DNA from: an uncultured Bryobacteraceae bacterium | GTDB taxonomy: Bacteria > Acidobacteriota > Terriglobia > Bryobacterales > Bryobacteraceae | DNA: 64,000 nucleotides | Reading direction: 5' to 3' | Assembly (NCBI GenBank): GCA_938003835.1 | Contig: CALKXJ010000008.1 | Location: 372,001 to 436,000 of the forward strand | Shown here: piece by piece, positions 1 to 64,000 of the stretch | How the letters are laid out: every line of letters starts with the position of its first letter | Position numbering within the stretch: position 1 is the stretch's first letter | Made by a program: the position numbers and the translations under genes | Notes under the pieces: model-generated | Databases searched by the model: none | Told to the model about the DNA's origin: nothing | What the model saw: only the letters and a program-made list of their open reading frames with translations

Positions 1-2
1 AC

Positions 3-1727
3 GTCCGCGGCGGCCTGCCCCACATCCGCGAAATTCGCGTCCGCGGCGACTTCCAGCGCGCGCTCGGAGGAATCGATTGGGATTTTTCCACCGCGCCTGT
101 CATGCGCTGCGAGCCCCATCCGAGCGGCTGGCTTTGGCGCGCGGAAATCGCCGGGCTCCCGGAGGGTTACTACCAGTACAAGTACTTCGTCACCTTCGAG
201 AACGAAACCACCCGCTGGTGCTCCGATCCCTGCACCCGCTATGGCGGCGCCGACGAGCACGAAAACGCCGCCTTCGTCATCGGCGGCAATTTCACCCCGG
301 TGCGCCCGCTCGTACGCCCGCTACCGCTCAAGGATCTCGTGCTCTACGAGTTGATGATCGACGACTTCACCGCCCAGTACCGCGGCGCGCTCGCGCCGGT
401 CGATGCCGTCGCCCGGAAACTCGATTACCTCGAACAGATCGGCGTCAACGCCGTGGCTTTCATGCCCTGGACCGCTTCACCGGGCGGCGGCTTTAGTTGG
501 GGTTACGATCCCGTGCAGTTTTTCGCCGTCGAGTACCGCTATGTGCACGACCCGGCGACACCCGCCGACAAGCTGTTCAAGCTCAAAAGCCTCATCAATG
601 CTCTGCATGACCGCAACATCCATGTCATCATGGACGGCGTCTTCAACCACGTCCGCGCCGGCCTCGATCCCAACCACGGCTTCCCCTATTTCTGGCTCTA
701 CCTGAATCCCGCCGATTCGCCCTACATCGGTCCCTTCGAACGCGGCGGCTTTTTCGAAGAGTTCGACTACCGCAATGGCTGCGTCGGCGAGTTCATCCGC
801 GACGTCTCCCTCTACTGGCTGGACTCTTTTGGCGTCGACGGCATTCGTTTCGACTACACCCTCGGCTTCTTCCGCCGGGGCTCGCCGGAGCTGGGCATCG
901 CCAAGCTGGTGGCAGAGCTCAAGGAGGCCCTGGCCCAGCGCGGCCGGCTCAACGTACCGCTCATTCTCGAGCACCTTACCGATGACCGCTATCAGGCGAT
1001 CGACGACACCAATCGCATCTCGGCTGACGCCTGCTGGTTCGATCCCTTCCTCTTCGAATCGCAGCGCTGCGCCCGCGGCGGCGCCGTCGACGGGCGGCTG
1101 CTCCGCGTGCTGAATGCAAGCCTGGACTTTGCGCCCGGCAAAGGCCCGGTCACCTACATCGAGAACCACGACCATTCGACCATCGTCGCCGAGGCCGGCG
1201 GCCGTTCCCGCTGGTTCAAGACCCAGGCGCCCGCCATCACCCTGCTCACTTCACCCGGCACCCCGATGATCCACAACGGCCAGGAGTTCGGCGAGGACTA
1301 CTGGTTGCCGCACGAGGGTCCGGACCGCGTCGAGCCCAAGCCCCTGCGCTGGGCGGAGCGCGCGTCCGGGAGCGGCGACTTCGCCGGCGAGCGCCTCTCC
1401 GACCTCTACCGGCGGCTCATCGGGATCCGCCGCGACCATCCCGCGCTGCGCTCACCGAACTTCTTCCCCTACCCGTTCAATCACCCCGACGGCTACGGCG
1501 CGTTTCCGGAAAAAGGCGTCGTCGTTTATCACCGGTGGGATGAACGGGAACGCTTCATCATAGCGGTCAACTATTCGGACTGGGACCAGTGGTTGGACAT
1601 TCCGTTTCCGGCCAACGGCGCCTGGGAGAATCTGCTGAATCATGAGACGGTGACGGTGACCGGCTGGCGGCTCGAGAATTATCGCGTTCCGTCCAACTGG
1701 GGCGCCATCTTCTTCCAGAGCGTCTGA
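3..1727 (+). CDS. GH13 alpha-amylase family glycoside hydrolase (5' partial)
   Basis: The reading frame is open from the window edge, so the true start lies upstream; the first in-frame Met is at 102. Numbering from that Met, the GH13 signature regions are all present: DGVFNH (D178), GVDGIRFD with the nucleophile Asp at about 251, the acid/base Glu in LILEH (about 290), and ENHD (about 355-357). An N-terminal beta-sandwich (GYYQYKYF) resembling the CBM48/E-set domain precedes the barrel, and a C-terminal beta domain follows NGQEFGE. The family hydrolyses or rearranges alpha-glucans. The N-terminal module suggests a branching-enzyme or trehalohydrolase-like subfamily, but the exact substrate cannot be read from sequence. 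It ends 6 bp from the convergent gene. Confidence 0.88.
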   Translation, partial: VRGGLPHIREIRVRGDFQRALGGIDWDFSTAPVMRCEPHPSGWLWRAEIAGLPEGYYQYKYFVTFENETTRWCSDPCTRYGGADEHENAAFVIGGNFTPVRPLVRPLPLKDLVLYELMIDDFTAQYRGALAPVDAVARKLDYLEQIGVNAVAFMPWTASPGGGFSWGYDPVQFFAVEYRYVHDPATPADKLFKLKSLINALHDRNIHVIMDGVFNHVRAGLDPNHGFPYFWLYLNPADSPYIGPFERGGFFEEFDYRNGCVGEFIRDVSLYWLDSFGVDGIRFDYTLGFFRRGSPELGIAKLVAELKEALAQRGRLNVPLILEHLTDDRYQAIDDTNRISADACWFDPFLFESQRCARGGAVDGRLLRVLNASLDFAPGKGPVTYIENHDHSTIVAEAGGRSRWFKTQAPAITLLTSPGTPMIHNGQEFGEDYWLPHEGPDRVEPKPLRWAERASGSGDFAGERLSDLYRRLIGIRRDHPALRSPNFFPYPFNHPDGYGAFPEKGVVVYHRWDERERFIIAVNYSDWDQWLDIPFPANGAWENLLNHETVTVTGWRLENYRVPSNWGAIFFQSV

Positions 1728-1733
1728 AGCGGC

Positions 1734-2792
1734 TCACCAGACCTGCGCTTCGTCGGCCAGCGGCAGCTCGACGGGCGCCCGGAGCCTGGCCGACTGATAC
1801 ATCGCCAGAGCCCACTCGAGCGTCGCCCGGGCGCTCGTGAACGGAATCATCGGCTCCCGATCGGTCTCAATGGCTTCGATCATGTCTTCGATCAGCCGCT
1901 GATGATCCTCGAAGCCGAGGTCGGCGGCGCCGGTGGCGCCCGTGGCCGCGCCCGCCCTGCCGTATGTGCGCACGAGGTCGTCCTCCGGCCGCTCGTCGCG
2001 GAACCGCCAGGTCTCGATCCGCTCTCCCACCATGATCGCCGTGCCGTTCTCCCCGTTCAGCTCGATGCGGACGTCGGTGCCCGGCCACAGAGCCGTCGAG
2101 GCCTGAACGACGCCCTGGGCGCCCGAGCGGTAGTCGACAAAGGCCAGCAGCGTGTCCTCGAGCTCGATGCCCGGATGCGCCAGGTTGCTCATGCGCGCCT
2201 CGACGCGCGCCACCGGACCCGCCAGGTAGTACAGCAGATCGATGTAGTGGAACGCCTGCTGGATGGTGACGCCGGCGCCGAAGCGCCGCTCCAGCCGCCA
2301 GGCATCCATGCGGTAGTAATCCGCCGCGCGGAACCATTTCATGTAGGTGTCGGCGTGCAGCAGCCGGCCGAAGCGGCCCTGCTCGACGGCCCGCTTCATC
2401 GCCTGAATGGCCGCGCGCGTGCGGCACTGGAGCACGACTCCGGCCTTAACACGCGCCTCCTGGCAGCGGGCGGTCATCTCATCCACCTCGCGAAGCGACA
2501 TCGCCGGGGGCTTCTCCACCAGGACGTGCTTGCCCGCCCCGGCCGCCTTCATCACCGCGTCGAAGTGCAGGTGGTTGGGCGTCAGCACGTTCACCACCTG
2601 AACGCGCTCGTCCTCGAGCAGTTCCTCCAGGCTCGCGTAGCCCGTGCAGGGAAACTGCGCGACAAACTTCGCCCGGCGCGCCTCGTCCGGCTCGGCGACG
2701 CCCACCAGCTCGCCTTTGCCCGAGGCGAGAATCGCCCTGGCGTGAAACGGCGCGATCAGGCCCGCGCCGACCAGACCGAAACCCACTTTCAT
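1734..2792 (-). CDS. Gfo/Idh/MocA family NAD(P)-dependent oxidoreductase
   Basis: The protein has an N-terminal Rossmann fold with the nucleotide-binding GLVGAGLIAPFHA, the family EKP motif (HVLVEKPPAM) and a C-terminal Gfo/Idh/MocA substrate domain containing the likely active-site His in QQAFHYID. Start ATG at 2792 is chosen because AAGGAG lies 6 bp upstream; an earlier start would add a tail overlapping the upstream gene. About 352 aa, normal for the family. Members oxidise hydroxyls of sugars, inositols or sugar acids. It is the last gene of a six-gene minus-strand run, directly downstream of an M20 amidohydrolase. The substrate is unknown. Confidence 0.9.
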   Translation of the reverse strand: MKVGFGLVGAGLIAPFHARAILASGKGELVGVAEPDEARRAKFVAQFPCTGYASLEELLEDERVQVVNVLTPNHLHFDAVMKAAGAGKHVLVEKPPAMSLREVDEMTARCQEARVKAGVVLQCRTRAAIQAMKRAVEQGRFGRLLHADTYMKWFRAADYYRMDAWRLERRFGAGVTIQQAFHYIDLLYYLAGPVARVEARMSNLAHPGIELEDTLLAFVDYRSGAQGVVQASTALWPGTDVRIELNGENGTAIMVGERIETWRFRDERPEDDLVRTYGRAGAATGATGAADLGFEDHQRLIEDMIEAIETDREPMIPFTSARATLEWALAMYQSARLRAPVELPLADEAQVW

Positions 2793-2802
2793 TTCCTGCT
2801 CC

Positions 2803-4050
2803 TTAATCGCGCCCGCACCAGGTCTCAATCAGGCGCACCAGGACCGCGGCCGCGTCAGCGATCTGGCGCCAGGCGATGCGCTCCTCGTTGGAGTGCGCCA
2901 CCCCGAGGTCGCCCGCGCCGAAGACCACGGTCGGGATCTTGAGCTGGTTGTTGTAAAACCAGGAATCGCACGAGGCCGTCATCGCCGTCACTTCTCCGGT
3001 CAGGCCCAGCTCGCGCGCCGAGGCCGCAAGCGAGGTTACGAGAGGATGCGAGGGATCGAGCACGTGCGCGTCGTGGCGGTACATGAATTCGAGCGTGAAA
3101 TGCTGCTTGAGCCAGGCGTCGCCTTCATCGAGAATCGCCTGCCGCAGCTCGGCCATCACCTCGTGCCGCGTCTTGTTGGGCAGCAGTCCGAGTATGCCTT
3201 CGAGCACCGCCCGCGAAGGCGCCGTCGCCGGCCAGTTGCCCGCCTGGAGTTTGCCGAAGGTGATGGGCATCGGATTCGGGAAGCGGTCAAACAGCGGGAT
3301 CCCGCGCGAGGCGGCAAGCAGCCGGGCGTGATACCGCTCGAAGATCTCCATGACGCGCACCGCCATCTTCAGCGCGCTGATCGTCTCCTGCGCCCTCCCG
3401 CTGTGACCCGGCCGCCCGGCAAGCGTCACGCGGAACCAGACCGCGCCCCGCACCGACGGCAGAATCTGAAGTGCGGTCGGCTCGAGCACGATGCAGGCGT
3501 CGGCCGTCTCGCCGCGGCGCACCATCGCGAGCGTCCCGTTGCCGCCTACCTCCTCCTCGACCACCAGATGCACGAGCACATCGCCCGCCGGCTCGACGCC
3601 CAGCTCTCGGGCCGCCTTCAGGGCCGTGTAGATCACCGCGATCTGCCCCTTGGCGTCGCAAGCGCCCCGCCCGAAGATCTCCCCGCCGGCGATGCGAGGA
3701 TCGAAGGGCCGCTCATGCCCTTCGGAGGCGGGCACCACGTCGATGTGAGTGTTCATGAGCAGCGATCGGCCGCCGCCCGTGCCAGGCCGCTTCAGCCGCA
3801 GGTTGAACCGCCCTTCGTAGTCGAGATCCGGAATCGGGTTCGAATAGTCCTCGTCCTGACGCAGAGCATTGCTCAACGGCACGCGCTCGACCTCGGCGAG
3901 CGGCGCGAAACGTTCAGCGGCGCATTCAAGAGCCGCCGACTCCTGGCCGGGCAGGGAAGGGAACCGGATCAGCTCGCAGAGGAACTCCTCGGCCGAGCGG
4001 CGCTCCGCCTCGACCGCCGCCCGAATCTGATCCATCGACACCGTGGTCAT
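2803..4050 (-). CDS. M20 family metallo-amidohydrolase (ArgE/DapE-like)
   Basis: A 415-aa cytoplasmic M20 peptidase/deacylase. Visible metal and catalytic motifs, in order: NTHIDVVP (metal His and catalytic Asp), RGACDAKG (bridging Asp), VVEEEVGGNG (general-base Glu-Glu) and the C-terminal metal His in GVAHSNEE. A dimerisation lid domain (GRPGHSGRAQ) sits in the middle. Start ATG has AAGGAG 9 bp upstream. The family removes N-acyl groups or amino acids from small molecules. Lying in a sugar-acid type operon, it may deacylate an amino- or amide-linked substrate, which is inference. Neighbours are an oxidoreductase 10 bp downstream and a D-2-hydroxyacid dehydrogenase upstream. Confidence 0.9.
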   Translation of the reverse strand: MTTVSMDQIRAAVEAERRSAEEFLCELIRFPSLPGQESAALECAAERFAPLAEVERVPLSNALRQDEDYSNPIPDLDYEGRFNLRLKRPGTGGGRSLLMNTHIDVVPASEGHERPFDPRIAGGEIFGRGACDAKGQIAVIYTALKAARELGVEPAGDVLVHLVVEEEVGGNGTLAMVRRGETADACIVLEPTALQILPSVRGAVWFRVTLAGRPGHSGRAQETISALKMAVRVMEIFERYHARLLAASRGIPLFDRFPNPMPITFGKLQAGNWPATAPSRAVLEGILGLLPNKTRHEVMAELRQAILDEGDAWLKQHFTLEFMYRHDAHVLDPSHPLVTSLAASARELGLTGEVTAMTASCDSWFYNNQLKIPTVVFGAGDLGVAHSNEERIAWRQIADAAAVLVRLIETWCGRD

Positions 4051-4084
4051 CCCTCAATTCTCCTTGACGGCGGCGTCCACCGGC

Positions 4085-5062
4085 TCACGCCGCCTCCGCC
4101 TTGGCCACATAGCGCGGCGGCAGCCCGGCCACGAACCGGTCGATCTCGAGCACGATCAACTCGCGGATCCGCCACGCGGCGTCCTCGCTGTACCAGGCCA
4201 GGTGCGGCGTCAGGATGACGTTTCGCGCCGAAAATAGCGGATGATCCGGCGGCGGGGGCTCGCGCTCGAAGACGTCGATCGCCGCGCCCGCGATCGTGCC
4301 GTTGTTGAGCGCTTCGGCCAGCGCCACCGTGTCCACCATCGGCCCGCGCGAGGTGTTCACCAGGCACGCGGTGGGCTTCATCATCCGCAGGGTGTCACGG
4401 TTGACGATGTGCCGCGTCTCGCGCGTCAGCGGCGTATGCACCGTCACGAGATCCGATTCCCGGAACATCGTCTCCTTGTCCACCACCTGGATGCCGAGCT
4501 CGCGCTTGCGCTCTTCGCTCAGGTAAGGATCCACGATCCGGAAGTCGACGCCGAACGACTGAAGCTTCTGGTAGACCCGGCTGCCGATCCGGCCGCAGCC
4601 CAGGATGCCCACCGTGCGCCCGGCGATGCGCCAGATCGGAATCACGTCGGCGAAGTCCCACTGCCCGCGCGCCGAGGAGGCGTCCAGCACTTTCCGGCTC
4701 GTCTCGATCCGCCGGGCGCAGGCCAGCATCAGCATGATGGCGTGCTCGGCCACCTCCTCGGTGCAGTAATCCGGGATGTAGCAGCAGGGAATGCCTGCCC
4801 GTTCGAGCGCCGCCAGATCGACATTGTCGTAGCCGACGCCGTGCCGGATCACCAGCCGGCAACGCTCCCAGCCGGCGACGATCTCCGCTGTCACCGGCAC
4901 CATGTTGACAACCACGACGTCGGCGTCCCGCGTGGCTTCGATCACCCGCTCGGCGCTCGTGAACTTGAGCTGGTAGGCGGCAAACTCGATGCCGCGGCGC
5001 GCCATCTGGGCCGCCTCCCATTCGAGATCCGGCTCGATGTAGTCCGTAACGACAACCTTCAT
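4085..5062 (-). CDS. D-2-hydroxyacid dehydrogenase (CtBP/SerA-like)
   Basis: A 325-aa NAD-dependent D-isomer specific 2-hydroxyacid dehydrogenase. Seen are the Rossmann motif GILGCGRIGSRVYQ, the cofactor acid in VDPY, the catalytic Arg in LVNTSRGPMVD, the Glu in FEREPPPP and the His in LTPHLAWYS. The N-terminal VIRHGVGYDNVD is typical of the CtBP-like subgroup. The ATG overlaps the TGA of the upstream oxidoreductase (ATGA), and GGAGAGG precedes it, so translation is probably coupled. It would interconvert a 2-keto acid and a D-2-hydroxy acid, consistent with a sugar-acid dehydratase pathway that yields keto acids. Confidence 0.92.
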   Translation of the reverse strand: MKVVVTDYIEPDLEWEAAQMARRGIEFAAYQLKFTSAERVIEATRDADVVVVNMVPVTAEIVAGWERCRLVIRHGVGYDNVDLAALERAGIPCCYIPDYCTEEVAEHAIMLMLACARRIETSRKVLDASSARGQWDFADVIPIWRIAGRTVGILGCGRIGSRVYQKLQSFGVDFRIVDPYLSEERKRELGIQVVDKETMFRESDLVTVHTPLTRETRHIVNRDTLRMMKPTACLVNTSRGPMVDTVALAEALNNGTIAGAAIDVFEREPPPPDHPLFSARNVILTPHLAWYSEDAAWRIRELIVLEIDRFVAGLPPRYVAKAEAA

Positions 5063-6168
5063 TCCTCTCCGGCGCCCCCTTGGTCTTTTTTCGAGCCGAG
5101 CCGGACCGTGCGGCCCGTTTCGGCCGACTCGTAGATCGCCTCGGCTACTTCGATCGCCCGCAGGCCGTCTTCGGCCGCCACCGGCGGCGGCCCGCCCGTG
5201 CGGATCGCCTGCCTGAGCGCGCGCAGGTAGTCCACCCCCATCACTCCCCCGTAGCCCTCGACAGCTTCGAGCTCGAAGAAGATCTCGCGCCTGGGCGCCC
5301 AGGCAAATTCGGCGGCGTCGCTACACACGAACAGCTTCTCCCGCACGCCCTCGAACGACGGGCTCCAGGCGAGCACCCCGCGCGTGCCGCGCAGCCCGAG
5401 ATACAGGTCGCGCCCGTGCGGGTAGGCATCCGGCACCGTGTAGCTGATGTCGAGCGCCGCCACCGTCCCCCGCGCGAAGACGGCCAGAGCGAAGGAATTG
5501 TCCTCGATGTCGTAGGCCGGGTTGACCTTGACGTTCTTGGCGGTGACCTCCACCACCTCGTCTTCGAGCAGCCAGCGGAACAGGTCGATCCAATGCACGC
5601 CGAGATTGAACATCGGACCGCCGCCGCTCAGGCGCCGCTCCAGCATCCATGCGGCCTTGCCCTCGATGTAGCGGTGAACGCGCCCGGCCGCGCAGCGGCC
5701 CTCGCAGCCCACAACCTGCCCGAGAATGCCGCTTTCGACGAAGCGTTTCATCTGGCGCACTACCGGGTGGCAGCGCCACACATAGGGCGCCGTCAGGATC
5801 ACGCCGGCCCTGCGCGCCGCCTGCACCGCCCGCGCCAGATCGCGCGAGTTGGCCGCCATGGGCTTCTCCACCATCACATGGAGGCCGCGCTCCGCGCAGG
5901 CAACCGCCGCCTCCGGGCACTCGGCATGGGGCAGAAAGATGGCTGCCAGCTCGATCTGCTCCTGCTCGAGCATCCGGCGCCAGTCCTGGTAGGCCGCAAC
6001 TTGGAAATCCCTGGCGAACGCATCCAGCAGCTCGGCATCGGCCTCCGCCGCCGCGCACACCTGCCATCCTCCCGCTGCCCGGAAGGCCGCCATGTAGGCT
6101 CTCGGGTGCAGGTGCCGCAGCCCGATCAGACCCACCCGCACGGGACGCGCCGAAAGATCTTCGCTCAT
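5059..6168 (-). CDS. Gfo/Idh/MocA family oxidoreductase
   Basis: A second family member in the same operon, only distantly similar to the one at 1734-2792. The N-terminus reads VRVGLIGLRHLHPRAYM, a degenerate glycine motif, followed by HVMVEKPMAAN and a C-terminal domain with FNLGVHWIDLFRW, which carries the expected active-site His. ATG at 6168 is preferred over a TTG at 6213; neither has a strong ribosome-binding site. The stop overlaps the next gene's ATG by one base pair pattern (ATGA). Probable sugar or sugar-acid dehydrogenase; substrate unknown. Confidence 0.88.
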   Translation of the reverse strand: MSEDLSARPVRVGLIGLRHLHPRAYMAAFRAAGGWQVCAAAEADAELLDAFARDFQVAAYQDWRRMLEQEQIELAAIFLPHAECPEAAVACAERGLHVMVEKPMAANSRDLARAVQAARRAGVILTAPYVWRCHPVVRQMKRFVESGILGQVVGCEGRCAAGRVHRYIEGKAAWMLERRLSGGGPMFNLGVHWIDLFRWLLEDEVVEVTAKNVKVNPAYDIEDNSFALAVFARGTVAALDISYTVPDAYPHGRDLYLGLRGTRGVLAWSPSFEGVREKLFVCSDAAEFAWAPRREIFFELEAVEGYGGVMGVDYLRALRQAIRTGGPPPVAAEDGLRAIEVAEAIYESAETGRTVRLGSKKDQGGAGEE

Positions 6169-6214
6169 GGTTTCAAGCTCGCCAGTGTATGCCGCCGCGA
6201 GGGACCTGCGCAAA

Positions 6215-7423
6215 TCAGGTGCGCCGGTTCGCCGCTCGCCAGACCAGATACCCGGCGGGCGGCAGCGCCGCGGCGATGCCGAATGCCGTCGCGTAGCGCC
6301 CGAGATCGAACAGGCGGCCGAAGACGGGCATCATCACGGCCACGGCGCCCGACCAGGCGGCCGAGCCGATGCCGGAAATCAGACCGGCGTAGCGCGACGA
6401 ATACAGATCGGTGGCGTGGGCGATCGAGAGGATAATGAATCCCGCGGCGGAAAACATGGCCAGGAAAAAGCCTGCCATCGCCAGGCGCAGGCTTGCCGTC
6501 CACGGCACCGCCGCCAGCGGCAGGGCTAGCAGGGCGGCCGCCGCCAGCAGCCGCTTGAGCAGCGCCGCACGGCCACCGGGACGCGCAGCGCCGCGATCGG
6601 CCAGCCAGCCCCAGAAAAAGTAGCCGATCTCCCAGCCCAACGGGGGGATCCAGAGCAGCTTGCCGATCAGGGCCTGGCTTGCTCCGAGCACCCGACTCAG
6701 GTAGAGAGCCGACCCGTAGATTACGAACGCAATCGGCAGGGCTCCGGCGGCATAAAGCAGCCCGAAACTCCACAGGCGCACGTCCGAGGCGCGCATCCGG
6801 TCGCCGCCTTCCGTCCTGTCCGCGGCGCGCGGGTGCGCTCGTATGTCCGGCCTCCGGCTGACGAAGGCCCACAGCGCCAGCCATGCCGCGCCGATCAGCC
6901 CGGTAAATAGGAACGCTGCCCGCCAGCCCCACCAGAGCGCGATCGGGGTGATCAGCAGGGGGGTCACGACGGCGCCGAGCGAGCCGCCGCTGTAGGCCAC
7001 GGCGATGCCGCGCGAGCGTTTCGATGGCGCCAGCGTCTGCACCGCCACGCGCAGGCCGCCCGGAAAGGTGGCGCCTTCGCCGAAGCCCAGCACCGCCCGC
7101 GCCAGCGCAAACCCGGCAAAGCCCGAGGCCAGCGCGTGTGACGCCGAGGCCAGCGTCCACACCGAGACCGCCAGAACCATCCCCCAGCGCACGCCCCAGA
7201 CATCGAGCGCCCGGCCCCAAAGCGGATTGCCGATCATGTAAGCGACCGAGAAGGCCGATATCACCAGGCCGTACTGCTCGGCCGTCAGGTGCGTCTCAGC
7301 AAGAATCGTCGGAGCCAGCAAGGCCAGCGTGTTACGGTCCACGTAACTGATGAAGGAGACCAGCAGCATGGTCGCCGCCGGTCCCCACACCGACAGGAAG
7401 TTCGCCAAGGAGTCCCGGGACAA
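6215..7423 (-). CDS. MFS transporter (sugar-acid/anion:cation symporter-like)
   Basis: About 402 aa with roughly twelve hydrophobic segments. The first is ATMLLVSFISYVDRNTLALL, whose YVDR pattern is typical of the ACS/hexuronate (ExuT/GarP-like) branch. A central charged loop (RRPDIRAHPRAADRTEGG) separates two six-helix halves, and the loop motif GNPLWGRALDVWG resembles MFS motif A. The start is uncertain: the frame opens at a TTG 15 bp after the upstream gene with no clear ribosome-binding site. Sitting between a sugar-acid dehydratase and dehydrogenases, it is the likely importer of the pathway substrate. Confidence 0.85.
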   Translation of the reverse strand: MSRDSLANFLSVWGPAATMLLVSFISYVDRNTLALLAPTILAETHLTAEQYGLVISAFSVAYMIGNPLWGRALDVWGVRWGMVLAVSVWTLASASHALASGFAGFALARAVLGFGEGATFPGGLRVAVQTLAPSKRSRGIAVAYSGGSLGAVVTPLLITPIALWWGWRAAFLFTGLIGAAWLALWAFVSRRPDIRAHPRAADRTEGGDRMRASDVRLWSFGLLYAAGALPIAFVIYGSALYLSRVLGASQALIGKLLWIPPLGWEIGYFFWGWLADRGAARPGGRAALLKRLLAAAALLALPLAAVPWTASLRLAMAGFFLAMFSAAGFIILSIAHATDLYSSRYAGLISGIGSAAWSGAVAVMMPVFGRLFDLGRYATAFGIAAALPPAGYLVWRAANRRT

Positions 7424-7438
7424 GTTGACCGAGCGGGC

Positions 7439-8695
7439 TCAGGACTCGGCCGGGGCCTCAGGCTCCGCCCACGGCCGGCTGTGATCGGCAGTCACGCTCC
7501 AGGTTCCCGGCGGGGAAATCAGGCTGAAGATCGACCACGGCCCGGGTACCCACGGGTAACGGTCGATGACCGTTTCGTCGACCTCCACACCCCAGCCCGG
7601 CTCGCGCGGCACGGTGAGCTGGCCGCGCTCGATCTCGAGCGGCCTCTTGAGGATCTCCGTCGCTAGCGGGAAGGGGTACATCGTCTTCAGCCGCTCCGTC
7701 GAGTAGACCGGGTACTCCAGCCACTCGACCACCGACTCCGGCCAGCAGATTCCCAAGTGCGCCGCGGCGATGACTTCCAGGTCGGTTCCCCAGCTATGAA
7801 AGGCGAATCGCAAGCCTTCGCGTTCGATCACGGCCAGGATCCGCCGCCCGGTCGGAAAACCGCCCTGGCAGACGACATCCATCTGCACGTAATCGACGCA
7901 CTGGTTCGTGATGAGATCGAGGTAACGCTCCTCGCTCGGCTCGTGCTCGCCGCTCGCCAGGGGGACGATCTCTTTTTCACGGAACCTCCGGTATGCCTCA
8001 TGGTCGTCCGGCGGGATGGGCTCCTCGAGCCAGGCGATGCGGTAGGCGGCCATGCGACGCGCCACCTCTTCGATGGTGGCTTCGCCGTAGCTGCGGTCCC
8101 CCATCCGCCACCAGGTGTGGGCGTCCACCATCAGCTCGATGTCCGGCCCCACGGCCTGGCGCATCAGCCGCACCGTCTCCACGTCCTGCTCCGGTCCCAG
8201 CGCCGGGCGCATCTTGTAAGCCGAGAAGCCGAGGCCGGCGATTCCCGCCGCCTCCTCGGCGTACGCCTCCGGCGGCTGGTACATCCCCGCGCTGCCGTAG
8301 AGGCGGATCTTGTCCCGCACCCGCCCGCCGATCAGCTCCGAGACGGGCAGCCCTTTCAGCTTGCCGTAGAGATCATAAAGGGCCAGCTCCACGCCCGCGT
8401 AGAGCTTCACCAGCTCGGCGTCGGCGCCGTGATCCTTGAGGAACTGGATCCGCAGCGCGTCCGGATCTCCCAGACGACGGCCTTCGAGAAACGGCGCAAT
8501 CGCCTGCTCGATTTGCCTGTGCGCGCGCTCGCTCCCTTGGCCCGGGCCATAGCCCACCAGGCCGTTTTCCGCCTCGATGCGCACGAGCATCGCGTCGCGC
8601 TTCAGGATTAGGCGCTCCCCTCCCCAGTAGGTCAGCTTCACCGGCTCGGGGAAAGCGTAGGAGAGAAGGAAGGACCGGACGCTCTCGATTCGCAT
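7439..8695 (-). CDS. Mandelate racemase/muconate lactonizing enzyme family dehydratase
   Basis: A 418-aa enolase-superfamily enzyme and the first gene of the minus-strand operon. The N-terminal capping domain is followed by a barrel with catalytic Lys in FSAYKMRP, metal ligands in LMVDAHTWW (Asp), WLEEPIPP (Glu) and ASGEHE (Glu), an Asp in YVQMDVVCQGG, and the general-base His in FHSWGTD. This layout fits an acid-sugar dehydratase that makes a 2-keto-3-deoxy acid. The precise sugar (galactonate, rhamnonate, fuconate or another) cannot be assigned from sequence. No clear ribosome-binding site precedes the ATG at 8695. Confidence 0.9.
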   Translation of the reverse strand: MRIESVRSFLLSYAFPEPVKLTYWGGERLILKRDAMLVRIEAENGLVGYGPGQGSERAHRQIEQAIAPFLEGRRLGDPDALRIQFLKDHGADAELVKLYAGVELALYDLYGKLKGLPVSELIGGRVRDKIRLYGSAGMYQPPEAYAEEAAGIAGLGFSAYKMRPALGPEQDVETVRLMRQAVGPDIELMVDAHTWWRMGDRSYGEATIEEVARRMAAYRIAWLEEPIPPDDHEAYRRFREKEIVPLASGEHEPSEERYLDLITNQCVDYVQMDVVCQGGFPTGRRILAVIEREGLRFAFHSWGTDLEVIAAAHLGICWPESVVEWLEYPVYSTERLKTMYPFPLATEILKRPLEIERGQLTVPREPGWGVEVDETVIDRYPWVPGPWSIFSLISPPGTWSVTADHSRPWAEPEAPAES

Positions 8696-8769
8696 TAGCT
8701 ATTAGGATTCTGCGCCCGGCCGGGCCTTGTCAACCGAAGTGAAACGAAATGTTCCGCAACAGGTCTGTT

Positions 8770-9741
8770 TCAGGCCAGCAGGCCGCCGTGACCCAGGCAG
8801 GCCAACTCCCAGCCCGAGACGCGGTAGCGAGCCAGCATGGGCGGCAGCAGCAGGTCGACGACGTTCGGCTTGGCCGAGCGGAAGCAGCCCGGCGCCGACA
8901 CCACCGGAATGTCATCCCGGTAGCCCAACAGCAGCAGGTTGCCCGGCTCGACGGGCGCGAGGAACTTCTCGATGTGACAGCCCACACGCAGCATGGCCCG
9001 GCCGATGACATCCTCCGGACCGGCCGGCGCCGTCGTGGAGGCCATCAGTACCACCGAGGGCCGAACCCGGAGCAGGTGCTCCAGCGCCCGGCTCACCGCG
9101 CCCTCCTCCTCAGTGACCGCCAGGACGAAATTCGCCCGCGCCCCCAGCCGCTCCAGCCGCTGGGTCATGATGTTCTCGAAAAGTTGCCGCGCCCTTTCGC
9201 CGCTCATTGGATCGCTGTAAAGCACAGCGACGACGGGATTCCGGATCGGCCGCGCCTGGAGAATCGGGCCCCGGTCCCGGAGGATGGAAATGACGGCGTC
9301 CAGTTGCGTTCGCGCCACGGCAAACGGCGCGCTCTTCACCGTCGCCACGCGCTGGCCGGCCCGGGCGTAGCGGAAATTCGGCACCGTGGCGATGACGATG
9401 CTGGCCGTGTAGTTGATCAGCCGCAGCAGCTCGTCGTCGATCAAGGCGCAGGCGTTCTCCGTGGCGATCAGGTTCGCCCGCCCGCCCGCCGCCAGGCGGA
9501 TCTCCAGAGCGCCGCAACTCATCTCGCTGCCCACCGTGAGCACGGCCTCGTCCTCGCCGACCTCGCCCTCTTCGAGCTCGGTCACCCAGACCTGTTCCAT
9601 CCCCTCCATTTCGAGGAGCTTGATGTCCTCCTCGCTGATGACGTGGCCCTTGGAGAATAACTTCTTGCCCCCCGGACGGAATACCGTACAACAAAGCACG
9701 CGACCAGCGGACTCCCTGATATCGACCGTCTGTGGCCTCAT
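8770..9741 (-). CDS. Molybdopterin-binding (MoCF/MoaB-Mog domain) protein
   Basis: A 323-aa protein whose C-terminal half matches the MoCF_biosynth fold: PVVAVLYSDPMSGERARQLF opens the domain, RPSVVLMASTTAPAGPEDV stands where the GGTS-type loop normally lies, and an FLAPVEPGN loop and a PVVSAPGCFRSAKPN segment follow. This is the layout of molybdopterin-binding proteins often found near molybdenum hydroxylase maturation genes, not of classic MoeA. The N-terminal region holds KKLFSKGHVISEEDIKLL. ATG at 9741 follows a GGGAG. No molybdoenzyme is nearby, so its partner is unknown. Confidence 0.75.
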   Translation of the reverse strand: MRPQTVDIRESAGRVLCCTVFRPGGKKLFSKGHVISEEDIKLLEMEGMEQVWVTELEEGEVGEDEAVLTVGSEMSCGALEIRLAAGGRANLIATENACALIDDELLRLINYTASIVIATVPNFRYARAGQRVATVKSAPFAVARTQLDAVISILRDRGPILQARPIRNPVVAVLYSDPMSGERARQLFENIMTQRLERLGARANFVLAVTEEEGAVSRALEHLLRVRPSVVLMASTTAPAGPEDVIGRAMLRVGCHIEKFLAPVEPGNLLLLGYRDDIPVVSAPGCFRSAKPNVVDLLLPPMLARYRVSGWELACLGHGGLLA

Positions 9742-9791
9742 TGTGACTCTCCCAACGAGCGCAGAGTAATATGAGTACTGGTTCCTTACCT

Positions 9792-9821
9792 ATTTACACT
9801 ACACCTCAGTGGGAAATCAAG
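9792..9821 (-). promoter_or_regulatory. Candidate sigma-70 promoter for the molybdopterin-binding protein
   Basis: On the minus strand TTGATT and TAAATA are separated by 18 bp, about 50 bp ahead of the ATG at 9741, in an AT-rich gap. No supporting data. Confidence 0.3.
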
Positions 9822-9954
9822 GTTATTCCTCTCATTTTGTTGAAATTGTCACCGAATTTCGGGGCGAACCAGTTACTCTGATCCGAGGATGTCTAGTACT
9901 TTAAAGGGATGGGTACCGACCGCGCGTTCACCGCAGGTCCGCTCGGGCGCCGTC

Positions 9955-10509
9955 TCAGCCGCTCTTGACGGAGGGCAACTGGATCAGAACGGCTTCCGGA
10001 TCCCGGTGGTAGGCCTCGAGCTCGCCCCGAAGCGCCGCCTCGACCACCTCCGGCCGGTCCAGGTACTTCACCATGGCCACCTCGTCGCAGCACTGGAACT
10101 TCGGGCACCTCATGCAGTCCTTCCAGGCTTTGAGCGGCAATTCGGATCGATCCACCTCGTGGTAGCCCAGCTTCTCGAAAAAGCGCGGCACATAGGTGAA
10201 CAAAAACAGCAGCTCCAGACCGCTCTGGCGTGCTTCGTCTTCGAGCTGGGTGGCGAGCAGGCTGCCCAAGCCGCGTCCCTGCCAGGCCTTGGCCACGGCC
10301 AGCGAGCGGATCTCCCCGGTCGACGGCGTGTAAAAGTGCAGCGCTCCGCAGGCGGCGATCGCTCCGTCGTCGTCGACGAGCAGAAAGTCTCGCAGGCTTT
10401 CGGCCATCTCGAATTCGGTGCGCGGCAGCATCACCCCCTGGCTCGCATAGCCGTTGATCAGCTCGAGCAGAGCCGGGATATCTCGCATGGTCGCCTTGCG
10501 GACGCGCAT
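9955..10509 (-). CDS. argA: GNAT N-acetyltransferase, short N-acetylglutamate synthase type
   Basis: A 184-aa single-domain GNAT protein. The acetyl-CoA loop is QGRGLGS, and the C-terminal half carries YVPRFFEKLGYHEVDRSELP followed by KDCMRCPKFQCCDE, the cysteine-containing segment characteristic of short N-acetylglutamate synthases linked to arginine genes. The ATG lies 6 bp after the argB stop with GAGGGG just upstream, so it is the third gene of argC-argB-argA. It would acetylate glutamate as the first step of arginine synthesis. The symbol reflects function: it lacks the kinase-like domain of E. coli ArgA. Confidence 0.82.
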   Translation of the reverse strand: MRVRKATMRDIPALLELINGYASQGVMLPRTEFEMAESLRDFLLVDDDGAIAACGALHFYTPSTGEIRSLAVAKAWQGRGLGSLLATQLEDEARQSGLELLFLFTYVPRFFEKLGYHEVDRSELPLKAWKDCMRCPKFQCCDEVAMVKYLDRPEVVEAALRGELEAYHRDPEAVLIQLPSVKSG

Positions 10510-10515
10510 TTCCCC

Positions 10516-11286
10516 TCAGGCCACCAGCCGGGTCCCGGCCGGATCGCCGGCCAGCAGCCGGGCGATGATGCCGTTTTCCGAGCCGGGCGCAATCACGATC
10601 TCGCCGACGCCGCGCCGCAGGGCGTCCCCTGCGGCATTGAGCTTGGCCTGCATTCCCCCGGTGGCGATGCCGTCGCGGATCAGCCGTTCAGCCTCGGACC
10701 AAGCCAAACGCCGAAGCCTCTCTCCCGCAGCGCCCCGGACGCCGTCGACGTCGGTAAGAAAAAACAGACGCTCTGCGTGGAAACCCGCCGCGCAGGCCAC
10801 CGCCATCTGGTCGGCGTTGACGTTGTAAATGTTGCCCCGGCGGTCGCCCGCCACGCACGCCACCACGGGCAGATATCCCGCCTCGGTCAGCGTTTCGAGC
10901 AGGCTCCCGTCGGACGCCGTCACCCGCCCCACGGCGCCCAGCTCCTCGGCGAGGGGCTCGGCTTCGGCCAACAGGGCATCGATGCCGCTCAGCCCCACCG
11001 CCCGCGCCCCGGCCGCATTGAGCGCCGCGACGAACTGGTGGTTCACCGTGCCGGCAAATACCTTCAACACGGCGTCGAGCACCTCCGGGGTCGTCACGCG
11101 CAGGCCGTTGACGAACCGACTCTCCACGCCCCGCTCGGCCAGATACCGCGTCATCTGCCGGCCGCCGCCGTGCACCACCACCAGCCGCACGCCGCCGCGG
11201 GAAGCCTCGGCCAGTTGGCGACTGATGCGTTCGCGCGGCTCCGCCTCGTCGAGCAGCGTGCCGCCCACCTTGATCAGCACCCGCAC
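10516..11286 (-). CDS. argB: Acetylglutamate kinase
   Basis: A 256-aa amino-acid kinase fold enzyme phosphorylating N-acetylglutamate. Seen: LIKVGGTLLD (phosphate-binding Lys-Gly-Gly), VVVHGGGRQMTRYL, FVNGLRVTTPEVLDAV, NVNADQMAVACA, FLTDVDGV and GGMQAKLNAA. The start is a GTG at 11286 with GGAGGGG five bases upstream, so the gene overlaps the end of argC by 13 bp and is likely translationally coupled. Length is slightly short but normal for the family. Confidence 0.93.
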   Translation of the reverse strand: MRVLIKVGGTLLDEAEPRERISRQLAEASRGGVRLVVVHGGGRQMTRYLAERGVESRFVNGLRVTTPEVLDAVLKVFAGTVNHQFVAALNAAGARAVGLSGIDALLAEAEPLAEELGAVGRVTASDGSLLETLTEAGYLPVVACVAGDRRGNIYNVNADQMAVACAAGFHAERLFFLTDVDGVRGAAGERLRRLAWSEAERLIRDGIATGGMQAKLNAAGDALRRGVGEIVIAPGSENGIIARLLAGDPAGTRLVA

Positions 11287-12287
11287 AACAGCCCCTCCGT
11301 CTCTTCGAAGCCGAGCATGAGGTTCATGTTCTGCACCGCCTGCCCGGCGGCGCCCTTCACCAGGTTGTCGATCACGCTCACCACGACGGCCCGCCCGGTC
11401 TTCGGATCCAGCTTGAAACCGATGTCGCAGAAATTGGTGTGCTGGACGCACCGGAGATCGGGCAGCGTGCCGGGCTCGTAGAGCCGCACGAACGCCTCGG
11501 CGCCGTAACGCTCTTCGTAGACGCCGAGCATCCGCTCCGCCGTGCAGCCGTCCGCCGTGCGGAAGTAAATGGTCTCGAGAATCCCCCGGTCCAGCGGGAG
11601 CAGGTGCGCCGTGAAGGCGAATTCCGCTTCTTCGAGGCCCGAATTCTGCAACACCTCCGGCACATGCCGGTGGTCGAGAACCGAATATGCGGAGAAATTT
11701 TCGGTCACCTCGCAGAAACTCGTCTTGAGGCTCGGCTTGCGTCCGGCGCCGCTCACGCCGCTCTTGGCGTCGCAAACGATGCCCGAGGCGCGATCGGCGA
11801 TTCCGGAGTCGACCAGCGGTCGCACCGCCAGATTCGCCGCAGTGGGGTAGCAGCCCGGGTTGGCCACCAGGCGCGCCCTGCGGATCCGCTCGCGGTAAAA
11901 TTCCGGCAGGCCGTAGACGGCTTCGGCAAGCAGCTCCGGGTGCGTATGCTCCTCGCGGTACCACCTCCGGTAGATCGCGGCCTCGCGCAGCCGGAAGGCC
12001 CCGCTCAAGTCGATCAGCTTGGCCCCGGCTCCGAGCATCGCCGGCGCCAGCTCCATGGAAACCTCGGCGGGCGTGGCCAGAAAGACCAGCTCGAGTTCGC
12101 CGTCTTTGACCGCCTCGGCGCTTGCGCTCAGGCGCGGCAGTGCGCGGTGGCCGCGGGGCTGGGGGCGGTCCGTGGCGTCCGAGCGGTGCTCGAGCAACCA
12201 GGGCTCCACGCCGCGGTGCCGCATCAGGATCTTGACCAGTTCGGCGCCGCTGTAGCCGCGGAAGCCGACCACTCCAACGCGTCGCAT
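11274..12287 (-). CDS. argC: N-acetyl-gamma-glutamyl-phosphate reductase
   Basis: A 337-aa NADPH-dependent enzyme of arginine synthesis. The N-terminal Rossmann motif is VGVVGFRGYSGAELV, the catalytic cysteine is in VANPGCYPTAA, and KSGVSGAGRKPSL and EVTENFSAYSVLDHRHVPE follow, all typical of type-1 ArgC. It heads the argC-argB-argA run. The ATG is preceded by an AT-rich stretch and no strong ribosome-binding site. Confidence 0.95.
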   Translation of the reverse strand: MRRVGVVGFRGYSGAELVKILMRHRGVEPWLLEHRSDATDRPQPRGHRALPRLSASAEAVKDGELELVFLATPAEVSMELAPAMLGAGAKLIDLSGAFRLREAAIYRRWYREEHTHPELLAEAVYGLPEFYRERIRRARLVANPGCYPTAANLAVRPLVDSGIADRASGIVCDAKSGVSGAGRKPSLKTSFCEVTENFSAYSVLDHRHVPEVLQNSGLEEAEFAFTAHLLPLDRGILETIYFRTADGCTAERMLGVYEERYGAEAFVRLYEPGTLPDLRCVQHTNFCDIGFKLDPKTGRAVVVSVIDNLVKGAAGQAVQNMNLMLGFEETEGLLCGC

Positions 12288-12332
12288 CTGTTTAAATATT
12301 CTCTCTGATGAATAAATATAACACAGCCCGGG

Positions 12333-12791
12333 CTACCGCTGCTCGGCGAGCGAACGCTCGGCCAGATCCCCGATCACCGGCAGCCGGTAGGTTTCGCTCT
12401 GGCTGGTCTTCACCAGCATGAAGACCCAGACCAGCACGAGCAGCCCCTTGAGCAGCCCGACGACGCCGGCACGCACCCCGGGGGAGGGCGCCATGCCCAG
12501 AAACGGCGCGATGGCCCAATCCACCAGAAGCCAGGCCACGAACAGGTAAAGCCCCTGGAAGGCATGGAAGCGCACGGTCCGGTCCTGCTTGAAGCGCTCG
12601 GAGGCGAGCACGACGATCGCGGCAATCCAGCCCACCACCGGGAGGTAGCACAGCAGCGCGGCGTTGCGTGCGGATAGGCCCGAGAAGATCTTCCCGGGCG
12701 GCGCCGGAACACCGGGCTGGCGGGCGCCGCAGTGCGCGCAGTAGGCGTCCGTTTCGGAGACCTGCGCTCCGCACTGGCAGCAGTACGGCAT
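12333..12791 (-). CDS. Zinc-ribbon membrane protein (DUF4870-like)
   Basis: A 152-aa protein with an N-terminal zinc ribbon of two CxxC pairs (CCQCG near residue 5 and YCAHCG near residue 19). Three to four membrane segments follow, including NAALLCYLPVVGWIAAIVVL and LYLFVAWLLVDWAIAPFL, with the amphipathic RFHAFQGLYL signature of the DUF4870 family. GGGGAG sits 8 bp before the ATG. Function is unknown. It ends just before argC on the same strand, so it may be co-transcribed. Confidence 0.75.
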   Translation of the reverse strand: MPYCCQCGAQVSETDAYCAHCGARQPGVPAPPGKIFSGLSARNAALLCYLPVVGWIAAIVVLASERFKQDRTVRFHAFQGLYLFVAWLLVDWAIAPFLGMAPSPGVRAGVVGLLKGLLVLVWVFMLVKTSQSETYRLPVIGDLAERSLAEQR

Positions 12792-12830
12792 CTTTGGCTC
12801 CCCTCATTATGCTTTACGGCGCCGTTTGGG

Positions 12831-12861
12831 TTGGGGTTCCCCCGGCGCGGATTGCTATCAT
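12831..12861 (+). promoter_or_regulatory. Weak candidate promoter for the EEP-family gene
   Basis: TTGGGG and TATCAT are spaced 19 bp, ending 31 bp before the ATG at 12893, within the divergent gap. Confidence 0.2.
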
Positions 12862-12892
12862 AGCCTAAGCCATCTTCTGACCTCACCGGGCA

Positions 12893-14083
12893 ATGTTGCT
12901 GGAAGCGACTTCGCACGAGTGGACTGCCGAAGAGATCCGCAGCCTGATTCGCACCCGGCTTCTGCCGCACTTTGCCGAGCTGGCCCGGTGCCGCTCGACC
13001 CGCGAGCTGCACGCTCATCCTCTTTACCGGAGCCTCGAGCCCATCATCCGCCGCGTGATGGACTCGCCCGAGATCGGCCGTTTCGGCCCCCAGGAGCCCC
13101 CGGCGAAGGCGGCCTACCGGTTCCTGGCCTGGAACATCGAGCGCGGCATTCAACTCGACGGCCAGCTTGAGGCCTTCCGTTCGCATCCGTATCTGAGGAC
13201 CTGCGACGTGCTGCTGCTCACGGAGACCGACGTCGGCATGGCGCGCTCGGGCAACCGGGATGTCGCGCAGACGCTGGCCCGCGAGCTCGGCATGCATTAC
13301 GCCTTCGTTCCCTGTTATCTCAACCTCGGCAAAGGTTCCGGCGTCGAACGCGACGTGGAGGGCGACAACGAGCTTGGCTTGCATGGCAACGCCTTGCTGA
13401 GCCGCTATCCCTTCCGGAGGGTTCGCGCCATCCCGCTCGAGAACGGCATCGACAAGATGTCCAGCCGCGAGCAGCGCATCGGCTCGCAGGTGGCCGTCGC
13501 TGCCGAGATCCTCTTTCCTAACCTGACGCTGACCGCCGTCACGGTGCACCTGGACGCTAACTCGAGCCAGAGGCACCGCGCCGAGCAGATGCAGACCATC
13601 CTGGATGCGATTCCGCCCGAGGGGCCTGCCGTCATTGGCGGTGACTGGAACACCAGTACCTACAACTCCTCGAGCGCTTTCTACGCCATCATGGGTTACT
13701 GGCTGCGGGTAATGATGGGTCCCACCAACGTCATCCGCAATCACTACCTGCACCCCGAGCGGCGCTTCGAGCGCAGACTCTTCCGGCTGCTCGAGAGCCG
13801 CGGCTTCGACTACAAGCAGGCGAATTGCCTGGGCGAGTACACCGTCTATTACGACTTCGCCGACTACCGCACCTACCGCGGGCTCTCCGAGTGGGTGCCG
13901 GAGTGGTGCTTCCCCTTCATCCGCTGGGCGCTGCGCAATCACGACGGGCGCTGTCCGCTCAAGCTGGACTGGTTCGCCACGCGCGGGCTCCGCGTTTCTA
14001 ATCCGGTCGTGGTACATGACTTCCGCGAGGAAGGCCGGCCGCTCTCGGATCACGACCCCGTGGGCCTGGACGTGCTCGCCTGA
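12893..14083 (+). CDS. Endonuclease/exonuclease/phosphatase (EEP) family protein
   Basis: A 396-aa protein with the DNase I-like EEP fold. The catalytic motifs are in order: LAWNIERG (Asn), LLLTETD (Glu), GGDWNTS (Asp-x-Asn) and the terminal LSDHDPVGLD (Asp-His). The first 75 residues before the fold are alpha-helical and of no recognised family. No signal peptide is evident. The fold covers DNA repair nucleases and phosphodiesterases for lipids or inositol phosphates; nothing here separates these options. It lies between a divergent membrane protein and argD. Confidence 0.8.
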   Translation: MLLEATSHEWTAEEIRSLIRTRLLPHFAELARCRSTRELHAHPLYRSLEPIIRRVMDSPEIGRFGPQEPPAKAAYRFLAWNIERGIQLDGQLEAFRSHPYLRTCDVLLLTETDVGMARSGNRDVAQTLARELGMHYAFVPCYLNLGKGSGVERDVEGDNELGLHGNALLSRYPFRRVRAIPLENGIDKMSSREQRIGSQVAVAAEILFPNLTLTAVTVHLDANSSQRHRAEQMQTILDAIPPEGPAVIGGDWNTSTYNSSSAFYAIMGYWLRVMMGPTNVIRNHYLHPERRFERRLFRLLESRGFDYKQANCLGEYTVYYDFADYRTYRGLSEWVPEWCFPFIRWALRNHDGRCPLKLDWFATRGLRVSNPVVVHDFREEGRPLSDHDPVGLDVLA

Positions 14084-14119
14084 GGGGCTTGCCGGCCGGT
14101 TTTGTATCATGAGAAAACT

Positions 14120-15388
14120 ATGGGAGATCCAGCAGGCGGCGCCTCGGAGAAGTCCTTAGCCGAGCAGATCTTCGAGCTCGAACGCAAGTACCTGGTGCAG
14201 AACTACGCCCGGCTTCCGGTGGTGCTGGAGCGGGGCCGGGGCTGCTATGTCTACGACGTTTCCGGCAAGCGCTACCTCGACCTGATCACCGGCATCGGGG
14301 TGAACGCGCTCGGCCATGCCCACCCGCGGATCCTCAAGGTGATCAAGGATCAGGCGGGGAAGCTCATCCACTCCTCGAACCTCTACTACCACCCTTTTCA
14401 AGGGCCGCTAGCCAAGCGTCTGGCCGAGCTGAGCGGGCTGGAGCGCTGCTTTTTCTGCAACTCCGGGGCGGAGGCCATGGAGGCCGGCCTGAAGATGATC
14501 CGTGCCCACGGCTCGCGTCTTTCCCCGGAGAAGTTCGAAATCGTCTCGCTGGACAATTCTTTCCACGGCCGCACGCTGGGAGCGATCTCCGTCACCGGTC
14601 AGCCCAAGTATCGCAAAGACTTCGAGCCGCTTCTGGCCGGCGTGCGCTTTGTGCCGCCGAATGACATCGGCGCACTCGAGCAGGCGGTGAGCGACCGCAC
14701 GGCCGGCATCTTGCTCGAGGGCATTCAAGGCGAGGGCGGTGTGCGCCTCATCGATGCGGCGTTTGTCCGCCAGGCGCGGGAATTGGCCGACCGGTTCAAT
14801 GCTCTGCTGCTGTTCGACGAGATTCAGTGCGGCGTGGGCCGCACGGGCAAGTTCTTCTCCTATCAGTTGCTGGATCCGCCGCCACTGCCGGACATCGTGA
14901 CGGTGGCCAAGCCGCTAGCGTGCGGGCTGCCGTTTGGCGCTGTGATCGCGAACGAGAAGGCGGCCTCGACGCTTCCGCCGGGGCTGCACGGTTCGACCTT
15001 TGGCGGTGGGGCGCTGAGCTGCCGGGTGGCGCTGGAATTTCTTGACATCCTGCATGAACTCCTGCCATCTATCCCTCGAATTTCAGGCTACTTTCGCATC
15101 CGCTTGGAGGATCTGGCCCGGCACTACGCCTTCGTCAAGGAGATTCGCTGTTACGGCCTGATGATCGGCATCGAGTTGGCCATCCCCTGCAAGAGCCTCG
15201 TGGAAGACGCCCTGAGCCGCGGCTTGCTCATCAACTGCACGCAAGAGCGAGTCATCCGGCTGTTGCCGCCTTACATCCTCACGGAGGCCGACATCGACCG
15301 CGCCATCGACATCCTCGACAAAGTCTTCCGGAAAGGACGGGAAATCTTTGTTGAGTCGGGCCTTGCCGACGAGTTGATCCGTCACTGA
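14120..15388 (+). CDS. argD: Class III aminotransferase, acetylornithine/ornithine type
   Basis: A 422-aa PLP enzyme. Seen are GKRYLDLITGIGVNALGHAHP, the cofactor-binding CNSGAEAMEAGLKMIRAHG, NSFHGRTLGAISVTGQ, LLFDEIQCGVGRTGKFFS and the PLP lysine in VAKPLACGLPFGAV. ATG at 14120 is used; an upstream TTG has no support. With argC, argB and argA nearby on the other strand, acetylornithine aminotransferase is the natural reading. Class III enzymes have broad specificity, so a 4-aminobutyrate or lysine aminotransferase cannot be excluded. Confidence 0.83.
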   Translation: MGDPAGGASEKSLAEQIFELERKYLVQNYARLPVVLERGRGCYVYDVSGKRYLDLITGIGVNALGHAHPRILKVIKDQAGKLIHSSNLYYHPFQGPLAKRLAELSGLERCFFCNSGAEAMEAGLKMIRAHGSRLSPEKFEIVSLDNSFHGRTLGAISVTGQPKYRKDFEPLLAGVRFVPPNDIGALEQAVSDRTAGILLEGIQGEGGVRLIDAAFVRQARELADRFNALLLFDEIQCGVGRTGKFFSYQLLDPPPLPDIVTVAKPLACGLPFGAVIANEKAASTLPPGLHGSTFGGGALSCRVALEFLDILHELLPSIPRISGYFRIRLEDLARHYAFVKEIRCYGLMIGIELAIPCKSLVEDALSRGLLINCTQERVIRLLPPYILTEADIDRAIDILDKVFRKGREIFVESGLADELIRH

Positions 15389-15423
15389 CCGATCCGCAGT
15401 CGCCCCCGAGCCGTTCCACCCGC

Positions 15424-15453
15424 TTGCCGGGCTCGCTCGCCGGCCTGTATCAT
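15424..15453 (+). promoter_or_regulatory. Candidate promoter for the GH50-like gene
   Basis: TTGCCG and TATCAT are spaced 18 bp, about 86 bp before the chosen start at 15539. It lies in the 150-bp gap after argD. Confidence 0.3.
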
Positions 15454-15538
15454 TGGACCCGGATACCCGAGATCGAAGGCAGGTGCAGCGGGCCGCAAGA
15501 CGGCCTGCCAGGCCTGCGGCATCACGGGGGTGAGACTT

Positions 15539-17614
15539 ATGCTCGACCGCAGAGATTTTCTTCGCACCGGCGCCGGCGCCATCTTGCTGCCGGCGTCCGC
15601 TTGCCGCCGCCGGCTGGGCAAGCCGCTCAAGCCGGAGGCGGTCTTGGGCGGGCTGAGGCGCGAGTCCGGCCCGACGCCGATTCCCGATGCGCAGTGGTTC
15701 TTGGCCGAGGAGGTCGGCGACGGCCTGGAGTACCGGTTCGCCCCGGGCACTCTTGCCGGCGCCCGCTATCTGGTGGCCGACATGCTCCTGGACGGCAATC
15801 ATCTCATCATCTTCACCATCACTCTTCAGGAGGGCGAAAAGGGCCGCGCCTTCCATTTCCGTTTCGGCGGACTCAACCAGTGCGGGCTCCGGATGCGCCT
15901 GCCGTTGAGCCTCGTGGATCAGAACCGCTGGGGCATCGAGCGGGAGGGCGCCTTTCTCAAACCGCGTTGCGCGGGGGACCGGGTCGATCTGGCGAAGGTG
16001 GACCGGCTCACTTTCCGCGTCTCGCGCAAGAGTCCCCTGCCCGCCCGCTGGTGCATGACCGAGCTGATGTACTCGAGCGGGGAGGTCGAGAAGCTCGCCC
16101 AGCCGGCTCTCCCCAAGGGCCCGCTGCTCGACGAGCTCGGCCAGAGCACCCTGCACGAGTGGCCGGCGAAGACGCGTAGCGTGGCCGAGTTGCAGCAGCG
16201 GCTGCGGGCGCAACTGGCCGAGGCGCCAAAGCAGTCCTGGCCGGAGAGCTTCTCGCGCTGGGGCGGCTGGAAGGCGCGCCGCCTGATGAAGCCCCCCGGC
16301 TTTTTCCGCACCCATTACGACGGCAAGCGCTGGTGGCTGGTGGATCCGGACGGCTACGCCTTCTGGTCTGCGGGACTGGACTGCGTCCGTGTCGACACCA
16401 TGGCCCGCTACGACGGCCTGGAGAGCGCGCTCACCTGGCTGCCGGACGCTGCCGGAGAGTTCAAGGATGCGCACTCGATCCGCGAGGGCCGGGAAGGGAA
16501 GTTTATTAACTACCTGGCGGCCAACTTCATTCGCACCTTCGGCTCGGAGGCCTGGCGCGAGAACTGGGCTGCCATCGCCCTGGCCGAGCTCCGCCGCCTG
16601 CGCTTCAACACGGTGGGGAACTGGTCCGAGTGGGAGTACGCCCGGCGCGCCCAGGTGCCCTACGTCCGGCCCATGCATTTTGCTCCCAAACGCGTCCCGC
16701 GCATCTATCGCGACTTCCCCGACGTCTATCACCCGGACTTCGAGAAGGACGCTGCCGACTACGCCTCTCAACTTGCCGACACGGCCAACGACCCGGCCTT
16801 CCTCGGCTACTTCCTGATGAACGAGCCCGAATGGGGCTTCTCCTCGGAGCTGCCGGCCGCCGGGATGCTTTACGTGACGCCCTCGTGCGAGACGCGCAAC
16901 GAACTGGTTCGTTATTTGAAGACCCGCTATCCGGACGAGGCGGCCCTGGCCCAGGCCTGGGGCGAGGGGGTCACCTTCGACCGCGTGGGGCAAGGACCAT
17001 GGAACGGGCCGTTCACCGAAGCGGCGCTCAAGGATCTCGAGGCGTTCAGCATACGGATGACGACGCGCTACTTCCAGGTGCTTTCCGAGGCCTGCCGGAA
17101 GGTGGATCCCAACCATCTGAATCTCGGCATGCGCTGGGCCGGCACGCCCCCGATGTGGGCCGTCGAGGGCATGAAATCCTTCGACGTCTTCTCGATGAAC
17201 TGCTACCGGCCGCGCGTGCCTGCCGACGTCACCCGGAAGATCCACGAGCTGCTCAAGATGCCCGTCGTCATCGGCGAGTGGCACTTCGGAGCGCTCGACG
17301 TGGGCCTTCCCGCCTCGGGAATCGGGCATCTCAAGAACCAGCAGGAGCGGGCCAAGGCCTATCGCATCTATCTCGAAGACGCCGCCGCCAATCCTGTCTG
17401 CGTCGGCGCGCATTGGTTCACGCTCTACGACCAGTCGGCCATCGGCCGCTTCGACGGCGAGAACTACAACATCGGCTTCCTCGACGTGTGCAATCGGCCC
17501 TACGAGGAGTTGTGCGCGGCCGCCATCCGGAGCCACGAGCGGCTCTACGACGTCGCCGCCGGGCGCGCCAAACCGTTCGAGGAAGCGCTCGAGTACCTGC
17601 CGAACCTCTATTGA
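15539..17614 (+). CDS. Exported GH50/beta-agarase-like glycoside hydrolase
   Basis: A 691-aa protein beginning with a twin-arginine type leader (RRDFLRTGAGAILL) and a Cys at the end of LPASAC that could be lipidated. The catalytic part has KRWWLVDPDGYAFWSAGLDC, GNWSEWEY, an acid/base candidate in YFLMNEPEWGF and a nucleophile candidate in VVIGEWHFGALDVG, matching GH50/agarase-type (clan GH-A) enzymes. Start ATG at 15539 follows GGGGGTGAG; a GTG at 15530 is an alternative. Substrate is probably a beta-linked galactan-type polysaccharide, by family only. Its stop overlaps the HIT gene start (TGATG). Confidence 0.75.
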   Translation: MLDRRDFLRTGAGAILLPASACRRRLGKPLKPEAVLGGLRRESGPTPIPDAQWFLAEEVGDGLEYRFAPGTLAGARYLVADMLLDGNHLIIFTITLQEGEKGRAFHFRFGGLNQCGLRMRLPLSLVDQNRWGIEREGAFLKPRCAGDRVDLAKVDRLTFRVSRKSPLPARWCMTELMYSSGEVEKLAQPALPKGPLLDELGQSTLHEWPAKTRSVAELQQRLRAQLAEAPKQSWPESFSRWGGWKARRLMKPPGFFRTHYDGKRWWLVDPDGYAFWSAGLDCVRVDTMARYDGLESALTWLPDAAGEFKDAHSIREGREGKFINYLAANFIRTFGSEAWRENWAAIALAELRRLRFNTVGNWSEWEYARRAQVPYVRPMHFAPKRVPRIYRDFPDVYHPDFEKDAADYASQLADTANDPAFLGYFLMNEPEWGFSSELPAAGMLYVTPSCETRNELVRYLKTRYPDEAALAQAWGEGVTFDRVGQGPWNGPFTEAALKDLEAFSIRMTTRYFQVLSEACRKVDPNHLNLGMRWAGTPPMWAVEGMKSFDVFSMNCYRPRVPADVTRKIHELLKMPVVIGEWHFGALDVGLPASGIGHLKNQQERAKAYRIYLEDAAANPVCVGAHWFTLYDQSAIGRFDGENYNIGFLDVCNRPYEELCAAAIRSHERLYDVAAGRAKPFEEALEYLPNLY

Positions 17615-18048
17615 TGAAGGAGTGTGTCTTCTGCAAGATCGTCGCCGGGACGCACCAGGCGCCGGTGGTCTTCGAGGATGAGGCGACGCTGGCGTTTCTC
17701 GACCACCGGCCGCTGTTTTACGGCCACACCCTGGTGATCCCGCGGCGGCACGTGGAAACGCTGCCCGATCTGCCCCCGGAGCTCGTGCCCCGCGTGTTCG
17801 GAACGGCGCAACTGGTTGCGCGCGCCATCGAGGCCGGCCTGGCTGCCAAGGGTACCTTCATCGGCATCAACAACCGAGTCAGCCAGAGTGTGCCGCACCT
17901 GCACGTGCACGTGGTGCCGCGCAACCCCAAAGACGGCCTGCGGGGTTTCTTCTGGCCGCGCACGCGCTACCAAAGCGACGAAGAGATGCGCCGCATCCAG
18001 CAGACGCTGCGAAGCGCGATCGAGCGAGTCGCTTCTAAATTGGTATGA
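17614..18048 (+). CDS. HIT family nucleotide hydrolase/transferase
   Basis: A 144-aa histidine-triad protein. The N-terminal CVFCKIVAG, the HTLVIPRRHVETLPDL segment and the triad PHLHVHVVPR are all present. Members hydrolyse nucleotide phosphoramidates or dinucleoside polyphosphates in the cytoplasm. The ATG shares its A with the preceding TGA and has GAAGG nearby, so it is probably coupled to the hydrolase gene, although no functional link is obvious. A second, longer HIT protein is at 51092. Confidence 0.9.
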   Translation: MKECVFCKIVAGTHQAPVVFEDEATLAFLDHRPLFYGHTLVIPRRHVETLPDLPPELVPRVFGTAQLVARAIEAGLAAKGTFIGINNRVSQSVPHLHVHVVPRNPKDGLRGFFWPRTRYQSDEEMRRIQQTLRSAIERVASKLV

Positions 18049-18075
18049 GCGAGCTACCCGAATTAACGGTCCCCT

Positions 18076-18095
18076 GCCCGGCCTGGCGGCCGGGC
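18076..18095 (+). terminator. Possible terminator hairpin after the HIT gene
   Basis: A perfect 8-bp stem (GCCCGGCC/GGCCGGGC) with a 4-base loop lies 28 bp after the stop. It is followed by an AT-rich stretch rather than a clean T run, so termination is only probable. Confidence 0.45.
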
Positions 18096-18438
18096 ATATA
18101 ATCTCAAATTTCCGCTTTCAACATCTCATAGCAACTTTGTAATATCGTTCAACCTCTTTCTTCATGCTGGTTCCGGCGTGATCCAACCCTTCTGGAGAGC
18201 CAAATCCAAGGGGTGAGAAACACAGTCAGCCGTTTCCGCTTTCTTTCAGTCGTTACTTGCAGGTGAATTTTTCGGGATCGTGAGTCACCTCCGATGGCAG
18301 CCTGATTGTGGTGCGCGAGTTGGGCGAGCTCAGCGAACAGCACTTGACCGACCCGCGCGGCGGCAGAAGGACGGTAAGCAGGTGGTGTCCCGGCTGCTGC
18401 GGCTGCGTCTGGGCAACGGGTGGCTCACCGGCCCGTAA

Positions 18439-18579
18439 CAACGGCTGGTCAAGACTGCCGGCCGGTTGATCAAGCACGCGCGGTACTCTTGGGTCCTGCT
18501 GGCGGAGGCTCATCTGAGGGGCCGGCTCTTCGCGGCGATGGTGCGCCGAATCGAGGCCGTAGCGGCGCCCGCCGGATAG
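18439..18579 (+). pseudogene. IS1380-family transposase C-terminal remnant
   Basis: The frame from 18439 to the TAG at 18577-18579 encodes RLVKTAGRLIKHARYSWVLL followed by AEAHLRGRLFAAMVRRIE. This fits the end of IS1380-type transposases, which I recall as a leu-val-lys, his-ala-arg-tyr, ala-glu and leu-phe-ala-ala pattern. The same frame is interrupted by TAA at 18436, and upstream similarity breaks off, so it is a relic. Family assignment is by remembered pattern only. Confidence 0.5.
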
Positions 18580-18752
18580 CCGGGCTCAGGGCGGAGCAAA
18601 CCGGATTCGAAGGCGGGGCAGAGCGGGCAGGTATCTCCGGAAGTCCCCTGCGGAGCGTAACTTTCGGTGATCGAGGCGCCGGGAGGCGGCAGGAGCACCC
18701 CATCGAGGGCCAGGAGGAAGCTGGGGCGCGCAAAATAACAACGATGTGGGGC

Positions 18753-18780
18753 TTGACACGTGGGGAAGGTGGTGTATAGT
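18753..18780 (+). promoter_or_regulatory. Sigma-70 promoter of the first Oar-like receptor
   Basis: TTGACA and TATAGT are separated by 16 bp, 55 bp upstream of the ATG. Both boxes are near consensus in an otherwise GC-rich background. Confidence 0.75.
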
Positions 18781-18785
18781 AACCT

Positions 18786-18818
18786 TGCCCGGGAGTTCGA
18801 AATAGAAATCCCCGGGCA
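18786..18818 (+). promoter_or_regulatory. Leader hairpin before the receptor ribosome-binding site
   Basis: TGCCCGGG (18786-18793) pairs with CCCGGGCA (18811-18818) around a 17-base loop. It lies between the transcription start region and the AGAGGAGG ribosome-binding site that begins directly after it. Confidence 0.45.
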
Positions 18819-18834
18819 GAGGAGGCTCACTTCC

Positions 18835-21800
18835 ATGCAGCGATCTCAGTGGGGGTATGGTCCAACCGTCGCGCGAGCGGCGGCTCCGCTGTTGGTTTTG
18901 CTCGTCTTCTCGACCGGTGTTCGCGAAGCTTGTGCCCAGCGCGCCACCGCTTCCCTCGCAGGTTCGATTCTGGATGTTTCCCAGGCGGCGATTCCTGACG
19001 CCATGGTGGTCGTCCGCAATGAGGCCACGGGCGTCGAGCGTCATGCACGCTCCAACGAACTCGGCTACTACGTCGTGACGGCATTGCCGGCGGGGCTGTA
19101 TTCCATAACCGTGTCCAAACCGGGCTTTCAGACGCGGACCGTCTCCAACCTCGTGCTACAGGTCGACCAGAACGCCACGGTCAATGTCGAGCTCGCGGTC
19201 GGCGCCGTGGCCGAGTCGGTCGAGGTGACCGCCGAGATGATTGCCGTTGACACGCGCACGGCGACGCTCAACACGGTGGTCAACCAGCGGCAGATCACCG
19301 ACCTGCCGCTCAACGGGCGCAACGTGCTCCAGTTGACGCGCCTGACGCCCGGCACCCTGATCGGCACGGGCACATGGAGCCAGGCGGCGACACGGCCGGA
19401 GGCGGGCGGTCAAATGGTCTCGGCCAGTGGGGGGCGGGGTAACTCCACCGCCTATATCCTGGACGGGGGCGTGCATGAGGACCCCTACACCGAGGTGGCG
19501 AACGTCGTGCCAAACCCCGACGCCATTCAGGAATTCAGCTTTCAGACGAACAATTACTCCGCGAAGTTCGGCGGCCGCGGGGGCGGCGTGGTGAACATGG
19601 TGACCCGCTCGGGCACGAACGAGTTTCACGGTTCGCTGTTCGAGTACATCCGCAACCACAAGCTGAACGCCCGGAACTTCTTCGCCGCCACCGACGACGG
19701 CCTGAAGCGGAACCAGTACGGTGTGGCCATCGGCGGCCCGATTGTGCGCAACCAGACCTTCTTTTTCTTCTCCTGGCAGGGCACCCAGATCCGGCAGCGC
19801 CCGCCCACCTCCACGGCGGTGGTACCGACGGCAGCGCAGCGCACGGGCGACTTTTCCTCGATCACGCGCCAGTTGGTCGACCCGCGGACGCGCCAGCCCA
19901 TCCCGGGCAACCGCATTCCGGCCTCGCAGCTCGATCCTATTTCGCTGAAGATCCTCGAGACGATTCCCGTGGCGCCGGCCGCCGACGGCCTGCTGCGGTA
20001 CGTCGTGGCGAGCAAACAGACCGACAACCAGTACGTTGCCCGCGCCGACCACCAGATCGGCACCCGGCACCGACTTTCCGGCCGTTACTTCTTCGACGAA
20101 CTCGACAACCCAGCCGTCATCGACCGTTCCAATCGTCTGACCGCCATCCCGGACCGGCGGTGGCAGAGCCAGAGCGCCAACCTCTCGCACACCTTTACCG
20201 TAAGCCCGACCCTGCTGAACAGCACCACGCTGAGTTACAACCGGGCCTCGAACGTGCAGATCGGGCCAGACTTTTCCGGCAACCGGGCCGTCGGGATGAA
20301 CGTGCCGATTCTCTCGAAAGGCGACACGCTGCGCGTGAGCGTCAGCGGTTACTTCGGCTTCAGTTACAACGCGCTCTACCGCGTGCCGCGCAACCAGTAC
20401 AACATCCAGCACGGCTGGACGTGGATCTTCGGCCGCCACGAGCTCGACTTCGGGCTCGACCTGCTGCGCGAGCAGAGCATCCTCGACCAGGACTTTCTCT
20501 CCGACGGTTCGACGACGTTCGCGGGCCGTTTCTCCGGCGACAATCTGGTCGACTTCTTCTACGGTCGGCCGAGCGCCTTCACCCAGATCTCGCCGCTTTA
20601 CAACAACCTCGTCCGCAACCTCTACGGCGCTTATGTCCAGGACAACTTCAAGGTGACGCGCCGGCTGACGCTGAATCTCGGCCTGCGCTGGAATCCTTTC
20701 ATTCACTTCACCGACGTTCCGGCCAACCAGCTTTCAATTTTCGACGACGCCAAGTACCGGGCCGGGGTGCGCTCGCAGCGCTTCCCGAACCTGCCGCCCG
20801 GCCAGCTCGCCGCGGGCGATCCGGGCGTGCCGCGCTCGGGCGTCCCCGCCTACTACGGGGTCTTCGATCCGCGCATCGGCCTCGCCTACGACCTCTTCGG
20901 CACCGGCAAGACCAGTATTCGCGCCGGCTACGGCCGCTTCCACGACCAGACCGTCGCTCTCACCTACAACCGCCAGCTCACTTCGCCGCCCAACTCCGTC
21001 CGGGTCGACATCACGGCGCCGGACCGCTTCGGCGACCCCTACCGCGGCTACACGAACCCGTTCCCCGTGAGCCGGCCGATCGCCCCGACGCAGACCTTCC
21101 CCATGCCCTTCCTCATCGTCGCCTACGATCCGGACTTCCGGTATCCGACGATTCATCAGTGGAACTTCACCATCGAACAGAGCGTGTTCCAGAAGATGAT
21201 CGCCCGCATCACCTACCAGGGTTCGACCGGGCGCAAGATGTTTCACGCGGCGGACAAAAACGCGGCTGTTTACGGTCCCGGGGCCGATCGGACCAATACG
21301 AACCAGCGGCGGCCCCGGCGCGAGTTCACCCAGTTGACTTTCTCGGGCACCTACGGGCGGACCAACTACAACGCGCTCATCGTCAGCATCGAGCGGCGCC
21401 TGACGCGCGGCCTGACGTTCCTGGCCGGCTATAGCTGGCAGAAGTCGCTCGACATCACCTCGAGTACGGCCTTTGAAGGCAACGCCAGCGCCCATCCCTA
21501 CGGCAGCCACGAGCGCGACTACGGCGTCTCGGACTACCATCGCGCCGGCCGCTTCACCGGGCTGTTCACCTACGAGCTGCCGTTCGCCGGCAGCACGGGT
21601 CCGGTGCGGCTGCTGTTCGGCGGCTGGCAACTCAACGGGGTGATGACCATGCAGACGGGCGGGCCGCTCAACATCGTCACCGGGGTCGATAACTCCTTCA
21701 GCGGCATCGGCCAGGATCGCGTCGACATCATCGGCAATCGGAAACTCCCGGGCGACCGCCCGCGCGGGGAGAAGATTCTCCAGTGGTTCAACCGGGCGGC

Positions 21801-22074
21801 GTTCAAGGAGAACGCGCCGGGTACGTTCGGCACGCTCGGGCGAAATACCGAACGCGGCCCCGGACTCGCCACAGTGGATCTGTCGATCTTCAAGAACTTC
21901 CCCATGCCGTTCGCTGAAGGCCACAAGCTGGAGTTCCGCGCCGAGTTTTTCAATGCTCTCAACCGCGTCAACCTCGGCAATCCGACGACGAACTTCAGCT
22001 CCGGCCTGTTCGGGCGCATCACCGGGGCCGGCGATCCGCGGATCCTTCAGTTCGGCTTGCGCTATTCGTTCTGA
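18835..22074 (+). CDS. Oar-like TonB-dependent receptor with carboxypeptidase-regulatory domain
   Basis: A 1079-aa outer-membrane protein. Signal peptide about residues 1-34, then an Ig-like carboxypeptidase regulatory domain ([20 protein letters not shown]), then a plug-like region ([39 protein letters not shown]), and a long beta-barrel ending in LRYSF with the terminal aromatic expected of outer-membrane barrels. ATG at 18835 is chosen because AGAGGAGG precedes it; an earlier GTG falls inside the promoter. In Acidobacteriota such receptors probably import oligosaccharides or peptides without a SusD lipoprotein. It is the first gene of the isomerase, receptor, pectate lyase cluster. Confidence 0.9.
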
Positions 22075-22166
22075 GCGGCGCCGGCGGGGCGTCGGACTCG
22101 CGGCCGGTTGCCGGGCGGCGCGAGCGCTGCAAAGATAGGCTCGGGGCGGTAAGGAGCCCGCCGGAG

Positions 22167-23084
22167 TTGAAACTCGGAATCACCTATCTCTACACCATCT
22201 TCCGCTACGGCTATCCCCATCGCGTCGATGACGCCTTGCGGTCCATTCCCGAGATTCGCAAACTCGGATTCCGTTTCCTCGAGATGGAAGGTTTGGGCGC
22301 ACCCTTCCTGCTCGCTTTATACCGGCGCCGCGCCGAGCTGGTGCGCATCGCGAAGGATTCAGGCGTCCACGTCCATAACTTCTGCGTGGTCGATCCGAAC
22401 CTGGTGAGTCTCGATGCGGCCCCGCGGGCGAAGGCGCTCGCACGGTTCCGTCTTGGAGCCGAGATCGCCGCCGAGCTCAATGCTCCAACGCTCCATCTGG
22501 CCAGCTATGCGCCGCCGGTCAACTACCTCGACGCCCGGCCTTACCAGCTCGGCGCCAACAAAGGCTATCGTTTTGCCGGCATGTCCCGGGTGCGGGTTCC
22601 CCGGGGCTTCGACTGGAATCGGGTCTGGAATGCCCTGGTGGCCTCCTGTCAGGCCTGCGCGGACATCGCCGCCGAGTACGGCAAGACGGTTATCATGGAG
22701 CCGCGCGTGGGCGAAGTGATCTGTTCGGTGGACTCGCTGCTGCGGTTGATCGAGCACGTCAATCGCGCGAACTTCCAGGCGAATTTCGATACGGCCCACT
22801 TCTCGGCGCAAAGGGAGAATCCGGTTCTGGCGCTCGAGAAACTCCGCGGCCGGTTCGCCAACATCCACATCGCCGACAACGATCCGGTGAGCCCGGACCA
22901 CCTGCCTATCGGCGATGGCGTGATCGACTGGATGGAGTTCTTCCGTGTCCTCAAGCGTATGAACTACCGGGGTCACCTCGGCCTCGATCTCGGCATGTCG
23001 CCGGATCTGGTCCGCGCCTACCAGAAGTCGATCAAGCGCATTCGGGCTATCGCAAGCGATTTGAAGATTGCGCTGGAAGTCTGA
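22167..23084 (+). CDS. Sugar phosphate isomerase/epimerase-like TIM-barrel protein
   Basis: A 305-aa xylose-isomerase-like barrel (AP endonuclease 2 family). Probable metal ligands are the Glu in VIMEPRVGE, the Asp in ANFDTAHFS, the His in NIHIADN and the acid in GHLGLDLG. The start is a TTG at 22167 with AAGGAG about 11 bp and CGGAG directly upstream; no ATG fits. It follows the receptor by 92 bp without a clear promoter, so it probably shares its transcript. Likely interconverts sugars released from the imported polysaccharide; the substrate is unknown. Confidence 0.82.
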   Translation: MKLGITYLYTIFRYGYPHRVDDALRSIPEIRKLGFRFLEMEGLGAPFLLALYRRRAELVRIAKDSGVHVHNFCVVDPNLVSLDAAPRAKALARFRLGAEIAAELNAPTLHLASYAPPVNYLDARPYQLGANKGYRFAGMSRVRVPRGFDWNRVWNALVASCQACADIAAEYGKTVIMEPRVGEVICSVDSLLRLIEHVNRANFQANFDTAHFSAQRENPVLALEKLRGRFANIHIADNDPVSPDHLPIGDGVIDWMEFFRVLKRMNYRGHLGLDLGMSPDLVRAYQKSIKRIRAIASDLKIALEV

Positions 23085-23113
23085 ACTCGGCGGTCCGGCA
23101 AGTCGCATCGGAT

Positions 23114-23142
23114 TTGACCGGCTACTGCGTCGCTGATATATT
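23114..23142 (+). promoter_or_regulatory. Sigma-70 promoter of the second Oar-like receptor
   Basis: TTGACC and TATATT are spaced exactly 17 bp, 25 bp before the ATG at 23168. GAGGAGG follows at 23149-23155. This makes a very short leader. Confidence 0.62.
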
Positions 23143-23167
23143 GGCCGCGAGGAGGTCTTGGCGCAGG

Positions 23168-26100
23168 ATGGGACGGAGAATCTTGTCGGTTTGTCTCGTG
23201 GGGTTAACGATGATGTTGACGCCCGCCGCCTCGCAGACTACCTTTGCCACCCTCACAGGCACCGTGACCGACGCCACCGGGGCGGCGATTCCGGGCGCAG
23301 TGATCGAGGCGATACACCGGGACACCGGCTACCGCTACAGCACGGCCGCCAACGAAGTCGGCATCTACACGCTGGCACAGCTCCGCGAGGGCGTCTACAC
23401 CGTGCGCGTCACCGCGCCGGGCTTCCGCGAATACCTGGGGTCCGAGCTTACCCTGGCGGCGCGCGAGATGCGCCGGCTCGATGTGCAGCTCGAAGTCGGC
23501 TCAGTGGACACGCGCATCGAGGTGACCGCCGGCGCCGCGCTGATCGAAACCGAAACGGCGCGCATCTCGGACTCGAAGATTTCGCGCCAGCTTGCCTCGC
23601 TGCCGCTCAATACCCGGTCGCTTTGGAGCTTCATCGGCCTCTCGCCGGGGGTGGTGCAGTCCGGCGGGGGCTCGGCGAACCGGCGCTTCGCCGGCTCGCG
23701 GTTGAACCAGTCCGATTCGGCCATCGACGGCATCACCCACTCGAACCAGTACGACGGGACGCAGATTTCGCCGCTGGTGTCGAGCATCGAGTCCTTCGAA
23801 GAGGTGCGTGTGGACGTCGCCAACAACACGGCCGAGTACGGCAGCATCGGCATGGTGACCATCGTCACCAAGGGCGGCACGAACCAGCTCCACGGCTCGG
23901 CCTTTGACTATTACTCGACGCCGTGGTTCCGGGCCCGCAACACCTTCGCCGCGCAGCGCCCCACCGGCGTGACGCACGCGCCGGGCGCCTCAATCGGAGG
24001 CCCGGTCTACATTCCAGGCCTTTACAACGGGCGGGACCGCACGTTTTTCTTCTACTCGTTCGAGACCACGCGCGGATCCCAAATCCTTTCCACATTGAAC
24101 GCCACCGTGCCGATCCCCTCCTGGCGCGCAGGCGACTTCAGCCGTGAGACGGCGGCCATTCGCGACCCGCTTGGAGGCAATGCACCATTCCCCAACCGTC
24201 TCATTCCTGCCTCGCGGATCAACCCCGTGTCGCGAAAGATCCAGGATCGCTTTTACCCGCTGCCCAACCAGCCCGATCCGGAGCTCTTTCGCGCCAACAA
24301 TCATCGCCTGCAACTGCTTCGGGAGCGGGATCCGAACACCTACTGGACCACTCGGCTCGATCACCGCTTCAGCGACCGGCACTTTCTGTTTGGGCGCTAC
24401 ACCTGGAACCGGTCGCATTCGCGGGACTACGACAGTCCGCTTCCGGCGATCGGCCGCCGCTGGCAGACTCGCGATACGCGCGCCACGCAGCTTTCCTACA
24501 CCGCGACGCTGCGCAGCAACCTGATCAATGAGTTCCGCTGGGGCTACGCCTGGAATGACAATCCGCGCCATGGTCCGCTGCGCGGCCTGGAAGTGGTGCG
24601 TGACCTCGGCCTGACAGGGCTGGTTCCAGACCTGCCGGACGTCAACGGCGTCTTCCAGGTCTCCTTCTCCGGGCTCGGCGTCACCGGCATCTCGCAGACG
24701 CAATGGCGCCACCCGGGCTTCAAGAACTTCGCGCAGCAGTTTCAGGAGCATCTGAGCTGGTTCCGCGGACGCCATAGCATCAAGGCGGGCGTCATAGCCG
24801 GCCGCACCAAGTTCGAGGACTGGCAGATGCCGAGCAACCTGTTCGGCGCGGCCACCTTCTCCAACCGCTTCACCGGACACCCCTATGCCGACTTCCTGCT
24901 CGGCATCCCGACCTCGTCCTCGCGGGCGGCGCCGAGTCTTTACATCGACCTGCTGCGCTGGAACTGGGACTTCTTCGTCACCGACGAATGGAAGGTCCGG
25001 CCCGATCTGACGCTCAATCTGGGCGTCCGCTATGAAGTCCATCCGGCTTGGACGGAGGTCGCCGGCGCGCAAGCCCTGTTCGATATCGACTCGGGCAAGA
25101 TCGTCGTGCCCGACGGCTCGCTCAAACTGGTGAGCCGGCTTCTGCCGACCGGTTATGTCGAAGTGGCCGAGGCGAGCTCTCTTGGCTACCATCCGACCCG
25201 GCTGATCACCAACGAGTGGAACAACTGGGCGCCGCGGATCGGCTTGGCGTGGCGACCGCGCGGCCCGAACACGGTGGTGCGTGCCGGCTACGGAATTTTC
25301 TATGACGTCGTGCCGCGCGCTTCGTCGGCGGGCGGGGCGCCCTTTGTCATCAACGAGCCGACTTTCACCAACCCGACGCCGAACCCGACGGTGATCCTTC
25401 CGGTCGTCTTCCCGACCTCGGTCGCCGGCCCGACGACGATTTCGCTGCCGAGCGCGATCCGCAAGGACCTGCGCACGCCCTATTCGATGCAGTACAACCT
25501 GACCATCGAACACCAGCGGTGGGAGACCGGCTTCCGCATCTCCTACATCGGCACGAACACGCGCCAGGGCGAATGGGGCTATAACATCAATCAGCCCGTG
25601 CCGGACAACCGCCTCTATGTGGACAAGCCGCGACGTTTCCCGCGCTATCCAGCCATCACCTATCTGTCGAACGGCGCCGGCCACCAGTATCATTCGCTGA
25701 CGGTCGAAGTCGAACGACGCTTCGCCCGCGGCCTGTCCTATCAAGCCTCCTGGGTTTGGGCCCGGGACATCGGGGATCTCGAGCGCGGCCAGTCGCCGGA
25801 GAACGCCTACGACCGCGCCCGCGAGCGCGCCGTCTGGCTCGACATCCCCACGCATCGCGTCACCGGCAACTTCATCTGGGAGCTGCCGTTCGGCAGAGCT
25901 TCCTCCGGGCTTCGGCGGACATTTTTGCACGGCTGGGAGCTCTCCGGTATCTTCAGCACTTACTCCGGCCAGTTCCTGACGCCGCAGTGGACCGGGCCCG
26001 ATCCGACCGGCACCGCCTTCACCAGCTCGCGCACCCCCGCGCAGGTGACCATCCGCCCGGACCATTTGCGCAATGCTAATCTCTCCAAAGACCAGCGGTC

Positions 26101-26422
26101 GCTTTGGCGCTGGTTTGACGTTAGCGCCTTCGCTCCGCCGCAGCCGGGCCATTTCGGCACCGCGGCCAAAGGCGTCATTAAAGGGCCGGGATCGGTGGCG
26201 CTCAACGCGGGCCTGGCCAAGCATTTCCGCTTCACCGAGCAGGTGCGGCTGCGCTGGGAGCTGACGGCGACCAACGTGACCAACACGCCGAACTACAACA
26301 ACCCCGGGCTGAACATCACCTCGGTTGCCAACGCCGGCGTCATCACCTCGGCTGGGGGCGAGCAGCCGCTCGATACGACCGGCCCTCGGGCATTCCGAAC
26401 CGGGCTGAGACTTGAGTGGTGA
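23168..26422 (+). CDS. Oar-like TonB-dependent receptor with carboxypeptidase-regulatory domain
   Basis: A 1084-aa outer-membrane protein with the same plan as the gene at 18835. There is a signal peptide (GRRILSVCLVGLTMMLTPAA), a regulatory domain (TLTGTVTDATGAAIPGAV), a plug with SDSAIDGITHSNQYDGTQIS and VTIVTKGGTNQLHGSAF, and a barrel ending in GLRLEW. ATG at 23168 is used because the longer frame overlaps the promoter; GAGGAGG is 12 bp upstream. The stop TGA overlaps the ATG of the pectate lyase, so this receptor and the lyase are coupled. That points to uptake of pectin fragments. Confidence 0.9.
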   Translation: MGRRILSVCLVGLTMMLTPAASQTTFATLTGTVTDATGAAIPGAVIEAIHRDTGYRYSTAANEVGIYTLAQLREGVYTVRVTAPGFREYLGSELTLAAREMRRLDVQLEVGSVDTRIEVTAGAALIETETARISDSKISRQLASLPLNTRSLWSFIGLSPGVVQSGGGSANRRFAGSRLNQSDSAIDGITHSNQYDGTQISPLVSSIESFEEVRVDVANNTAEYGSIGMVTIVTKGGTNQLHGSAFDYYSTPWFRARNTFAAQRPTGVTHAPGASIGGPVYIPGLYNGRDRTFFFYSFETTRGSQILSTLNATVPIPSWRAGDFSRETAAIRDPLGGNAPFPNRLIPASRINPVSRKIQDRFYPLPNQPDPELFRANNHRLQLLRERDPNTYWTTRLDHRFSDRHFLFGRYTWNRSHSRDYDSPLPAIGRRWQTRDTRATQLSYTATLRSNLINEFRWGYAWNDNPRHGPLRGLEVVRDLGLTGLVPDLPDVNGVFQVSFSGLGVTGISQTQWRHPGFKNFAQQFQEHLSWFRGRHSIKAGVIAGRTKFEDWQMPSNLFGAATFSNRFTGHPYADFLLGIPTSSSRAAPSLYIDLLRWNWDFFVTDEWKVRPDLTLNLGVRYEVHPAWTEVAGAQALFDIDSGKIVVPDGSLKLVSRLLPTGYVEVAEASSLGYHPTRLITNEWNNWAPRIGLAWRPRGPNTVVRAGYGIFYDVVPRASSAGGAPFVINEPTFTNPTPNPTVILPVVFPTSVAGPTTISLPSAIRKDLRTPYSMQYNLTIEHQRWETGFRISYIGTNTRQGEWGYNINQPVPDNRLYVDKPRRFPRYPAITYLSNGAGHQYHSLTVEVERRFARGLSYQASWVWARDIGDLERGQSPENAYDRARERAVWLDIPTHRVTGNFIWELPFGRASSGLRRTFLHGWELSGIFSTYSGQFLTPQWTGPDPTGTAFTSSRTPAQVTIRPDHLRNANLSKDQRSLWRWFDVSAFAPPQPGHFGTAAKGVIKGPGSVALNAGLAKHFRFTEQVRLRWELTATNVTNTPNYNNPGLNITSVANAGVITSAGGEQPLDTTGPRAFRTGLRLEW

Positions 26423-28101
26423 TGAGAGACCTGATCGCAATCGCCGCGGCGTGGCTGCTCATGCCGTGGCCGGGCGCCGCCGAGACTCCCTCGCGTGAGG
26501 AGGTCCTCGCGGCCATGCGCAAGGCGGCCCGCTTCTACCGCCATCAAGTCTCCACCGAGGGCGGTTACCACTACTATTACACCGCCGACCTAAGCTACGG
26601 TCGCTCGGAGTCGGCCGAGGGTCCGACTCAGATCGAGGTGCAGCGCGAGGCTACGCCCATCGTGGCACTGGCTTACCTGGATGCTTATGAAGCGACCGGC
26701 GAGCGCGAGTTCCTCGACTTTGCCCGTGACGCCGCGCACGCGCTCGTCCGCGGCCAGCTCTGTAGCGGCGGCTGGGACTATCTCATCGAGTTCGATCCGG
26801 AAAAGCGCAAGAACTACCAGTACCGCGCCGACAATAACTGCGGGGAGGACAAGCGCGGCGTCACCAATCTGGACGACAACGTAACCCAGGGCGCCCTGCG
26901 CGTGCTCATGCGCGTCGATCGCGCGCTCGGTTTCTCCGATGTAAAGATTCACGAAGCGGCTCTGTTTGCTTTGGACAAGCTGCTGGCCGCGCAGTACCCC
27001 ATCGGGGCCTGGCCGCAGCGCTTTCGCCAGCCGCCGGACTTTTCCAAGTTCCCCGTCAAGCGGGCCTCCTACCCGGACTCCTGGCCGCGTACCTGGCCGG
27101 GGCCGGACTACCAGGCACACTATACCTTCAACGACAACACCATCCTTGACGTGATCGATGCGTTGCTCGAAGCGGCTGTGATCTACAAGGAGCCGCGCTA
27201 CCGGGCGGCGGCCGAGAAAGGCGGCCAGTTTATCCTGCTGGCGCAGATGCCGGAGCCCCAGCCGGCTTGGGCCCAGCAATACGACGCCGACATGCATCCG
27301 GCCTGGGCGCGCGTCTTCGAGCCGCCTTCGGTCACCGGCGGCGAATCGCAGGCCATCATGCGCCTGCTGCTCACGCTCTATCGCGAAACCGGTGACCGGA
27401 AGTATCTCGAACCGATCCCTCGGGCCCTGGCTTATCTCAAGCGATCCGAGGTGCCGCGCGGCGATGCGGAAGTCTTCCGGCGCCTGCCGCCGGGTCCCGT
27501 GCTGGCGCGCTTCTACGAGCTCAAGACGAACCGCCCGCTCTACATCACCAAAGGTTCGCGCTTGCAGGCCGCTGGGCTCGGCAGCCGGCTGGTGGACGGC
27601 TACCAGCTCAGCTACTCGCCCGAGTCGGTCATCACGCACTACGGCGTGCTGGTCAGCGGGCGGGAGCTGGCCGAAATCGAGCAGGAATACAAGCGCCTGG
27701 CTGCGGCCGATCCCAAATCGCTGCGCCGGCCGGAAAAATTGCGCGGCCTCTCCCCGTGGGCCGAGCGGCCCCTGCCCCCGCCCGAGGCAGCCGAAGTGCG
27801 CCGGCTCATCGACGCGATGGACGAGCGGGGCGCCTGGACGCGCAGCGGGGTCATCGGCCGGGCCGACCGCCTGGTCTTCCTCTTCAGCGCCCGCGACATG
27901 ATCCTGCGCATCAGCCGGGGCCCGTCCGACGGCGCGCCGCGTGGTGGACCTGAGACGGAAGCTCAACTGATCCCGCTGCACGAGAACGACACCGTGGAGA
28001 TCTTTCTCGGCCCAGAGGCGCCGCGCCAGCGCATCATCAGCTCTGCCGAATTCGCCCGCAATCTCGGCCGCCTGGCCGCTTACCTCGCCAGGGCCGACTG
28101 A
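26422..28101 (+). CDS. Exported pectate lyase, polysaccharide lyase family 10
   Basis: A 559-aa secreted enzyme with a signal peptide (LIAIAAAWLLMPWPGAAE). The family-10 pectate lyase core is seen in GGWDYLIEFDP, TNLDDNVTQGAL, YTFNDNTILDVI and the hallmark PQPAWAQQYDADMHPAWAR followed by FEPPS (about residues 279-303). A C-terminal extension of about 150 residues follows the conserved core. It cleaves polygalacturonate by beta-elimination outside the cytoplasm. The ATG shares a base with the receptor stop codon, giving direct co-translation with the neighbouring transporter. Confidence 0.9.
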   Translation: MRDLIAIAAAWLLMPWPGAAETPSREEVLAAMRKAARFYRHQVSTEGGYHYYYTADLSYGRSESAEGPTQIEVQREATPIVALAYLDAYEATGEREFLDFARDAAHALVRGQLCSGGWDYLIEFDPEKRKNYQYRADNNCGEDKRGVTNLDDNVTQGALRVLMRVDRALGFSDVKIHEAALFALDKLLAAQYPIGAWPQRFRQPPDFSKFPVKRASYPDSWPRTWPGPDYQAHYTFNDNTILDVIDALLEAAVIYKEPRYRAAAEKGGQFILLAQMPEPQPAWAQQYDADMHPAWARVFEPPSVTGGESQAIMRLLLTLYRETGDRKYLEPIPRALAYLKRSEVPRGDAEVFRRLPPGPVLARFYELKTNRPLYITKGSRLQAAGLGSRLVDGYQLSYSPESVITHYGVLVSGRELAEIEQEYKRLAAADPKSLRRPEKLRGLSPWAERPLPPPEAAEVRRLIDAMDERGAWTRSGVIGRADRLVFLFSARDMILRISRGPSDGAPRGGPETEAQLIPLHENDTVEIFLGPEAPRQRIISSAEFARNLGRLAAYLARAD

Positions 28102-28215
28102 CAGGCCAGACCATCCTGGAGGCTCCCCCCTCCGGCCTCGGCGGCGCCGGGAACGGGCGTAGAATCCAATCGTGTACACTGATGGCGGCATGCGCGGCAC
28201 GGAGGCGGCCAGACG

Positions 28216-29400
28216 ATGACCGGGGTAACCCGCCGTCTCCGAGTCGCCGGCATTCTCGCGGCGGCCGCAGTCATTCTGCTGCTGGTGAGCCGTCGCTGGT
28301 CGGGTTCCTCGAACAGCTCGATTCACCTGGCGGGCAACATCGAGATGACCGAGGTGAAGGTCTCTTTCAAGATCTCGGGCAGGCTTGCGGAGCGCCTGGT
28401 GGATGAGGGTGACGTGGTGGAGAAAGGCGCCGTCGCGGCCCGCCTGGACCAGGAGCAGTTGCTCCACCAGCGCGATCAGGCGCGCGCCGCGCTCAAGGCC
28501 GCCGAATCGCAGCTTGCCCAGCTCGAGACCGCCATCGACTACCAGCGGGCAACGCTTGCCGCCCAGCTCGAGGAGCGGCGCGCCGCCGTCGAGGCCGCCC
28601 GCGCGCAGCTTGCCGAGCTCGAGGCCGGCTCCCGGCCCCAGGAGATCGAACGCGCCCGGGCGCGCCTGGAGGAGGCCCGGACGGAGTTCGAACGCGCGCG
28701 CAGCGATTTCGAGCGCATCGCGACTCTCCAGCGGACCGGCGACGTCTCCCGGGCTTACTATGACCAGGTGCGCGCCCGCTTCGAGGCTGCGCGCGCTCAG
28801 ATGCGTCAGGCGGTCGAAGCCCTGGCGGTCATCGAGGAAGGGCCCCGAAAGGAAACGATCGCCGGCGCCCGGGCTCGTCTGGAGCAGGCCAAGGCCGCGC
28901 TCACGACGACGGAGGCGCTTCGCTTGGAGCTGCGCCGCCGGGAGCAGGAGCTCGAGATGCGCCGCGCCGAGGTGGAGCGCGCGCGGGCCCAGCTCGCCCT
29001 GATCGAGTCCCAGCTCGAGGACACCGTGGCGCGCTCGCCCGTCAACGGAATCGTGCTCGCCAAGGCGGCCGAACCGGGCGAGGTGATCGCCGCCGGGACC
29101 ACCGTCGTCACCATCGCCGACGTGGCGCGCCCCTGGCTGCGCGGGTATATCACCGAACGCGAATTGGGACGCGTGCGCCTGGGTTCGAAGGCTCGCGTGA
29201 GAACCGATTCCTTTCCCGGCAAGGTTTACGAAGGCCGCGTCTCCTTTATCGCCTCCGAGGCCGAGTTTACTCCCAAGCAGATCCAGACGCCGGAGGAACG
29301 CGTCAAGCTCGTCTATCGCGTCAAGATCGAGGTCGAAAACCCCAACCAGGAACTCAAGCTGAACATGCCGGCCGACGCCGAGATCCTGCTCGAGCCTTGA
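28216..29400 (+). CDS. HlyD/YbhG-type periplasmic adaptor (membrane fusion protein)
   Basis: A 394-aa protein with one N-terminal membrane anchor (VAGILAAAAVILLLVSRRW), a split lipoyl/barrel-sandwich domain (EMTEVKVSFKISGRLAERLV and RSPVNGIVLAKAAEPGEVI), a long coiled-coil hairpin rich in Ala, Glu and Arg (about 85-265), and a C-terminal beta-barrel. This is the YbhG/EmrA layout. It starts the five-gene exporter run ending at 33231. The adaptor would link the inner-membrane ABC complex to an outer-membrane channel, which is not encoded here. Confidence 0.9.
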   Translation: MTGVTRRLRVAGILAAAAVILLLVSRRWSGSSNSSIHLAGNIEMTEVKVSFKISGRLAERLVDEGDVVEKGAVAARLDQEQLLHQRDQARAALKAAESQLAQLETAIDYQRATLAAQLEERRAAVEAARAQLAELEAGSRPQEIERARARLEEARTEFERARSDFERIATLQRTGDVSRAYYDQVRARFEAARAQMRQAVEALAVIEEGPRKETIAGARARLEQAKAALTTTEALRLELRRREQELEMRRAEVERARAQLALIESQLEDTVARSPVNGIVLAKAAEPGEVIAAGTTVVTIADVARPWLRGYITERELGRVRLGSKARVRTDSFPGKVYEGRVSFIASEAEFTPKQIQTPEERVKLVYRVKIEVENPNQELKLNMPADAEILLEP

Positions 29401-29405
29401 CACGC

Positions 29406-30191
29406 ATGATCCGCACGAAGCTTCTCACGCGCCGCTTTGGCCCCCTGACCGCCGTCGACCGGCTGGACCTGGAAGTCTCCGAAGGCGAGATCTTCGGGTT
29501 GGTGGGCCCGGACGGGGCAGGGAAGACGACGACGTTGCGCATGCTGGCGGGCCTGATCGATCCCACCGAAGGCGAGGCGATCGTCGCCGGATTCGACGTG
29601 GCGCGGCACTCCGAGAAGGTCCGCGACCGGATCGGCTATATGGCGCAGCGGTTCGGGCTTTACGGGGATCTCACCGTGGAGGAGAACATGCGCTTCTACG
29701 CCGATCTGTTCGGGACCCCGGCGGAGGAGGCGGCCCGGCTGATGCCGGAGCTGTTGCGCATGACGCGCATGGGGCCGTTCCGGGGGCGTCTGGCGCGGGC
29801 GCTCTCGGGCGGGATGAAGCAGAAGCTGGCGTTGATGTGCGCGCTGCTCAACCGGCCCAGCCTGTTGTTGCTCGACGAACCCACCAGTGGCGTCGACCCG
29901 CTCTCCCGCCGCGACTTCTGGGCGATTCTCGAGGAGCTGGTCTCATCCGGCGTCACCGTCCTGCTCACCACCGCCTACCTCGATGAAGCCGAACGTTGTC
30001 ATCGCGTCGGCCTGCTCTACCGCGGCCGGCTGATCCGCTGCGCCCCGCCCGCGGAGCTCAAACGCGAGTTCGTCGAGCGCGGCCTGGCGGTCCGCCGCGT
30101 CGGCGCGCGCCAGCCCGTGCGGCCCGAACGGCCGTCGCTCGAGGACGTCTTCATCGCCCTGGTGCAGGAGGAGTTGGGGCAGCAGCCATGA
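29406..30191 (+). CDS. ABC transporter ATP-binding protein (first YbhF-like half)
   Basis: A 261-aa ATPase: Walker A GPDGAGKTTTLRML, Q-loop at YMAQRFGLYGDLTVEEN, signature LSGGMKQKLALM, Walker B LLLLDEPTSGVDP and a switch threonine in LLTTAYLDEAERC, where the switch His is replaced. The ATG at 29406 is preferred; a TTG overlapping the upstream stop is possible. It ends in an ATGA overlap with a second ATPase. In E. coli YbhF the two ATPases are fused; here they are separate genes. Confidence 0.92.
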   Translation: MIRTKLLTRRFGPLTAVDRLDLEVSEGEIFGLVGPDGAGKTTTLRMLAGLIDPTEGEAIVAGFDVARHSEKVRDRIGYMAQRFGLYGDLTVEENMRFYADLFGTPAEEAARLMPELLRMTRMGPFRGRLARALSGGMKQKLALMCALLNRPSLLLLDEPTSGVDPLSRRDFWAILEELVSSGVTVLLTTAYLDEAERCHRVGLLYRGRLIRCAPPAELKREFVERGLAVRRVGARQPVRPERPSLEDVFIALVQEELGQQP

Positions 30192-30937
30192 GCCGCCCGC
30201 CGGCTGCCGTCGTCGTCGACAAGCTGGTGAAACGTTTTGGAGATTTCGTCGCCGTCGGCGGCATCTCCTGCACTGTCGAGCGCGGAGAAATCTTCGGTTT
30301 TCTCGGGCCGAATGGCGCCGGCAAGTCCACCACCATCCGCATGCTCTGCGGCCTGCTCCGCCCGAGCGCAGGCGCTGCCTGGGTGGCCGGCTTCGACGTC
30401 GCCGGCGAGCCCGAGCAGGTCCGCCGCCACATCGGCTACATGTCGCAAAGATTCTCCCTCTATGACGACCTCACCGTCGAGGAGAACATCGATTTCTTTG
30501 GCGGTATCTACGGCGTCGAGGCAGAGCGGTTGAGGAGGCGCAAAGAATATGTCCTGGCGCTGGCGGATCTGGGAGCGCGCCGCGGCACCTTGACCCGGCT
30601 CCTGCCTGGCGGCTTCAAGCAACGGCTGGCGCTCGGCTGCGCCGTGTTGCACGAGCCGCCGATCCTGTTTCTCGACGAGCCCACCTCCGGCGTCGATCCC
30701 ATCGCCCGCCGGGCCTTCTGGGACCTGATCTACGAGCTCGCTGCGGGTGGGCAGACGGTCCTGGTCACGACGCATTACATGCAGGAGGCCGAGTACTGCC
30801 ACCGCGTGGCGTTGATGTACCAGGGACGCTTCATTGCCCTCGGCCCGCCGGCCGAGCTCGAGCGCGAGCGCGGCCTCGACACTCTGGAGGAGGTCTTCGT
30901 CACCGCCATCGAGGCCGAGGAGGCCGCCGGGAGATGA
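30188..30937 (+). CDS. ABC transporter ATP-binding protein (second YbhF-like half)
   Basis: A 249-aa ATPase: Walker A GPNGAGKSTTIRML, Q-loop YMSQRFSLYDDLTVEEN, a signature altered to LLPGGFKQRL, Walker B ILFLDEPTSGVDP and a switch His in VTTHYMQEAEYC. It therefore keeps the His that the first ATPase lacks, whereas the first keeps the canonical LSGG. This suggests an asymmetric ATPase pair. It overlaps both neighbours by ATGA, giving tight coupling. Confidence 0.92.
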   Translation: MSRPPAAVVVDKLVKRFGDFVAVGGISCTVERGEIFGFLGPNGAGKSTTIRMLCGLLRPSAGAAWVAGFDVAGEPEQVRRHIGYMSQRFSLYDDLTVEENIDFFGGIYGVEAERLRRRKEYVLALADLGARRGTLTRLLPGGFKQRLALGCAVLHEPPILFLDEPTSGVDPIARRAFWDLIYELAAGGQTVLVTTHYMQEAEYCHRVALMYQGRFIALGPPAELERERGLDTLEEVFVTAIEAEEAAGR

Positions 30938-32067
30938 GCCGCCGCCGGACGCTCGCCGTCGCGCGAAAGGAATTCCTCCACATCCTGCGTGACCCGCGCA
31001 GCCTCGCCATGGCGCTGGCGATCCCGGTGCTGCTTCTGCTGCTGTTCGGCGTCGCCCTCACGCTCGATGTGGACCGGATCCCGACGCTCATTTACGACGC
31101 GGACGGCAGCCCGCAAAGCCGCGAGCTTATCGCGCGCTTCGACGGTTCACGCTTCTTCGAGGTCACCGGCCACACCCGCCGTTACGGGGAGATTGAACCT
31201 CGCATCGATGCCGGCCGGGCCCTGCTCGCGGTGGTGATTCCGCCCGATTTTTCCTCGGACTTGCTGGCCGGGCGCCGCCCGCGTCTCCAGCTCCTGGTCG
31301 ACGGCAGCGACTCCAACACCGCCTCGATCGCCCTGAACTACGCCGTGGCGTTGCTCGCCCAGTATGAGCTGGATGTGCGCGCCGAAGCCCAGAACCGGCG
31401 CGTCGGACGCATCCTCCGCCCCCCGGTCGAGGCACGGCTCCGCGTCTGGTACAACAGCGAACTGAAATCGAAGAACTACGTGGTCCCCGGCCTGATCGCA
31501 GTCATCTTGATGATCATTGCCGCGCTGCTCGCTTCGCTGACCATTGCCCGCGAGTGGGAGACGGGCACGATGGAGCAGTTGCTGGCGACCCCGCTCCGCC
31601 CCGCGGAAATCATCATCGGCAAGATGCTCGCCTATTTCTCCATCGGCGTCGCCGACACCGTCACGGCGATCCTCGTGGGAGTTTTCGTCTTTGCCGTTCC
31701 GTTTCGAGGCAGCGCGGTGGCCGCCGGCGCCGCCTGCATCCTGTTTCTCACCGGCGCGCTGTTCTGGGGCATTTTGATTTCCGCGGTGGCACGCTCGCAA
31801 TTGCTCGCCTACCAGATCGGAATGATCACGTCGTTCCTGCCGGCGTTCCTGCTCTCCGGCTTCGTCTTCGCCATCGAAACCATGCCGCGGCCGATCCAGC
31901 TCGTCACCTATCTGGTGCCTGCCCGCTACTTCATCACCATCCTCAAGGGAGTGTTCCTCAAGGGGGTGGGTCTCGGCATACTCGCCGGCGACTTCGCTCT
32001 CCTGGCAGCCTATGCCGCCCTGGTCTTCCTGGTGGCGACTCGCAAGCTGCGCCAGAAGGTGGCCTGA
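30934..32067 (+). CDS. ABC-2 type permease (YbhS/YbhR-like)
   Basis: A 377-aa permease: one N-terminal helix (ALAIPVLLLLLFGVALTLDV), a large extracytoplasmic domain (about 45-180), then five helices from YVVPGLIAVILMIIAALLAS on, with EWETGTMEQLLATPLRPAEI, the conserved ABC-2 cytoplasmic loop. It is overlapped by the ATPase gene (ATGA) and followed 3 bp later by a paralogous permease. The two would form a heterodimeric channel. Cargo is unknown; YbhFSR relatives are linked to drug, dye or cation efflux. Confidence 0.9.
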   Translation: MSRRRTLAVARKEFLHILRDPRSLAMALAIPVLLLLLFGVALTLDVDRIPTLIYDADGSPQSRELIARFDGSRFFEVTGHTRRYGEIEPRIDAGRALLAVVIPPDFSSDLLAGRRPRLQLLVDGSDSNTASIALNYAVALLAQYELDVRAEAQNRRVGRILRPPVEARLRVWYNSELKSKNYVVPGLIAVILMIIAALLASLTIAREWETGTMEQLLATPLRPAEIIIGKMLAYFSIGVADTVTAILVGVFVFAVPFRGSAVAAGAACILFLTGALFWGILISAVARSQLLAYQIGMITSFLPAFLLSGFVFAIETMPRPIQLVTYLVPARYFITILKGVFLKGVGLGILAGDFALLAAYAALVFLVATRKLRQKVA

Positions 32068-32070
32068 AGC

Positions 32071-33231
32071 ATGCGGCGGGTTCGCGAAATCTTGCGCAAA
32101 GAGATCCGGCAGACGCTGCGGGAACCCCGCATGCGCGTGCTGCTGTTTCTGCCCCCGGTGGTGCAACTCATCATCTTCGGCTATGCGGTGAATCTGGACG
32201 TCGAGTTGAGCCGCATCGCCTGGGTGGACCAGGACCGCACGCCTGCCAGCCGCGAGCTGCGGGCGGCTTTCGCCGGCTCGCCTTCCTTCGCAATCGTGGC
32301 GGAACCGGGCTCGCCGGATGAGGCGGGCCGCCTGCTCGATGCGGGCGACGTGCTGGGTGTCATCGCCGTCCTGCCGGGATTCCACCGCCGGATCGAACGC
32401 GGCGAGACGGCGCCCGTCCAGATCCTGGTGGACGGCACGAATTCCAACACCGCCGCGGTGGTGGCCGCCTACGCCGCCCAGGTGGTGGCCCGCTACGGGG
32501 CGGACCGGTTGGGTGAGCGCCAGCGCGCGCTCCTGTTGGAGGTGATTGCCTCGACGGGCATCGACGGCCCGCGTTACCTGGCTGTGCCCGCGCTCGAGGC
32601 AGCCCCGCGGGTCTGGTTTAACGAGGACCTGCGCAGCCGGAATTACTTCGTGCCCGGCGTCGTGGTCAACATCGTGGCGCTGGTCACGCTGCTGTTGACC
32701 GCCCTGGCCGTCGTTCGCGAAAAAGAGATCGGCACCATTGAGCAGCTCATGGTGACGCCTCTCCGGCCGATCGAGCTGATGCTCGGCAAGACGCTGCCCT
32801 TCGCCGCCGTCGGCCTGGTGCAGATGACGCTGGTGACGCTGGCCGCCCTGATCATCTTTCGGGTGCCCTTTCGGGGCAGCCCGCTGGTGCTGCTGCTTTC
32901 AGCCGTTCTGTTCCTGATGACGACGCTCGGCGCCGGCCTGCTCATCTCCACCGTGTCCGAGACCCAGCAACAGGCGGCCATGGCCAGCTTTTTCTTCTTT
33001 GCTCCCGCCATGATGTTGAGCGGATTTGCCTTCCCTATCCGCAACATGCCCGTGGCCGTGCAATACCTGACGCTGCTCAACCCGGTACGCTATGCCATGG
33101 AGATCGTGCGAGGGCTGTTTTTGAAGGGCGTTGGCGTCGAGACCCTCTGGCGCGAGATGCTGAGCCTTTTCCTGTTCGGCTCGGCGGTGCTCGGCCTGAG
33201 CGCGTTGCGCTTCCACAAGAGGCTGGACTGA
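32071..33231 (+). CDS. ABC-2 type permease (YbhR/YbhS-like)
   Basis: A 386-aa paralogue of the preceding permease with the same layout: an N-terminal helix, an extracytoplasmic domain containing LVDGTNSNTAAVV, then helices from NYFVPGVVVNIVALVTLLLT, and the loop KEIGTIEQLMVTPLRPIELM. It is the last gene of the exporter operon, 5 bp ahead of a nadD-like gene that may be carried on the same transcript. Confidence 0.9.
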   Translation: MRRVREILRKEIRQTLREPRMRVLLFLPPVVQLIIFGYAVNLDVELSRIAWVDQDRTPASRELRAAFAGSPSFAIVAEPGSPDEAGRLLDAGDVLGVIAVLPGFHRRIERGETAPVQILVDGTNSNTAAVVAAYAAQVVARYGADRLGERQRALLLEVIASTGIDGPRYLAVPALEAAPRVWFNEDLRSRNYFVPGVVVNIVALVTLLLTALAVVREKEIGTIEQLMVTPLRPIELMLGKTLPFAAVGLVQMTLVTLAALIIFRVPFRGSPLVLLLSAVLFLMTTLGAGLLISTVSETQQQAAMASFFFFAPAMMLSGFAFPIRNMPVAVQYLTLLNPVRYAMEIVRGLFLKGVGVETLWREMLSLFLFGSAVLGLSALRFHKRLD

Positions 33232-33236
33232 CCCCG

Positions 33237-33842
33237 ATGGAATTCCTGCGCCGAGCGCCGGGGCGGCCGTCGAAGCTGGGAATCCTCCCCGGAGCTTTTC
33301 ATCCTCCCACGCGCGCGCACCTGGCCCTGGCGCGAACGGCGCTCGCCGAGGTGGACGAGGTCCTCTTCGTGCTGCCGCGCGCCTTCCCCCACAAGCAGTA
33401 CGAAGGCGTCGGCCTGCCGGACCGCGCGCGCCTGGTGGCGGCGGCCACGGACGGCGAGCCGCGCTTCTCCGTCGGCATCTCCGAGGGCGGGTTGTTCATC
33501 GAGATCGCCCGCGAGTGCCGGGACGCTTACGGGCAGCAAGTGGAACTGTGGTTCGTCTGCGGCCGCGATGCCGCCGAACGGATCCTCAACTGGGACTACG
33601 GCCGGCCGGGCGCCGTCGAGGAGATGCTCGAGGAGTTCGGACTGCTGGTTGCCGATCGCGGCGGCCGGTACGAGCCGCCGCCGGATCTGGCCGCGCGCAT
33701 CCGCCGCCTGCCGCTGCCCACCGACTACTCGGAGATCTCGGCGACCGAAGTGCGCACGCGCATCGCGGCCGGCCATCCATGGGAACACCTGGTGCCGGAA
33801 TCGATCGTGGATCTGGTGCGGCTTATCTATCGAGCGGTGTAA
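33237..33842 (+). CDS. nadD: Nicotinate-nucleotide adenylyltransferase-like protein
   Basis: A 201-aa nucleotidylyltransferase of the HxGH superfamily. The N-terminal motif reads GAFHPPTRAHLALA, so the first His of HxGH is replaced by Thr, a variant I recall in some NadD-like proteins. The C-terminal SEISATEVRTRIAAG corresponds to the ISSTxxR phosphate-binding loop. It would adenylate nicotinate mononucleotide in NAD synthesis. There is no ribosome-binding site in the 5-bp gap to the permease gene. The symbol is tentative because of the altered motif. Confidence 0.68.
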   Translation: MEFLRRAPGRPSKLGILPGAFHPPTRAHLALARTALAEVDEVLFVLPRAFPHKQYEGVGLPDRARLVAAATDGEPRFSVGISEGGLFIEIARECRDAYGQQVELWFVCGRDAAERILNWDYGRPGAVEEMLEEFGLLVADRGGRYEPPPDLAARIRRLPLPTDYSEISATEVRTRIAAGHPWEHLVPESIVDLVRLIYRAV

Positions 33843-34001
33843 CGCTTCGCTCCGGTGCGCACGTCCCGGTTGGGTCAGCCGACTCATCGGAATTCGGGGG
33901 CCGCTGACGGTGAGAGGCTCTGCGGCTCGGGCAGGCTTCACCGTCGGCCGTGGTCGTCTTCCTGTTTGATCTTCCTAGCCACAGGCTGAAGTCCGAAACG
34001 T

Positions 34002-35723
<1,722 letters not shown>

Positions 35724-35752
35724 TAGCGCGGCATGGCACGCCGCCGCTGCCC

Positions 35753-37480
35753 TTACTCGGCCCGGCTCAATTCGGCGGCCAGGCGGAGCGCTTCCTCGAT
35801 TCGGCCCTCACGCTCGGCCGCTTTCACTTGCGCCCGCAGTTCGGCCCGCCGCAGCTCGCGATCCTTCTGTTTGAGACTCTCCAGGCAGGCCAGCGCCTGC
35901 GCGAGCGCATCCGGTTCCTGATCCTCCTCATCGGCAAAAACTACCGAGGCGAGTAGCGCCTTGTCGGATTCGGCCAGACGGGCTTCGAGCGCCGCGTAAC
36001 TGAAGCCGGCGCCGCCCGACTCCAGTTGCGCCATCGCCTCCAAAAGCGGCCGGCTCCGAAGTCCTTCGAGCGATCGCAGGCCCACGAGGCGCGGCAGCAC
36101 CTGGCGCCGCGCTTCGGCGTCGGCGACCAGCGCCTTAAGCAGCACCAGCTCGGTGGGCGCGAGCGGCTCGCGCGGCCGTCTCTCGGGTTCCCGCTTGCGC
36201 TGCGCCGCAGCCCTCTGGAACTGCTCGAGCACCAGCCCGGGCTCGACCCCGAGGTACGAAGCGACCTCTCCCGCTACGGCGGCGCGCTCCAGTTTGTCAG
36301 GAATCCTCTGAATGGCGGGCAACAGCAGACGCAGTCCCTCCACGCGCTCGTCGACCTTCCTCATGTCGAACCGGGTCCGCACCCGGTCCGCCAGCCAGTA
36401 AAAGTAGCTCGGCGCCGTGCGCAGCCGCGCCTGATAGGCCTCGGCTCCGTATTTCCGGACGTACTCATCCGGATCGAGTCCTTCCCCGAGCGCGAGCACC
36501 CGCACCCGCATTCCCTGTTCGAGCAGCAACTGGATGGAGCGTTCCGTGGCCTCGCCGCCGGCTGCGTCGGCGTCGAAGTTGACCACAAGCTTGTCGGAGT
36601 GCCGCCGCAACAGGCGCACCTGATCGACGGTGAGCGCCGTGCCGCAGCTTGCCACCGCCTGCCGCACGCCGGCCCCCCACAGGCCGATCACGTCCATGTA
36701 TCCCTCCACGAGAATGGCGCCGTCGGCCTCCCGAATCGCCTTCCGCGCGCGGTGCAGATTGTAGACCACGTAACTCTTCTTGTAGATGCGGGTTTCCGGC
36801 GAATTCAGATATTTCGGCTCATCGCCCTCGCTGAGCGCCCGCCCGGCAAAGGCGATCACCTTGCCCGACTCGTTATGGATGGGGAACATCAGGCGGCCGC
36901 GGAAGCGGTCGAACCAGCCGCCACCCTGCCGCGGAATGACCAGGCCGCTCTCTTCGATCTCGGCGCGTGCGAATCCGTCTCGCTCGAGCCGCCGGATGAG
37001 CGCCTGCCCGCCGGGCTCGGCGTAGCCCAGACCGAACTCCTCAACCAACGCGGCCGGAAGCCCTCGCTGGCGGAGATATTCCCGGGCCGCGGCACCCGCG
37101 CTCGAGGCAAGCGCCGCTTGATAGAGCCGCGCGGCAACCTCGTGGATCGAATACAGCGCGCCTCTCAGCCGGCTTTCGGCGTCGCTGAGCCGCTCCTGCT
37201 TCGGCATCGGAATGCCGTAGCGCTCGGCCAGGTGTTTGAGAGCCTCATAGAAGGTGAGGTTCTCGATCTCCATCACGAATTGGATCACGTCGCCGCCGGC
37301 GCCACAACCGAAGCACTTATAGAACTGGTGCGTGGCGTGCACGGTGAACGAGGGCGTCTTCTCGTTATGGAAGGGGCAGAGGCCGACGTAGCGGGCGCCG
37401 CGCTTCTCCAGGCGCGGCACATATTCGGAGACCACCCGAACGATGTCGACCGCGGACTTGAGCCGCTCGACGAACTCCAT
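35753..37480 (-). CDS. dnaG: DNA primase
   Basis: A 575-aa primase. The N-terminal CHC2 zinc finger has ligands C35 and H38 in [13 protein letters not shown] and C56 and C59 in [10 protein letters not shown]. The catalytic core follows, with the Toprim Glu in [12 protein letters not shown] and the Asp pair in [13 protein letters not shown]. The C-terminal helical domain for helicase contact is present but poorly conserved. It makes RNA primers for replication. It lies between a degenerate receiver-domain gene (29 bp upstream) and rpoD. Confidence 0.95.
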
Positions 37481-37509
37481 GCCCCGCCCTGACCATTATC
37501 GCCGAAGGC

Positions 37510-37950
37510 TCATCGGGCGGGGCGGGCAACCAGACGCTCGCGCTCGGCCTTCCAGCTCAGCCAGGCCGCGCTGACGCATTCGATAATCTCGTGTGCTTCG
37601 AAGGGCCGCGCCAGCACATCCCAGCCGCCACCCTCGAGCAGCTCTGCCGCAAGCTCCAGTTCCGCGGCCGGCACGGCAAGCACGATCTTCGGCGGGAAGG
37701 CGAGATCCGCCATGGCCCGGAGCATCCTGCGCCAGGAGCCGCCCGCCAGGCGCTCCTCCGCCACAATGACGCCGATCGGCTCGCGCGCCAGCAGCTCGAG
37801 CGCCTCTTCGATGGTGTAGGCCCGGCGCAGCCGCCAGTTCGTCCGCGCGAAGACGCTGTTGAAATAGCGGTGATCGCGCTCTTCCGGGCTCACCAGCAGA
37901 ACTGTGACCACGCGCGGCGACTCGACCGCCTCCTCGAACGCACCGTTCAT
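37510..37950 (-). CDS. Degenerate response-regulator receiver-like protein
   Basis: A 146-aa protein with the spacing of a receiver domain: beta-1 TVLLVSPEERDHRYF, beta-3 GVIVAEERLAGGSW, beta-5 DVLARPFEAHEII. The phospho-acceptor Asp is replaced by Glu (about 65-66), the beta-1 acidic pair is SPEE, and the conserved KPF is RPF. It is probably not phosphorylated and acts as a fixed or protein-binding module. It has no output domain. It directly precedes dnaG and rpoD on the same strand. Confidence 0.68.
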   Translation of the reverse strand: MNGAFEEAVESPRVVTVLLVSPEERDHRYFNSVFARTNWRLRRAYTIEEALELLAREPIGVIVAEERLAGGSWRRMLRAMADLAFPPKIVLAVPAAELELAAELLEGGGWDVLARPFEAHEIIECVSAAWLSWKAERERLVARPAR

Positions 37951-38078
37951 GCTCGGAATGCCACTTACATGTTATGCGGGCCGGCGGGCGCTGCCAATCG
38001 GGCGTTCACCTCATGGTGGGCGGGGGCCGAACCTGGGTCCGGCCCGGCCAATGCCTCAACTCCGTGCTTCGGCCGCCC

Positions 38079-38107
38079 TTGTCTTGCCTCGAGTTCGGAT
38101 GTATAGT
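38079..38107 (+). promoter_or_regulatory. Sigma-70 promoter of the third Oar-like receptor
   Basis: TTGTCT and TATAGT are spaced 17 bp, 57 bp before the ATG at 38165, in the divergent gap with the receiver-like gene. Confidence 0.58.
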
Positions 38108-38134
38108 AGGTATCGCTTTTGGAAAAACGATTTG

Positions 38135-38150
38135 CCGGCCGGAAGGCCGG
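38135..38150 (+). promoter_or_regulatory. Leader hairpin with GNRA loop next to ribosome-binding site
   Basis: CCGGCC and GGCCGG pair around a GGAA tetraloop. The AGGAGG ribosome-binding site starts at the next base (38151). It is placed like the leader hairpin at 18786-18818. Confidence 0.45.
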
Positions 38151-38164
38151 AGGAGGTCTTTTTC

Positions 38165-41100
38165 ATGATCCTGCGAGGAGTTCTCACCCTGATCCTGCTA
38201 GCGGCCCTCCCAGGCGCCGCGCAGGAGTTTCGCGCCACGCTTCAGGGCAGCGTCGTGGATCCGTCTCAGGCGGGCATTCCCGGCGCCACGGTGATCCTGC
38301 GGAATGTCGAGACCGGCATCGAGCGCACGGTGCCTACCGACGAGACCGGCCATTACATCTTTCAATACGTCATGCCGGGCCGCTATAACCTTACCGTACA
38401 GGCGCCCGGCTTCAAGACGACGGTTCGCAGCGGCATTGTCCTCAGCCTCAACGACAACATCCGCCTCGATGTCGAGTTGCCGCTCGGCGAAACCAGCGAA
38501 ACCATTTCCGTCGTCGCCGAGGTGGCGGTGGTGCAGCCGCAGACTTCTTCGCTCGGCTCCGTGGTGAACCGCCAGATCATCGAAACGCTTCCGCTCAAAG
38601 GCCACAGCAGCCTCTTCATGTTCAACCTGGTGACCGGGGTGGTCAATAACCGGTACTGGGAGGATGCCCGGCCGAGCGACACCGGAACCAACGTGCTGTT
38701 CACTGCCAACGGCTCGCCGGTGGCCACCGGCGACGTCGCCGTCGACGGCGCCGCCAACATGGTGAACGTCGGCCGCGGCCTGAACCTCTCGGCCTGGGTG
38801 CCGAGCACTGAGTCCGTGGCCGAGTTCAAGCTCCAGATGGGCACCCTGCCCGCCGAGTACGGCCGCTCCGGCGGCGCTTTCACCAACATCGTCATCAAGA
38901 GCGGCACCAACGAGCTGCACGGCTCCATGTACGAGTACTTCCGCAACTCGGCGCTCGACGCCAACCAGTTCTTCCCCCGCGGCCGCGGCCAGAAGCTCAC
39001 TCCATACGGCATCAACGTCTTTGGCTTCAGCCTGGGCGGGCCCGTCTACTTCCCCAAGCTCTACAACGGCAAGAACCGGACCTTCTTCTTCTTGAACTAC
39101 GAGGGCGGCCGGGAAGGCAACGGCCAGAGCACGACCACCAACGTGCCCACCGCGAAGATGCGGCGCGGGGATTTCTCCGAAGTGTCGGCTCGCATCTACG
39201 ATCCGTTCTCGGTTCGGATGGTGGACGGCGCCCCCATCCGCCAGCCCTATCCCAACAACATCATCCCGGACTCGCTCCAGGACCCGGTGGCCCGCAACAT
39301 GATGAAGTACTGGCCGGAGCCTAACAACCCCAACGTCAACCCCGCCACCCCCTGGGTGCAGAACTTCGTGCAGGGCAGCAAGTGGCCGCACACGCGCGAC
39401 GGCGGCGTCCTCAAGGTCGATCACCAGCTCACGGCCAAGCATCAAACCTACTTGCGCTTCAACAAAGGCGACGCCTTCTTCAACTTCAACTATGACTTCG
39501 ACGGGATCGCCACGCCGGGCCGCAACGTCGTCAACCGGCCCAACAGCGGCCTCACGTTGAGCGACACCTATCTGGTCAGCCCCCGCACGGTGCTCGACAC
39601 GCGCCTGGCCTACACCTTCGGTAAGGAGCAGCAGCGGCCTTACTCTTACGGCTTCGATCTGGCCTCGCTCGGCTATTCGCCCTCGTTCGTTCGCATGGTG
39701 CAGGCCGCAGCCTTCCCCACCGTGCGCATCACGGGCATCCAGGGTCTGGCAGGCAGCGGCTACCGGGAGCAGCCGGGCTACACCTACTCGCTCCAGTCGA
39801 GCCTCTCGACCCAACGCGATCGCCATCTCTGGAAGACGGGCGGCGAGATCCGGCTGGTCCGCGGCAACTTCTTCAACAACTCGAACCCCTCCGGCAGCTT
39901 CTCGTTCGGCGTGGCGCAGACGGGCGGCCCGCGCGCCGATACGCCCTCCTCGGGCACCGGCTTCGGCCTGGCGTCTTTCCTGGCGGGTTACGGCACCGGG
40001 TCGATCGACTTCTCCAACGGCGTCTCGATCCAGAATGTTTACTACGCCCTTTATACCCAGGACGACTTCCGCATCACGCGCAAGCTCACCCTGAACCTGG
40101 GGATCCGCTACGAGTACGAGTCGCCGGCCACCGAGCGTTACAACCGCACCACGCGCGGCTTCGCTTACAACACGCCCAGCCCCTTGCAGGTGCCCGGACT
40201 CACGCTGCGAGGCGGCCTGCTCTATGCCGGCGTAGACAACAATCCCCGGGGCATCTACAATCCCGACCGGAACAACTTCGCCCCGCGCTTCGGCTTTGCC
40301 TACAGCCTCAACAACAAGACGGTGTTCCGGGGCGGCTACGCGCTGTTCTACATCTTTCCGGTGGGCCGCGTCTATCCGGTCGGCTACAGCGTCTCCACTC
40401 CGTGGGTGAGTACGCAGGACGGCATCACGCCCTACCGCCTGTTCCGCGATCCGTTTCCGGAAGGCCACCTGCCGATCGTCGGCAACTCGCAGCGGCTGAT
40501 GACGCTGGTCGGCCAGTCGATCTCCTTCGTCGAGCCGGCCGATCGCATCGCGATGTTCCACAACTGGCAGTTCAACATCCAGAGGGAAGTCGCGCCGCTG
40601 ACGCTGTTCGAAATCGCCTACGTCGGCAGCCGCGGCATCAAGATCGCCGCCCTCGGCAGCGACTTTACCGGCGCCATCAACGAGAACGTCAACCAGTTCC
40701 ACCCGCAGTACCTGGCGATGGGGACCGAGCTGCTGCGCGCCGTGCCGAATCCTTTCTTCGGCATCCTCAGCGGCGCTCTCGGCGGCCGGACCGTGCAGCA
40801 GGCCCAGCTCCTGCGGCCGTTCCCGCAGTTCACCGGCGTGACGCGGCTCGGGCCGGCCTTCCTGAACACCGTCTATCACTCGGCTCAGATGCGCCTGGAG
40901 AAGCGGCTCTCCCACGGCGTGACCGCGCTCATCTCCTACACCCTTGCCAAGAACATCGGCGACATGAGCAATGCGCAGAACGCTTACAACCGCCGGGCCG
41001 AGCGCGCCCTAACGGACCTGGACGTGCCGCAGCGGCTGACGATCACCGCGGCCTGGGAGATCCCGGTCGGCAGGAACCGGCGGTATCTCTCCGGCATCTC

Positions 41101-41575
41101 CCGCGCTGCTGATCTGGCCATCGGCGGCTGGACCCTGTCGACCTTCAACACCTTCCAGAAAGGCTTCCCGCTCGCCTTCGGCCTGGCGCGTGCGGCCGCC
41201 GGCTCCGGCGGCAATCGTCCCAACGCCGCCGGCGACCCCAGGGAAGGAATCAGCGGGCCGATCGTCCAGCGCCTAAACCGCTACTTCAACACGAATGCCT
41301 TCTCGCAACCGCCGGACTTCACCTTCGGGAATCTGAGCCCGCGCATCGGCACCGTACGCTCGCCTGGCATGAACAACCTCAATCTCACCCTGTCGAAGAC
41401 CTTCGCCCTCACTGAGCGGTGGAAGCTCGACTTTCGCGCCTCCTCGTTCAACCTGCTCAACCACCCGGTCTTTTCCGCGCCCAACACCACCTTCGGTGAC
41501 GCCAGCTTCGGCCGCATCTTCAACCAGGCGAACCTGAGCCGGCAGACCGAGTTCGCCCTGAAGATCTTCTTCTAG
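38165..41575 (+). CDS. Oar-like TonB-dependent receptor with carboxypeptidase-regulatory domain
   Basis: An 1136-aa outer-membrane protein, third of the type in this window. Signal peptide (MILRGVLTLILLAALPGAAQ), regulatory domain (TLQGSVVDPSQAGIPGATV), plug region (VAEFKLQMGTLPAEYGRSGG; SGTNELHGSMYEYF), and barrel strands to the terminal FALKIFF. GGAGGAGG stands 8 bp before the ATG. No hydrolase or isomerase follows: the next genes are convergent. Its substrate is thus less clear than for the two receptors in the pectin cluster. Confidence 0.9.
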   Translation: MILRGVLTLILLAALPGAAQEFRATLQGSVVDPSQAGIPGATVILRNVETGIERTVPTDETGHYIFQYVMPGRYNLTVQAPGFKTTVRSGIVLSLNDNIRLDVELPLGETSETISVVAEVAVVQPQTSSLGSVVNRQIIETLPLKGHSSLFMFNLVTGVVNNRYWEDARPSDTGTNVLFTANGSPVATGDVAVDGAANMVNVGRGLNLSAWVPSTESVAEFKLQMGTLPAEYGRSGGAFTNIVIKSGTNELHGSMYEYFRNSALDANQFFPRGRGQKLTPYGINVFGFSLGGPVYFPKLYNGKNRTFFFLNYEGGREGNGQSTTTNVPTAKMRRGDFSEVSARIYDPFSVRMVDGAPIRQPYPNNIIPDSLQDPVARNMMKYWPEPNNPNVNPATPWVQNFVQGSKWPHTRDGGVLKVDHQLTAKHQTYLRFNKGDAFFNFNYDFDGIATPGRNVVNRPNSGLTLSDTYLVSPRTVLDTRLAYTFGKEQQRPYSYGFDLASLGYSPSFVRMVQAAAFPTVRITGIQGLAGSGYREQPGYTYSLQSSLSTQRDRHLWKTGGEIRLVRGNFFNNSNPSGSFSFGVAQTGGPRADTPSSGTGFGLASFLAGYGTGSIDFSNGVSIQNVYYALYTQDDFRITRKLTLNLGIRYEYESPATERYNRTTRGFAYNTPSPLQVPGLTLRGGLLYAGVDNNPRGIYNPDRNNFAPRFGFAYSLNNKTVFRGGYALFYIFPVGRVYPVGYSVSTPWVSTQDGITPYRLFRDPFPEGHLPIVGNSQRLMTLVGQSISFVEPADRIAMFHNWQFNIQREVAPLTLFEIAYVGSRGIKIAALGSDFTGAINENVNQFHPQYLAMGTELLRAVPNPFFGILSGALGGRTVQQAQLLRPFPQFTGVTRLGPAFLNTVYHSAQMRLEKRLSHGVTALISYTLAKNIGDMSNAQNAYNRRAERALTDLDVPQRLTITAAWEIPVGRNRRYLSGISRAADLAIGGWTLSTFNTFQKGFPLAFGLARAAAGSGGNRPNAAGDPREGISGPIVQRLNRYFNTNAFSQPPDFTFGNLSPRIGTVRSPGMNNLNLTLSKTFALTERWKLDFRASSFNLLNHPVFSAPNTTFGDASFGRIFNQANLSRQTEFALKIFF

Positions 41576-41589
41576 TCGGCGAGAATGGT

Positions 41590-41614
41590 GGGGGCAGGAG
41601 AGCGCCCTGCCCCC
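41590..41614 (+). terminator. Probable terminator hairpin between convergent genes
   Basis: GGGGGCAGG and CCTGCCCCC form a 9-bp stem with a 7-base loop, 15 bp after the receptor stop. There is no T run, but the position between convergent genes supports a terminator. Confidence 0.5.
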
Positions 41615-41638
41615 GTGCCATGACTCGCCGCCGAGGCC

Positions 41639-42379
41639 TCAGCGCTCGAAAACGATCTTGCCGCCGACCAGCGTCATGAGCGCCTCGATCTGGGCGATCT
41701 CGTCTTCCGGACAGGTGAGATAGTCCTTGGAGATCACCACCAAATCGGCCAGCTTCCCCGGTTCGATCGAACCTTTCTTGTACTTCCTCTGCATGGTCCG
41801 TAGCGCCCAGAAGCGGTCCTTCTCGCTGAAGGCGCGGCTCCCCCGCAGGGGCGCCAGCAGCCCGGGTGCGCCGAGGATCAAGCCGGTCGGTTCGCCGCGC
41901 TCGTCCCGGACGATCTTGCCGTCGGCGGGCTCGGGCGTCTCGCGCGTGATTCCCAGCTCGGCGAGCAGCGCCGGGTTGAGCACCGAGGCGTAGCTGTTGT
42001 CCGTCATTACCCGCCGGCCGGGCGCCGCCCGGTCGAGCTCATACCGGGTCGGATAACGCCTCTCCTTGAGCCGTGTCGAATAGACCTTCGGCACGAAGAT
42101 CAGCCGGTCAGGTGGCAGGCGCGCAGCCTGAGCGCTGATGTAGGCGAGCACCTCCTCGATGGTGTGCATCACCGGCACGGGGCCGTCGCGTTCGCTCAGA
42201 GCCGCCATCTCCGGGTGGGTGTGGCTTTCGATGATGCCGGGCAAGACGGTCCAACCCTTGAGATCGATCTTGCGGGTGGCCGGCCCGGCGAGCGGGAGAA
42301 CCTCTTGCGTCCTCCCCACCATCGAAAATTGGGGACAGTACACTCTTTCCCCAATTCCACGGGCGAGGGGTGCAGACAC
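41639..42379 (-). pseudogene. Amidohydrolase (YtcJ-like) pseudogene, truncated and internally deleted
   Basis: The residual frame keeps the metal site segment KGWTVLPGIIESHTHPE and runs through FWALRTMQRKY. It then jumps directly to the family C-terminus KGSIEPGKLADLVVIS, so some 200 or more central residues are missing. The N-terminal strand region of the family is also absent. Instead, the frame continues through a 32-bp palindromic repeat (42327-42356), giving VYCPQF. Two independent lesions make it almost certainly non-functional as an amidohydrolase. Related intact proteins are about 550 residues. Confidence 0.75.
42327..42356 (+). repeat. Palindromic repeat copy 1 (direct orientation)
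   Basis: 30 bp with 9-bp arms AATTGGGGA/TCCCCAATT and centre containing AGTACACT. It lies at the 5' end of the amidohydrolase pseudogene, 24 bp from copy 2, which is inverted. Confidence 0.85.
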
Positions 42380-42380
42380 A

Positions 42381-42410
42381 AATTAGGGATTGAGTATACT
42401 GTCCCCAGTT
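42381..42410 (-). repeat. Palindromic repeat copy 2 (inverted orientation)
   Basis: 30 bp, arms diverged (AATTAGGGA/TCCCCAGTT), centre AGTATACT. It contains the TAA stop and the last residues of the gene at 42383-44188. Confidence 0.82.
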
Positions 42411-44188
42411 TTTAAGCCCAGCGCCCGCCGGCCGGCTTCAGTGAGGCGGCTCGAGTTCCACGGCGGATCCCAGATCGGCTCCACCACGACGCGCCGCACG
42501 CCCGGCACCCTGAGCAAGCGGTCGCGCACCGGCTGGCTGTTGCCGCCCGAGCCCCAGGCGTAGTAGCCGAAGCGCGGCCGCCCACGGTGGGGCGTCGTCA
42601 TCAGGACCTGGACCGTGTCTCCCCTGACCCGCAGATCGTAGATCAGCCCGAGATCGACGACACTGGCGTTTGCCGTATAGAGCTGCTCGTCCCGGCAGTC
42701 GGCCAAGGCTTCCCACAGTCGCCGCTTGTCGATGGGAGAGTCGCCCGCCTCGCCGGGGCGCGCCAGTCGCCCGGCGGGTGCTTCCGCACGCAAACCGCGC
42801 GGCAACTCACCGGCCGCCGTAAGCAGTGGGTTCATGAGCTGGTGCCGGATCCGTTCGACGCGCTCCGCGCCGCCGTCCTCGGCAAAGGGCAGCACGAGGT
42901 AGGCGTTCCTCTGCCGCAGCTTCGCGCCGGCGGGCAGAACCGAGTTGTGAAAAAGCGCCCGGCTCCACACCGGGCCGTGCCAGCGGTAGTGGAGCATCGG
43001 CGCACCCGTGTGCTTGAGCCCCTGGACGCCCTCGGCCGCATGCTCGAGGAACAGGCCGATGAACGCGTCGCGGCTCACCCGGTGAAAGAAGCCCACCGCC
43101 CAGAGATTCTCCTGGACCTCTTTCTCCACTGGGCCCACGCGCAGCTTGCCGTCGTCGGTCATCCAGACCGTGTCGGTGAAGGAGTAGCCCGAGAAGACCC
43201 ACTCGTCGTCGCGCAGGTAGCCGATCTCGATCTCCTGAAGCATCTCCATAGTGCCGTGCTTGAAAAAGTAGGGCGCCCCGGCCACGAAACGATATTCCAC
43301 GAAGATGTGCATCCGGCTTGGCGTGAAGACCGGATGGACGGGCGAGTGGGGAAAGCCCCAGCGGCGCACCTTTACGCACACCGGGCCGCGGATGACCTCG
43401 TAATCCGGGCAAGCGGCCCAGTTGGTGACGCGCATCTTCTGGAAATTGTTCGAGGTGACGTAATCGTGCGCCCAGTCGATGCACGGCGGCTCGCCGTGGC
43501 CCTCCCCTCCGGCGAACAGCTCCTGCCCGTGCTCGCGCTTGAGCTTCAGCCGCTCGAGCTGGCCCATCTGCGGCGAGAGCTTCGCCTGGTAGTAATCGTT
43601 CTCGATTTCGAGCGCATAGCCTTCGCCGGTGACTTTGAGGTCGGTGGGATAGTCGGGCAACTCGGCGTCGGGGTTGCCATAGAAGACCAGATACAGCGTC
43701 CGGGCATGCGCCGGGGCATCGGCCAAAAAGGCGAGGCGGCAGACGCGCTCGGCGCCGCGCCTCTGCTCTTCGGAGATCTGGCAGGGGATCTGGCGCAGGA
43801 CGCCGCTTTTGGGCTCGACGCGCGCCAGCCGGACCTCGCGGGCGAGGGAATCGGCCTGGTCGGCGGGAAAGGCCGCCACCAGCTCGACCGGTTCGCCCGC
43901 GCGCTCGAGCGCCACCGTCTCATCGAGGACGAGCACCTTGACCCACCGCCAGGGCTGGGCCCACCGCCGCCAGGGCTCGGGCAGTTGGTTGACGGCGAGG
44001 AAGTCTTGAGCCCGCAAGACAGGTTCGCCCAGGCTCTCTTCTTCCTGCTGGGCAAAGATCGCGGTGTCGCGGATCGAGGCCGCCAGCGCCCGCGCCAGCC
44101 GGAAATCCCGCTTCGCCCAGGCCTGTCCGAGCAGCTCGATCTTTCGCTCGAGACGGTCCGTCCTGTGCCAGTAGTCGGTCTCTTTCAT
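42383..44188 (-). CDS. Unknown protein: beta-sandwich-like domain fused to MIP18/DUF59 domain
   Basis: A 601-aa protein with two parts. The first 480 residues are not recognised. They are rich in aromatic beta-strand segments (EIENDYYQAKLSPQMGQLER; MHIFVEYRFVAGAPYFFKHG) like carbohydrate-active beta-sandwich enzymes, but lack an export signal. Residues about 488-592 match the MIP18/SufT-type DUF59 fold (ASVVDLGLIYDLRV; VPGVRRVVVEPIWDPPW), although the family's Cys motif is absent. The last residues (KTGDSILNP) and stop codon come from repeat copy 2, so the natural C-terminus was altered. It follows imuB by 56 bp. Confidence 0.7.
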   Translation of the reverse strand: MKETDYWHRTDRLERKIELLGQAWAKRDFRLARALAASIRDTAIFAQQEEESLGEPVLRAQDFLAVNQLPEPWRRWAQPWRWVKVLVLDETVALERAGEPVELVAAFPADQADSLAREVRLARVEPKSGVLRQIPCQISEEQRRGAERVCRLAFLADAPAHARTLYLVFYGNPDAELPDYPTDLKVTGEGYALEIENDYYQAKLSPQMGQLERLKLKREHGQELFAGGEGHGEPPCIDWAHDYVTSNNFQKMRVTNWAACPDYEVIRGPVCVKVRRWGFPHSPVHPVFTPSRMHIFVEYRFVAGAPYFFKHGTMEMLQEIEIGYLRDDEWVFSGYSFTDTVWMTDDGKLRVGPVEKEVQENLWAVGFFHRVSRDAFIGLFLEHAAEGVQGLKHTGAPMLHYRWHGPVWSRALFHNSVLPAGAKLRQRNAYLVLPFAEDGGAERVERIRHQLMNPLLTAAGELPRGLRAEAPAGRLARPGEAGDSPIDKRRLWEALADCRDEQLYTANASVVDLGLIYDLRVRGDTVQVLMTTPHRGRPRFGYYAWGSGGNSQPVRDRLLRVPGVRRVVVEPIWDPPWNSSRLTEAGRRALGLKTGDSILNP

Positions 44189-44244
44189 GGTTCGCCTGCT
44201 TCATCGTGACGGAACCAGCGCGGCCTGTCAAACCGGTCGCCGGT

Positions 44245-45510
44245 TCAGTCATACTCGCCCTCGACGAACCAGTCGCCTTTGGCCGGCTCGCGCCACAGTC
44301 GGTAGAGCCCGCCGTCGGTGAGCGCCACGTCCCACTCCTCGCGGGCCCAGGCCGCCTCGGTCCACCAGTCACCCGAGCTGCGCCAGGGGCCGGCCGCCTC
44401 CATGACATGGCCCGTGACCTTGGGCGCCGCCACGTGCACGGGCCTCTCGCCTGAAGTCTTCACCCGGGCCGCCAGCGGCGGGCGGAAGCGCCGGAAGCCC
44501 AGCCGTGGCGCCGCCGGGCTGGCCGGCTCCTCTTGTTCCCGGGGGCTCGCATGGGGGACGTCCTTCATCCGGAAGGCGTCCGGGCGGTGTGTGTCGACGA
44601 GCTCCGCAAAACCGGCATTGCCCTCTCCCACCATGGCCCGAATGCGCGCCAGCGTCACTTGAAGCCGTTCCGGCTCCGGCCCGCCCGGCACGAACAGACC
44701 GGCCTGAAGCCGGCGAGGCGGCGCCGGCTCGAGCGCGAGCGTCACCGCCCGCACCGGCGCGGGCGGCGGGTGCGCTTCCAGGTCGAGTTCCAGAAGCTTG
44801 AGAAGCGGCCTCATGCGATATTGCGCCACCGGCAGCTCGAGCACACGCGTGCATGCGGGCCGGCTCTCAAGCTCCAACTCCACCGTCAGGCGGCGGGTGG
44901 CCATCGAATGGGTTTCCAGGCGCCGGCACAGCTCGCCGAGCAGTTGCCCCAGCACGAACAGTAGCGAGCCGAGATCATGGACCGGCTCCTCCAGCTCCCG
45001 GCGTTCGCGATAGCCGGCGGCCGGAGGCGCCAGCCGCAACGGGCGCCTCAGCCGCCCCCAGGCCAGCTCGTAGATTCGAACTCCCTCCTCCCCGAGCCGC
45101 TCCGCCAGGCCGATCGGAGGCAGCGCGGCGACATCGGCGAGCGTTCGCAGGCCCCAGAGCCGGAAGGTCTGGCGCAACTCCTCGCTCATCGGAACGCCTT
45201 CGAGCGGAATGGCGCCCAGGCAGGCCGCTTCCCGGCCCGGCGGCACCATCGTCACGCCGCGGAAATTCGTCGCCGCCAGCACGGCGCTGTCGGGCGTCGC
45301 AGCGATCGCCAGGTTTGCCGTGAGCCCGCGCTCGGCGCCACGCCGGGCGATCTCGGCGGCGACCTCCTGCGGCGGGCCGATCAGCCGCCCGAGCCCCTCG
45401 ATCGAAAAGACCACCGTGCCCGGCGCGGTGATCTCCACTTCAGGCGAGAACGAATCCGCCAGCTCCACCAGGGCTTCGATGGCTCCCGGCTGGTAGAGAC
45501 AGGCGTACAC
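44245..45510 (-). CDS. imuB: ImuB-like inactive Y-family polymerase
   Basis: A 421-aa Y-family homologue. It begins MYACLYQPGAIEALVELADSFSPEVEITAP, then has VVFSIEGLGRLIGPP and LWGLRTLADVAALPPIGLAERLGEEG (helix-hairpin-helix thumb), a little-finger region and a C-terminal tail ending in VEGEYD. Roughly 60-70 residues found after the first strand in longer ImuB proteins are absent, so polymerase catalysis is not expected. It would act as the beta-clamp adaptor for DnaE2. Start GTG is 1 bp after the imuA TGA, so the genes are coupled. Confidence 0.85.
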   Translation of the reverse strand: MYACLYQPGAIEALVELADSFSPEVEITAPGTVVFSIEGLGRLIGPPQEVAAEIARRGAERGLTANLAIAATPDSAVLAATNFRGVTMVPPGREAACLGAIPLEGVPMSEELRQTFRLWGLRTLADVAALPPIGLAERLGEEGVRIYELAWGRLRRPLRLAPPAAGYRERRELEEPVHDLGSLLFVLGQLLGELCRRLETHSMATRRLTVELELESRPACTRVLELPVAQYRMRPLLKLLELDLEAHPPPAPVRAVTLALEPAPPRRLQAGLFVPGGPEPERLQVTLARIRAMVGEGNAGFAELVDTHRPDAFRMKDVPHASPREQEEPASPAAPRLGFRRFRPPLAARVKTSGERPVHVAAPKVTGHVMEAAGPWRSSGDWWTEAAWAREEWDVALTDGGLYRLWREPAKGDWFVEGEYD

Positions 45511-45511
45511 C

Positions 45512-46153
45512 TCAAGCAGCCTCCGCTTCCCACCGTGCCGCCCGTTCCGGACCGGGTTTTCTCACCACCGCTTCGATGCGCAGGCCGCCGAGCAGCCGGA
45601 AGGGCCGCCAGCCGCTCCAGACGGCGCCGCGTCGGCGGAACTCGATCGAGCAGGCGGCGCAAGAGACGGCCAGCGGCTGCCGGCTCATCAACAGGAAGAC
45701 TGCCGGCGTGCCTTGAACCGCCGTGCGGAAGCGGAACCAGCAAGAGAGTGGGATCCGGTTCAGCTCTCGCGCCGGCGCCTCGCCCAGATCCAGGCACACC
45801 ACCCCGAAACCGCCGCCGTGAACGAGCAGATCAGCCGCCTTCAGCGCGTGCTCGACGTTGCCCCCGCACCGAACCCACACCAGCCGCCCGAGCACGACGC
45901 CCGCCTGCGCCGCCGCCTGCGGATCGAAATGATCTCCGGCATCCGCCAGGGCGGCGTACTCGCCCCGTGTGGTGGCCGCCGCCAGCACGGCATCGCGAAA
46001 GCAAGTTTGCCCCGAGGAGCGTGCACCGGTTATTAGGGTTAGCGCTCCGCGAGGCAGGCCGGGCAGCAGGGGAGAGAGCAGAGCCAGGGGCAGGTAGTCC
46101 TGGCGGTTGGGGGAAGTGATCGAGAGCGCGGCGGCGGAGAGGAGGGCGGCCAT
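45512..46153 (-). CDS. imuA: ImuA-like RecA-fold protein
   Basis: A 213-aa RecA-superfamily protein: LPRGALTLITGARSSGQTCF occupies the place of the Walker A loop but with SSGQT, and FGVVCLDLGEAPAREL is the Walker B-like strand, followed by the VFLLMSRQPLA strand. It is upstream of and coupled to imuB, giving the standard imuA-imuB order of the damage-induced mutagenesis cassette. AAGGAG lies 8 bp before the ATG. The promoter is just ahead at 46183-46211. Confidence 0.8.
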   Translation of the reverse strand: MAALLSAAALSITSPNRQDYLPLALLSPLLPGLPRGALTLITGARSSGQTCFRDAVLAAATTRGEYAALADAGDHFDPQAAAQAGVVLGRLVWVRCGGNVEHALKAADLLVHGGGFGVVCLDLGEAPARELNRIPLSCWFRFRTAVQGTPAVFLLMSRQPLAVSCAACSIEFRRRGAVWSGWRPFRLLGGLRIEAVVRKPGPERAARWEAEAA

Positions 46154-46169
46154 GGTATTTTCTCCTTTT

Positions 46170-46188
46170 GTTCGCCTATACCATTCTC
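46170..46188 (-). promoter_or_regulatory. Candidate SOS-type operator of imuA-imuB
   Basis: On the minus strand the block GAGAATGGTATAGGCGAAC covers the -10 box and the probable transcription start. It matches the block before dnaE2 (55634-55652) at 15 of 19 positions. It contains a GAAT-N9-GAAC direct repeat. LexA is the natural candidate regulator, but no binding is shown. Confidence 0.5.
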
Positions 46189-46211
46189 CCTCATCCGCCC
46201 GCTCCTGTCAA
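46183..46211 (-). promoter_or_regulatory. Promoter of imuA-imuB
   Basis: TTGACA and GAGAAT are spaced 17 bp on the minus strand, inside the 69-bp gap between the methyltransferase stop and imuA. The same boxes and spacing occur before dnaE2. Confidence 0.65.
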
Positions 46212-46222
46212 TGCCCGGCACC

Positions 46223-47044
46223 TTACTTCACCGCCGTGATGACCACCTCGCCGCAGTAACGCTTCAGCTCCGGCCTCCAGGCCAGCAGCCAGGCGTCCGC
46301 CTGCTCCAGTCCGCCCAACAGCCGCCGTACCCACGGCAAGGTAAACCGGCCGCGGAAGAGCCGCTTGGCCATCGCCAGCAGGTTCATCGGAACAATTTCC
46401 ACTTGCCGGAAGTGTCGCCGCAGAAGATCGATCTCGGCATCGGAAAGCACAATCCCCTCCCCCTGTTCGACCGGCTCGCGCTCGAGGCGCGCCCGCCACC
46501 GCCGCGCGGCATTGAGCAGGGGGTTGTTGCCCAATGTCTCGGCCAGCACGAGCTTGCCTCCCGGCCTGATGACACGCACCAGCTCGGCGAACGCCGCCGG
46601 GTATTTCAGCGTGTGGTGGAGCGAGGCGCAGGCGAAAACCAGGTCGAACTCACCGTCGGCAAAACAGCCCAGATCGCTGGCATCGCGGGCCACGCCTCGA
46701 ACGCGATCCGCGACGCCGCTGGCGCGGGCCCGTCGCAGCCCGAGCTCGATGGCGACGGGTGAGAGATCGAGCAAGGTCACGCTCGCGCCCTCGGTGGCCA
46801 GCAGCACGCCCCAATCTCCTGGGCCGCAGCCGTAGTCGAGGACGCTTCGCCCCTCGAGCGGTTCGGCGAGCAGGCTATCCAGGGCCGCGCGATAGAGGCG
46901 CCGCCGCTCGTAGGCCGGCGCCGCCGGGTTATCCATTTGGTCAAGCAGGACGACCCGATTGACAACGAGCTCGTGGTCCGGCCGCGCCAGGTGAGCGGCA
47001 TAGACCCGGTCATAGAACTCGCGCTCAAATTGGGGACAGTACAC
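46223..47044 (-). CDS. Class I SAM-dependent methyltransferase
   Basis: A 273-aa Rossmann methyltransferase: motif I SVLDYGCGPGDWGVLLA (about 70-86), acidic motif VTLLDLSPVAIELGLRRA, motif post-II FDLVFACASLHHTLKYPAAF, and IRPGGKLVLAETLGNNPLL. The only start in frame is a GTG inside palindromic repeat copy 3, so the first residues (MYCPQF) are repeat-encoded and the original N-terminus may have been lost. Substrate is unknown. It precedes imuA on the same strand but is separated from it by the imuA promoter. Confidence 0.82.
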   Translation of the reverse strand: MYCPQFEREFYDRVYAAHLARPDHELVVNRVVLLDQMDNPAAPAYERRRLYRAALDSLLAEPLEGRSVLDYGCGPGDWGVLLATEGASVTLLDLSPVAIELGLRRARASGVADRVRGVARDASDLGCFADGEFDLVFACASLHHTLKYPAAFAELVRVIRPGGKLVLAETLGNNPLLNAARRWRARLEREPVEQGEGIVLSDAEIDLLRRHFRQVEIVPMNLLAMAKRLFRGRFTLPWVRRLLGGLEQADAWLLAWRPELKRYCGEVVITAVK

Positions 47045-47058
47045 TCAATCCCCAATTT
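47027..47058 (+). repeat. Palindromic repeat copy 3 (direct orientation)
   Basis: A 32-bp copy with perfect 10-bp arms AAATTGGGGA/TCCCCAATTT and centre containing AGTACACT. It overlaps the first codons of the methyltransferase, whose GTG start is inside it. Confidence 0.88.
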
Positions 47059-47166
47059 AGGCTACCGGACGGCTTCAGGGAGCGGAACGGGATTGAGCCG
47101 CGTAGGGGAAGGCTGGTTCAGGCAGCTCAGGTTGAGGCGGAACGCACCTCAAAGCGTGTCGAAATG

Positions 47167-47256
47167 TCACTTCCGGCCGGCGCGCGGCGACCAGGCCAGC
47201 ATCGAGAAAAACAACCCGATGATCAATAACCCCGGGATCAGCGCCGTCATCAACAT
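47167..47256 (-). CDS. Possible small single-helix membrane protein
   Basis: A 29-codon frame: MLMTALIPGLLIIGLFFSML followed by AWSPRAGRK. It is a clean hydrophobic helix with a positively charged tail, the orientation signal for N-out/C-in insertion. AAGGGAG lies 7 bp before the ATG. Too short for any family assignment; conservation in relatives would decide whether it is real. Confidence 0.42.
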   Translation of the reverse strand: MLMTALIPGLLIIGLFFSMLAWSPRAGRK

Positions 47257-47358
47257 GGCCCAACTCCCTTGTTCTATCGAAAGGGGAGCAATTCGAGGAC
47301 CAAACCGGGAAGTTCTTCTCGCCGCCCGGCCCGCATGCTCGCCCGCAACTCTTATCGG

Positions 47359-47381
47359 TTTAGTGGACGCACCCTTTAGTG
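47359..47381 (+). promoter_or_regulatory. TTTAGTG direct repeats upstream of larA
   Basis: Two identical heptamers start 16 bp apart, about 1.5 helical turns, 49 bp ahead of the ATG. They could be an operator or coincidence. Confidence 0.2.
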
Positions 47382-47429
47382 TCTGGGTCACATTTTTCTT
47401 CCGGCATCGCTGTGATACGCTCGGGGTTG

Positions 47430-48719
47430 ATGCGAGTTCAGATGGCATTCGGCAAGACGGGTCTGGAGCTGGAGCTTCCAGATCGATTCCGTTACCGAAT
47501 TCTCGAGGCCCGCTCGGCCGAGGCGCTGCCTGACCCGGCCCGGACTCTCGAACAGGCGCTGGAGGATCCCATCGGTTCGCCCCCGCTCATCGAACTCGCG
47601 CGCGGGCGGCGCTCGGCGGCCATTTCGGTCTCGGACATCACGCGCCCGGCGCCCAACTCCTTCGTTTTGCCGGCCGTGCTTGAACGGCTCGAAGCGGCCG
47701 GCATTCCGCGCGAGGGAATCACCATCCTGATTGCCACCGGCCTTCACCGTCCGGCCACGGATGCCGAGATCCGCGAGATTGTCGGCGAACAGATCGCGGC
47801 GCGTTACCGGGTGGAGAACCACTTCGCCCGGGACCTCGAGGCGCACCGCTACCTCGGCCGGACGAAATCGGGAACGCCGGTTTATATCGACGCGCGATTC
47901 CTCGACGCCGATCTGCACCTCTCTCTCGGTCTGATCGAGCCGCACTTCATGCTTGGCTTCTCCGGCGGGCGCAAGCTGGTGGCTCCCGGCCTGGCCGCCC
48001 GGGAAACGATTGTGGTCCTGCACAGCCCGCGTTTCATCCGCGATCCCCGCTCCGCCGAGGGTCTCGTCGAAGGCAACCCGCTCCATGAGGAATTGCTCGA
48101 GATCGCTTCCATGGCCCGGCATGACTTCAGCGTCGAGGTGGCGCTGAACCGCCGCCGCGAGATCGCCGGCCTGTGGGCAGGCGAGCCCGTTCAGGCGCAC
48201 CGCCGGGGCGTGGAGTTCGTCTCGCGGGCGTTGCTCGAGGAGATGGACGCGCCGGCGGACGCTGCCATCACCAGCTCGGCCGGCTATCCGCTAGATCTCA
48301 CCTTTTACCAGTCGATCAAGGGCGCCAGCGCGGCAGCGCACGTGGTCAAGCCGGGCGGGCGCATCTTGCTGGTGGCGGCGTGCGAGGAGGGTCCGGGAGC
48401 GCCGGAATTTCGTGAACTGCTCAAGCGCTACGGGCGCGCCGAGCAGTACTTGAAGGAGACCGAGGACGCGGAGGTGATCATCGACCAGTGGCAGTTGGAC
48501 AAGCTGGCGCTGGTGGTACAAAAGGCCGAGGTTTTGTTCTACGTGCCGGGCCTCGCCGCCGACTACTATCCCACGCTCTGGGGGAGGGCCTTCGCAACCG
48601 CCCGCGAGGCCGTCGAAGCACTCACAGCGGGCCTGGAGCCGGGCGCCACCATCGCCGTCATCCCGGAAGGCCCCTATGTGCTGGCCCGCGCCTCGGCTCC
48701 GGAGACCTGCGCGGCCTGA
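47430..48719 (+). CDS. larA: LarA-family nickel-pincer lactate racemase-like enzyme
   Basis: A 429-aa LarA homologue. The residues that bind the pyridinium nickel-pincer cofactor in the Lactobacillus enzyme have matching positions here: ATGLHRPAT (H106), PHFMLGFSGGRKLVAPG (H172, K182) and VLHSP (H198). The N-terminal VSDITRPAP substrate loop is also present. ATG at 47430 was chosen over a more upstream frame start. LarA relatives racemise or epimerise various 2-hydroxy acids, not only lactate. The LarB, LarC and LarE cofactor makers are not in this window. Confidence 0.85.
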   Translation: MRVQMAFGKTGLELELPDRFRYRILEARSAEALPDPARTLEQALEDPIGSPPLIELARGRRSAAISVSDITRPAPNSFVLPAVLERLEAAGIPREGITILIATGLHRPATDAEIREIVGEQIAARYRVENHFARDLEAHRYLGRTKSGTPVYIDARFLDADLHLSLGLIEPHFMLGFSGGRKLVAPGLAARETIVVLHSPRFIRDPRSAEGLVEGNPLHEELLEIASMARHDFSVEVALNRRREIAGLWAGEPVQAHRRGVEFVSRALLEEMDAPADAAITSSAGYPLDLTFYQSIKGASAAAHVVKPGGRILLVAACEEGPGAPEFRELLKRYGRAEQYLKETEDAEVIIDQWQLDKLALVVQKAEVLFYVPGLAADYYPTLWGRAFATAREAVEALTAGLEPGATIAVIPEGPYVLARASAPETCAA

Positions 48720-48748
48720 GGCGGCGCTCCGGGGAAGTTACATCCGGG

Positions 48749-48777
48749 TTGACATCGACCTCCGGCTCCGCTATAGT
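48749..48777 (+). promoter_or_regulatory. Strong sigma-70 promoter of rpsA
   Basis: TTGACA and TATAGT with a 17-bp spacer. It leaves a leader of about 200 bp before the rpsA ATG, long enough to hold translational control. Confidence 0.8.
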
Positions 48778-48981
48778 TCTTGAAGTACTGGTCTGTCAAC
48801 GAGTTGTCGGTGGCGTTTCGCAATCCGTCGCAGGGCGCTGGCAAGCGGCGACTTTTCCTTGCCGCGAGTGGATCCTCCCGAGCCTCCCGCAGTCGTTTGC
48901 CATCCCCGGCCGGCCGTCTCTTCGAGGGGCCGCCGGGCGGCAAACCGCCGTTGATGGGTCAGCCGACGCGGAGACTTGGCT

Positions 48982-50712
48982 ATGGCAACGAATTCATCAG
49001 ATGAGCGGCTGCAACCAACCCCGATGTGGCCGGAAGCCGAAGATTACGGCCAACTCATCGATGATTACAGTCATCTCGCGCCGCCCGCCGAAGGGGAGCT
49101 GCTCCGCGGCACGGTGCTCTCGGTCACGCCGACCGAGGTCATCGTAGACATCGGCTTCAAGTCGGAAGGCATCGTTCCCATCAGCCAGGTCACGGCTCCT
49201 GACGGCTCCGTGACGGTCAAGCCGGGCGATGAGATCGATGTCATGATCGACCGCCACGGCCAGCAGATCGACGGGTACATCCTGCTGTCCCACACCCGGG
49301 CGGTGCGCCTGCGCGCCTGGGAGAATCTGGACCTGGCCTACCGTCAGGGTCTGCTCGTCTCCGGCCACGTGCTCCGGCGGACCAAAGGCGGCCTGGTGGT
49401 GGACGTGGGCGTCGAGGCCTTCCTGCCCGCCTCTCATGCGGATCTGCGTCCGATCCACGATCTGGATCGCCTCATCGGCCAGGACATCCCGGTGAAGATC
49501 CTCAAACTCAACCGCCGCCGCGGCAACGTCGTCGTGTCGCGAAAGGCCGCGCTCGAGGAAGAGCTCGCCGAGCGCAAGCGCGCCACGCTCGAGCTGCTCG
49601 AGGAGGGCGCCATCGTGACCGGGCTAGTGAAGAATCTCACCGATTACGGCGCTTTCATCGACCTCGGCGGCATCGACGGCCTGCTGCACATCTCCGACAT
49701 GAGTTACGGGCGGATCAATCACCCCTCCGAGATCCTTGCCGAAGGGGAGGCGATCACCGTCAAGGTGCTCAAGCTCGACCGGGAGCGGGAGCGGATTTCG
49801 CTCGGCTTGAAGCAGCTTCAACCGGATCCCTGGGAGAGCGTCGAGGAACGTTACCCGCTCGGCAGCCGCGTCATCGGCCGTGTGGTCAGCATCACCGACT
49901 ACGGCGCGTTTGTGGAGCTCGAGCCGGGCGTCGAGGGCCTGATCCACGTCTCGGAGATGACCTGGAGCCGGCGCATGAAGCACCCATCGAAGGTGGTAAA
50001 GGTCGGTGATCAGGTACAGGCCGTCGTGCTGGACGTCCGAGCTGCCGATCGGCGCATCTCGCTCGGCATCAAGCAGCTCGAGCCTGACCCGTGGACGACG
50101 GTCGCCGACCGCTACAGCGTCGGCTCCGTGGTGGAAGGGCGAGTCCGCAAGCTGACGGATTTCGGCGCCTTTATCGAGATCGAAGAGGGCATCGACGGTC
50201 TGGTTCACATCTCGGATCTTTCCTGGACCAAGCGGGTCAAGCACCCTTCCGAGGTGCTCAAGAAAGGCCAGATGACCCAGGCCGTCATCCTTCAGATCGA
50301 CCCGCACAACCGCCGCCTGTCGCTCGGCATCAAGCAACTGGAGCCCGATGCCTGGGAAACCTTCTTCCGCTCCCATCAAGTGGGCGACATCGTGCGCGGG
50401 CGCGTCACGCGCGCGGCCAGTTTCGGCGTCTTTGTCGAACTCGCTCCGGGCGTCGAGGGTTTGTGTCACAACTCCGAGATTCCGCCCTCTGCCGATCGGA
50501 TCGCCGGTGAGCCGCCCCTGGCCATCGGCCAGGAGTACGATTTCAAGATCATCAAGCTGCACGAGGCCGACAAGCGGATCGGGCTCAGCCTCCGGGCCGT
50601 GGCTGACGATGAGGAGCGCACCCGCCTGGAGGAGTACCAGCGCCAGGCGGCGGCCGCCACGATGACGATCGAGGAGGTGATCCACCTCAAGAATCGCGGC
50701 GATGCGCGCTAA
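48982..50712 (+). CDS. rpsA: 30S ribosomal protein S1
   Basis: A 576-aa protein with six S1 RNA-binding repeats. Recognisable strands: GTVLSVTPTEVIVDIGFKSE, GHVLRRTKGGLVVDVGVEAF, GLVKNLTDYGAFIDLGGIDG, GRVVSITDYGAFVELEPGVE, GRVRKLTDFGAFIEIEEGID and GRVTRAASFGVFVELAPGVE. The first two are the diverged ribosome-anchoring type. ATG at 48982 has GGAG 8 bp upstream. It binds mRNA leaders during initiation. The ihf/HU gene follows, an arrangement also common in proteobacteria. Confidence 0.95.
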   Translation: MATNSSDERLQPTPMWPEAEDYGQLIDDYSHLAPPAEGELLRGTVLSVTPTEVIVDIGFKSEGIVPISQVTAPDGSVTVKPGDEIDVMIDRHGQQIDGYILLSHTRAVRLRAWENLDLAYRQGLLVSGHVLRRTKGGLVVDVGVEAFLPASHADLRPIHDLDRLIGQDIPVKILKLNRRRGNVVVSRKAALEEELAERKRATLELLEEGAIVTGLVKNLTDYGAFIDLGGIDGLLHISDMSYGRINHPSEILAEGEAITVKVLKLDRERERISLGLKQLQPDPWESVEERYPLGSRVIGRVVSITDYGAFVELEPGVEGLIHVSEMTWSRRMKHPSKVVKVGDQVQAVVLDVRAADRRISLGIKQLEPDPWTTVADRYSVGSVVEGRVRKLTDFGAFIEIEEGIDGLVHISDLSWTKRVKHPSEVLKKGQMTQAVILQIDPHNRRLSLGIKQLEPDAWETFFRSHQVGDIVRGRVTRAASFGVFVELAPGVEGLCHNSEIPPSADRIAGEPPLAIGQEYDFKIIKLHEADKRIGLSLRAVADDEERTRLEEYQRQAAAATMTIEEVIHLKNRGDAR

Positions 50713-50762
50713 GCTAGGCGGGTGAAGTTCAGGATCAGGATGATGTTCCATGGGGAGGAATC

Positions 50763-51089
50763 ATGACCAAAGCAGACCTGATTGAGGAGGTCTCCCGGGT
50801 CGTCGAAATGACCCGGAAGGAGTCGGAAGTGATCGTCGAAGCCGTCTTTGACAGCATCGTACGCGCCTTGCGTAGCGGCGATAAGATCGAGATTCGCGGT
50901 TTCGGCAGCTTCCGCACCCGCGAGCGGCAGGCCCGCATCGGACGCAACCCGAAGACCGGCGATCGTGTCGAGGTCCCAGCCAAGCGGATTCCCTACTTCA
51001 AGCCCAGCAAGGAGCTCAAGGACCTCGTCAATCATGGCGCCGGGGCCGCTGAGACCGCGCCATCGGAAGGTGCGACGCCGGCGCCCTGA
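50763..51089 (+). CDS. HU/IHF-family DNA-bending protein
   Basis: A 108-aa protein of the HU/IHF family: MTKADLIEEVSRVVEMTRKE, IEIRGFGSFRTRERQARIGR, NPKTGDRVEVPAKRIPYFKP. The arm has RNPKTG with the intercalating Pro. Its position right after rpsA mirrors ihfB in proteobacteria, so an IHF-like role is likely. A Pro/Ala-rich tail of about 15 residues extends past the usual end. GGGGAGG precedes the ATG closely. Confidence 0.92.
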   Translation: MTKADLIEEVSRVVEMTRKESEVIVEAVFDSIVRALRSGDKIEIRGFGSFRTRERQARIGRNPKTGDRVEVPAKRIPYFKPSKELKDLVNHGAGAAETAPSEGATPAP

Positions 51090-51091
51090 TC

Positions 51092-51577
51092 ATGGACCGG
51101 CTGTGGACACCCTGGCGCTACAGCTACGTCAGCTCTGCCGCGGCGCCGGGATGCATCTTCTGCGAGAAAGCCTCCGCCTCCGATGACGAAGCGAACCTGG
51201 TCGTCTACCGCGCCGAGCGTAACTTCATTCTGCTAAATCTCTACCCTTACACTAACGGCCACATCATGATTGCGCCCTATGAACACGTGGCTACGCTCGG
51301 TGAAGCGGCGGAGGAGACGTTAGCGGAGATGATTCTGCTGGCGCGCCGGGCCGAGGCGGTGCTGCGCCGCCTCTACCAGCCTGCCGGGATGAATCTGGGC
51401 ATGAATCTCGGCCAGTGCGCGGGTGCAGGCGTAGCCGGCCATATCCACCTGCACATGTTGCCGCGGTGGCCGGGGGATGTCAGTTTCATGACCACGGTCG
51501 GCGAAACGCGGGTGCTGCCTGAGGACCTTCACACCACCTGGCGCCGCCTCCATGCTGCCTTTCGCGACGGGGATTGA
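51092..51577 (+). CDS. HIT family protein (diadenosine polyphosphate hydrolase/phosphorylase-like)
   Basis: A 161-aa HIT protein: MDRLWTPWRYSYVSSAAAPG and CIFCEKA at the N-terminus, NLYPYTNGHIMIAPYEHV, and the triad GHIHLHMLPRWPGD. This longer type, with the WTPWR start, is related to Ap4A phosphorylase/hydrolase proteins. It starts 2 bp after the HU/IHF stop and is followed by acyltransferase genes, so it belongs to the rpsA-downstream operon. Confidence 0.9.
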   Translation: MDRLWTPWRYSYVSSAAAPGCIFCEKASASDDEANLVVYRAERNFILLNLYPYTNGHIMIAPYEHVATLGEAAEETLAEMILLARRAEAVLRRLYQPAGMNLGMNLGQCAGAGVAGHIHLHMLPRWPGDVSFMTTVGETRVLPEDLHTTWRRLHAAFRDGD

Positions 51578-51654
51578 GCGAGGGGCGCAGCTCAAGGCTG
51601 GGTTACAATATGGGGCGATCCGCGCCCTCCTGCGGGCCGGCGGATGTTGTCCTC

Positions 51655-52368
51655 ATGGCGAGGTGGTGGACGATCCTGCGCTCGGCCGTATTCGTGGCGC
51701 CGCTCTGCGCCGCGGTGAGTGCCCTGGCGGGCGGCGTTTCGCTTCTGGCCTGCCTCTTTGATCGCGGGGGCCGGCAGACGTGGCGTCTGGCGCGGCTGTG
51801 GGCGCGCCTGCTGCTGGAGATCGCCGGCGTGCGTGTCGAGGTCGCCGGCGCCCAGAAGATCGCCCCGGGCGCGAGTTACGTGCTTGTGGCCAATCACGCC
51901 AGCCGACTCGATCTTCTGTGCCTGCTCGCGCATATCCCGGTACCTGTGCGGTTCCTGGTCGACAAACGCCACTTCGCAATCCCGGTCGCGGGCTTTTACT
52001 TGCGTCGCGCCGGGCACTTGCCCATCAGCACCGCCACGGCGCGGCAGTCGCTCGAGACGATCACCGCCGCAGCGCGGCAGATCGCCGAGCGCGGCGCGGC
52101 GGTGGTGGTCTTTGCCTCTGGCCTCCACGGTGCCGGCCCGTTGCCGTTCCGCGATGGCGCCGCCTACCTGGCGATACGGGCCGGCGTGCCGCTGGTTTCG
52201 GTGGCGCTGCGCGGAAGCGAGGCCGCACTCCCTCCCGGCTCCTGGGTCGTGCGGAAGGCGGATATACGCATCGAGATCGGCGATCCCATTCCCACGCTTG
52301 ACCTGCGCCTGGAGGACCGCGCGCGCCTGGCCGAATCGGTCCGAGCTTCCCTGGCCGGCGCGCGCTGA
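51655..52368 (+). CDS. PlsC-like acyltransferase with degenerate motif III
   Basis: About 237 aa with one or two N-terminal membrane segments (SAVFVAPLCAAVSALAGGV). The acyltransferase HX4D is intact in VANHASRLD, but the position of the usual FPEG-S/T-R motif reads FASGLHGAGPL, so the glycerol-phosphate binding Glu is missing. It is probably a diverged duplicate of the next gene, with altered acceptor use. The start at 51655 is the best ATG; the frame extends further up without a ribosome-binding site. Confidence 0.78.
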   Translation: MARWWTILRSAVFVAPLCAAVSALAGGVSLLACLFDRGGRQTWRLARLWARLLLEIAGVRVEVAGAQKIAPGASYVLVANHASRLDLLCLLAHIPVPVRFLVDKRHFAIPVAGFYLRRAGHLPISTATARQSLETITAAARQIAERGAAVVVFASGLHGAGPLPFRDGAAYLAIRAGVPLVSVALRGSEAALPPGSWVVRKADIRIEIGDPIPTLDLRLEDRARLAESVRASLAGAR

Positions 52369-52379
52369 GTCGACCCTGC

Positions 52380-52388
52380 TGGTATAAT
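52380..52388 (+). promoter_or_regulatory. Candidate extended -10 promoter for second acyltransferase
   Basis: TGGTATAAT gives a consensus TATAAT with an upstream TG, 16 bp before the ATG at 52405. No matching -35 box. Confidence 0.35.
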
Positions 52389-52404
52389 TTCGGGCGCAAG
52401 CGTC

Positions 52405-53157
52405 ATGGATCGCCTCGCGGCTTTGATCGTCAAAGCCCCGCTCATCGTTCTGCTGACCGTTCTGCTGGGCACCGTCTCGGTTCTCGTTTCCTTCTTCGAC
52501 CGCGAGAACCGCTTCACGGATCGCATCGCCCGCTTCTGGGCGCGCCTGCTGCTTGAGGTCGGGCGTGTCCGCGTGCGGGTCCGGGGCCTGGAGCACATCG
52601 AAGCGGACAAGCAGTATGTCTTTGTGGGCAACCACCGCAGCCTGATCGACACGCCCGTGGTGCTGGCGAACATTCCCGTCCGATTCCTGTTTCTGGTCAA
52701 CGCCAAATACGTCCGCTTGCCGTTTCTCGGCACGCATCTGAGAAGGACGGGCCACTTCTCGGTGGAGCCCGAGGACGTGCGCGCCTCCATGAAGGCGATG
52801 ACCGAGGCGGCCCGCGCGGTGAGCGAGCGCAAAGTCTCGATCCTTCTGTTTCCCGAGGGTTCGCGCGCGCGAGGTCCGATGGAGGAATTCAAAGAAGGAG
52901 CGGCCTACATCGCCATCAAGGCGGGAATCCCGGTGGTCCCCTTCGCACTGAAGGGCACGCGCGAAATCTTGCCCATCGGCAGCATCCTCGTGCGCGGCGG
53001 CCCGGTCGAGCTGGTCTTCGGCGAGCCGATCCCGGTCGAGGGATACCGGCTCAAGGACCGCGCGCGGCTCACCCAACTCATGTTCGACCGCGTCTCGGCG
53101 CTGCTGGGCGAGCCGGCGCCGTCTCCGGCCGATGAGTCGCGGAGCCAGGTCGTATGA
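52405..53157 (+). CDS. plsC: 1-acyl-sn-glycerol-3-phosphate acyltransferase
   Basis: A 250-aa membrane-linked acyltransferase making phosphatidate. It has an N-terminal helix (IVLLTVLLGTVSVLVSFF), motif I GNHRSLIDTP (HX4D), motif II at FLFLVNAKYVRLPFLG, motif III FPEGSRARG and motif IV IPVVPFALKG. All are intact, unlike in the paralogue just upstream. Its TGA overlaps the ATG of the glycerol-3-phosphate dehydrogenase gene, placing acceptor metabolism and acylation in one unit. Confidence 0.9.
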   Translation: MDRLAALIVKAPLIVLLTVLLGTVSVLVSFFDRENRFTDRIARFWARLLLEVGRVRVRVRGLEHIEADKQYVFVGNHRSLIDTPVVLANIPVRFLFLVNAKYVRLPFLGTHLRRTGHFSVEPEDVRASMKAMTEAARAVSERKVSILLFPEGSRARGPMEEFKEGAAYIAIKAGIPVVPFALKGTREILPIGSILVRGGPVELVFGEPIPVEGYRLKDRARLTQLMFDRVSALLGEPAPSPADESRSQVV

Positions 53158-54770
53158 GGGCGCCCAGCCGCCCGCCTGTGTTCAGCCGCCGCAGCCGCCG
53201 CCAGGCGCTCGAGCGCTTGCGCGCCGAGCCGTTTGACGTGCTGATCCTGGGTGGAGGCATCAACGGCGCCGGCCTGGCGCGGGACTTGGCGTTGCGGGCG
53301 CAAACGGCGGGCAGCGCCTTGAAGATTGCCCTGGTCGAGCAGCGGCATTTCGCCTCCGGCACCAGCGCCAAGAACTCGCAACTCATTCATGGCGGCTTGC
53401 GGTATCTCAAGCAGCTCGAATTCCGTCTGGTCCGAGAGGCGCTCGAGGAGCGCGCCACCCTGCTGGAAATCGCACCCCATCTGGTGGAGCCTCTGCCGTT
53501 TCTGATTCCGTTTTACGGTCGGCTGGCGCGGCTCTACTACGGCGCCGGGCTCGTGCTCTACGATCTGCTCGCCGGACGGAGGAATGTCGGCAGGCACCGG
53601 GTGCTCGATCGCGCCTCCGTCGAGCGACTCGAGCCCGCCCTGCGGCGCGACGGGCTCAACGCCGCGGGCGTCTACTACGATTGCCGGGTGAATGCCGCCC
53701 GTCTGGTGCTCGAAAACCTCTTCGACGCCGCCGGCCTGGGAGCTGTCATTGCGAACTATGTGCGCGCCGAGGGCGTGGGGCGCCAGGATGGTGGTTTTCG
53801 TGTGATGCTCGCCGATCAGCTCGGCGGGGAGCGCTTTGAAGTTCAGGCGCGCGAGCTGGTGGACGCCACCGGCCCCTGGCAGCCTGCTTCGGAGTTGCGC
53901 CTGGTGCGCGGCTCGCACCTAGTGCTGCCCAAGGTTAACACCAGCAGCTACGCCATCGCGCACTTCGCTTTCGACGGGCGGATCTTCTTCGTGATCCCGT
54001 GGGGTCCGGACGAGTCGCTCTCGCTCGTCGGAACCACCGACGTGGATCACGACGCCGGCCCGGATGAGGTCCGCATCTCGGCCGAGGAGGTTCGATACAT
54101 GGAGCGGGTGCTCGGGGAGCTGTTCCCGCAGGCGCTGCCCGTGCGCCCCATCTGCGCTTACAGCTCGCTCCGGCCGCTGGTTCGCGCTGCGGCGGCCTCG
54201 GCGACCGAGACCAGCCGGGAGCACCGCATCTGGCACTCGCCCGATGGCGTTCTGCGTATCGCCGGAGGCAAGTACACGACCTACCGCAGGATGAGCGAGG
54301 AGGCCGCCGAGGCCGTGGCCCGCCAGATCGCACCGTCGCTGGAAGGGTTGTGCCGGACGGCGGAGCTGCCCCTCGGCGGCAATTCGCGACAGGCCCTGGA
54401 GGAGTTGCGGGCCTGCGCCGGGGATCTGGGCGCTCTCTACGGGCTGGAGAAGGCCGAGGTCGAACGGCTGATCCGCAGCCACGGCCTGCTCGCTCCTGCC
54501 GTCCTCGAATACTTGCCGGAAGCGCCGCCGGGAGGTTTGAGCCGGCTCGAGGCTGCGGTGGCGGACTTCGCCATCGAGCACGAGATGGTCGAACGGCTGG
54601 CCGACCTCATGTTCGTCTCCACCTACTGGGGTTACGAACGCCGCTGGGACGCCTCCGCGCTGCGGCCGCTGGCCGAGGCCGTGGCAGTGCGGCTCGGCTG
54701 GGACCAGGCACGCCTCGAGGCCGAGATCGCGCTCGTGTTGCGCCTGCTCGAACTGCCCGCGGCGGGCTGA
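53154..54770 (+). CDS. glpD: FAD-dependent glycerol-3-phosphate dehydrogenase
   Basis: A 538-aa flavoprotein. FAD-binding VLILGGGINGAGLARDLAL (about 24-42) is followed by FASGTSAKNSQLIHGGLRYL (substrate and FAD contact), LVGTTDVDHDAGPDEVRIS and GGKYTTYRRMSEEAAE, then the C-terminal helical cap. It oxidises glycerol-3-phosphate to dihydroxyacetone phosphate and feeds electrons to quinone. The ATGA overlap with plsC suggests coordinated glycerol-phosphate use in lipid synthesis and catabolism. Confidence 0.93.
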   Translation: MRAPSRPPVFSRRSRRQALERLRAEPFDVLILGGGINGAGLARDLALRAQTAGSALKIALVEQRHFASGTSAKNSQLIHGGLRYLKQLEFRLVREALEERATLLEIAPHLVEPLPFLIPFYGRLARLYYGAGLVLYDLLAGRRNVGRHRVLDRASVERLEPALRRDGLNAAGVYYDCRVNAARLVLENLFDAAGLGAVIANYVRAEGVGRQDGGFRVMLADQLGGERFEVQARELVDATGPWQPASELRLVRGSHLVLPKVNTSSYAIAHFAFDGRIFFVIPWGPDESLSLVGTTDVDHDAGPDEVRISAEEVRYMERVLGELFPQALPVRPICAYSSLRPLVRAAAASATETSREHRIWHSPDGVLRIAGGKYTTYRRMSEEAAEAVARQIAPSLEGLCRTAELPLGGNSRQALEELRACAGDLGALYGLEKAEVERLIRSHGLLAPAVLEYLPEAPPGGLSRLEAAVADFAIEHEMVERLADLMFVSTYWGYERRWDASALRPLAEAVAVRLGWDQARLEAEIALVLRLLELPAAG

Positions 54771-54788
54771 CACGGTTATGATTGACAC

Positions 54789-55031
54789 GTGAGCGCAGCC
54801 GGGGATATCGAGCAGGCAAAGCGCTACGTGGCCATCTGGGCGGAGAATCGCTCCTGGCTCGAAAAAGTGCGCGACGAGGAGATCCGCCAGGCCGATACGG
54901 CAGCCTCGATTCGATTGTTCGATTCAGCCTTTCGCATCGCATTGCGGGACCTGCCGCCGCGGCCCTCCTCCGGCCTGGTCGTCTGGCAGGACTACATGCG
55001 GCGCTGGCGGGAGCGGCTGGAACGTGGTTGA
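54789..55031 (+). CDS. Small helical protein upstream of nucleotidyltransferase
   Basis: An 80-aa protein starting with GTG: predicted mostly helical and charged, with conserved-looking stretches YVAIWAENRSWLEKVRDEEI and LVVWQDYMRRWRERLE. No family recognised. It overlaps the next gene by 8 bp, the arrangement usual in antitoxin-toxin or paired NTase modules. A TATGAT sits 6 bp before the start, so the transcript may be nearly leaderless. Confidence 0.55.
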   Translation: MSAAGDIEQAKRYVAIWAENRSWLEKVRDEEIRQADTAASIRLFDSAFRIALRDLPPRPSSGLVVWQDYMRRWRERLERG

Positions 55032-55593
55032 TCTGATCGCGGAAGCGGTCCGCTTGCAGGGGTTCCTGGACTCCTGGGGATGGCGCTACTGCTTTATCGG
55101 CGGATTGGCCGTTCTGCATTGGGGTGAGCCGCGCCTCACGCGAGACTTGGATGTCGCCCTGCTGACCGGTTTCGGCGGGGAGGCCGCCTACGTCGACGCG
55201 TTGCTGGCTGCCTACCCGCCTCGGATTGCCGGAGCGCGGGAGTTCGCGCTGGCTCGCCGCGTCCTGCTGATCAAGACCCACAGCGGTGTGGGCATCGATG
55301 TTTCGCTCGCTGCGCTTCCCTATGAGGAGACGGCGATCGGCCGCGCCGTCCCCGTGGAGATGCTTCCGGGAAGCCTGATTCGCCTGTGCTCGCCCGAGGA
55401 CCTGATCGTCATGAAGCTATTCGCCGGCCGGGAAACGGACCTGCGGGATGCAGGGTCCGTGATAGCCCGCCAGGGGGAGGAACGCCTGGATTGGGATTAT
55501 ATCGAGTCGCACTTGCGGGAGCTGGCGGAACTGAAGGCCGATCCGTCCTTGCTGGAACGCTTGCATGAGCTTCGGCGTTCGGCCGCAGGGTGA
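55024..55593 (+). CDS. Nucleotidyltransferase-fold protein (AbiEii/MNT-like)
   Basis: A 189-aa protein with the NTase signature FIGGLAVLHWGEPRLTRDLD (GG...T-x-D-x-D type) in residues 20-45. SPEDLIVMKLFAGRETDLRD, common in AbiEii/DUF6036-like NTases, follows near 120-140. The start is a GTG at 55024 overlapping the upstream small gene by 8 bp. The pair could be a toxin-antitoxin or an RNA-modifying module. The family has many roles, and nothing here fixes which. Confidence 0.68.
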   Translation: MVDLIAEAVRLQGFLDSWGWRYCFIGGLAVLHWGEPRLTRDLDVALLTGFGGEAAYVDALLAAYPPRIAGAREFALARRVLLIKTHSGVGIDVSLAALPYEETAIGRAVPVEMLPGSLIRLCSPEDLIVMKLFAGRETDLRDAGSVIARQGEERLDWDYIESHLRELAELKADPSLLERLHELRRSAAG

Positions 55594-55610
55594 GTTGCCG
55601 GGGCGGGCGG

Positions 55611-55639
55611 TTGACAACGCAGGCGGGGTGAGCGAGAAT
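55611..55639 (+). promoter_or_regulatory. Promoter of dnaE2
   Basis: TTGACA and GAGAAT with a 17-bp spacer, 25 bp ahead of the ATG, in the short gap after the nucleotidyltransferase. The boxes are identical to those of imuA. Confidence 0.7.
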
Positions 55640-55652
55640 GGTCATGGCGAAT
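55634..55652 (+). promoter_or_regulatory. Candidate SOS-type operator of dnaE2
   Basis: GAGAATGGTCATGGCGAAT overlaps the -10 box and the probable start of transcription. It is nearly the same as the block at 46170-46188, and likeness continues into the following A-rich bases. Confidence 0.5.
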
Positions 55653-55663
55653 AAAAAGCGAAA

Positions 55664-58600
55664 ATGGGCCCCCTTCCCCAGCTCCATGCCCGCTCCGCCT
55701 TCAGCTTCCTCGAGGGTGCTTCCTTGCCGGAACGCCTGGCCGAGCGCGCCGCCGAACTCGAGATCCCGGCCGTCGCCCTGCTCGACCGCGACAGCCTCTC
55801 CGGCGCGCCGCGCTTCCATCTGGCCGCGAAAAAGCTCGGCCTGCGCGCGCTGATCGGCGCGGAGATCACCGCCGTCGACGGCGCCCGCTACGCCCTGCTG
55901 GCGGCGAACCGCACCGGCTACGGGAACCTCTGCCGGCTGATCAGCAAGATCAAGCTCCGGGCGAAGAAAGGCGAAGCGGCGGCCACGGCTGAGGATCTGG
56001 CCGAGCATGCGCAGGGACTCGTCCTGCTTTCCGGCGGAAGCGAAGGACCGCTCGCGCTGGCCCTGCGGAAGAGTTTCGAGGAGGCGCGCGCTTGCCTGGA
56101 GACGCTCGCCGGCATCTTCGGTCCCGGCAACGTCTATGCCGAACTTCAGCGCCACTACGACCGCGCCGAGGAAGCGCGCAACCAGGCCGTCATCGAGCTG
56201 GCGCGACGGCTCGGCGTACCGTTGATCGCCACCAACGGCGTCGATTACGCCCGGCCCGAGGAGCGCGAGCTGGCCGACGTGCTCACCGCAATCCGCCACC
56301 GAACGACCGTCCAGCGAGCCGGGCGCCTGCTGGCGCGCAATGCGGAGCGGCACCTCAAAGACGCCGCCCAGATGCAGGCGCTGTTTGCCGATCTGCCTGA
56401 GGCGCTCGAGAACGCGCGCGAGCTGGCCGAGCGCATCGAGTTCACGCTGGCCGATCTGGGCTACCGGTTCCCGAGCTATCCGGCGCCGCCGGGCGAGACG
56501 ATGAACTCCTACTTGCGCAAGCTGGTGGAGGCGGGCGCGCGCGAGCGCTACCGGCCCTATCACGAGCGCGCCCGGCAGCAGATCGAGCGCGAGCTGGCCC
56601 TCATTGAAAAGCTCGATCTGGCCGGCTACTTCCTCATCGTCTGGGACATCGTGCGCTTCTGCCGCGAGCAGAAGATCCTGGCGCAGGGGCGCGGCTCGGC
56701 GGCCAACAGCGCCGTCTGCTATGCGCTCGGCATCACGGCGGTCGATCCGGTAGGCATGGACCTGCTGTTCGAGCGCTTCCTCTCGGAGGAGCGCGGCGAG
56801 TGGCCCGATATCGATCTCGATCTGCCGAGCGGCGAGCAGCGCGAGCGCGTCATCCAGTACGTCTACCGGCGCTATGGCGAGCGCGGGGCGGCGATGACGG
56901 CCAATGTCATCACCTATCGGGAGCGCTCGGCGGCGCGCGACATCGGCAAGGCGCTCGGCTTCGACCCGGCGACCCTCGCGCGCCTGTCGAAGCTGGCGCA
57001 CGGCTTCGCCTGGGAGGATCCTGGTGAGGGTGTGACGCAACGGTTCCGCGACGCGGGCCTCGACCTCGGCGATCCGCTGGTGAAGAGATTCTGCGCGCTC
57101 TATGAGGCGGTGCAGGACCTGCCGCGTCACCTCGGACAGCACTCGGGCGGCATGGTCATCTCGGCCGGCGAACTCGACCGGATCGTGCCGCTCGAACCGG
57201 CCACCATGCCCGGCCGCGTCGTGGTGCAGTGGGACAAGGAAGACTGCGCCGATATGGGGATCATCAAGGTGGACCTGCTCGGGCTCGGCATGCTTGCGGT
57301 AATCGAGGAGTCGCTCGAGTGGATCCGCACGGCCTACGGCGAAGAGCTGGATCTGGCCCATCTGCCTCAGGACGATCCGGCGGTCTACGAGGCGCTCCAG
57401 CGAGCCGACACCATCGGCATGTTCCAGGTGGAGAGCCGCGCGCAGATGTCCTGCTTGCCGCGGATGAAGCCGCAGCGGTTCTACGATCTGGTGGTCGAGG
57501 TGGCCATCATCCGTCCGGGGCCGATCGTGGGGAATCTGGTGCACCCGTACCTGCGACGGCGTCAGGGCCTGGAGCCGGTTACCTACCCGCACCCGTCGCT
57601 TGAGCCGGTGCTCGAGCGGACGCTGGGTGTGCCGCTGTTTCAGGAGCAGCTCTTGCGTATGGCGATGACGGTGGCCGGCTTCTCTGGCGGCGAGGCCGAG
57701 GAGCTCCGGCGCGCCTTCGGCTTCAAGCGCTCTGAGCGCCGCATGAAGGAGGTGGAGGCCAAGCTGCGCCGGGGCATGGAGCGCAACGGCATTACGGGCA
57801 AGGCGCAGGAGGAGATCGTGCGGTCGATCACCTCTTTTGCGCTTTACGGCTTCCCCGAATCGCACGCCGCCAGCTTCGCGCTGATCACCTATGCGAGCGC
57901 GTACCTGAAGTGCCACTATCCGGCGGCCTTCCTGGCGGCGATGTTGAACAACCAGCCGATGGGCTTCTATCATCCGGCGACGCTGGTCAAGGATGCGCAG
58001 CGGCACGGCCTGCGTTTCCGGCCGGTCGATGTCAACGTCTCCGACGTGCGCTGCACGGTCGAGGAGGGCGCGGTGCGGCTGGGGCTGAACTATGTCAAGG
58101 GGCTGCGGGCGGCGGCGGCCGAGGCGATCGTCGCCGCGCGGGCGCGCGGGCCGTTCCGCAGCGTGCAGGACCTGGTCGACCGTGTGCCGGCGCTGCGCAA
58201 GGACGAGCTGCGGGTGCTGGCGGCCGCCGGGGCGCTCAACGCGCTCCTGGGCGAAAACGGGCACCGGCGGGCGGCCTTGTGGGAGGCGGTGCGCGCGGCG
58301 CGGCCGGCCGGGGAACTCTACCGCGAGGAGGCGCACGCCGGTGAGCCGGCGCCGCTTGCCCCCATGGCGGCGGAGGAACGCCTGGTGGCCGATTTCGAAA
58401 CCACCCATCTGACCATCGGGCCGCACCCGTTCCGCTTCTATCGCCAGGGCCTCGAGAGCCTGGACGTGCGGTGCGCCGCCGAGCTCAAGCATCTGGCAAA
58501 CGGCGTGCGCGTGCGCGTGGCCGGCTGCGTGATCACGCGCCAGCGGCCGGCAACGGCCAAGGGCTTTGTGTTTTTGAGCCTCGAGGACGAGACCGGCATT

Positions 58601-58780
58601 GCCAACATCATCATCCGGCCGGATTTGTTCGCCGCGCAGCGCGTCACCATCGTCAGCGAGCCCTTCCTGCTGGTCGAGGGCATTCTCCAGAACGAGCAGG
58701 GGACGGTCTCGGTGCGGGCCGTCGAAATCGAGCCGCTCGCACTGGCCACCGCCGCCGTCGAGGCCAGAGATTTTCACTGA
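55664..58780 (+). CDS. dnaE2: Error-prone DNA polymerase III alpha subunit DnaE2 (ImuC)
   Basis: A 1038-aa C-family polymerase. It has an N-terminal PHP domain (LHARSAFSFLEGASLPERL; ATNGVDYARPEERE), the polymerase palm with GRGSAANSAVCYALGI and the catalytic PDIDLD (about 381-386), the fingers, helix-hairpin-helix, and a C-terminal OB domain (LSLEDETGIANIIIRPD). The length is that of DnaE2 rather than DnaE1. An in-frame TAA at 55652 fixes the start at or after 55664; no strong ribosome-binding site is seen. It synthesises across lesions with ImuA and ImuB, here encoded 9.5 kb away. Confidence 0.93.
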   Translation: MGPLPQLHARSAFSFLEGASLPERLAERAAELEIPAVALLDRDSLSGAPRFHLAAKKLGLRALIGAEITAVDGARYALLAANRTGYGNLCRLISKIKLRAKKGEAAATAEDLAEHAQGLVLLSGGSEGPLALALRKSFEEARACLETLAGIFGPGNVYAELQRHYDRAEEARNQAVIELARRLGVPLIATNGVDYARPEERELADVLTAIRHRTTVQRAGRLLARNAERHLKDAAQMQALFADLPEALENARELAERIEFTLADLGYRFPSYPAPPGETMNSYLRKLVEAGARERYRPYHERARQQIERELALIEKLDLAGYFLIVWDIVRFCREQKILAQGRGSAANSAVCYALGITAVDPVGMDLLFERFLSEERGEWPDIDLDLPSGEQRERVIQYVYRRYGERGAAMTANVITYRERSAARDIGKALGFDPATLARLSKLAHGFAWEDPGEGVTQRFRDAGLDLGDPLVKRFCALYEAVQDLPRHLGQHSGGMVISAGELDRIVPLEPATMPGRVVVQWDKEDCADMGIIKVDLLGLGMLAVIEESLEWIRTAYGEELDLAHLPQDDPAVYEALQRADTIGMFQVESRAQMSCLPRMKPQRFYDLVVEVAIIRPGPIVGNLVHPYLRRRQGLEPVTYPHPSLEPVLERTLGVPLFQEQLLRMAMTVAGFSGGEAEELRRAFGFKRSERRMKEVEAKLRRGMERNGITGKAQEEIVRSITSFALYGFPESHAASFALITYASAYLKCHYPAAFLAAMLNNQPMGFYHPATLVKDAQRHGLRFRPVDVNVSDVRCTVEEGAVRLGLNYVKGLRAAAAEAIVAARARGPFRSVQDLVDRVPALRKDELRVLAAAGALNALLGENGHRRAALWEAVRAARPAGELYREEAHAGEPAPLAPMAAEERLVADFETTHLTIGPHPFRFYRQGLESLDVRCAAELKHLANGVRVRVAGCVITRQRPATAKGFVFLSLEDETGIANIIIRPDLFAAQRVTIVSEPFLLVEGILQNEQGTVSVRAVEIEPLALATAAVEARDFH

Positions 58781-58828
58781 GGCGCCGGCGGCGCTCAGCG
58801 ATAGCCGAACAGGGGCGGGAAGGGCCAC

Positions 58829-58860
58829 AAATCAGGGACAGTATACTCTTTTCCCAATTT
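58829..58860 (+). repeat. Palindromic repeat copy 4 (direct orientation)
   Basis: A 32-bp copy with diverged arms (AAATCAGGGA start, TTCCCAATTT end) and a perfect AGTATACT centre. It lies 49 bp after dnaE2. Confidence 0.8.
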
Positions 58861-58916
58861 CGGCATCCGCAGGGTGGACGACTACGGTCCAAACTCGGAA
58901 GTCATGTCCCCATGGG

Positions 58917-58948
58917 AAATTGGGGACATTACACGCTTTTCCCGATTT
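58917..58948 (+). repeat. Palindromic repeat copy 5 (direct orientation, diverged centre)
   Basis: 32 bp with arms AAATTGGGGA/TCCCGATTT and a decayed centre (ATTACACG). Direct to copy 4, start to start 88 bp. Confidence 0.72.
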
Positions 58949-58965
58949 CTCGAGCCGACCCCCGC

Positions 58966-58997
58966 AAATTGGGGATTGAGTATACTGTCCCCAATTT
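58966..58997 (-). repeat. Palindromic repeat copy 6 (inverted orientation)
   Basis: A 32-bp copy with perfect arms AAATTGGGGA/TCCCCAATTT and centre AGTATACT. It is inverted relative to copies 4 and 5 and lies 23 bp before the exporter ATG. Confidence 0.88.
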
Positions 58998-59019
58998 TTG
59001 CCTTGGTAGACTGGGAGGG

Positions 59020-60861
59020 ATGTACCGGGAGGTGGTCGAGGGGAAGGTCTACGACGGGCGTCTCCTGCGCCGTCTGGCCGCCTACATGAAGCCCTACTGG
59101 CGCGTCGCGGCGATCTCCCTCGTGCTCGTATTCCTGGCCTCCGGCTTGCAGATCGTCAGCCCACTGCTGACCAAGAGCGCCGTGGACCGCTACCTGGTGC
59201 CCGTTCCGGCCCATTCGAGCGCGCCCTGGGAGCCTTGGCTTTCCGCCGATCCCCGCACCGGACTGGCCCAGATCGGCGGCCTCTATCTGGCCGTGATCCT
59301 GGTCGGGCTGGGAATCCAGTACGTTCAGGGCTATCTGATGCAGTGGCTCGGCCAGCAGGCCACCTTCGACCTGCGGCGCGACCTGGTCGATCACCTTCAG
59401 CGGCTCGACATCGCCTATTATGACCGCCACCCCGTGGGCCGGCTGGTGACGCGCGTCACCACCGACGTCGACGTCCTCAACGACCTGTTCGCCACCGGCT
59501 TCATTACGGCGCTCGCCGACATCCTCGTGCTCGTGTTCGTCCTGGCGGCGATGCTGAACCTCAGCGTCGGGCTGACGCTGCTGCTCCTCTGCGCCGGGCC
59601 GTTCGTCCTTCTCGCGCTTGTCCAGTTCCGCCGGGCGGCCGCGCAAAGCTATCGGGAGATCCGCGTGGCCATCGCGCGCATCAACGCCTATTTGCAGGAG
59701 CGGGCCAGCGGCATGAGCGTCGTGCAACTGTTCAACCGGGAGGAGAGGAGCAGGGAAGAGTTCGCCGAGATCAACCGTTCCCACGTTGACGCGTATCGGA
59801 AGGCGATCATCGCCTACGGATGGTTTTTCCCGGTCATCGAATTCATCGGCATGGTGGCTGTGGCGAGCCTTCTGGCTTACGGCGGTTATCAGATTCATCA
59901 CGGCGCCCTCACGCTCGGCGTGCTGCTGGCCTTCTTCCAGTACGGCATGCGCTTTTTTCGCCCTGTGCAGGACCTGAGCGAGAAGTACAACCTGTTCCAG
60001 GCGGCGGTGGCGGCCTCCGAGCGAATCTTCCAGTTGCTGGACACACCGGTCGAGATCAAAGCGCCGCCCCAGCCGAAGCGTTTGCCCGAAGGGCCGCTCG
60101 AGATCGAGTTCGAAAGGGTCTGGTTCGCCTACCGGGACGAAGAGTGGGTGATCCAGGACGTCAGCTTCCGGGTCGCGCCCGGCGAGACGATCGCCATTGT
60201 CGGCCACACGGGCGCGGGCAAGACGACGCTCATCAACTTACTGCTCCGCTTTTACGATGTCCAGCGCGGGGCGATCCGCGTTGGCGGCATCGACCTGCGC
60301 CATCTCGATCCGCGCGAGCTGCGGCGGCATTTCGGCGTGGTGTTGCAGGATCCCCATCTGTTCACCGGCACGATCGAGGACAACATTCGCCTGGGCACCC
60401 CCTGGATCGACGAAGAGGATCTGGTGACGGCCGCCGAGCAGGCCAATCTGCTCGAATACATCCGGTCACTGCCCGAGGGCTTCTCCCATCCGGTGCGCGA
60501 GCGCGGCAGCGGACTCTCCACGGGCCAGAAGCAGCTCATCAGCTTCGCCCGCGCGCTGGCCCATAATCCCAAGATCTTGATCCTCGATGAAGCGACCTCG
60601 AGTGTGGACACCGAGACGGAGCTGCGCGTGCGCGCGGCATTGGCCCGAATCGTCGAAGGCCGGACGTCGTTCATCATCGCGCACCGGCTGTCGACCATCC
60701 AGCGGGCCGACCGGATCTTTGTGATGCACAAGGGCCAGTTGCGCGAGACCGGCACGCACCAGGAGCTGCTGGCCCGGCGGGGGATCTACTGGAAGCTCTA
60801 CCAGCTCCAGTATCAGGAACAGGAGCGGGTGGGCCCGCAGCCGCTCGTGAGCGGGAGCTGA
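59020..60861 (+). CDS. MsbA/MdlB-type ABC exporter (fused permease and ATPase)
   Basis: A 613-aa half-transporter. There are six predicted membrane helices in residues 25-320 (AAISLVLVFLASGLQIVSPL first), coupling helices near FDLRRDLVDHLQRLDIAYYD, and then an ATPase: Walker A GHTGAGKTTLINLL, Q-loop VVLQDPHLF, signature LSTGQKQLISFARAL, Walker B ILILDEATSSVD and H-loop IIAHRLS. It acts as a homodimer or with a partner to export lipids, drugs or peptides. GGGAGGG stands only one base before the ATG, unusually close. Repeat copies lie just upstream. Confidence 0.9.
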   Translation: MYREVVEGKVYDGRLLRRLAAYMKPYWRVAAISLVLVFLASGLQIVSPLLTKSAVDRYLVPVPAHSSAPWEPWLSADPRTGLAQIGGLYLAVILVGLGIQYVQGYLMQWLGQQATFDLRRDLVDHLQRLDIAYYDRHPVGRLVTRVTTDVDVLNDLFATGFITALADILVLVFVLAAMLNLSVGLTLLLLCAGPFVLLALVQFRRAAAQSYREIRVAIARINAYLQERASGMSVVQLFNREERSREEFAEINRSHVDAYRKAIIAYGWFFPVIEFIGMVAVASLLAYGGYQIHHGALTLGVLLAFFQYGMRFFRPVQDLSEKYNLFQAAVAASERIFQLLDTPVEIKAPPQPKRLPEGPLEIEFERVWFAYRDEEWVIQDVSFRVAPGETIAIVGHTGAGKTTLINLLLRFYDVQRGAIRVGGIDLRHLDPRELRRHFGVVLQDPHLFTGTIEDNIRLGTPWIDEEDLVTAAEQANLLEYIRSLPEGFSHPVRERGSGLSTGQKQLISFARALAHNPKILILDEATSSVDTETELRVRAALARIVEGRTSFIIAHRLSTIQRADRIFVMHKGQLRETGTHQELLARRGIYWKLYQLQYQEQERVGPQPLVSGS

Positions 60862-60867
60862 GGCGGC

Positions 60868-61932
60868 GTGCGCGTCTGGCCTGCACTGTTGCTGGCGATG
60901 AGTGCATTTGGCGACGACGAACACCGGCCGAGGGCGCGCGAGGCCGGCGTGGTGATCGGCGAGCTCGAGCCGGGCCCGCTCAACGCCATCACCGACGTCG
61001 CCGGCGTTCGCGTGGGTCACGCCACGCTGATTCGTGGCGACAGGGTGCGCACCGGGGTGACCGCCGTCCTGCCTCATGGCGGCAATCTGTTCCGCGAGAA
61101 GGTGCCAGGCGCCGTCTGGGTCTTCAACGCCTTCGGCAAGCTCGTCGGCTCCACCCAGGTCAACGAGCTCGGCGAAATCGAAACGCCGATCCTGCTCACC
61201 TCGACGCTCAACGTCTTCCGGGTAGCCGATGCGCTCGTCGATTACATGCTGGCCTTGCCGGGCAACGAGCAGGTGCGCTCGATCAATCCCCTGGTGGCCG
61301 AGACCAACGACGGGGCTTTGAACGACATCCGCAGCCGTCCGGTCGGGCGCGAGGAGGTCTTCGCCGCCATTCGCTCGGCCCGCAGTGGACCGGTGGAGGA
61401 AGGCGCCGTCGGCGCGGCAACGGGGACGACGGCGTTCGGTTTCAAAGGCGGCATCGGGACCGCTTCGCGCCGCGCGGCCGGCTTGACCGTGGGCGTGCTG
61501 GTGCAGACCAATTTCGGCGGTGATCTGCGCATCAACGGCGCGCCCGTGGGACGCGAGCTCGGCCGCGAGCGCCCCGCGCCCGCCGGCGACGGCAGCGTCA
61601 TCATCGTCATAGCCACGGACGCCGCCCTGGGCCCGCAGACGTTGCGGCGCCTGGCGGCCCGCTCCGCGCTTGCCCTGGGGCGCGTCGGCTCCTTAGGCTC
61701 GCACGGCAGCGGCGACTACGCCATCGCCTTCTCCACTGCGCGCGGCGGCGCTGAGCCGCCGCCGGATGTGCTCACCACTCTGTTTGCCGCTGTCGTCGAA
61801 GCCACGGAGGAGGCGATCGTCAATTCGCTGTTTCGCGCGAAGACGATGACGGGCAACGGGCGCACGGTGCCGGCGCTGCCGATCCAGGAAACGCTGGCGA
61901 TCCTCGAGCGCTACGGCGCGCTCAGGCGATGA
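60868..61932 (+). CDS. DmpA/P1-family aminopeptidase (self-processing)
   Basis: A 354-aa Ntn-type hydrolase with a short signal-like leader (VWPALLLAMSAFG). The family regions are seen: ITDVAGVRVGHATLIRGD, GGIGTASRRA and the self-cleavage site GDGS|VIIVIATDAAL with the new N-terminal Ser at about 243, followed by GSHGSGDYAIAFSTA. These enzymes remove N-terminal residues, including D- or beta-amino acids, from short peptides. GTG start, 6 bp after the exporter gene, so probably in one operon with it. Confidence 0.88.
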   Translation: MRVWPALLLAMSAFGDDEHRPRAREAGVVIGELEPGPLNAITDVAGVRVGHATLIRGDRVRTGVTAVLPHGGNLFREKVPGAVWVFNAFGKLVGSTQVNELGEIETPILLTSTLNVFRVADALVDYMLALPGNEQVRSINPLVAETNDGALNDIRSRPVGREEVFAAIRSARSGPVEEGAVGAATGTTAFGFKGGIGTASRRAAGLTVGVLVQTNFGGDLRINGAPVGRELGRERPAPAGDGSVIIVIATDAALGPQTLRRLAARSALALGRVGSLGSHGSGDYAIAFSTARGGAEPPPDVLTTLFAAVVEATEEAIVNSLFRAKTMTGNGRTVPALPIQETLAILERYGALRR

Positions 61933-61933
61933 C

Positions 61934-62944
61934 TCAGGCGAAGCGGATGGCCACCTTGCCGAAGTGCGCCCCGCTTTCGAGATACCGCAGCGCCTCGCGG
62001 GCCTCTTCGAAGGCGAAGACGCGGTCCACGACGGGCCGCAGGCCGGAGGCGGCGATGGCGCGGTTCATGTTCTCGAACATCTCGCGTGAGCCGACGTAGA
62101 TGCCCTGCACGCGCACGCTCTTGATGAAGATCCAGTTCGGATTGAACTCGCCCGCCCCGGCGACGCGGCCGATGAAACTGACCGTGCCGCCGCGGCGGAC
62201 GGCGCGCAGGGACTGCTCGAAGGTGCCCGCGCCCCCCACCTCGATGACGTGATCGACGCCGCGGCCGGCAGTGAACGCACGCGCGGGCTTCGACCACTCG
62301 GCGGTCGTCCGGTAGTTGATCACCTCAGCGGCCCCAAGCGCGCGCAGCCGCTCCGCCTTGGCGTCGCTCGAGGTTGTGGCGATGACAGTGGCGCCTGCCA
62401 GGCGCGCGAACTGAAGCGCGAAGACGCTCACGCCGCCGGTGCCCTGCGTCAGGAGCACTTCACCAGGCCGCACCGCGCCACTTTCGAACATGGCGTTCCA
62501 GGCCGTCAGCGCTGCGCAGGGCAGGCAGGCGGCCTCCTCCCAACCGAGGTGCTCGGGAACGTGCACCACGCCGTCCTCCTCGAAGACGACGAGCTCGGCG
62601 AGCACGCCGTCGATGGCCCCGCCGAGCGCGGTCGCCGCGGCCTCGTCCGTGATCGGTCCGGTTACCCAGCGCTGGAAAAAGGTCCCGGCGACCCGGTCGC
62701 CCGGCTTGACGCGCTTGACGCCGGCGCCGACCTCCACGACTTCGCCCGCTCCGTCGGAAAGCGGAATGAGCGGCAGCGGTAGGCCCGGGCCCATGCCGCC
62801 CGTGACGACGATGAGGTCACGATAGTTGAGCGAGGCCGCGCGCATGCGGACCAGCACCTGGCCGGGCCCGGGACGCGGGTCGGCCCGCTCGGTAAGGGTG
62901 AGAGAGTCGATTCCGGTAGCTTGTCGAAGCTCGAAGACTCGCAT
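61934..62944 (-). CDS. Zinc-independent medium-chain dehydrogenase/quinone oxidoreductase-like
   Basis: A 336-aa MDR-superfamily enzyme. The catalytic domain has ASLNYRDLIVVTGG and LSDGAGEVVEVGAGVKRVKP, and the Rossmann domain LLTQGTGGVSVFALQFARLA. The Cys and His ligands of zinc alcohol dehydrogenases are absent at the expected places, so it is likely an NADPH-dependent enone or quinone reductase. ATG at 62944 is preferred over a start 24 bp upstream. It is convergent with the aminopeptidase gene, 2 bp apart. Confidence 0.88.
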   Translation of the reverse strand: MRVFELRQATGIDSLTLTERADPRPGPGQVLVRMRAASLNYRDLIVVTGGMGPGLPLPLIPLSDGAGEVVEVGAGVKRVKPGDRVAGTFFQRWVTGPITDEAAATALGGAIDGVLAELVVFEEDGVVHVPEHLGWEEAACLPCAALTAWNAMFESGAVRPGEVLLTQGTGGVSVFALQFARLAGATVIATTSSDAKAERLRALGAAEVINYRTTAEWSKPARAFTAGRGVDHVIEVGGAGTFEQSLRAVRRGGTVSFIGRVAGAGEFNPNWIFIKSVRVQGIYVGSREMFENMNRAIAASGLRPVVDRVFAFEEAREALRYLESGAHFGKVAIRFA

Positions 62945-63029
62945 AGCGAATAACCAGCCTAGCAACAAGCGGCGCCGCTCGCGTTACAATTGAGGCTCAG
63001 CAACACCGAAGAGGGGCACCCCTGGGACC

Positions 63030-63827
63030 ATGAGCAAGATCGTTCTTTACCCGGCGGCGCTCGTCGCCGCCGCCTGCGCCTTCGCCCAGCCTCACGTCCG
63101 CGAGCGCCTGGAGAAGTCACCGCGCCATCACGAATGGGTCCGCGTGCAGCACGGCGACCGCGTCGTCCACGCCTATCTCGTCTACCCGGAGCGCAAGGAA
63201 AAGACGCCGGTGATCGTCATCATCCACGAAAACCGCGGCCTCACCGACTGGGTCCGCAGCGTGGCCGACCAGGTGGCCGAGGCCGGCTACATCGCCATCG
63301 CACCGGATCTGCTCTCGGGCATGGCGCCCGGCGGAGGCAAGACGAGCGACTTTGCGAGCGAAGACGCCGCCCGCGAGGGGATCTCCCGGTTGACGCCGGA
63401 GCAGGTCACGGCCGATCTGCACGCCGTTGTCGACTACGCACGCAAGATTCCGGCGGCGACGGGCAAGGTCGCCGTCGCAGGCTTCTGCTGGGGCGGGGCG
63501 CAAGCCTTCCGGTTCGCCACCAACCGCGCCGACCTGGCTGCCGTGTACGTCTTCTATGGCACCGGCCCGGACAGCGCCGAGGCGGTGGCGCGCATCCGCG
63601 CCCCCGTCTACGGCTTCTACGGCGGCAATGACGCACGCGTCAACGCCACCATCCCCAAGTCCGAAGAGCTCATGAAGGCGGCGGGAAAGGTTTTCGAGCC
63701 GGTGATCTACGACGGCGCCGGGCACGGCTTCATGCGCACGGGCGAGGAGCCCGACGCCTCGGCCGAGAACCGGCGGGCGCGCCAGCAGGCCTGGGAGCGG
63801 TGGAAGGGGTTGCTTGAGCGATTGTAG
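63030..63827 (+). CDS. Exported dienelactone hydrolase family protein
   Basis: A 265-aa alpha/beta hydrolase with a signal peptide (IVLYPAALVAAACAFAQ). The catalytic triad is Cys in AGFCWGGAQA, Asp in YGGNDARV and His in GAGHGFM, as in dienelactone hydrolases. The signal implies a periplasmic or secreted enzyme, unlike the cytoplasmic aromatic-pathway type, so the natural ester is probably different. It is divergent from the dehydrogenase at 61934. Confidence 0.88.
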   Translation: MSKIVLYPAALVAAACAFAQPHVRERLEKSPRHHEWVRVQHGDRVVHAYLVYPERKEKTPVIVIIHENRGLTDWVRSVADQVAEAGYIAIAPDLLSGMAPGGGKTSDFASEDAAREGISRLTPEQVTADLHAVVDYARKIPAATGKVAVAGFCWGGAQAFRFATNRADLAAVYVFYGTGPDSAEAVARIRAPVYGFYGGNDARVNATIPKSEELMKAAGKVFEPVIYDGAGHGFMRTGEEPDASAENRRARQQAWERWKGLLERL

Positions 63828-63840
63828 ATACTGGACTGTT

Positions 63841-64000
63841 ATGCCTCTGCGGTATCTGATCGTCCTGATCGTGTGCTGGCCGGCGGCGGCGCAGGAGCTC
63901 CAGGCGGCGCTCGAGGCGGCTATCCGGCCCGAGCTTGCGTCGCTCGAGGCTCTCTACAAACACCTGCACGCCAACCCCGAGCTTTCTTACCAGGAAGAGC
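63841..64000 (+). CDS. M20D amidohydrolase, exported (3' partial)
   Basis: Only the first 53 residues are in the window. A signal peptide (LRYLIVLIVCWPAAAQ) is followed by LYKHLHANPELSYQEE, the N-terminal hallmark of the M20D/hippurate hydrolase subfamily (LHxxPExxxxE). It starts 13 bp after the dienelactone hydrolase stop and is probably co-transcribed. The metal-binding residues lie beyond the window edge. Confidence 0.8.
   Translation, partial: MPLRYLIVLIVCWPAAAQELQAALEAAIRPELASLEALYKHLHANPELSYQEE

Follow-up and report, generated by a model that had tools for sequence, protein, structure and literature searches.

A gene joining a predicted beta-supersandwich to a DUF59 domain with arginine at the position of the loop cysteine

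Annotation treats DUF59 proteins as Fe-S assembly factors. What does such a domain do at the end of a 601 amino acid protein whose N-terminal part matches no named family? The question is raised by a gene in the 64,000-nucleotide stretch of an uncultured Bryobacteraceae genome that we analyzed (the window). The gene (window positions 42383..44188, minus strand) is an intact ORF, and its translation begins at the first start codon past an in-frame stop. We conclude that it is intact and under selection from a dN of 0.22 and a dS of 1.11 relative to the orthologue at locus L001 (NG86; dS is near saturation) and from an excess of mismatches at third codon positions (rate 0.48, with 0.22 and 0.16 at the other two, over 592 codons). 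Full-length relatives are 47-72% identical in their best segment and tandem copies are down to 46% identical; together with the dN and dS values, these show that the reading frame is not a chance one.

The protein has four main parts, all encoded on the minus strand. A helical hairpin (residues 1-57, 44018..44188) is kept in the fused clade and is preceded in some relatives by a Tat or Sec-like start. It is followed by a first beta domain (residues 58-184, with strands from residue 82, 43637..44017), a predicted beta-supersandwich domain of the galactose-mutarotase-like type (residues 185-466, 42791..43636), and the DUF59/MIP18 domain (residues 486-592, 42413..42733).

An earlier note, made from the DNA letters, had recognized the fusion to a MIP18/DUF59 domain, and both sequence and fold bear this out: the C-terminal part is a true DUF59/MIP18 (PF01883) homologue and a whole domain. 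Pfam FeS_assembly_P (PF01883) is the only Pfam match in the protein, a weak one to residues 507-537, with 23.1 bits for the isolated stretch and 24.2 bits in frame (cutoff 23.5). The NCBIfam SufT/PaaD models match with E values of 4e-5 to 6e-10, at 24-39 bits versus curated cutoffs of 108-203, so SufT/PaaD membership is not reached by these models. Solved DUF59 proteins match the window protein at E 1e-9, and a profile of the C-terminal domain matches them at E 2.6e-12 to 2.5e-6; in the alignment, residues 486-592 span nearly the full length of TM0487 and TTHB138. The model of this part fits 3cq2 with a TM-score of 0.85 by target length and an rmsd of 1.9 A. The resemblance to SufT, PaaD, TM0487, and TTHB138 covers about 107 residues and includes the DLGLIYD and PPW...R stretches. 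The window family differs from these proteins in its Arg for the loop Cys, its fusion to a beta-supersandwich, and, often, an export signal.

Where the canonical (G)CP loop would stand, the protein has a PHRGRP loop (residues 533-538, 42575..42592, minus strand). The window loop reads MTTPHRGRPRFGYY, and R537 aligns with the Cys of TM0487 and TTHB138, in agreement with the earlier remark that the usual Cys loop is replaced. We collected 63 fused rows, duplicates included; one (L015) is cut off, and none of the 62 readable loops has Cys at the Cys position, where Arg occurs instead. The L016 loop has a Cys a few residues before that position. The pattern P-x-x-G-R-[PS] is found in 42 of 46 fused rows, with the Arg in all 42 and a His in 40; of the four rows missed, three read PHRGRP when inspected individually and the other is L015. 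The modeled loop blocks have a mean pLDDT of 61-66. Standalone DUF59 proteins carry the loop Cys in 26 of 29 rows, and the other three are uninformative (a fragment from L014 that resembles a second copy of the fusion, and two parts of an alignment that is split in L033).

One further DUF59 match occurs in the window's genome. It bears the Cys (APNCPVAG), has a good PF01883 score, and its gene overlaps a NifU_N gene near an Rrf2 gene. Given this separate Cys-bearing SufT beside NifU_N, the fused protein is neither the only nor the likely working SufT of the genome.

The window protein starts at the conserved hairpin and has no export signal, so the earlier statement that a signal is missing holds for this protein; it does not hold for many of its relatives. 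Among 43 proteins with a complete N-terminal part, in which export motifs were read by pattern and by eye, an RRKFL Tat-type motif occurs in all 21 from Sphingobacteriales and a Sec-like start in two (L009 and L092), 23 proteins in total. The remaining 20 have neither, although the over-long frame of one of them contains an RR motif that looks like chance.

These observations bear on the possibility that the protein is still an Fe-S or metal protein, in which the domain helps to load a metal or cluster with His or Arg serving for Cys. The real DUF59 homology, the His in 40 of 42 pattern-matched loops, and the Tat motif in 21 of 43 proteins (Tat export would suit a folded protein) are all compatible with such a role. 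We nevertheless consider it very improbable. The Cys is gone from all readable fused loops, the window's included, while a SufT survey reports a conserved Cys in each homologue identified (PMC4982691). In addition, the N-terminal part has no invariant Cys (27 aligned rows of the fused clade), Sec-like starts are seen in two versions and no signal in 20 of 43, and the genome retains, among Fe-S genes, a SufT that has the Cys. The Arg in place of the Cys, the separate SufT, and the export motifs in 23 of 43 proteins together argue that this DUF59 domain has left Fe-S duty. Of the earlier suggestion of "a new scaffold or an enzyme with a borrowed domain", the same evidence disfavors a scaffold in the Fe-S sense, and the enzyme with a borrowed domain is the half that gains support.

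The N-terminal part was called unrecognized, and it remains so: Pfam gives no match at E<=1 in the N-terminal 461 residues, and all NCBIfam matches to the whole protein fall in the C-terminal part. Neither collection offers a known family that matches this part and regularly carries DUF59. Among the architectures S3-S9 described in the cited sections of the SufT survey, no named partner domain corresponds to this N-terminal part, and the N-terminal motif of S2 is undescribed there (PMC4982691). Our literature searches found no report of this supersandwich-DUF59 fusion.

The predicted fold is more informative. The whole-protein model has a mean pLDDT of 82.4 and a pTM of 0.87, and residues 58-466 modeled alone give 81.7 and 0.86; low-confidence stretches include 228-240 and 397-404. 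By Foldseek and VIA-align, the N-terminal part is near the GH38 beta domains, PL26, GH174, LacZ domain 5, the rhamnogalacturonan lyase 3njx, and galactose mutarotase. With the whole model, VIA gives PL26 structures 5xqg (Z 18.5, 345 residues, 5.5 A) and 5xqo (Z 18.4, 335 residues, 4.0 A) and GH174 structure 8jd7 (Z 18.1, 257 residues, 3.6 A), where rows within about one Z unit count as ties. With the N-terminal part alone, GH38 structure 6lz1 has the top Z (19.9, 289 residues, 4.0 A), followed by 5xqo (Z 18.5, 328 residues, 4.0 A) and 8jd7 (Z 17.4, 259 residues, 3.9 A). The GH38 catalytic domain is missing from the window protein, and Pfam finds no Glyco_hydro_38C match in it.

PL26 exo-rhamnogalacturonan lyase (5xqg, 5xqo) shares both the first beta domain and the supersandwich (Z 17.9-18.5 over 328-345 residues), at 7-9% identity and with no profile match. 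PL26 enzymes have a third, helical domain, and their active site lies between domains. In the comparison with the N-terminal part alone, the match ends near residue 510 of about 900; what follows in the window protein, in the place of the PL26 third domain by sequence, is instead the DUF59 domain. GH174 endo-1,3-fucanase (8jd7, 9k1g) shares the supersandwich fold (Z 16.4-18.1 over 257-262 residues), at 8-10% identity; residues D119, E120, and E218 are listed for the GH174 enzyme Fun174A (PMC11943901).

Several candidate links were rejected. PL26 membership by sequence has an hhalign probability of 0.4 against three bacterial PcRGLX_2nd proteins, with no Pfam match in the N-terminal part, and three longer proteins with partial PcRGLX_2nd matches gave nothing. 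The unfused supersandwich group described below likewise showed no link to these, and its best match among solved sequences is at E 0.09. A viral structure library gave 11 matches at E<=0.001, with TM-scores of at most about 0.3.

Some domains of the beta-supersandwich fold class are catalytic and some are not; the GH38 C-terminal region and LacZ domain 5 have the fold and are not themselves catalytic. The fold thus does not prove catalysis, and conserved residues become important. When 45 fused and 13 unfused N-domains are aligned with MAFFT, all 13 unfused proteins retain R326, E329, and R410, 12 of 13 retain Y299, and H231, W257, and G228 occur in all 11 unfused rows aligned there. A profile-guided alignment of fused and unfused proteins also shares R326, E329, Y299, and W257; H231 and R410 are not among the shared residues it lists, and hhalign places the His of L030, L048, and L049 elsewhere than H231. 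Since the two alignments disagree on H231 and R410, we regard W257, Y299, R326, and E329 as firm and those two as alignment-dependent. The H231 stretch has a pLDDT below 50 in both models, as does 397-404, just before R410, in one; the parts modeled with least confidence include those of most interest. Within the fused clade (27 rows, tandem copies included) there are many more invariant His, Trp, Tyr, Arg, and Asp residues.

Together with its unfused relatives, the N-terminal part forms an unannotated superfamily whose members share a charged signature. By hhalign, the fused N-terminal part matches two unfused groups with probabilities of 100 and 99.3. The first, unnamed Acidobacteriota supersandwich proteins (L060-L067), has a homologous N-terminal part (probability 100, E 7e-42) and keeps R326, E329, and R410, and H231 in one alignment; it differs in its signal-like starts (by eye) and in having no DUF59 domain that we could find. 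Genes for an M24 peptidase, an SSF symporter, or an aldo/keto reductase with a transglutaminase lie nearby. In L062, L063, and L067, the unfused gene overlaps the next, M24-type gene by four bases (assigned by Pfam in L063 and L066, by eye elsewhere), and in L062 an SSF symporter gene is divergent from it.

In a tree of 59 N-domains, of which 45 come from fused rows and 14 have no detected DUF59, a 100/100 branch has all fused rows on one side. The only other row there, L011_9852, ends at a contig end. On the other side are Acidobacteriota proteins of about 600 residues (L060-L067, L070) and the shorter L030, L048, L049, and L095. As judged from these sequences, the fused proteins appear to be one clade with a single origin, with the qualification that long branches divide fused from unfused rows, and the tree program cautions that joins of this kind can be spurious.

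The fusion recurs in other Acidobacteriota and beyond, in Planctomycetota, Sphingobacteriales, and records titled Verrucomicrobiota. A contig scan found 16 loci whose best segments are 47-72% identical to the query; 14 of them cover nearly all of it and two (L014 and L015) are cut by contig ends. Because only the first few candidates were scored in each genome, the genome counts are lower bounds. At least 43 of 101 genomes of relatives have some match; both domains are spanned in at least 14 places in 13 genomes, the window's own included, and most other matches cover the C-terminal domain alone. Among 200 genomes from the window's family, at least 25 have a match to the N-terminal part used alone. 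In at least 22 of those 25, again counting its own, the match covers 390 or more of the 407 positions and lies in a frame of at least 589 residues, from which length the fusion was inferred where no sequence was read. The same search matches at least one of 296 Bacteroidota and at least one of 240 Verrucomicrobiota (the centre genome itself in each), and at least five of 246 Planctomycetota, including the centre genome and one partial match. Across a spread of 396 Acidobacteriota, at least 203 have some match to the whole-protein profile (three candidates scored per genome), and among the matches listed only the window's own spans both domains. The distribution of the fusion is patchy. A match at G060:C75, in a frame that resembles a PQQ dehydrogenase, was dismissed as spurious on inspection by eye. 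Most comparison genomes are metagenome-assembled or without a name, and at least one record appears mistitled: the L003 protein, from a record titled as a Klebsiella pneumoniae MAG, is nearly identical to the L002 protein (record titled Akkermansia) and falls with a row whose title is Verrucomicrobiales, so L003 is probably a mislabeled bin. In both, a 435 amino acid protein with a Tat-like start (by eye) and no Pfam match is encoded directly downstream of the fusion gene (L002:3288-4595 and L003:9819-11126).

We compared the window's gene neighborhood with those of 28 other loci, some of which are the same genome twice, with flanks of up to about 8 kb, or none where a contig ends. The window gene lies between imuAB and an amidohydrolase remnant and has no carbohydrate gene beside it. 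The gene order with imuAB, which the earlier note proposed to check, was not seen at these other loci: none of their ORFs is a BLAST partner (E 1e-12) of the window's imuA or imuB. Clustering of ORFs from the 29 loci found no conserved operon, and the window shares just a TonB-receptor-type ORF with another locus. No one neighbor is general across the fusion loci.

Complete arrays in Sphingobacteriales have two to five tandem copies (five in L006) with gaps of 23 to 143 bases. By Pfam, L007 has SusC and SusD, then the tandem copies, then genes for an MFS transporter, an SDR, RidA, and a creatininase; the neighbors in L006 were also checked by Pfam. By BLAST, the MFS and SDR genes are kept in five loci (L006, L007, L008, L012, L013) and the creatininase in four, not in L008. 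Upstream in the L007 genome are genes for FecR, an ECF sigma factor, an FGE-sulfatase-type protein, and a sulfatase, and the same are seen by eye in the L012 genome. Farther upstream in the latter are a PQQ dehydrogenase and a class V aminotransferase (L101). The tandem Tat-motif paralogues of L006, L007, L008, L010, L012, and L013 (Daejeonella and relatives) mark a SusC/SusD locus that is an uncharacterized utilization locus.

Tandem paralogues behind SusC/SusD could also be binding proteins, and the fold occurs in regions of GH38 and LacZ other than the catalytic domain. Both points would suit a non-catalytic glycan-binding or scaffold protein, whose two domains bind sugar chains or organize partner enzymes without cleavage. 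We hold this to be rather unlikely, as R326 and E329 (with H231 and R410 in one alignment) are common to fused and unfused relatives, and the Acidobacteriota versions are mostly single, without signals, and without SusC/SusD nearby.

Outside Sphingobacteriales, the Acidobacteriota locus L052 has, near the fusion gene, genes for a RidA that shares 53% identity with the L007 protein, an oxidoreductase of GH109 type, a TIM-barrel protein, an enolase-type protein (MR_MLE), an MFS transporter, and an 810 amino acid protein with a sub-cutoff GH67N match (Pfam). Two long genes that look like paralogues lie in this cluster (L052:2429-14739), and one of them has the GH67N match. At L057, a gene for a 771 amino acid protein (sub-cutoff GH20b match) lies 56 bases downstream and a phosphoglucose isomerase gene upstream, all on one strand. 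An SDR there, 43% identical to that of L007, is about 3.9 kb away past other genes and was not counted as a partner. A TIM-barrel gene is directly upstream in L004 and L016, sulfatase genes are within the stretch in L097 and L058, and a GH127 gene is beside the unfused L030.

The small-molecule enzymes at L007, L052, L004, and L016 (SDR, RidA, enolase-type, TIM-barrel, creatininase) and the matches to the galactose mutarotase fold raise the alternative of a sugar-modifying enzyme that is neither a glycosidase nor a polysaccharide lyase, such as an epimerase, an isomerase, or a lyase on a sugar derivative. We find this quite improbable: the PL26 and GH174 matches cover more of the N-terminal part, and the SusC/SusD and sulfatase genes point to a polymer in Daejeonella.

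The explanation we favor, with a little better than even confidence, is a new family of beta-supersandwich carbohydrate-active enzymes that has taken over a DUF59 domain for a non-Fe-S role. The fusion is probably used in breaking complex sugars and not in building Fe-S clusters. This agrees with the earlier impression of a likeness to polysaccharide-active beta-sandwich proteins, which the fold comparison, the carbohydrate-type neighbors of several relatives, and the charged residues conserved beyond the fused clade all strengthen. The working part would be residues 58-466, the small beta domain with the galactose-mutarotase-like supersandwich, with H231, Y299, R326, E329, and R410 as the putative substrate-binding and catalytic set. 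The enzyme would most likely be a polysaccharide or oligosaccharide lyase and less likely a hydrolase; we infer this from the PL26-like fold, the conserved Tyr, Arg, Glu, and perhaps His, and neighbors of sugar-acid type (galactonate-type MFS, SDR, enolase type). RidA and creatininase are left unexplained by a carbohydrate enzyme and could point to a nitrogen-containing substrate, which counts against our favored explanation, as do the missing profile link to PL26 and the lack of a carbohydrate gene next to the window gene.

The DUF59 domain may have been captured once, with the Fe-S-related Cys exchanged for an invariant Arg, and may now serve the enzyme structurally or present the PHRGRP loop to an acidic sugar, outside Fe-S assembly. 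That the captured domain and its Arg form part of the substrate-binding or catalytic site of the new family is a tentative suggestion; the domain would then have a role apart from Fe-S chemistry, one that would be extracytoplasmic in Sphingobacteriales and some Planctomycetota. We predict that in Sphingobacteriales the enzyme is exported by Tat and that two to five paralogues act within a SusC/SusD locus. In Acidobacteriota, the enzyme without a signal may act on imported oligosaccharides.

A natural, clade-wide Cys-to-Arg swap offers a clean test of what a DUF59 domain can do without its Cys, and it cautions against naming such fused genes Fe-S proteins. The unannotated superfamily of the N-terminal part may hold new glycan-degrading activities.

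The window has two further features at the 3′ end of the fusion gene. The last nine residues (593-601, encoded together with the stop by 42383..42412, minus strand) are absent from aligned orthologues. This tail comes from a copy of a short repeat element, seen by eye near AATTGGGGACAGTATACTCAATCCCCAATT, which encodes the last codons and the stop. Copies are at 42332-42344, 42393-42405, 47033-47045, 58835-58847, and 58979-58991, and the 13-mer core has five matches (up to two mismatches) versus 0.24 expected. The adjoining ORF (41639-42379, minus strand) encodes a 246 amino acid amidohydrolase that matches just the initial 140 or so positions of one amidohydrolase profile and the final 45 of a second; it looks like an internally deleted remnant.
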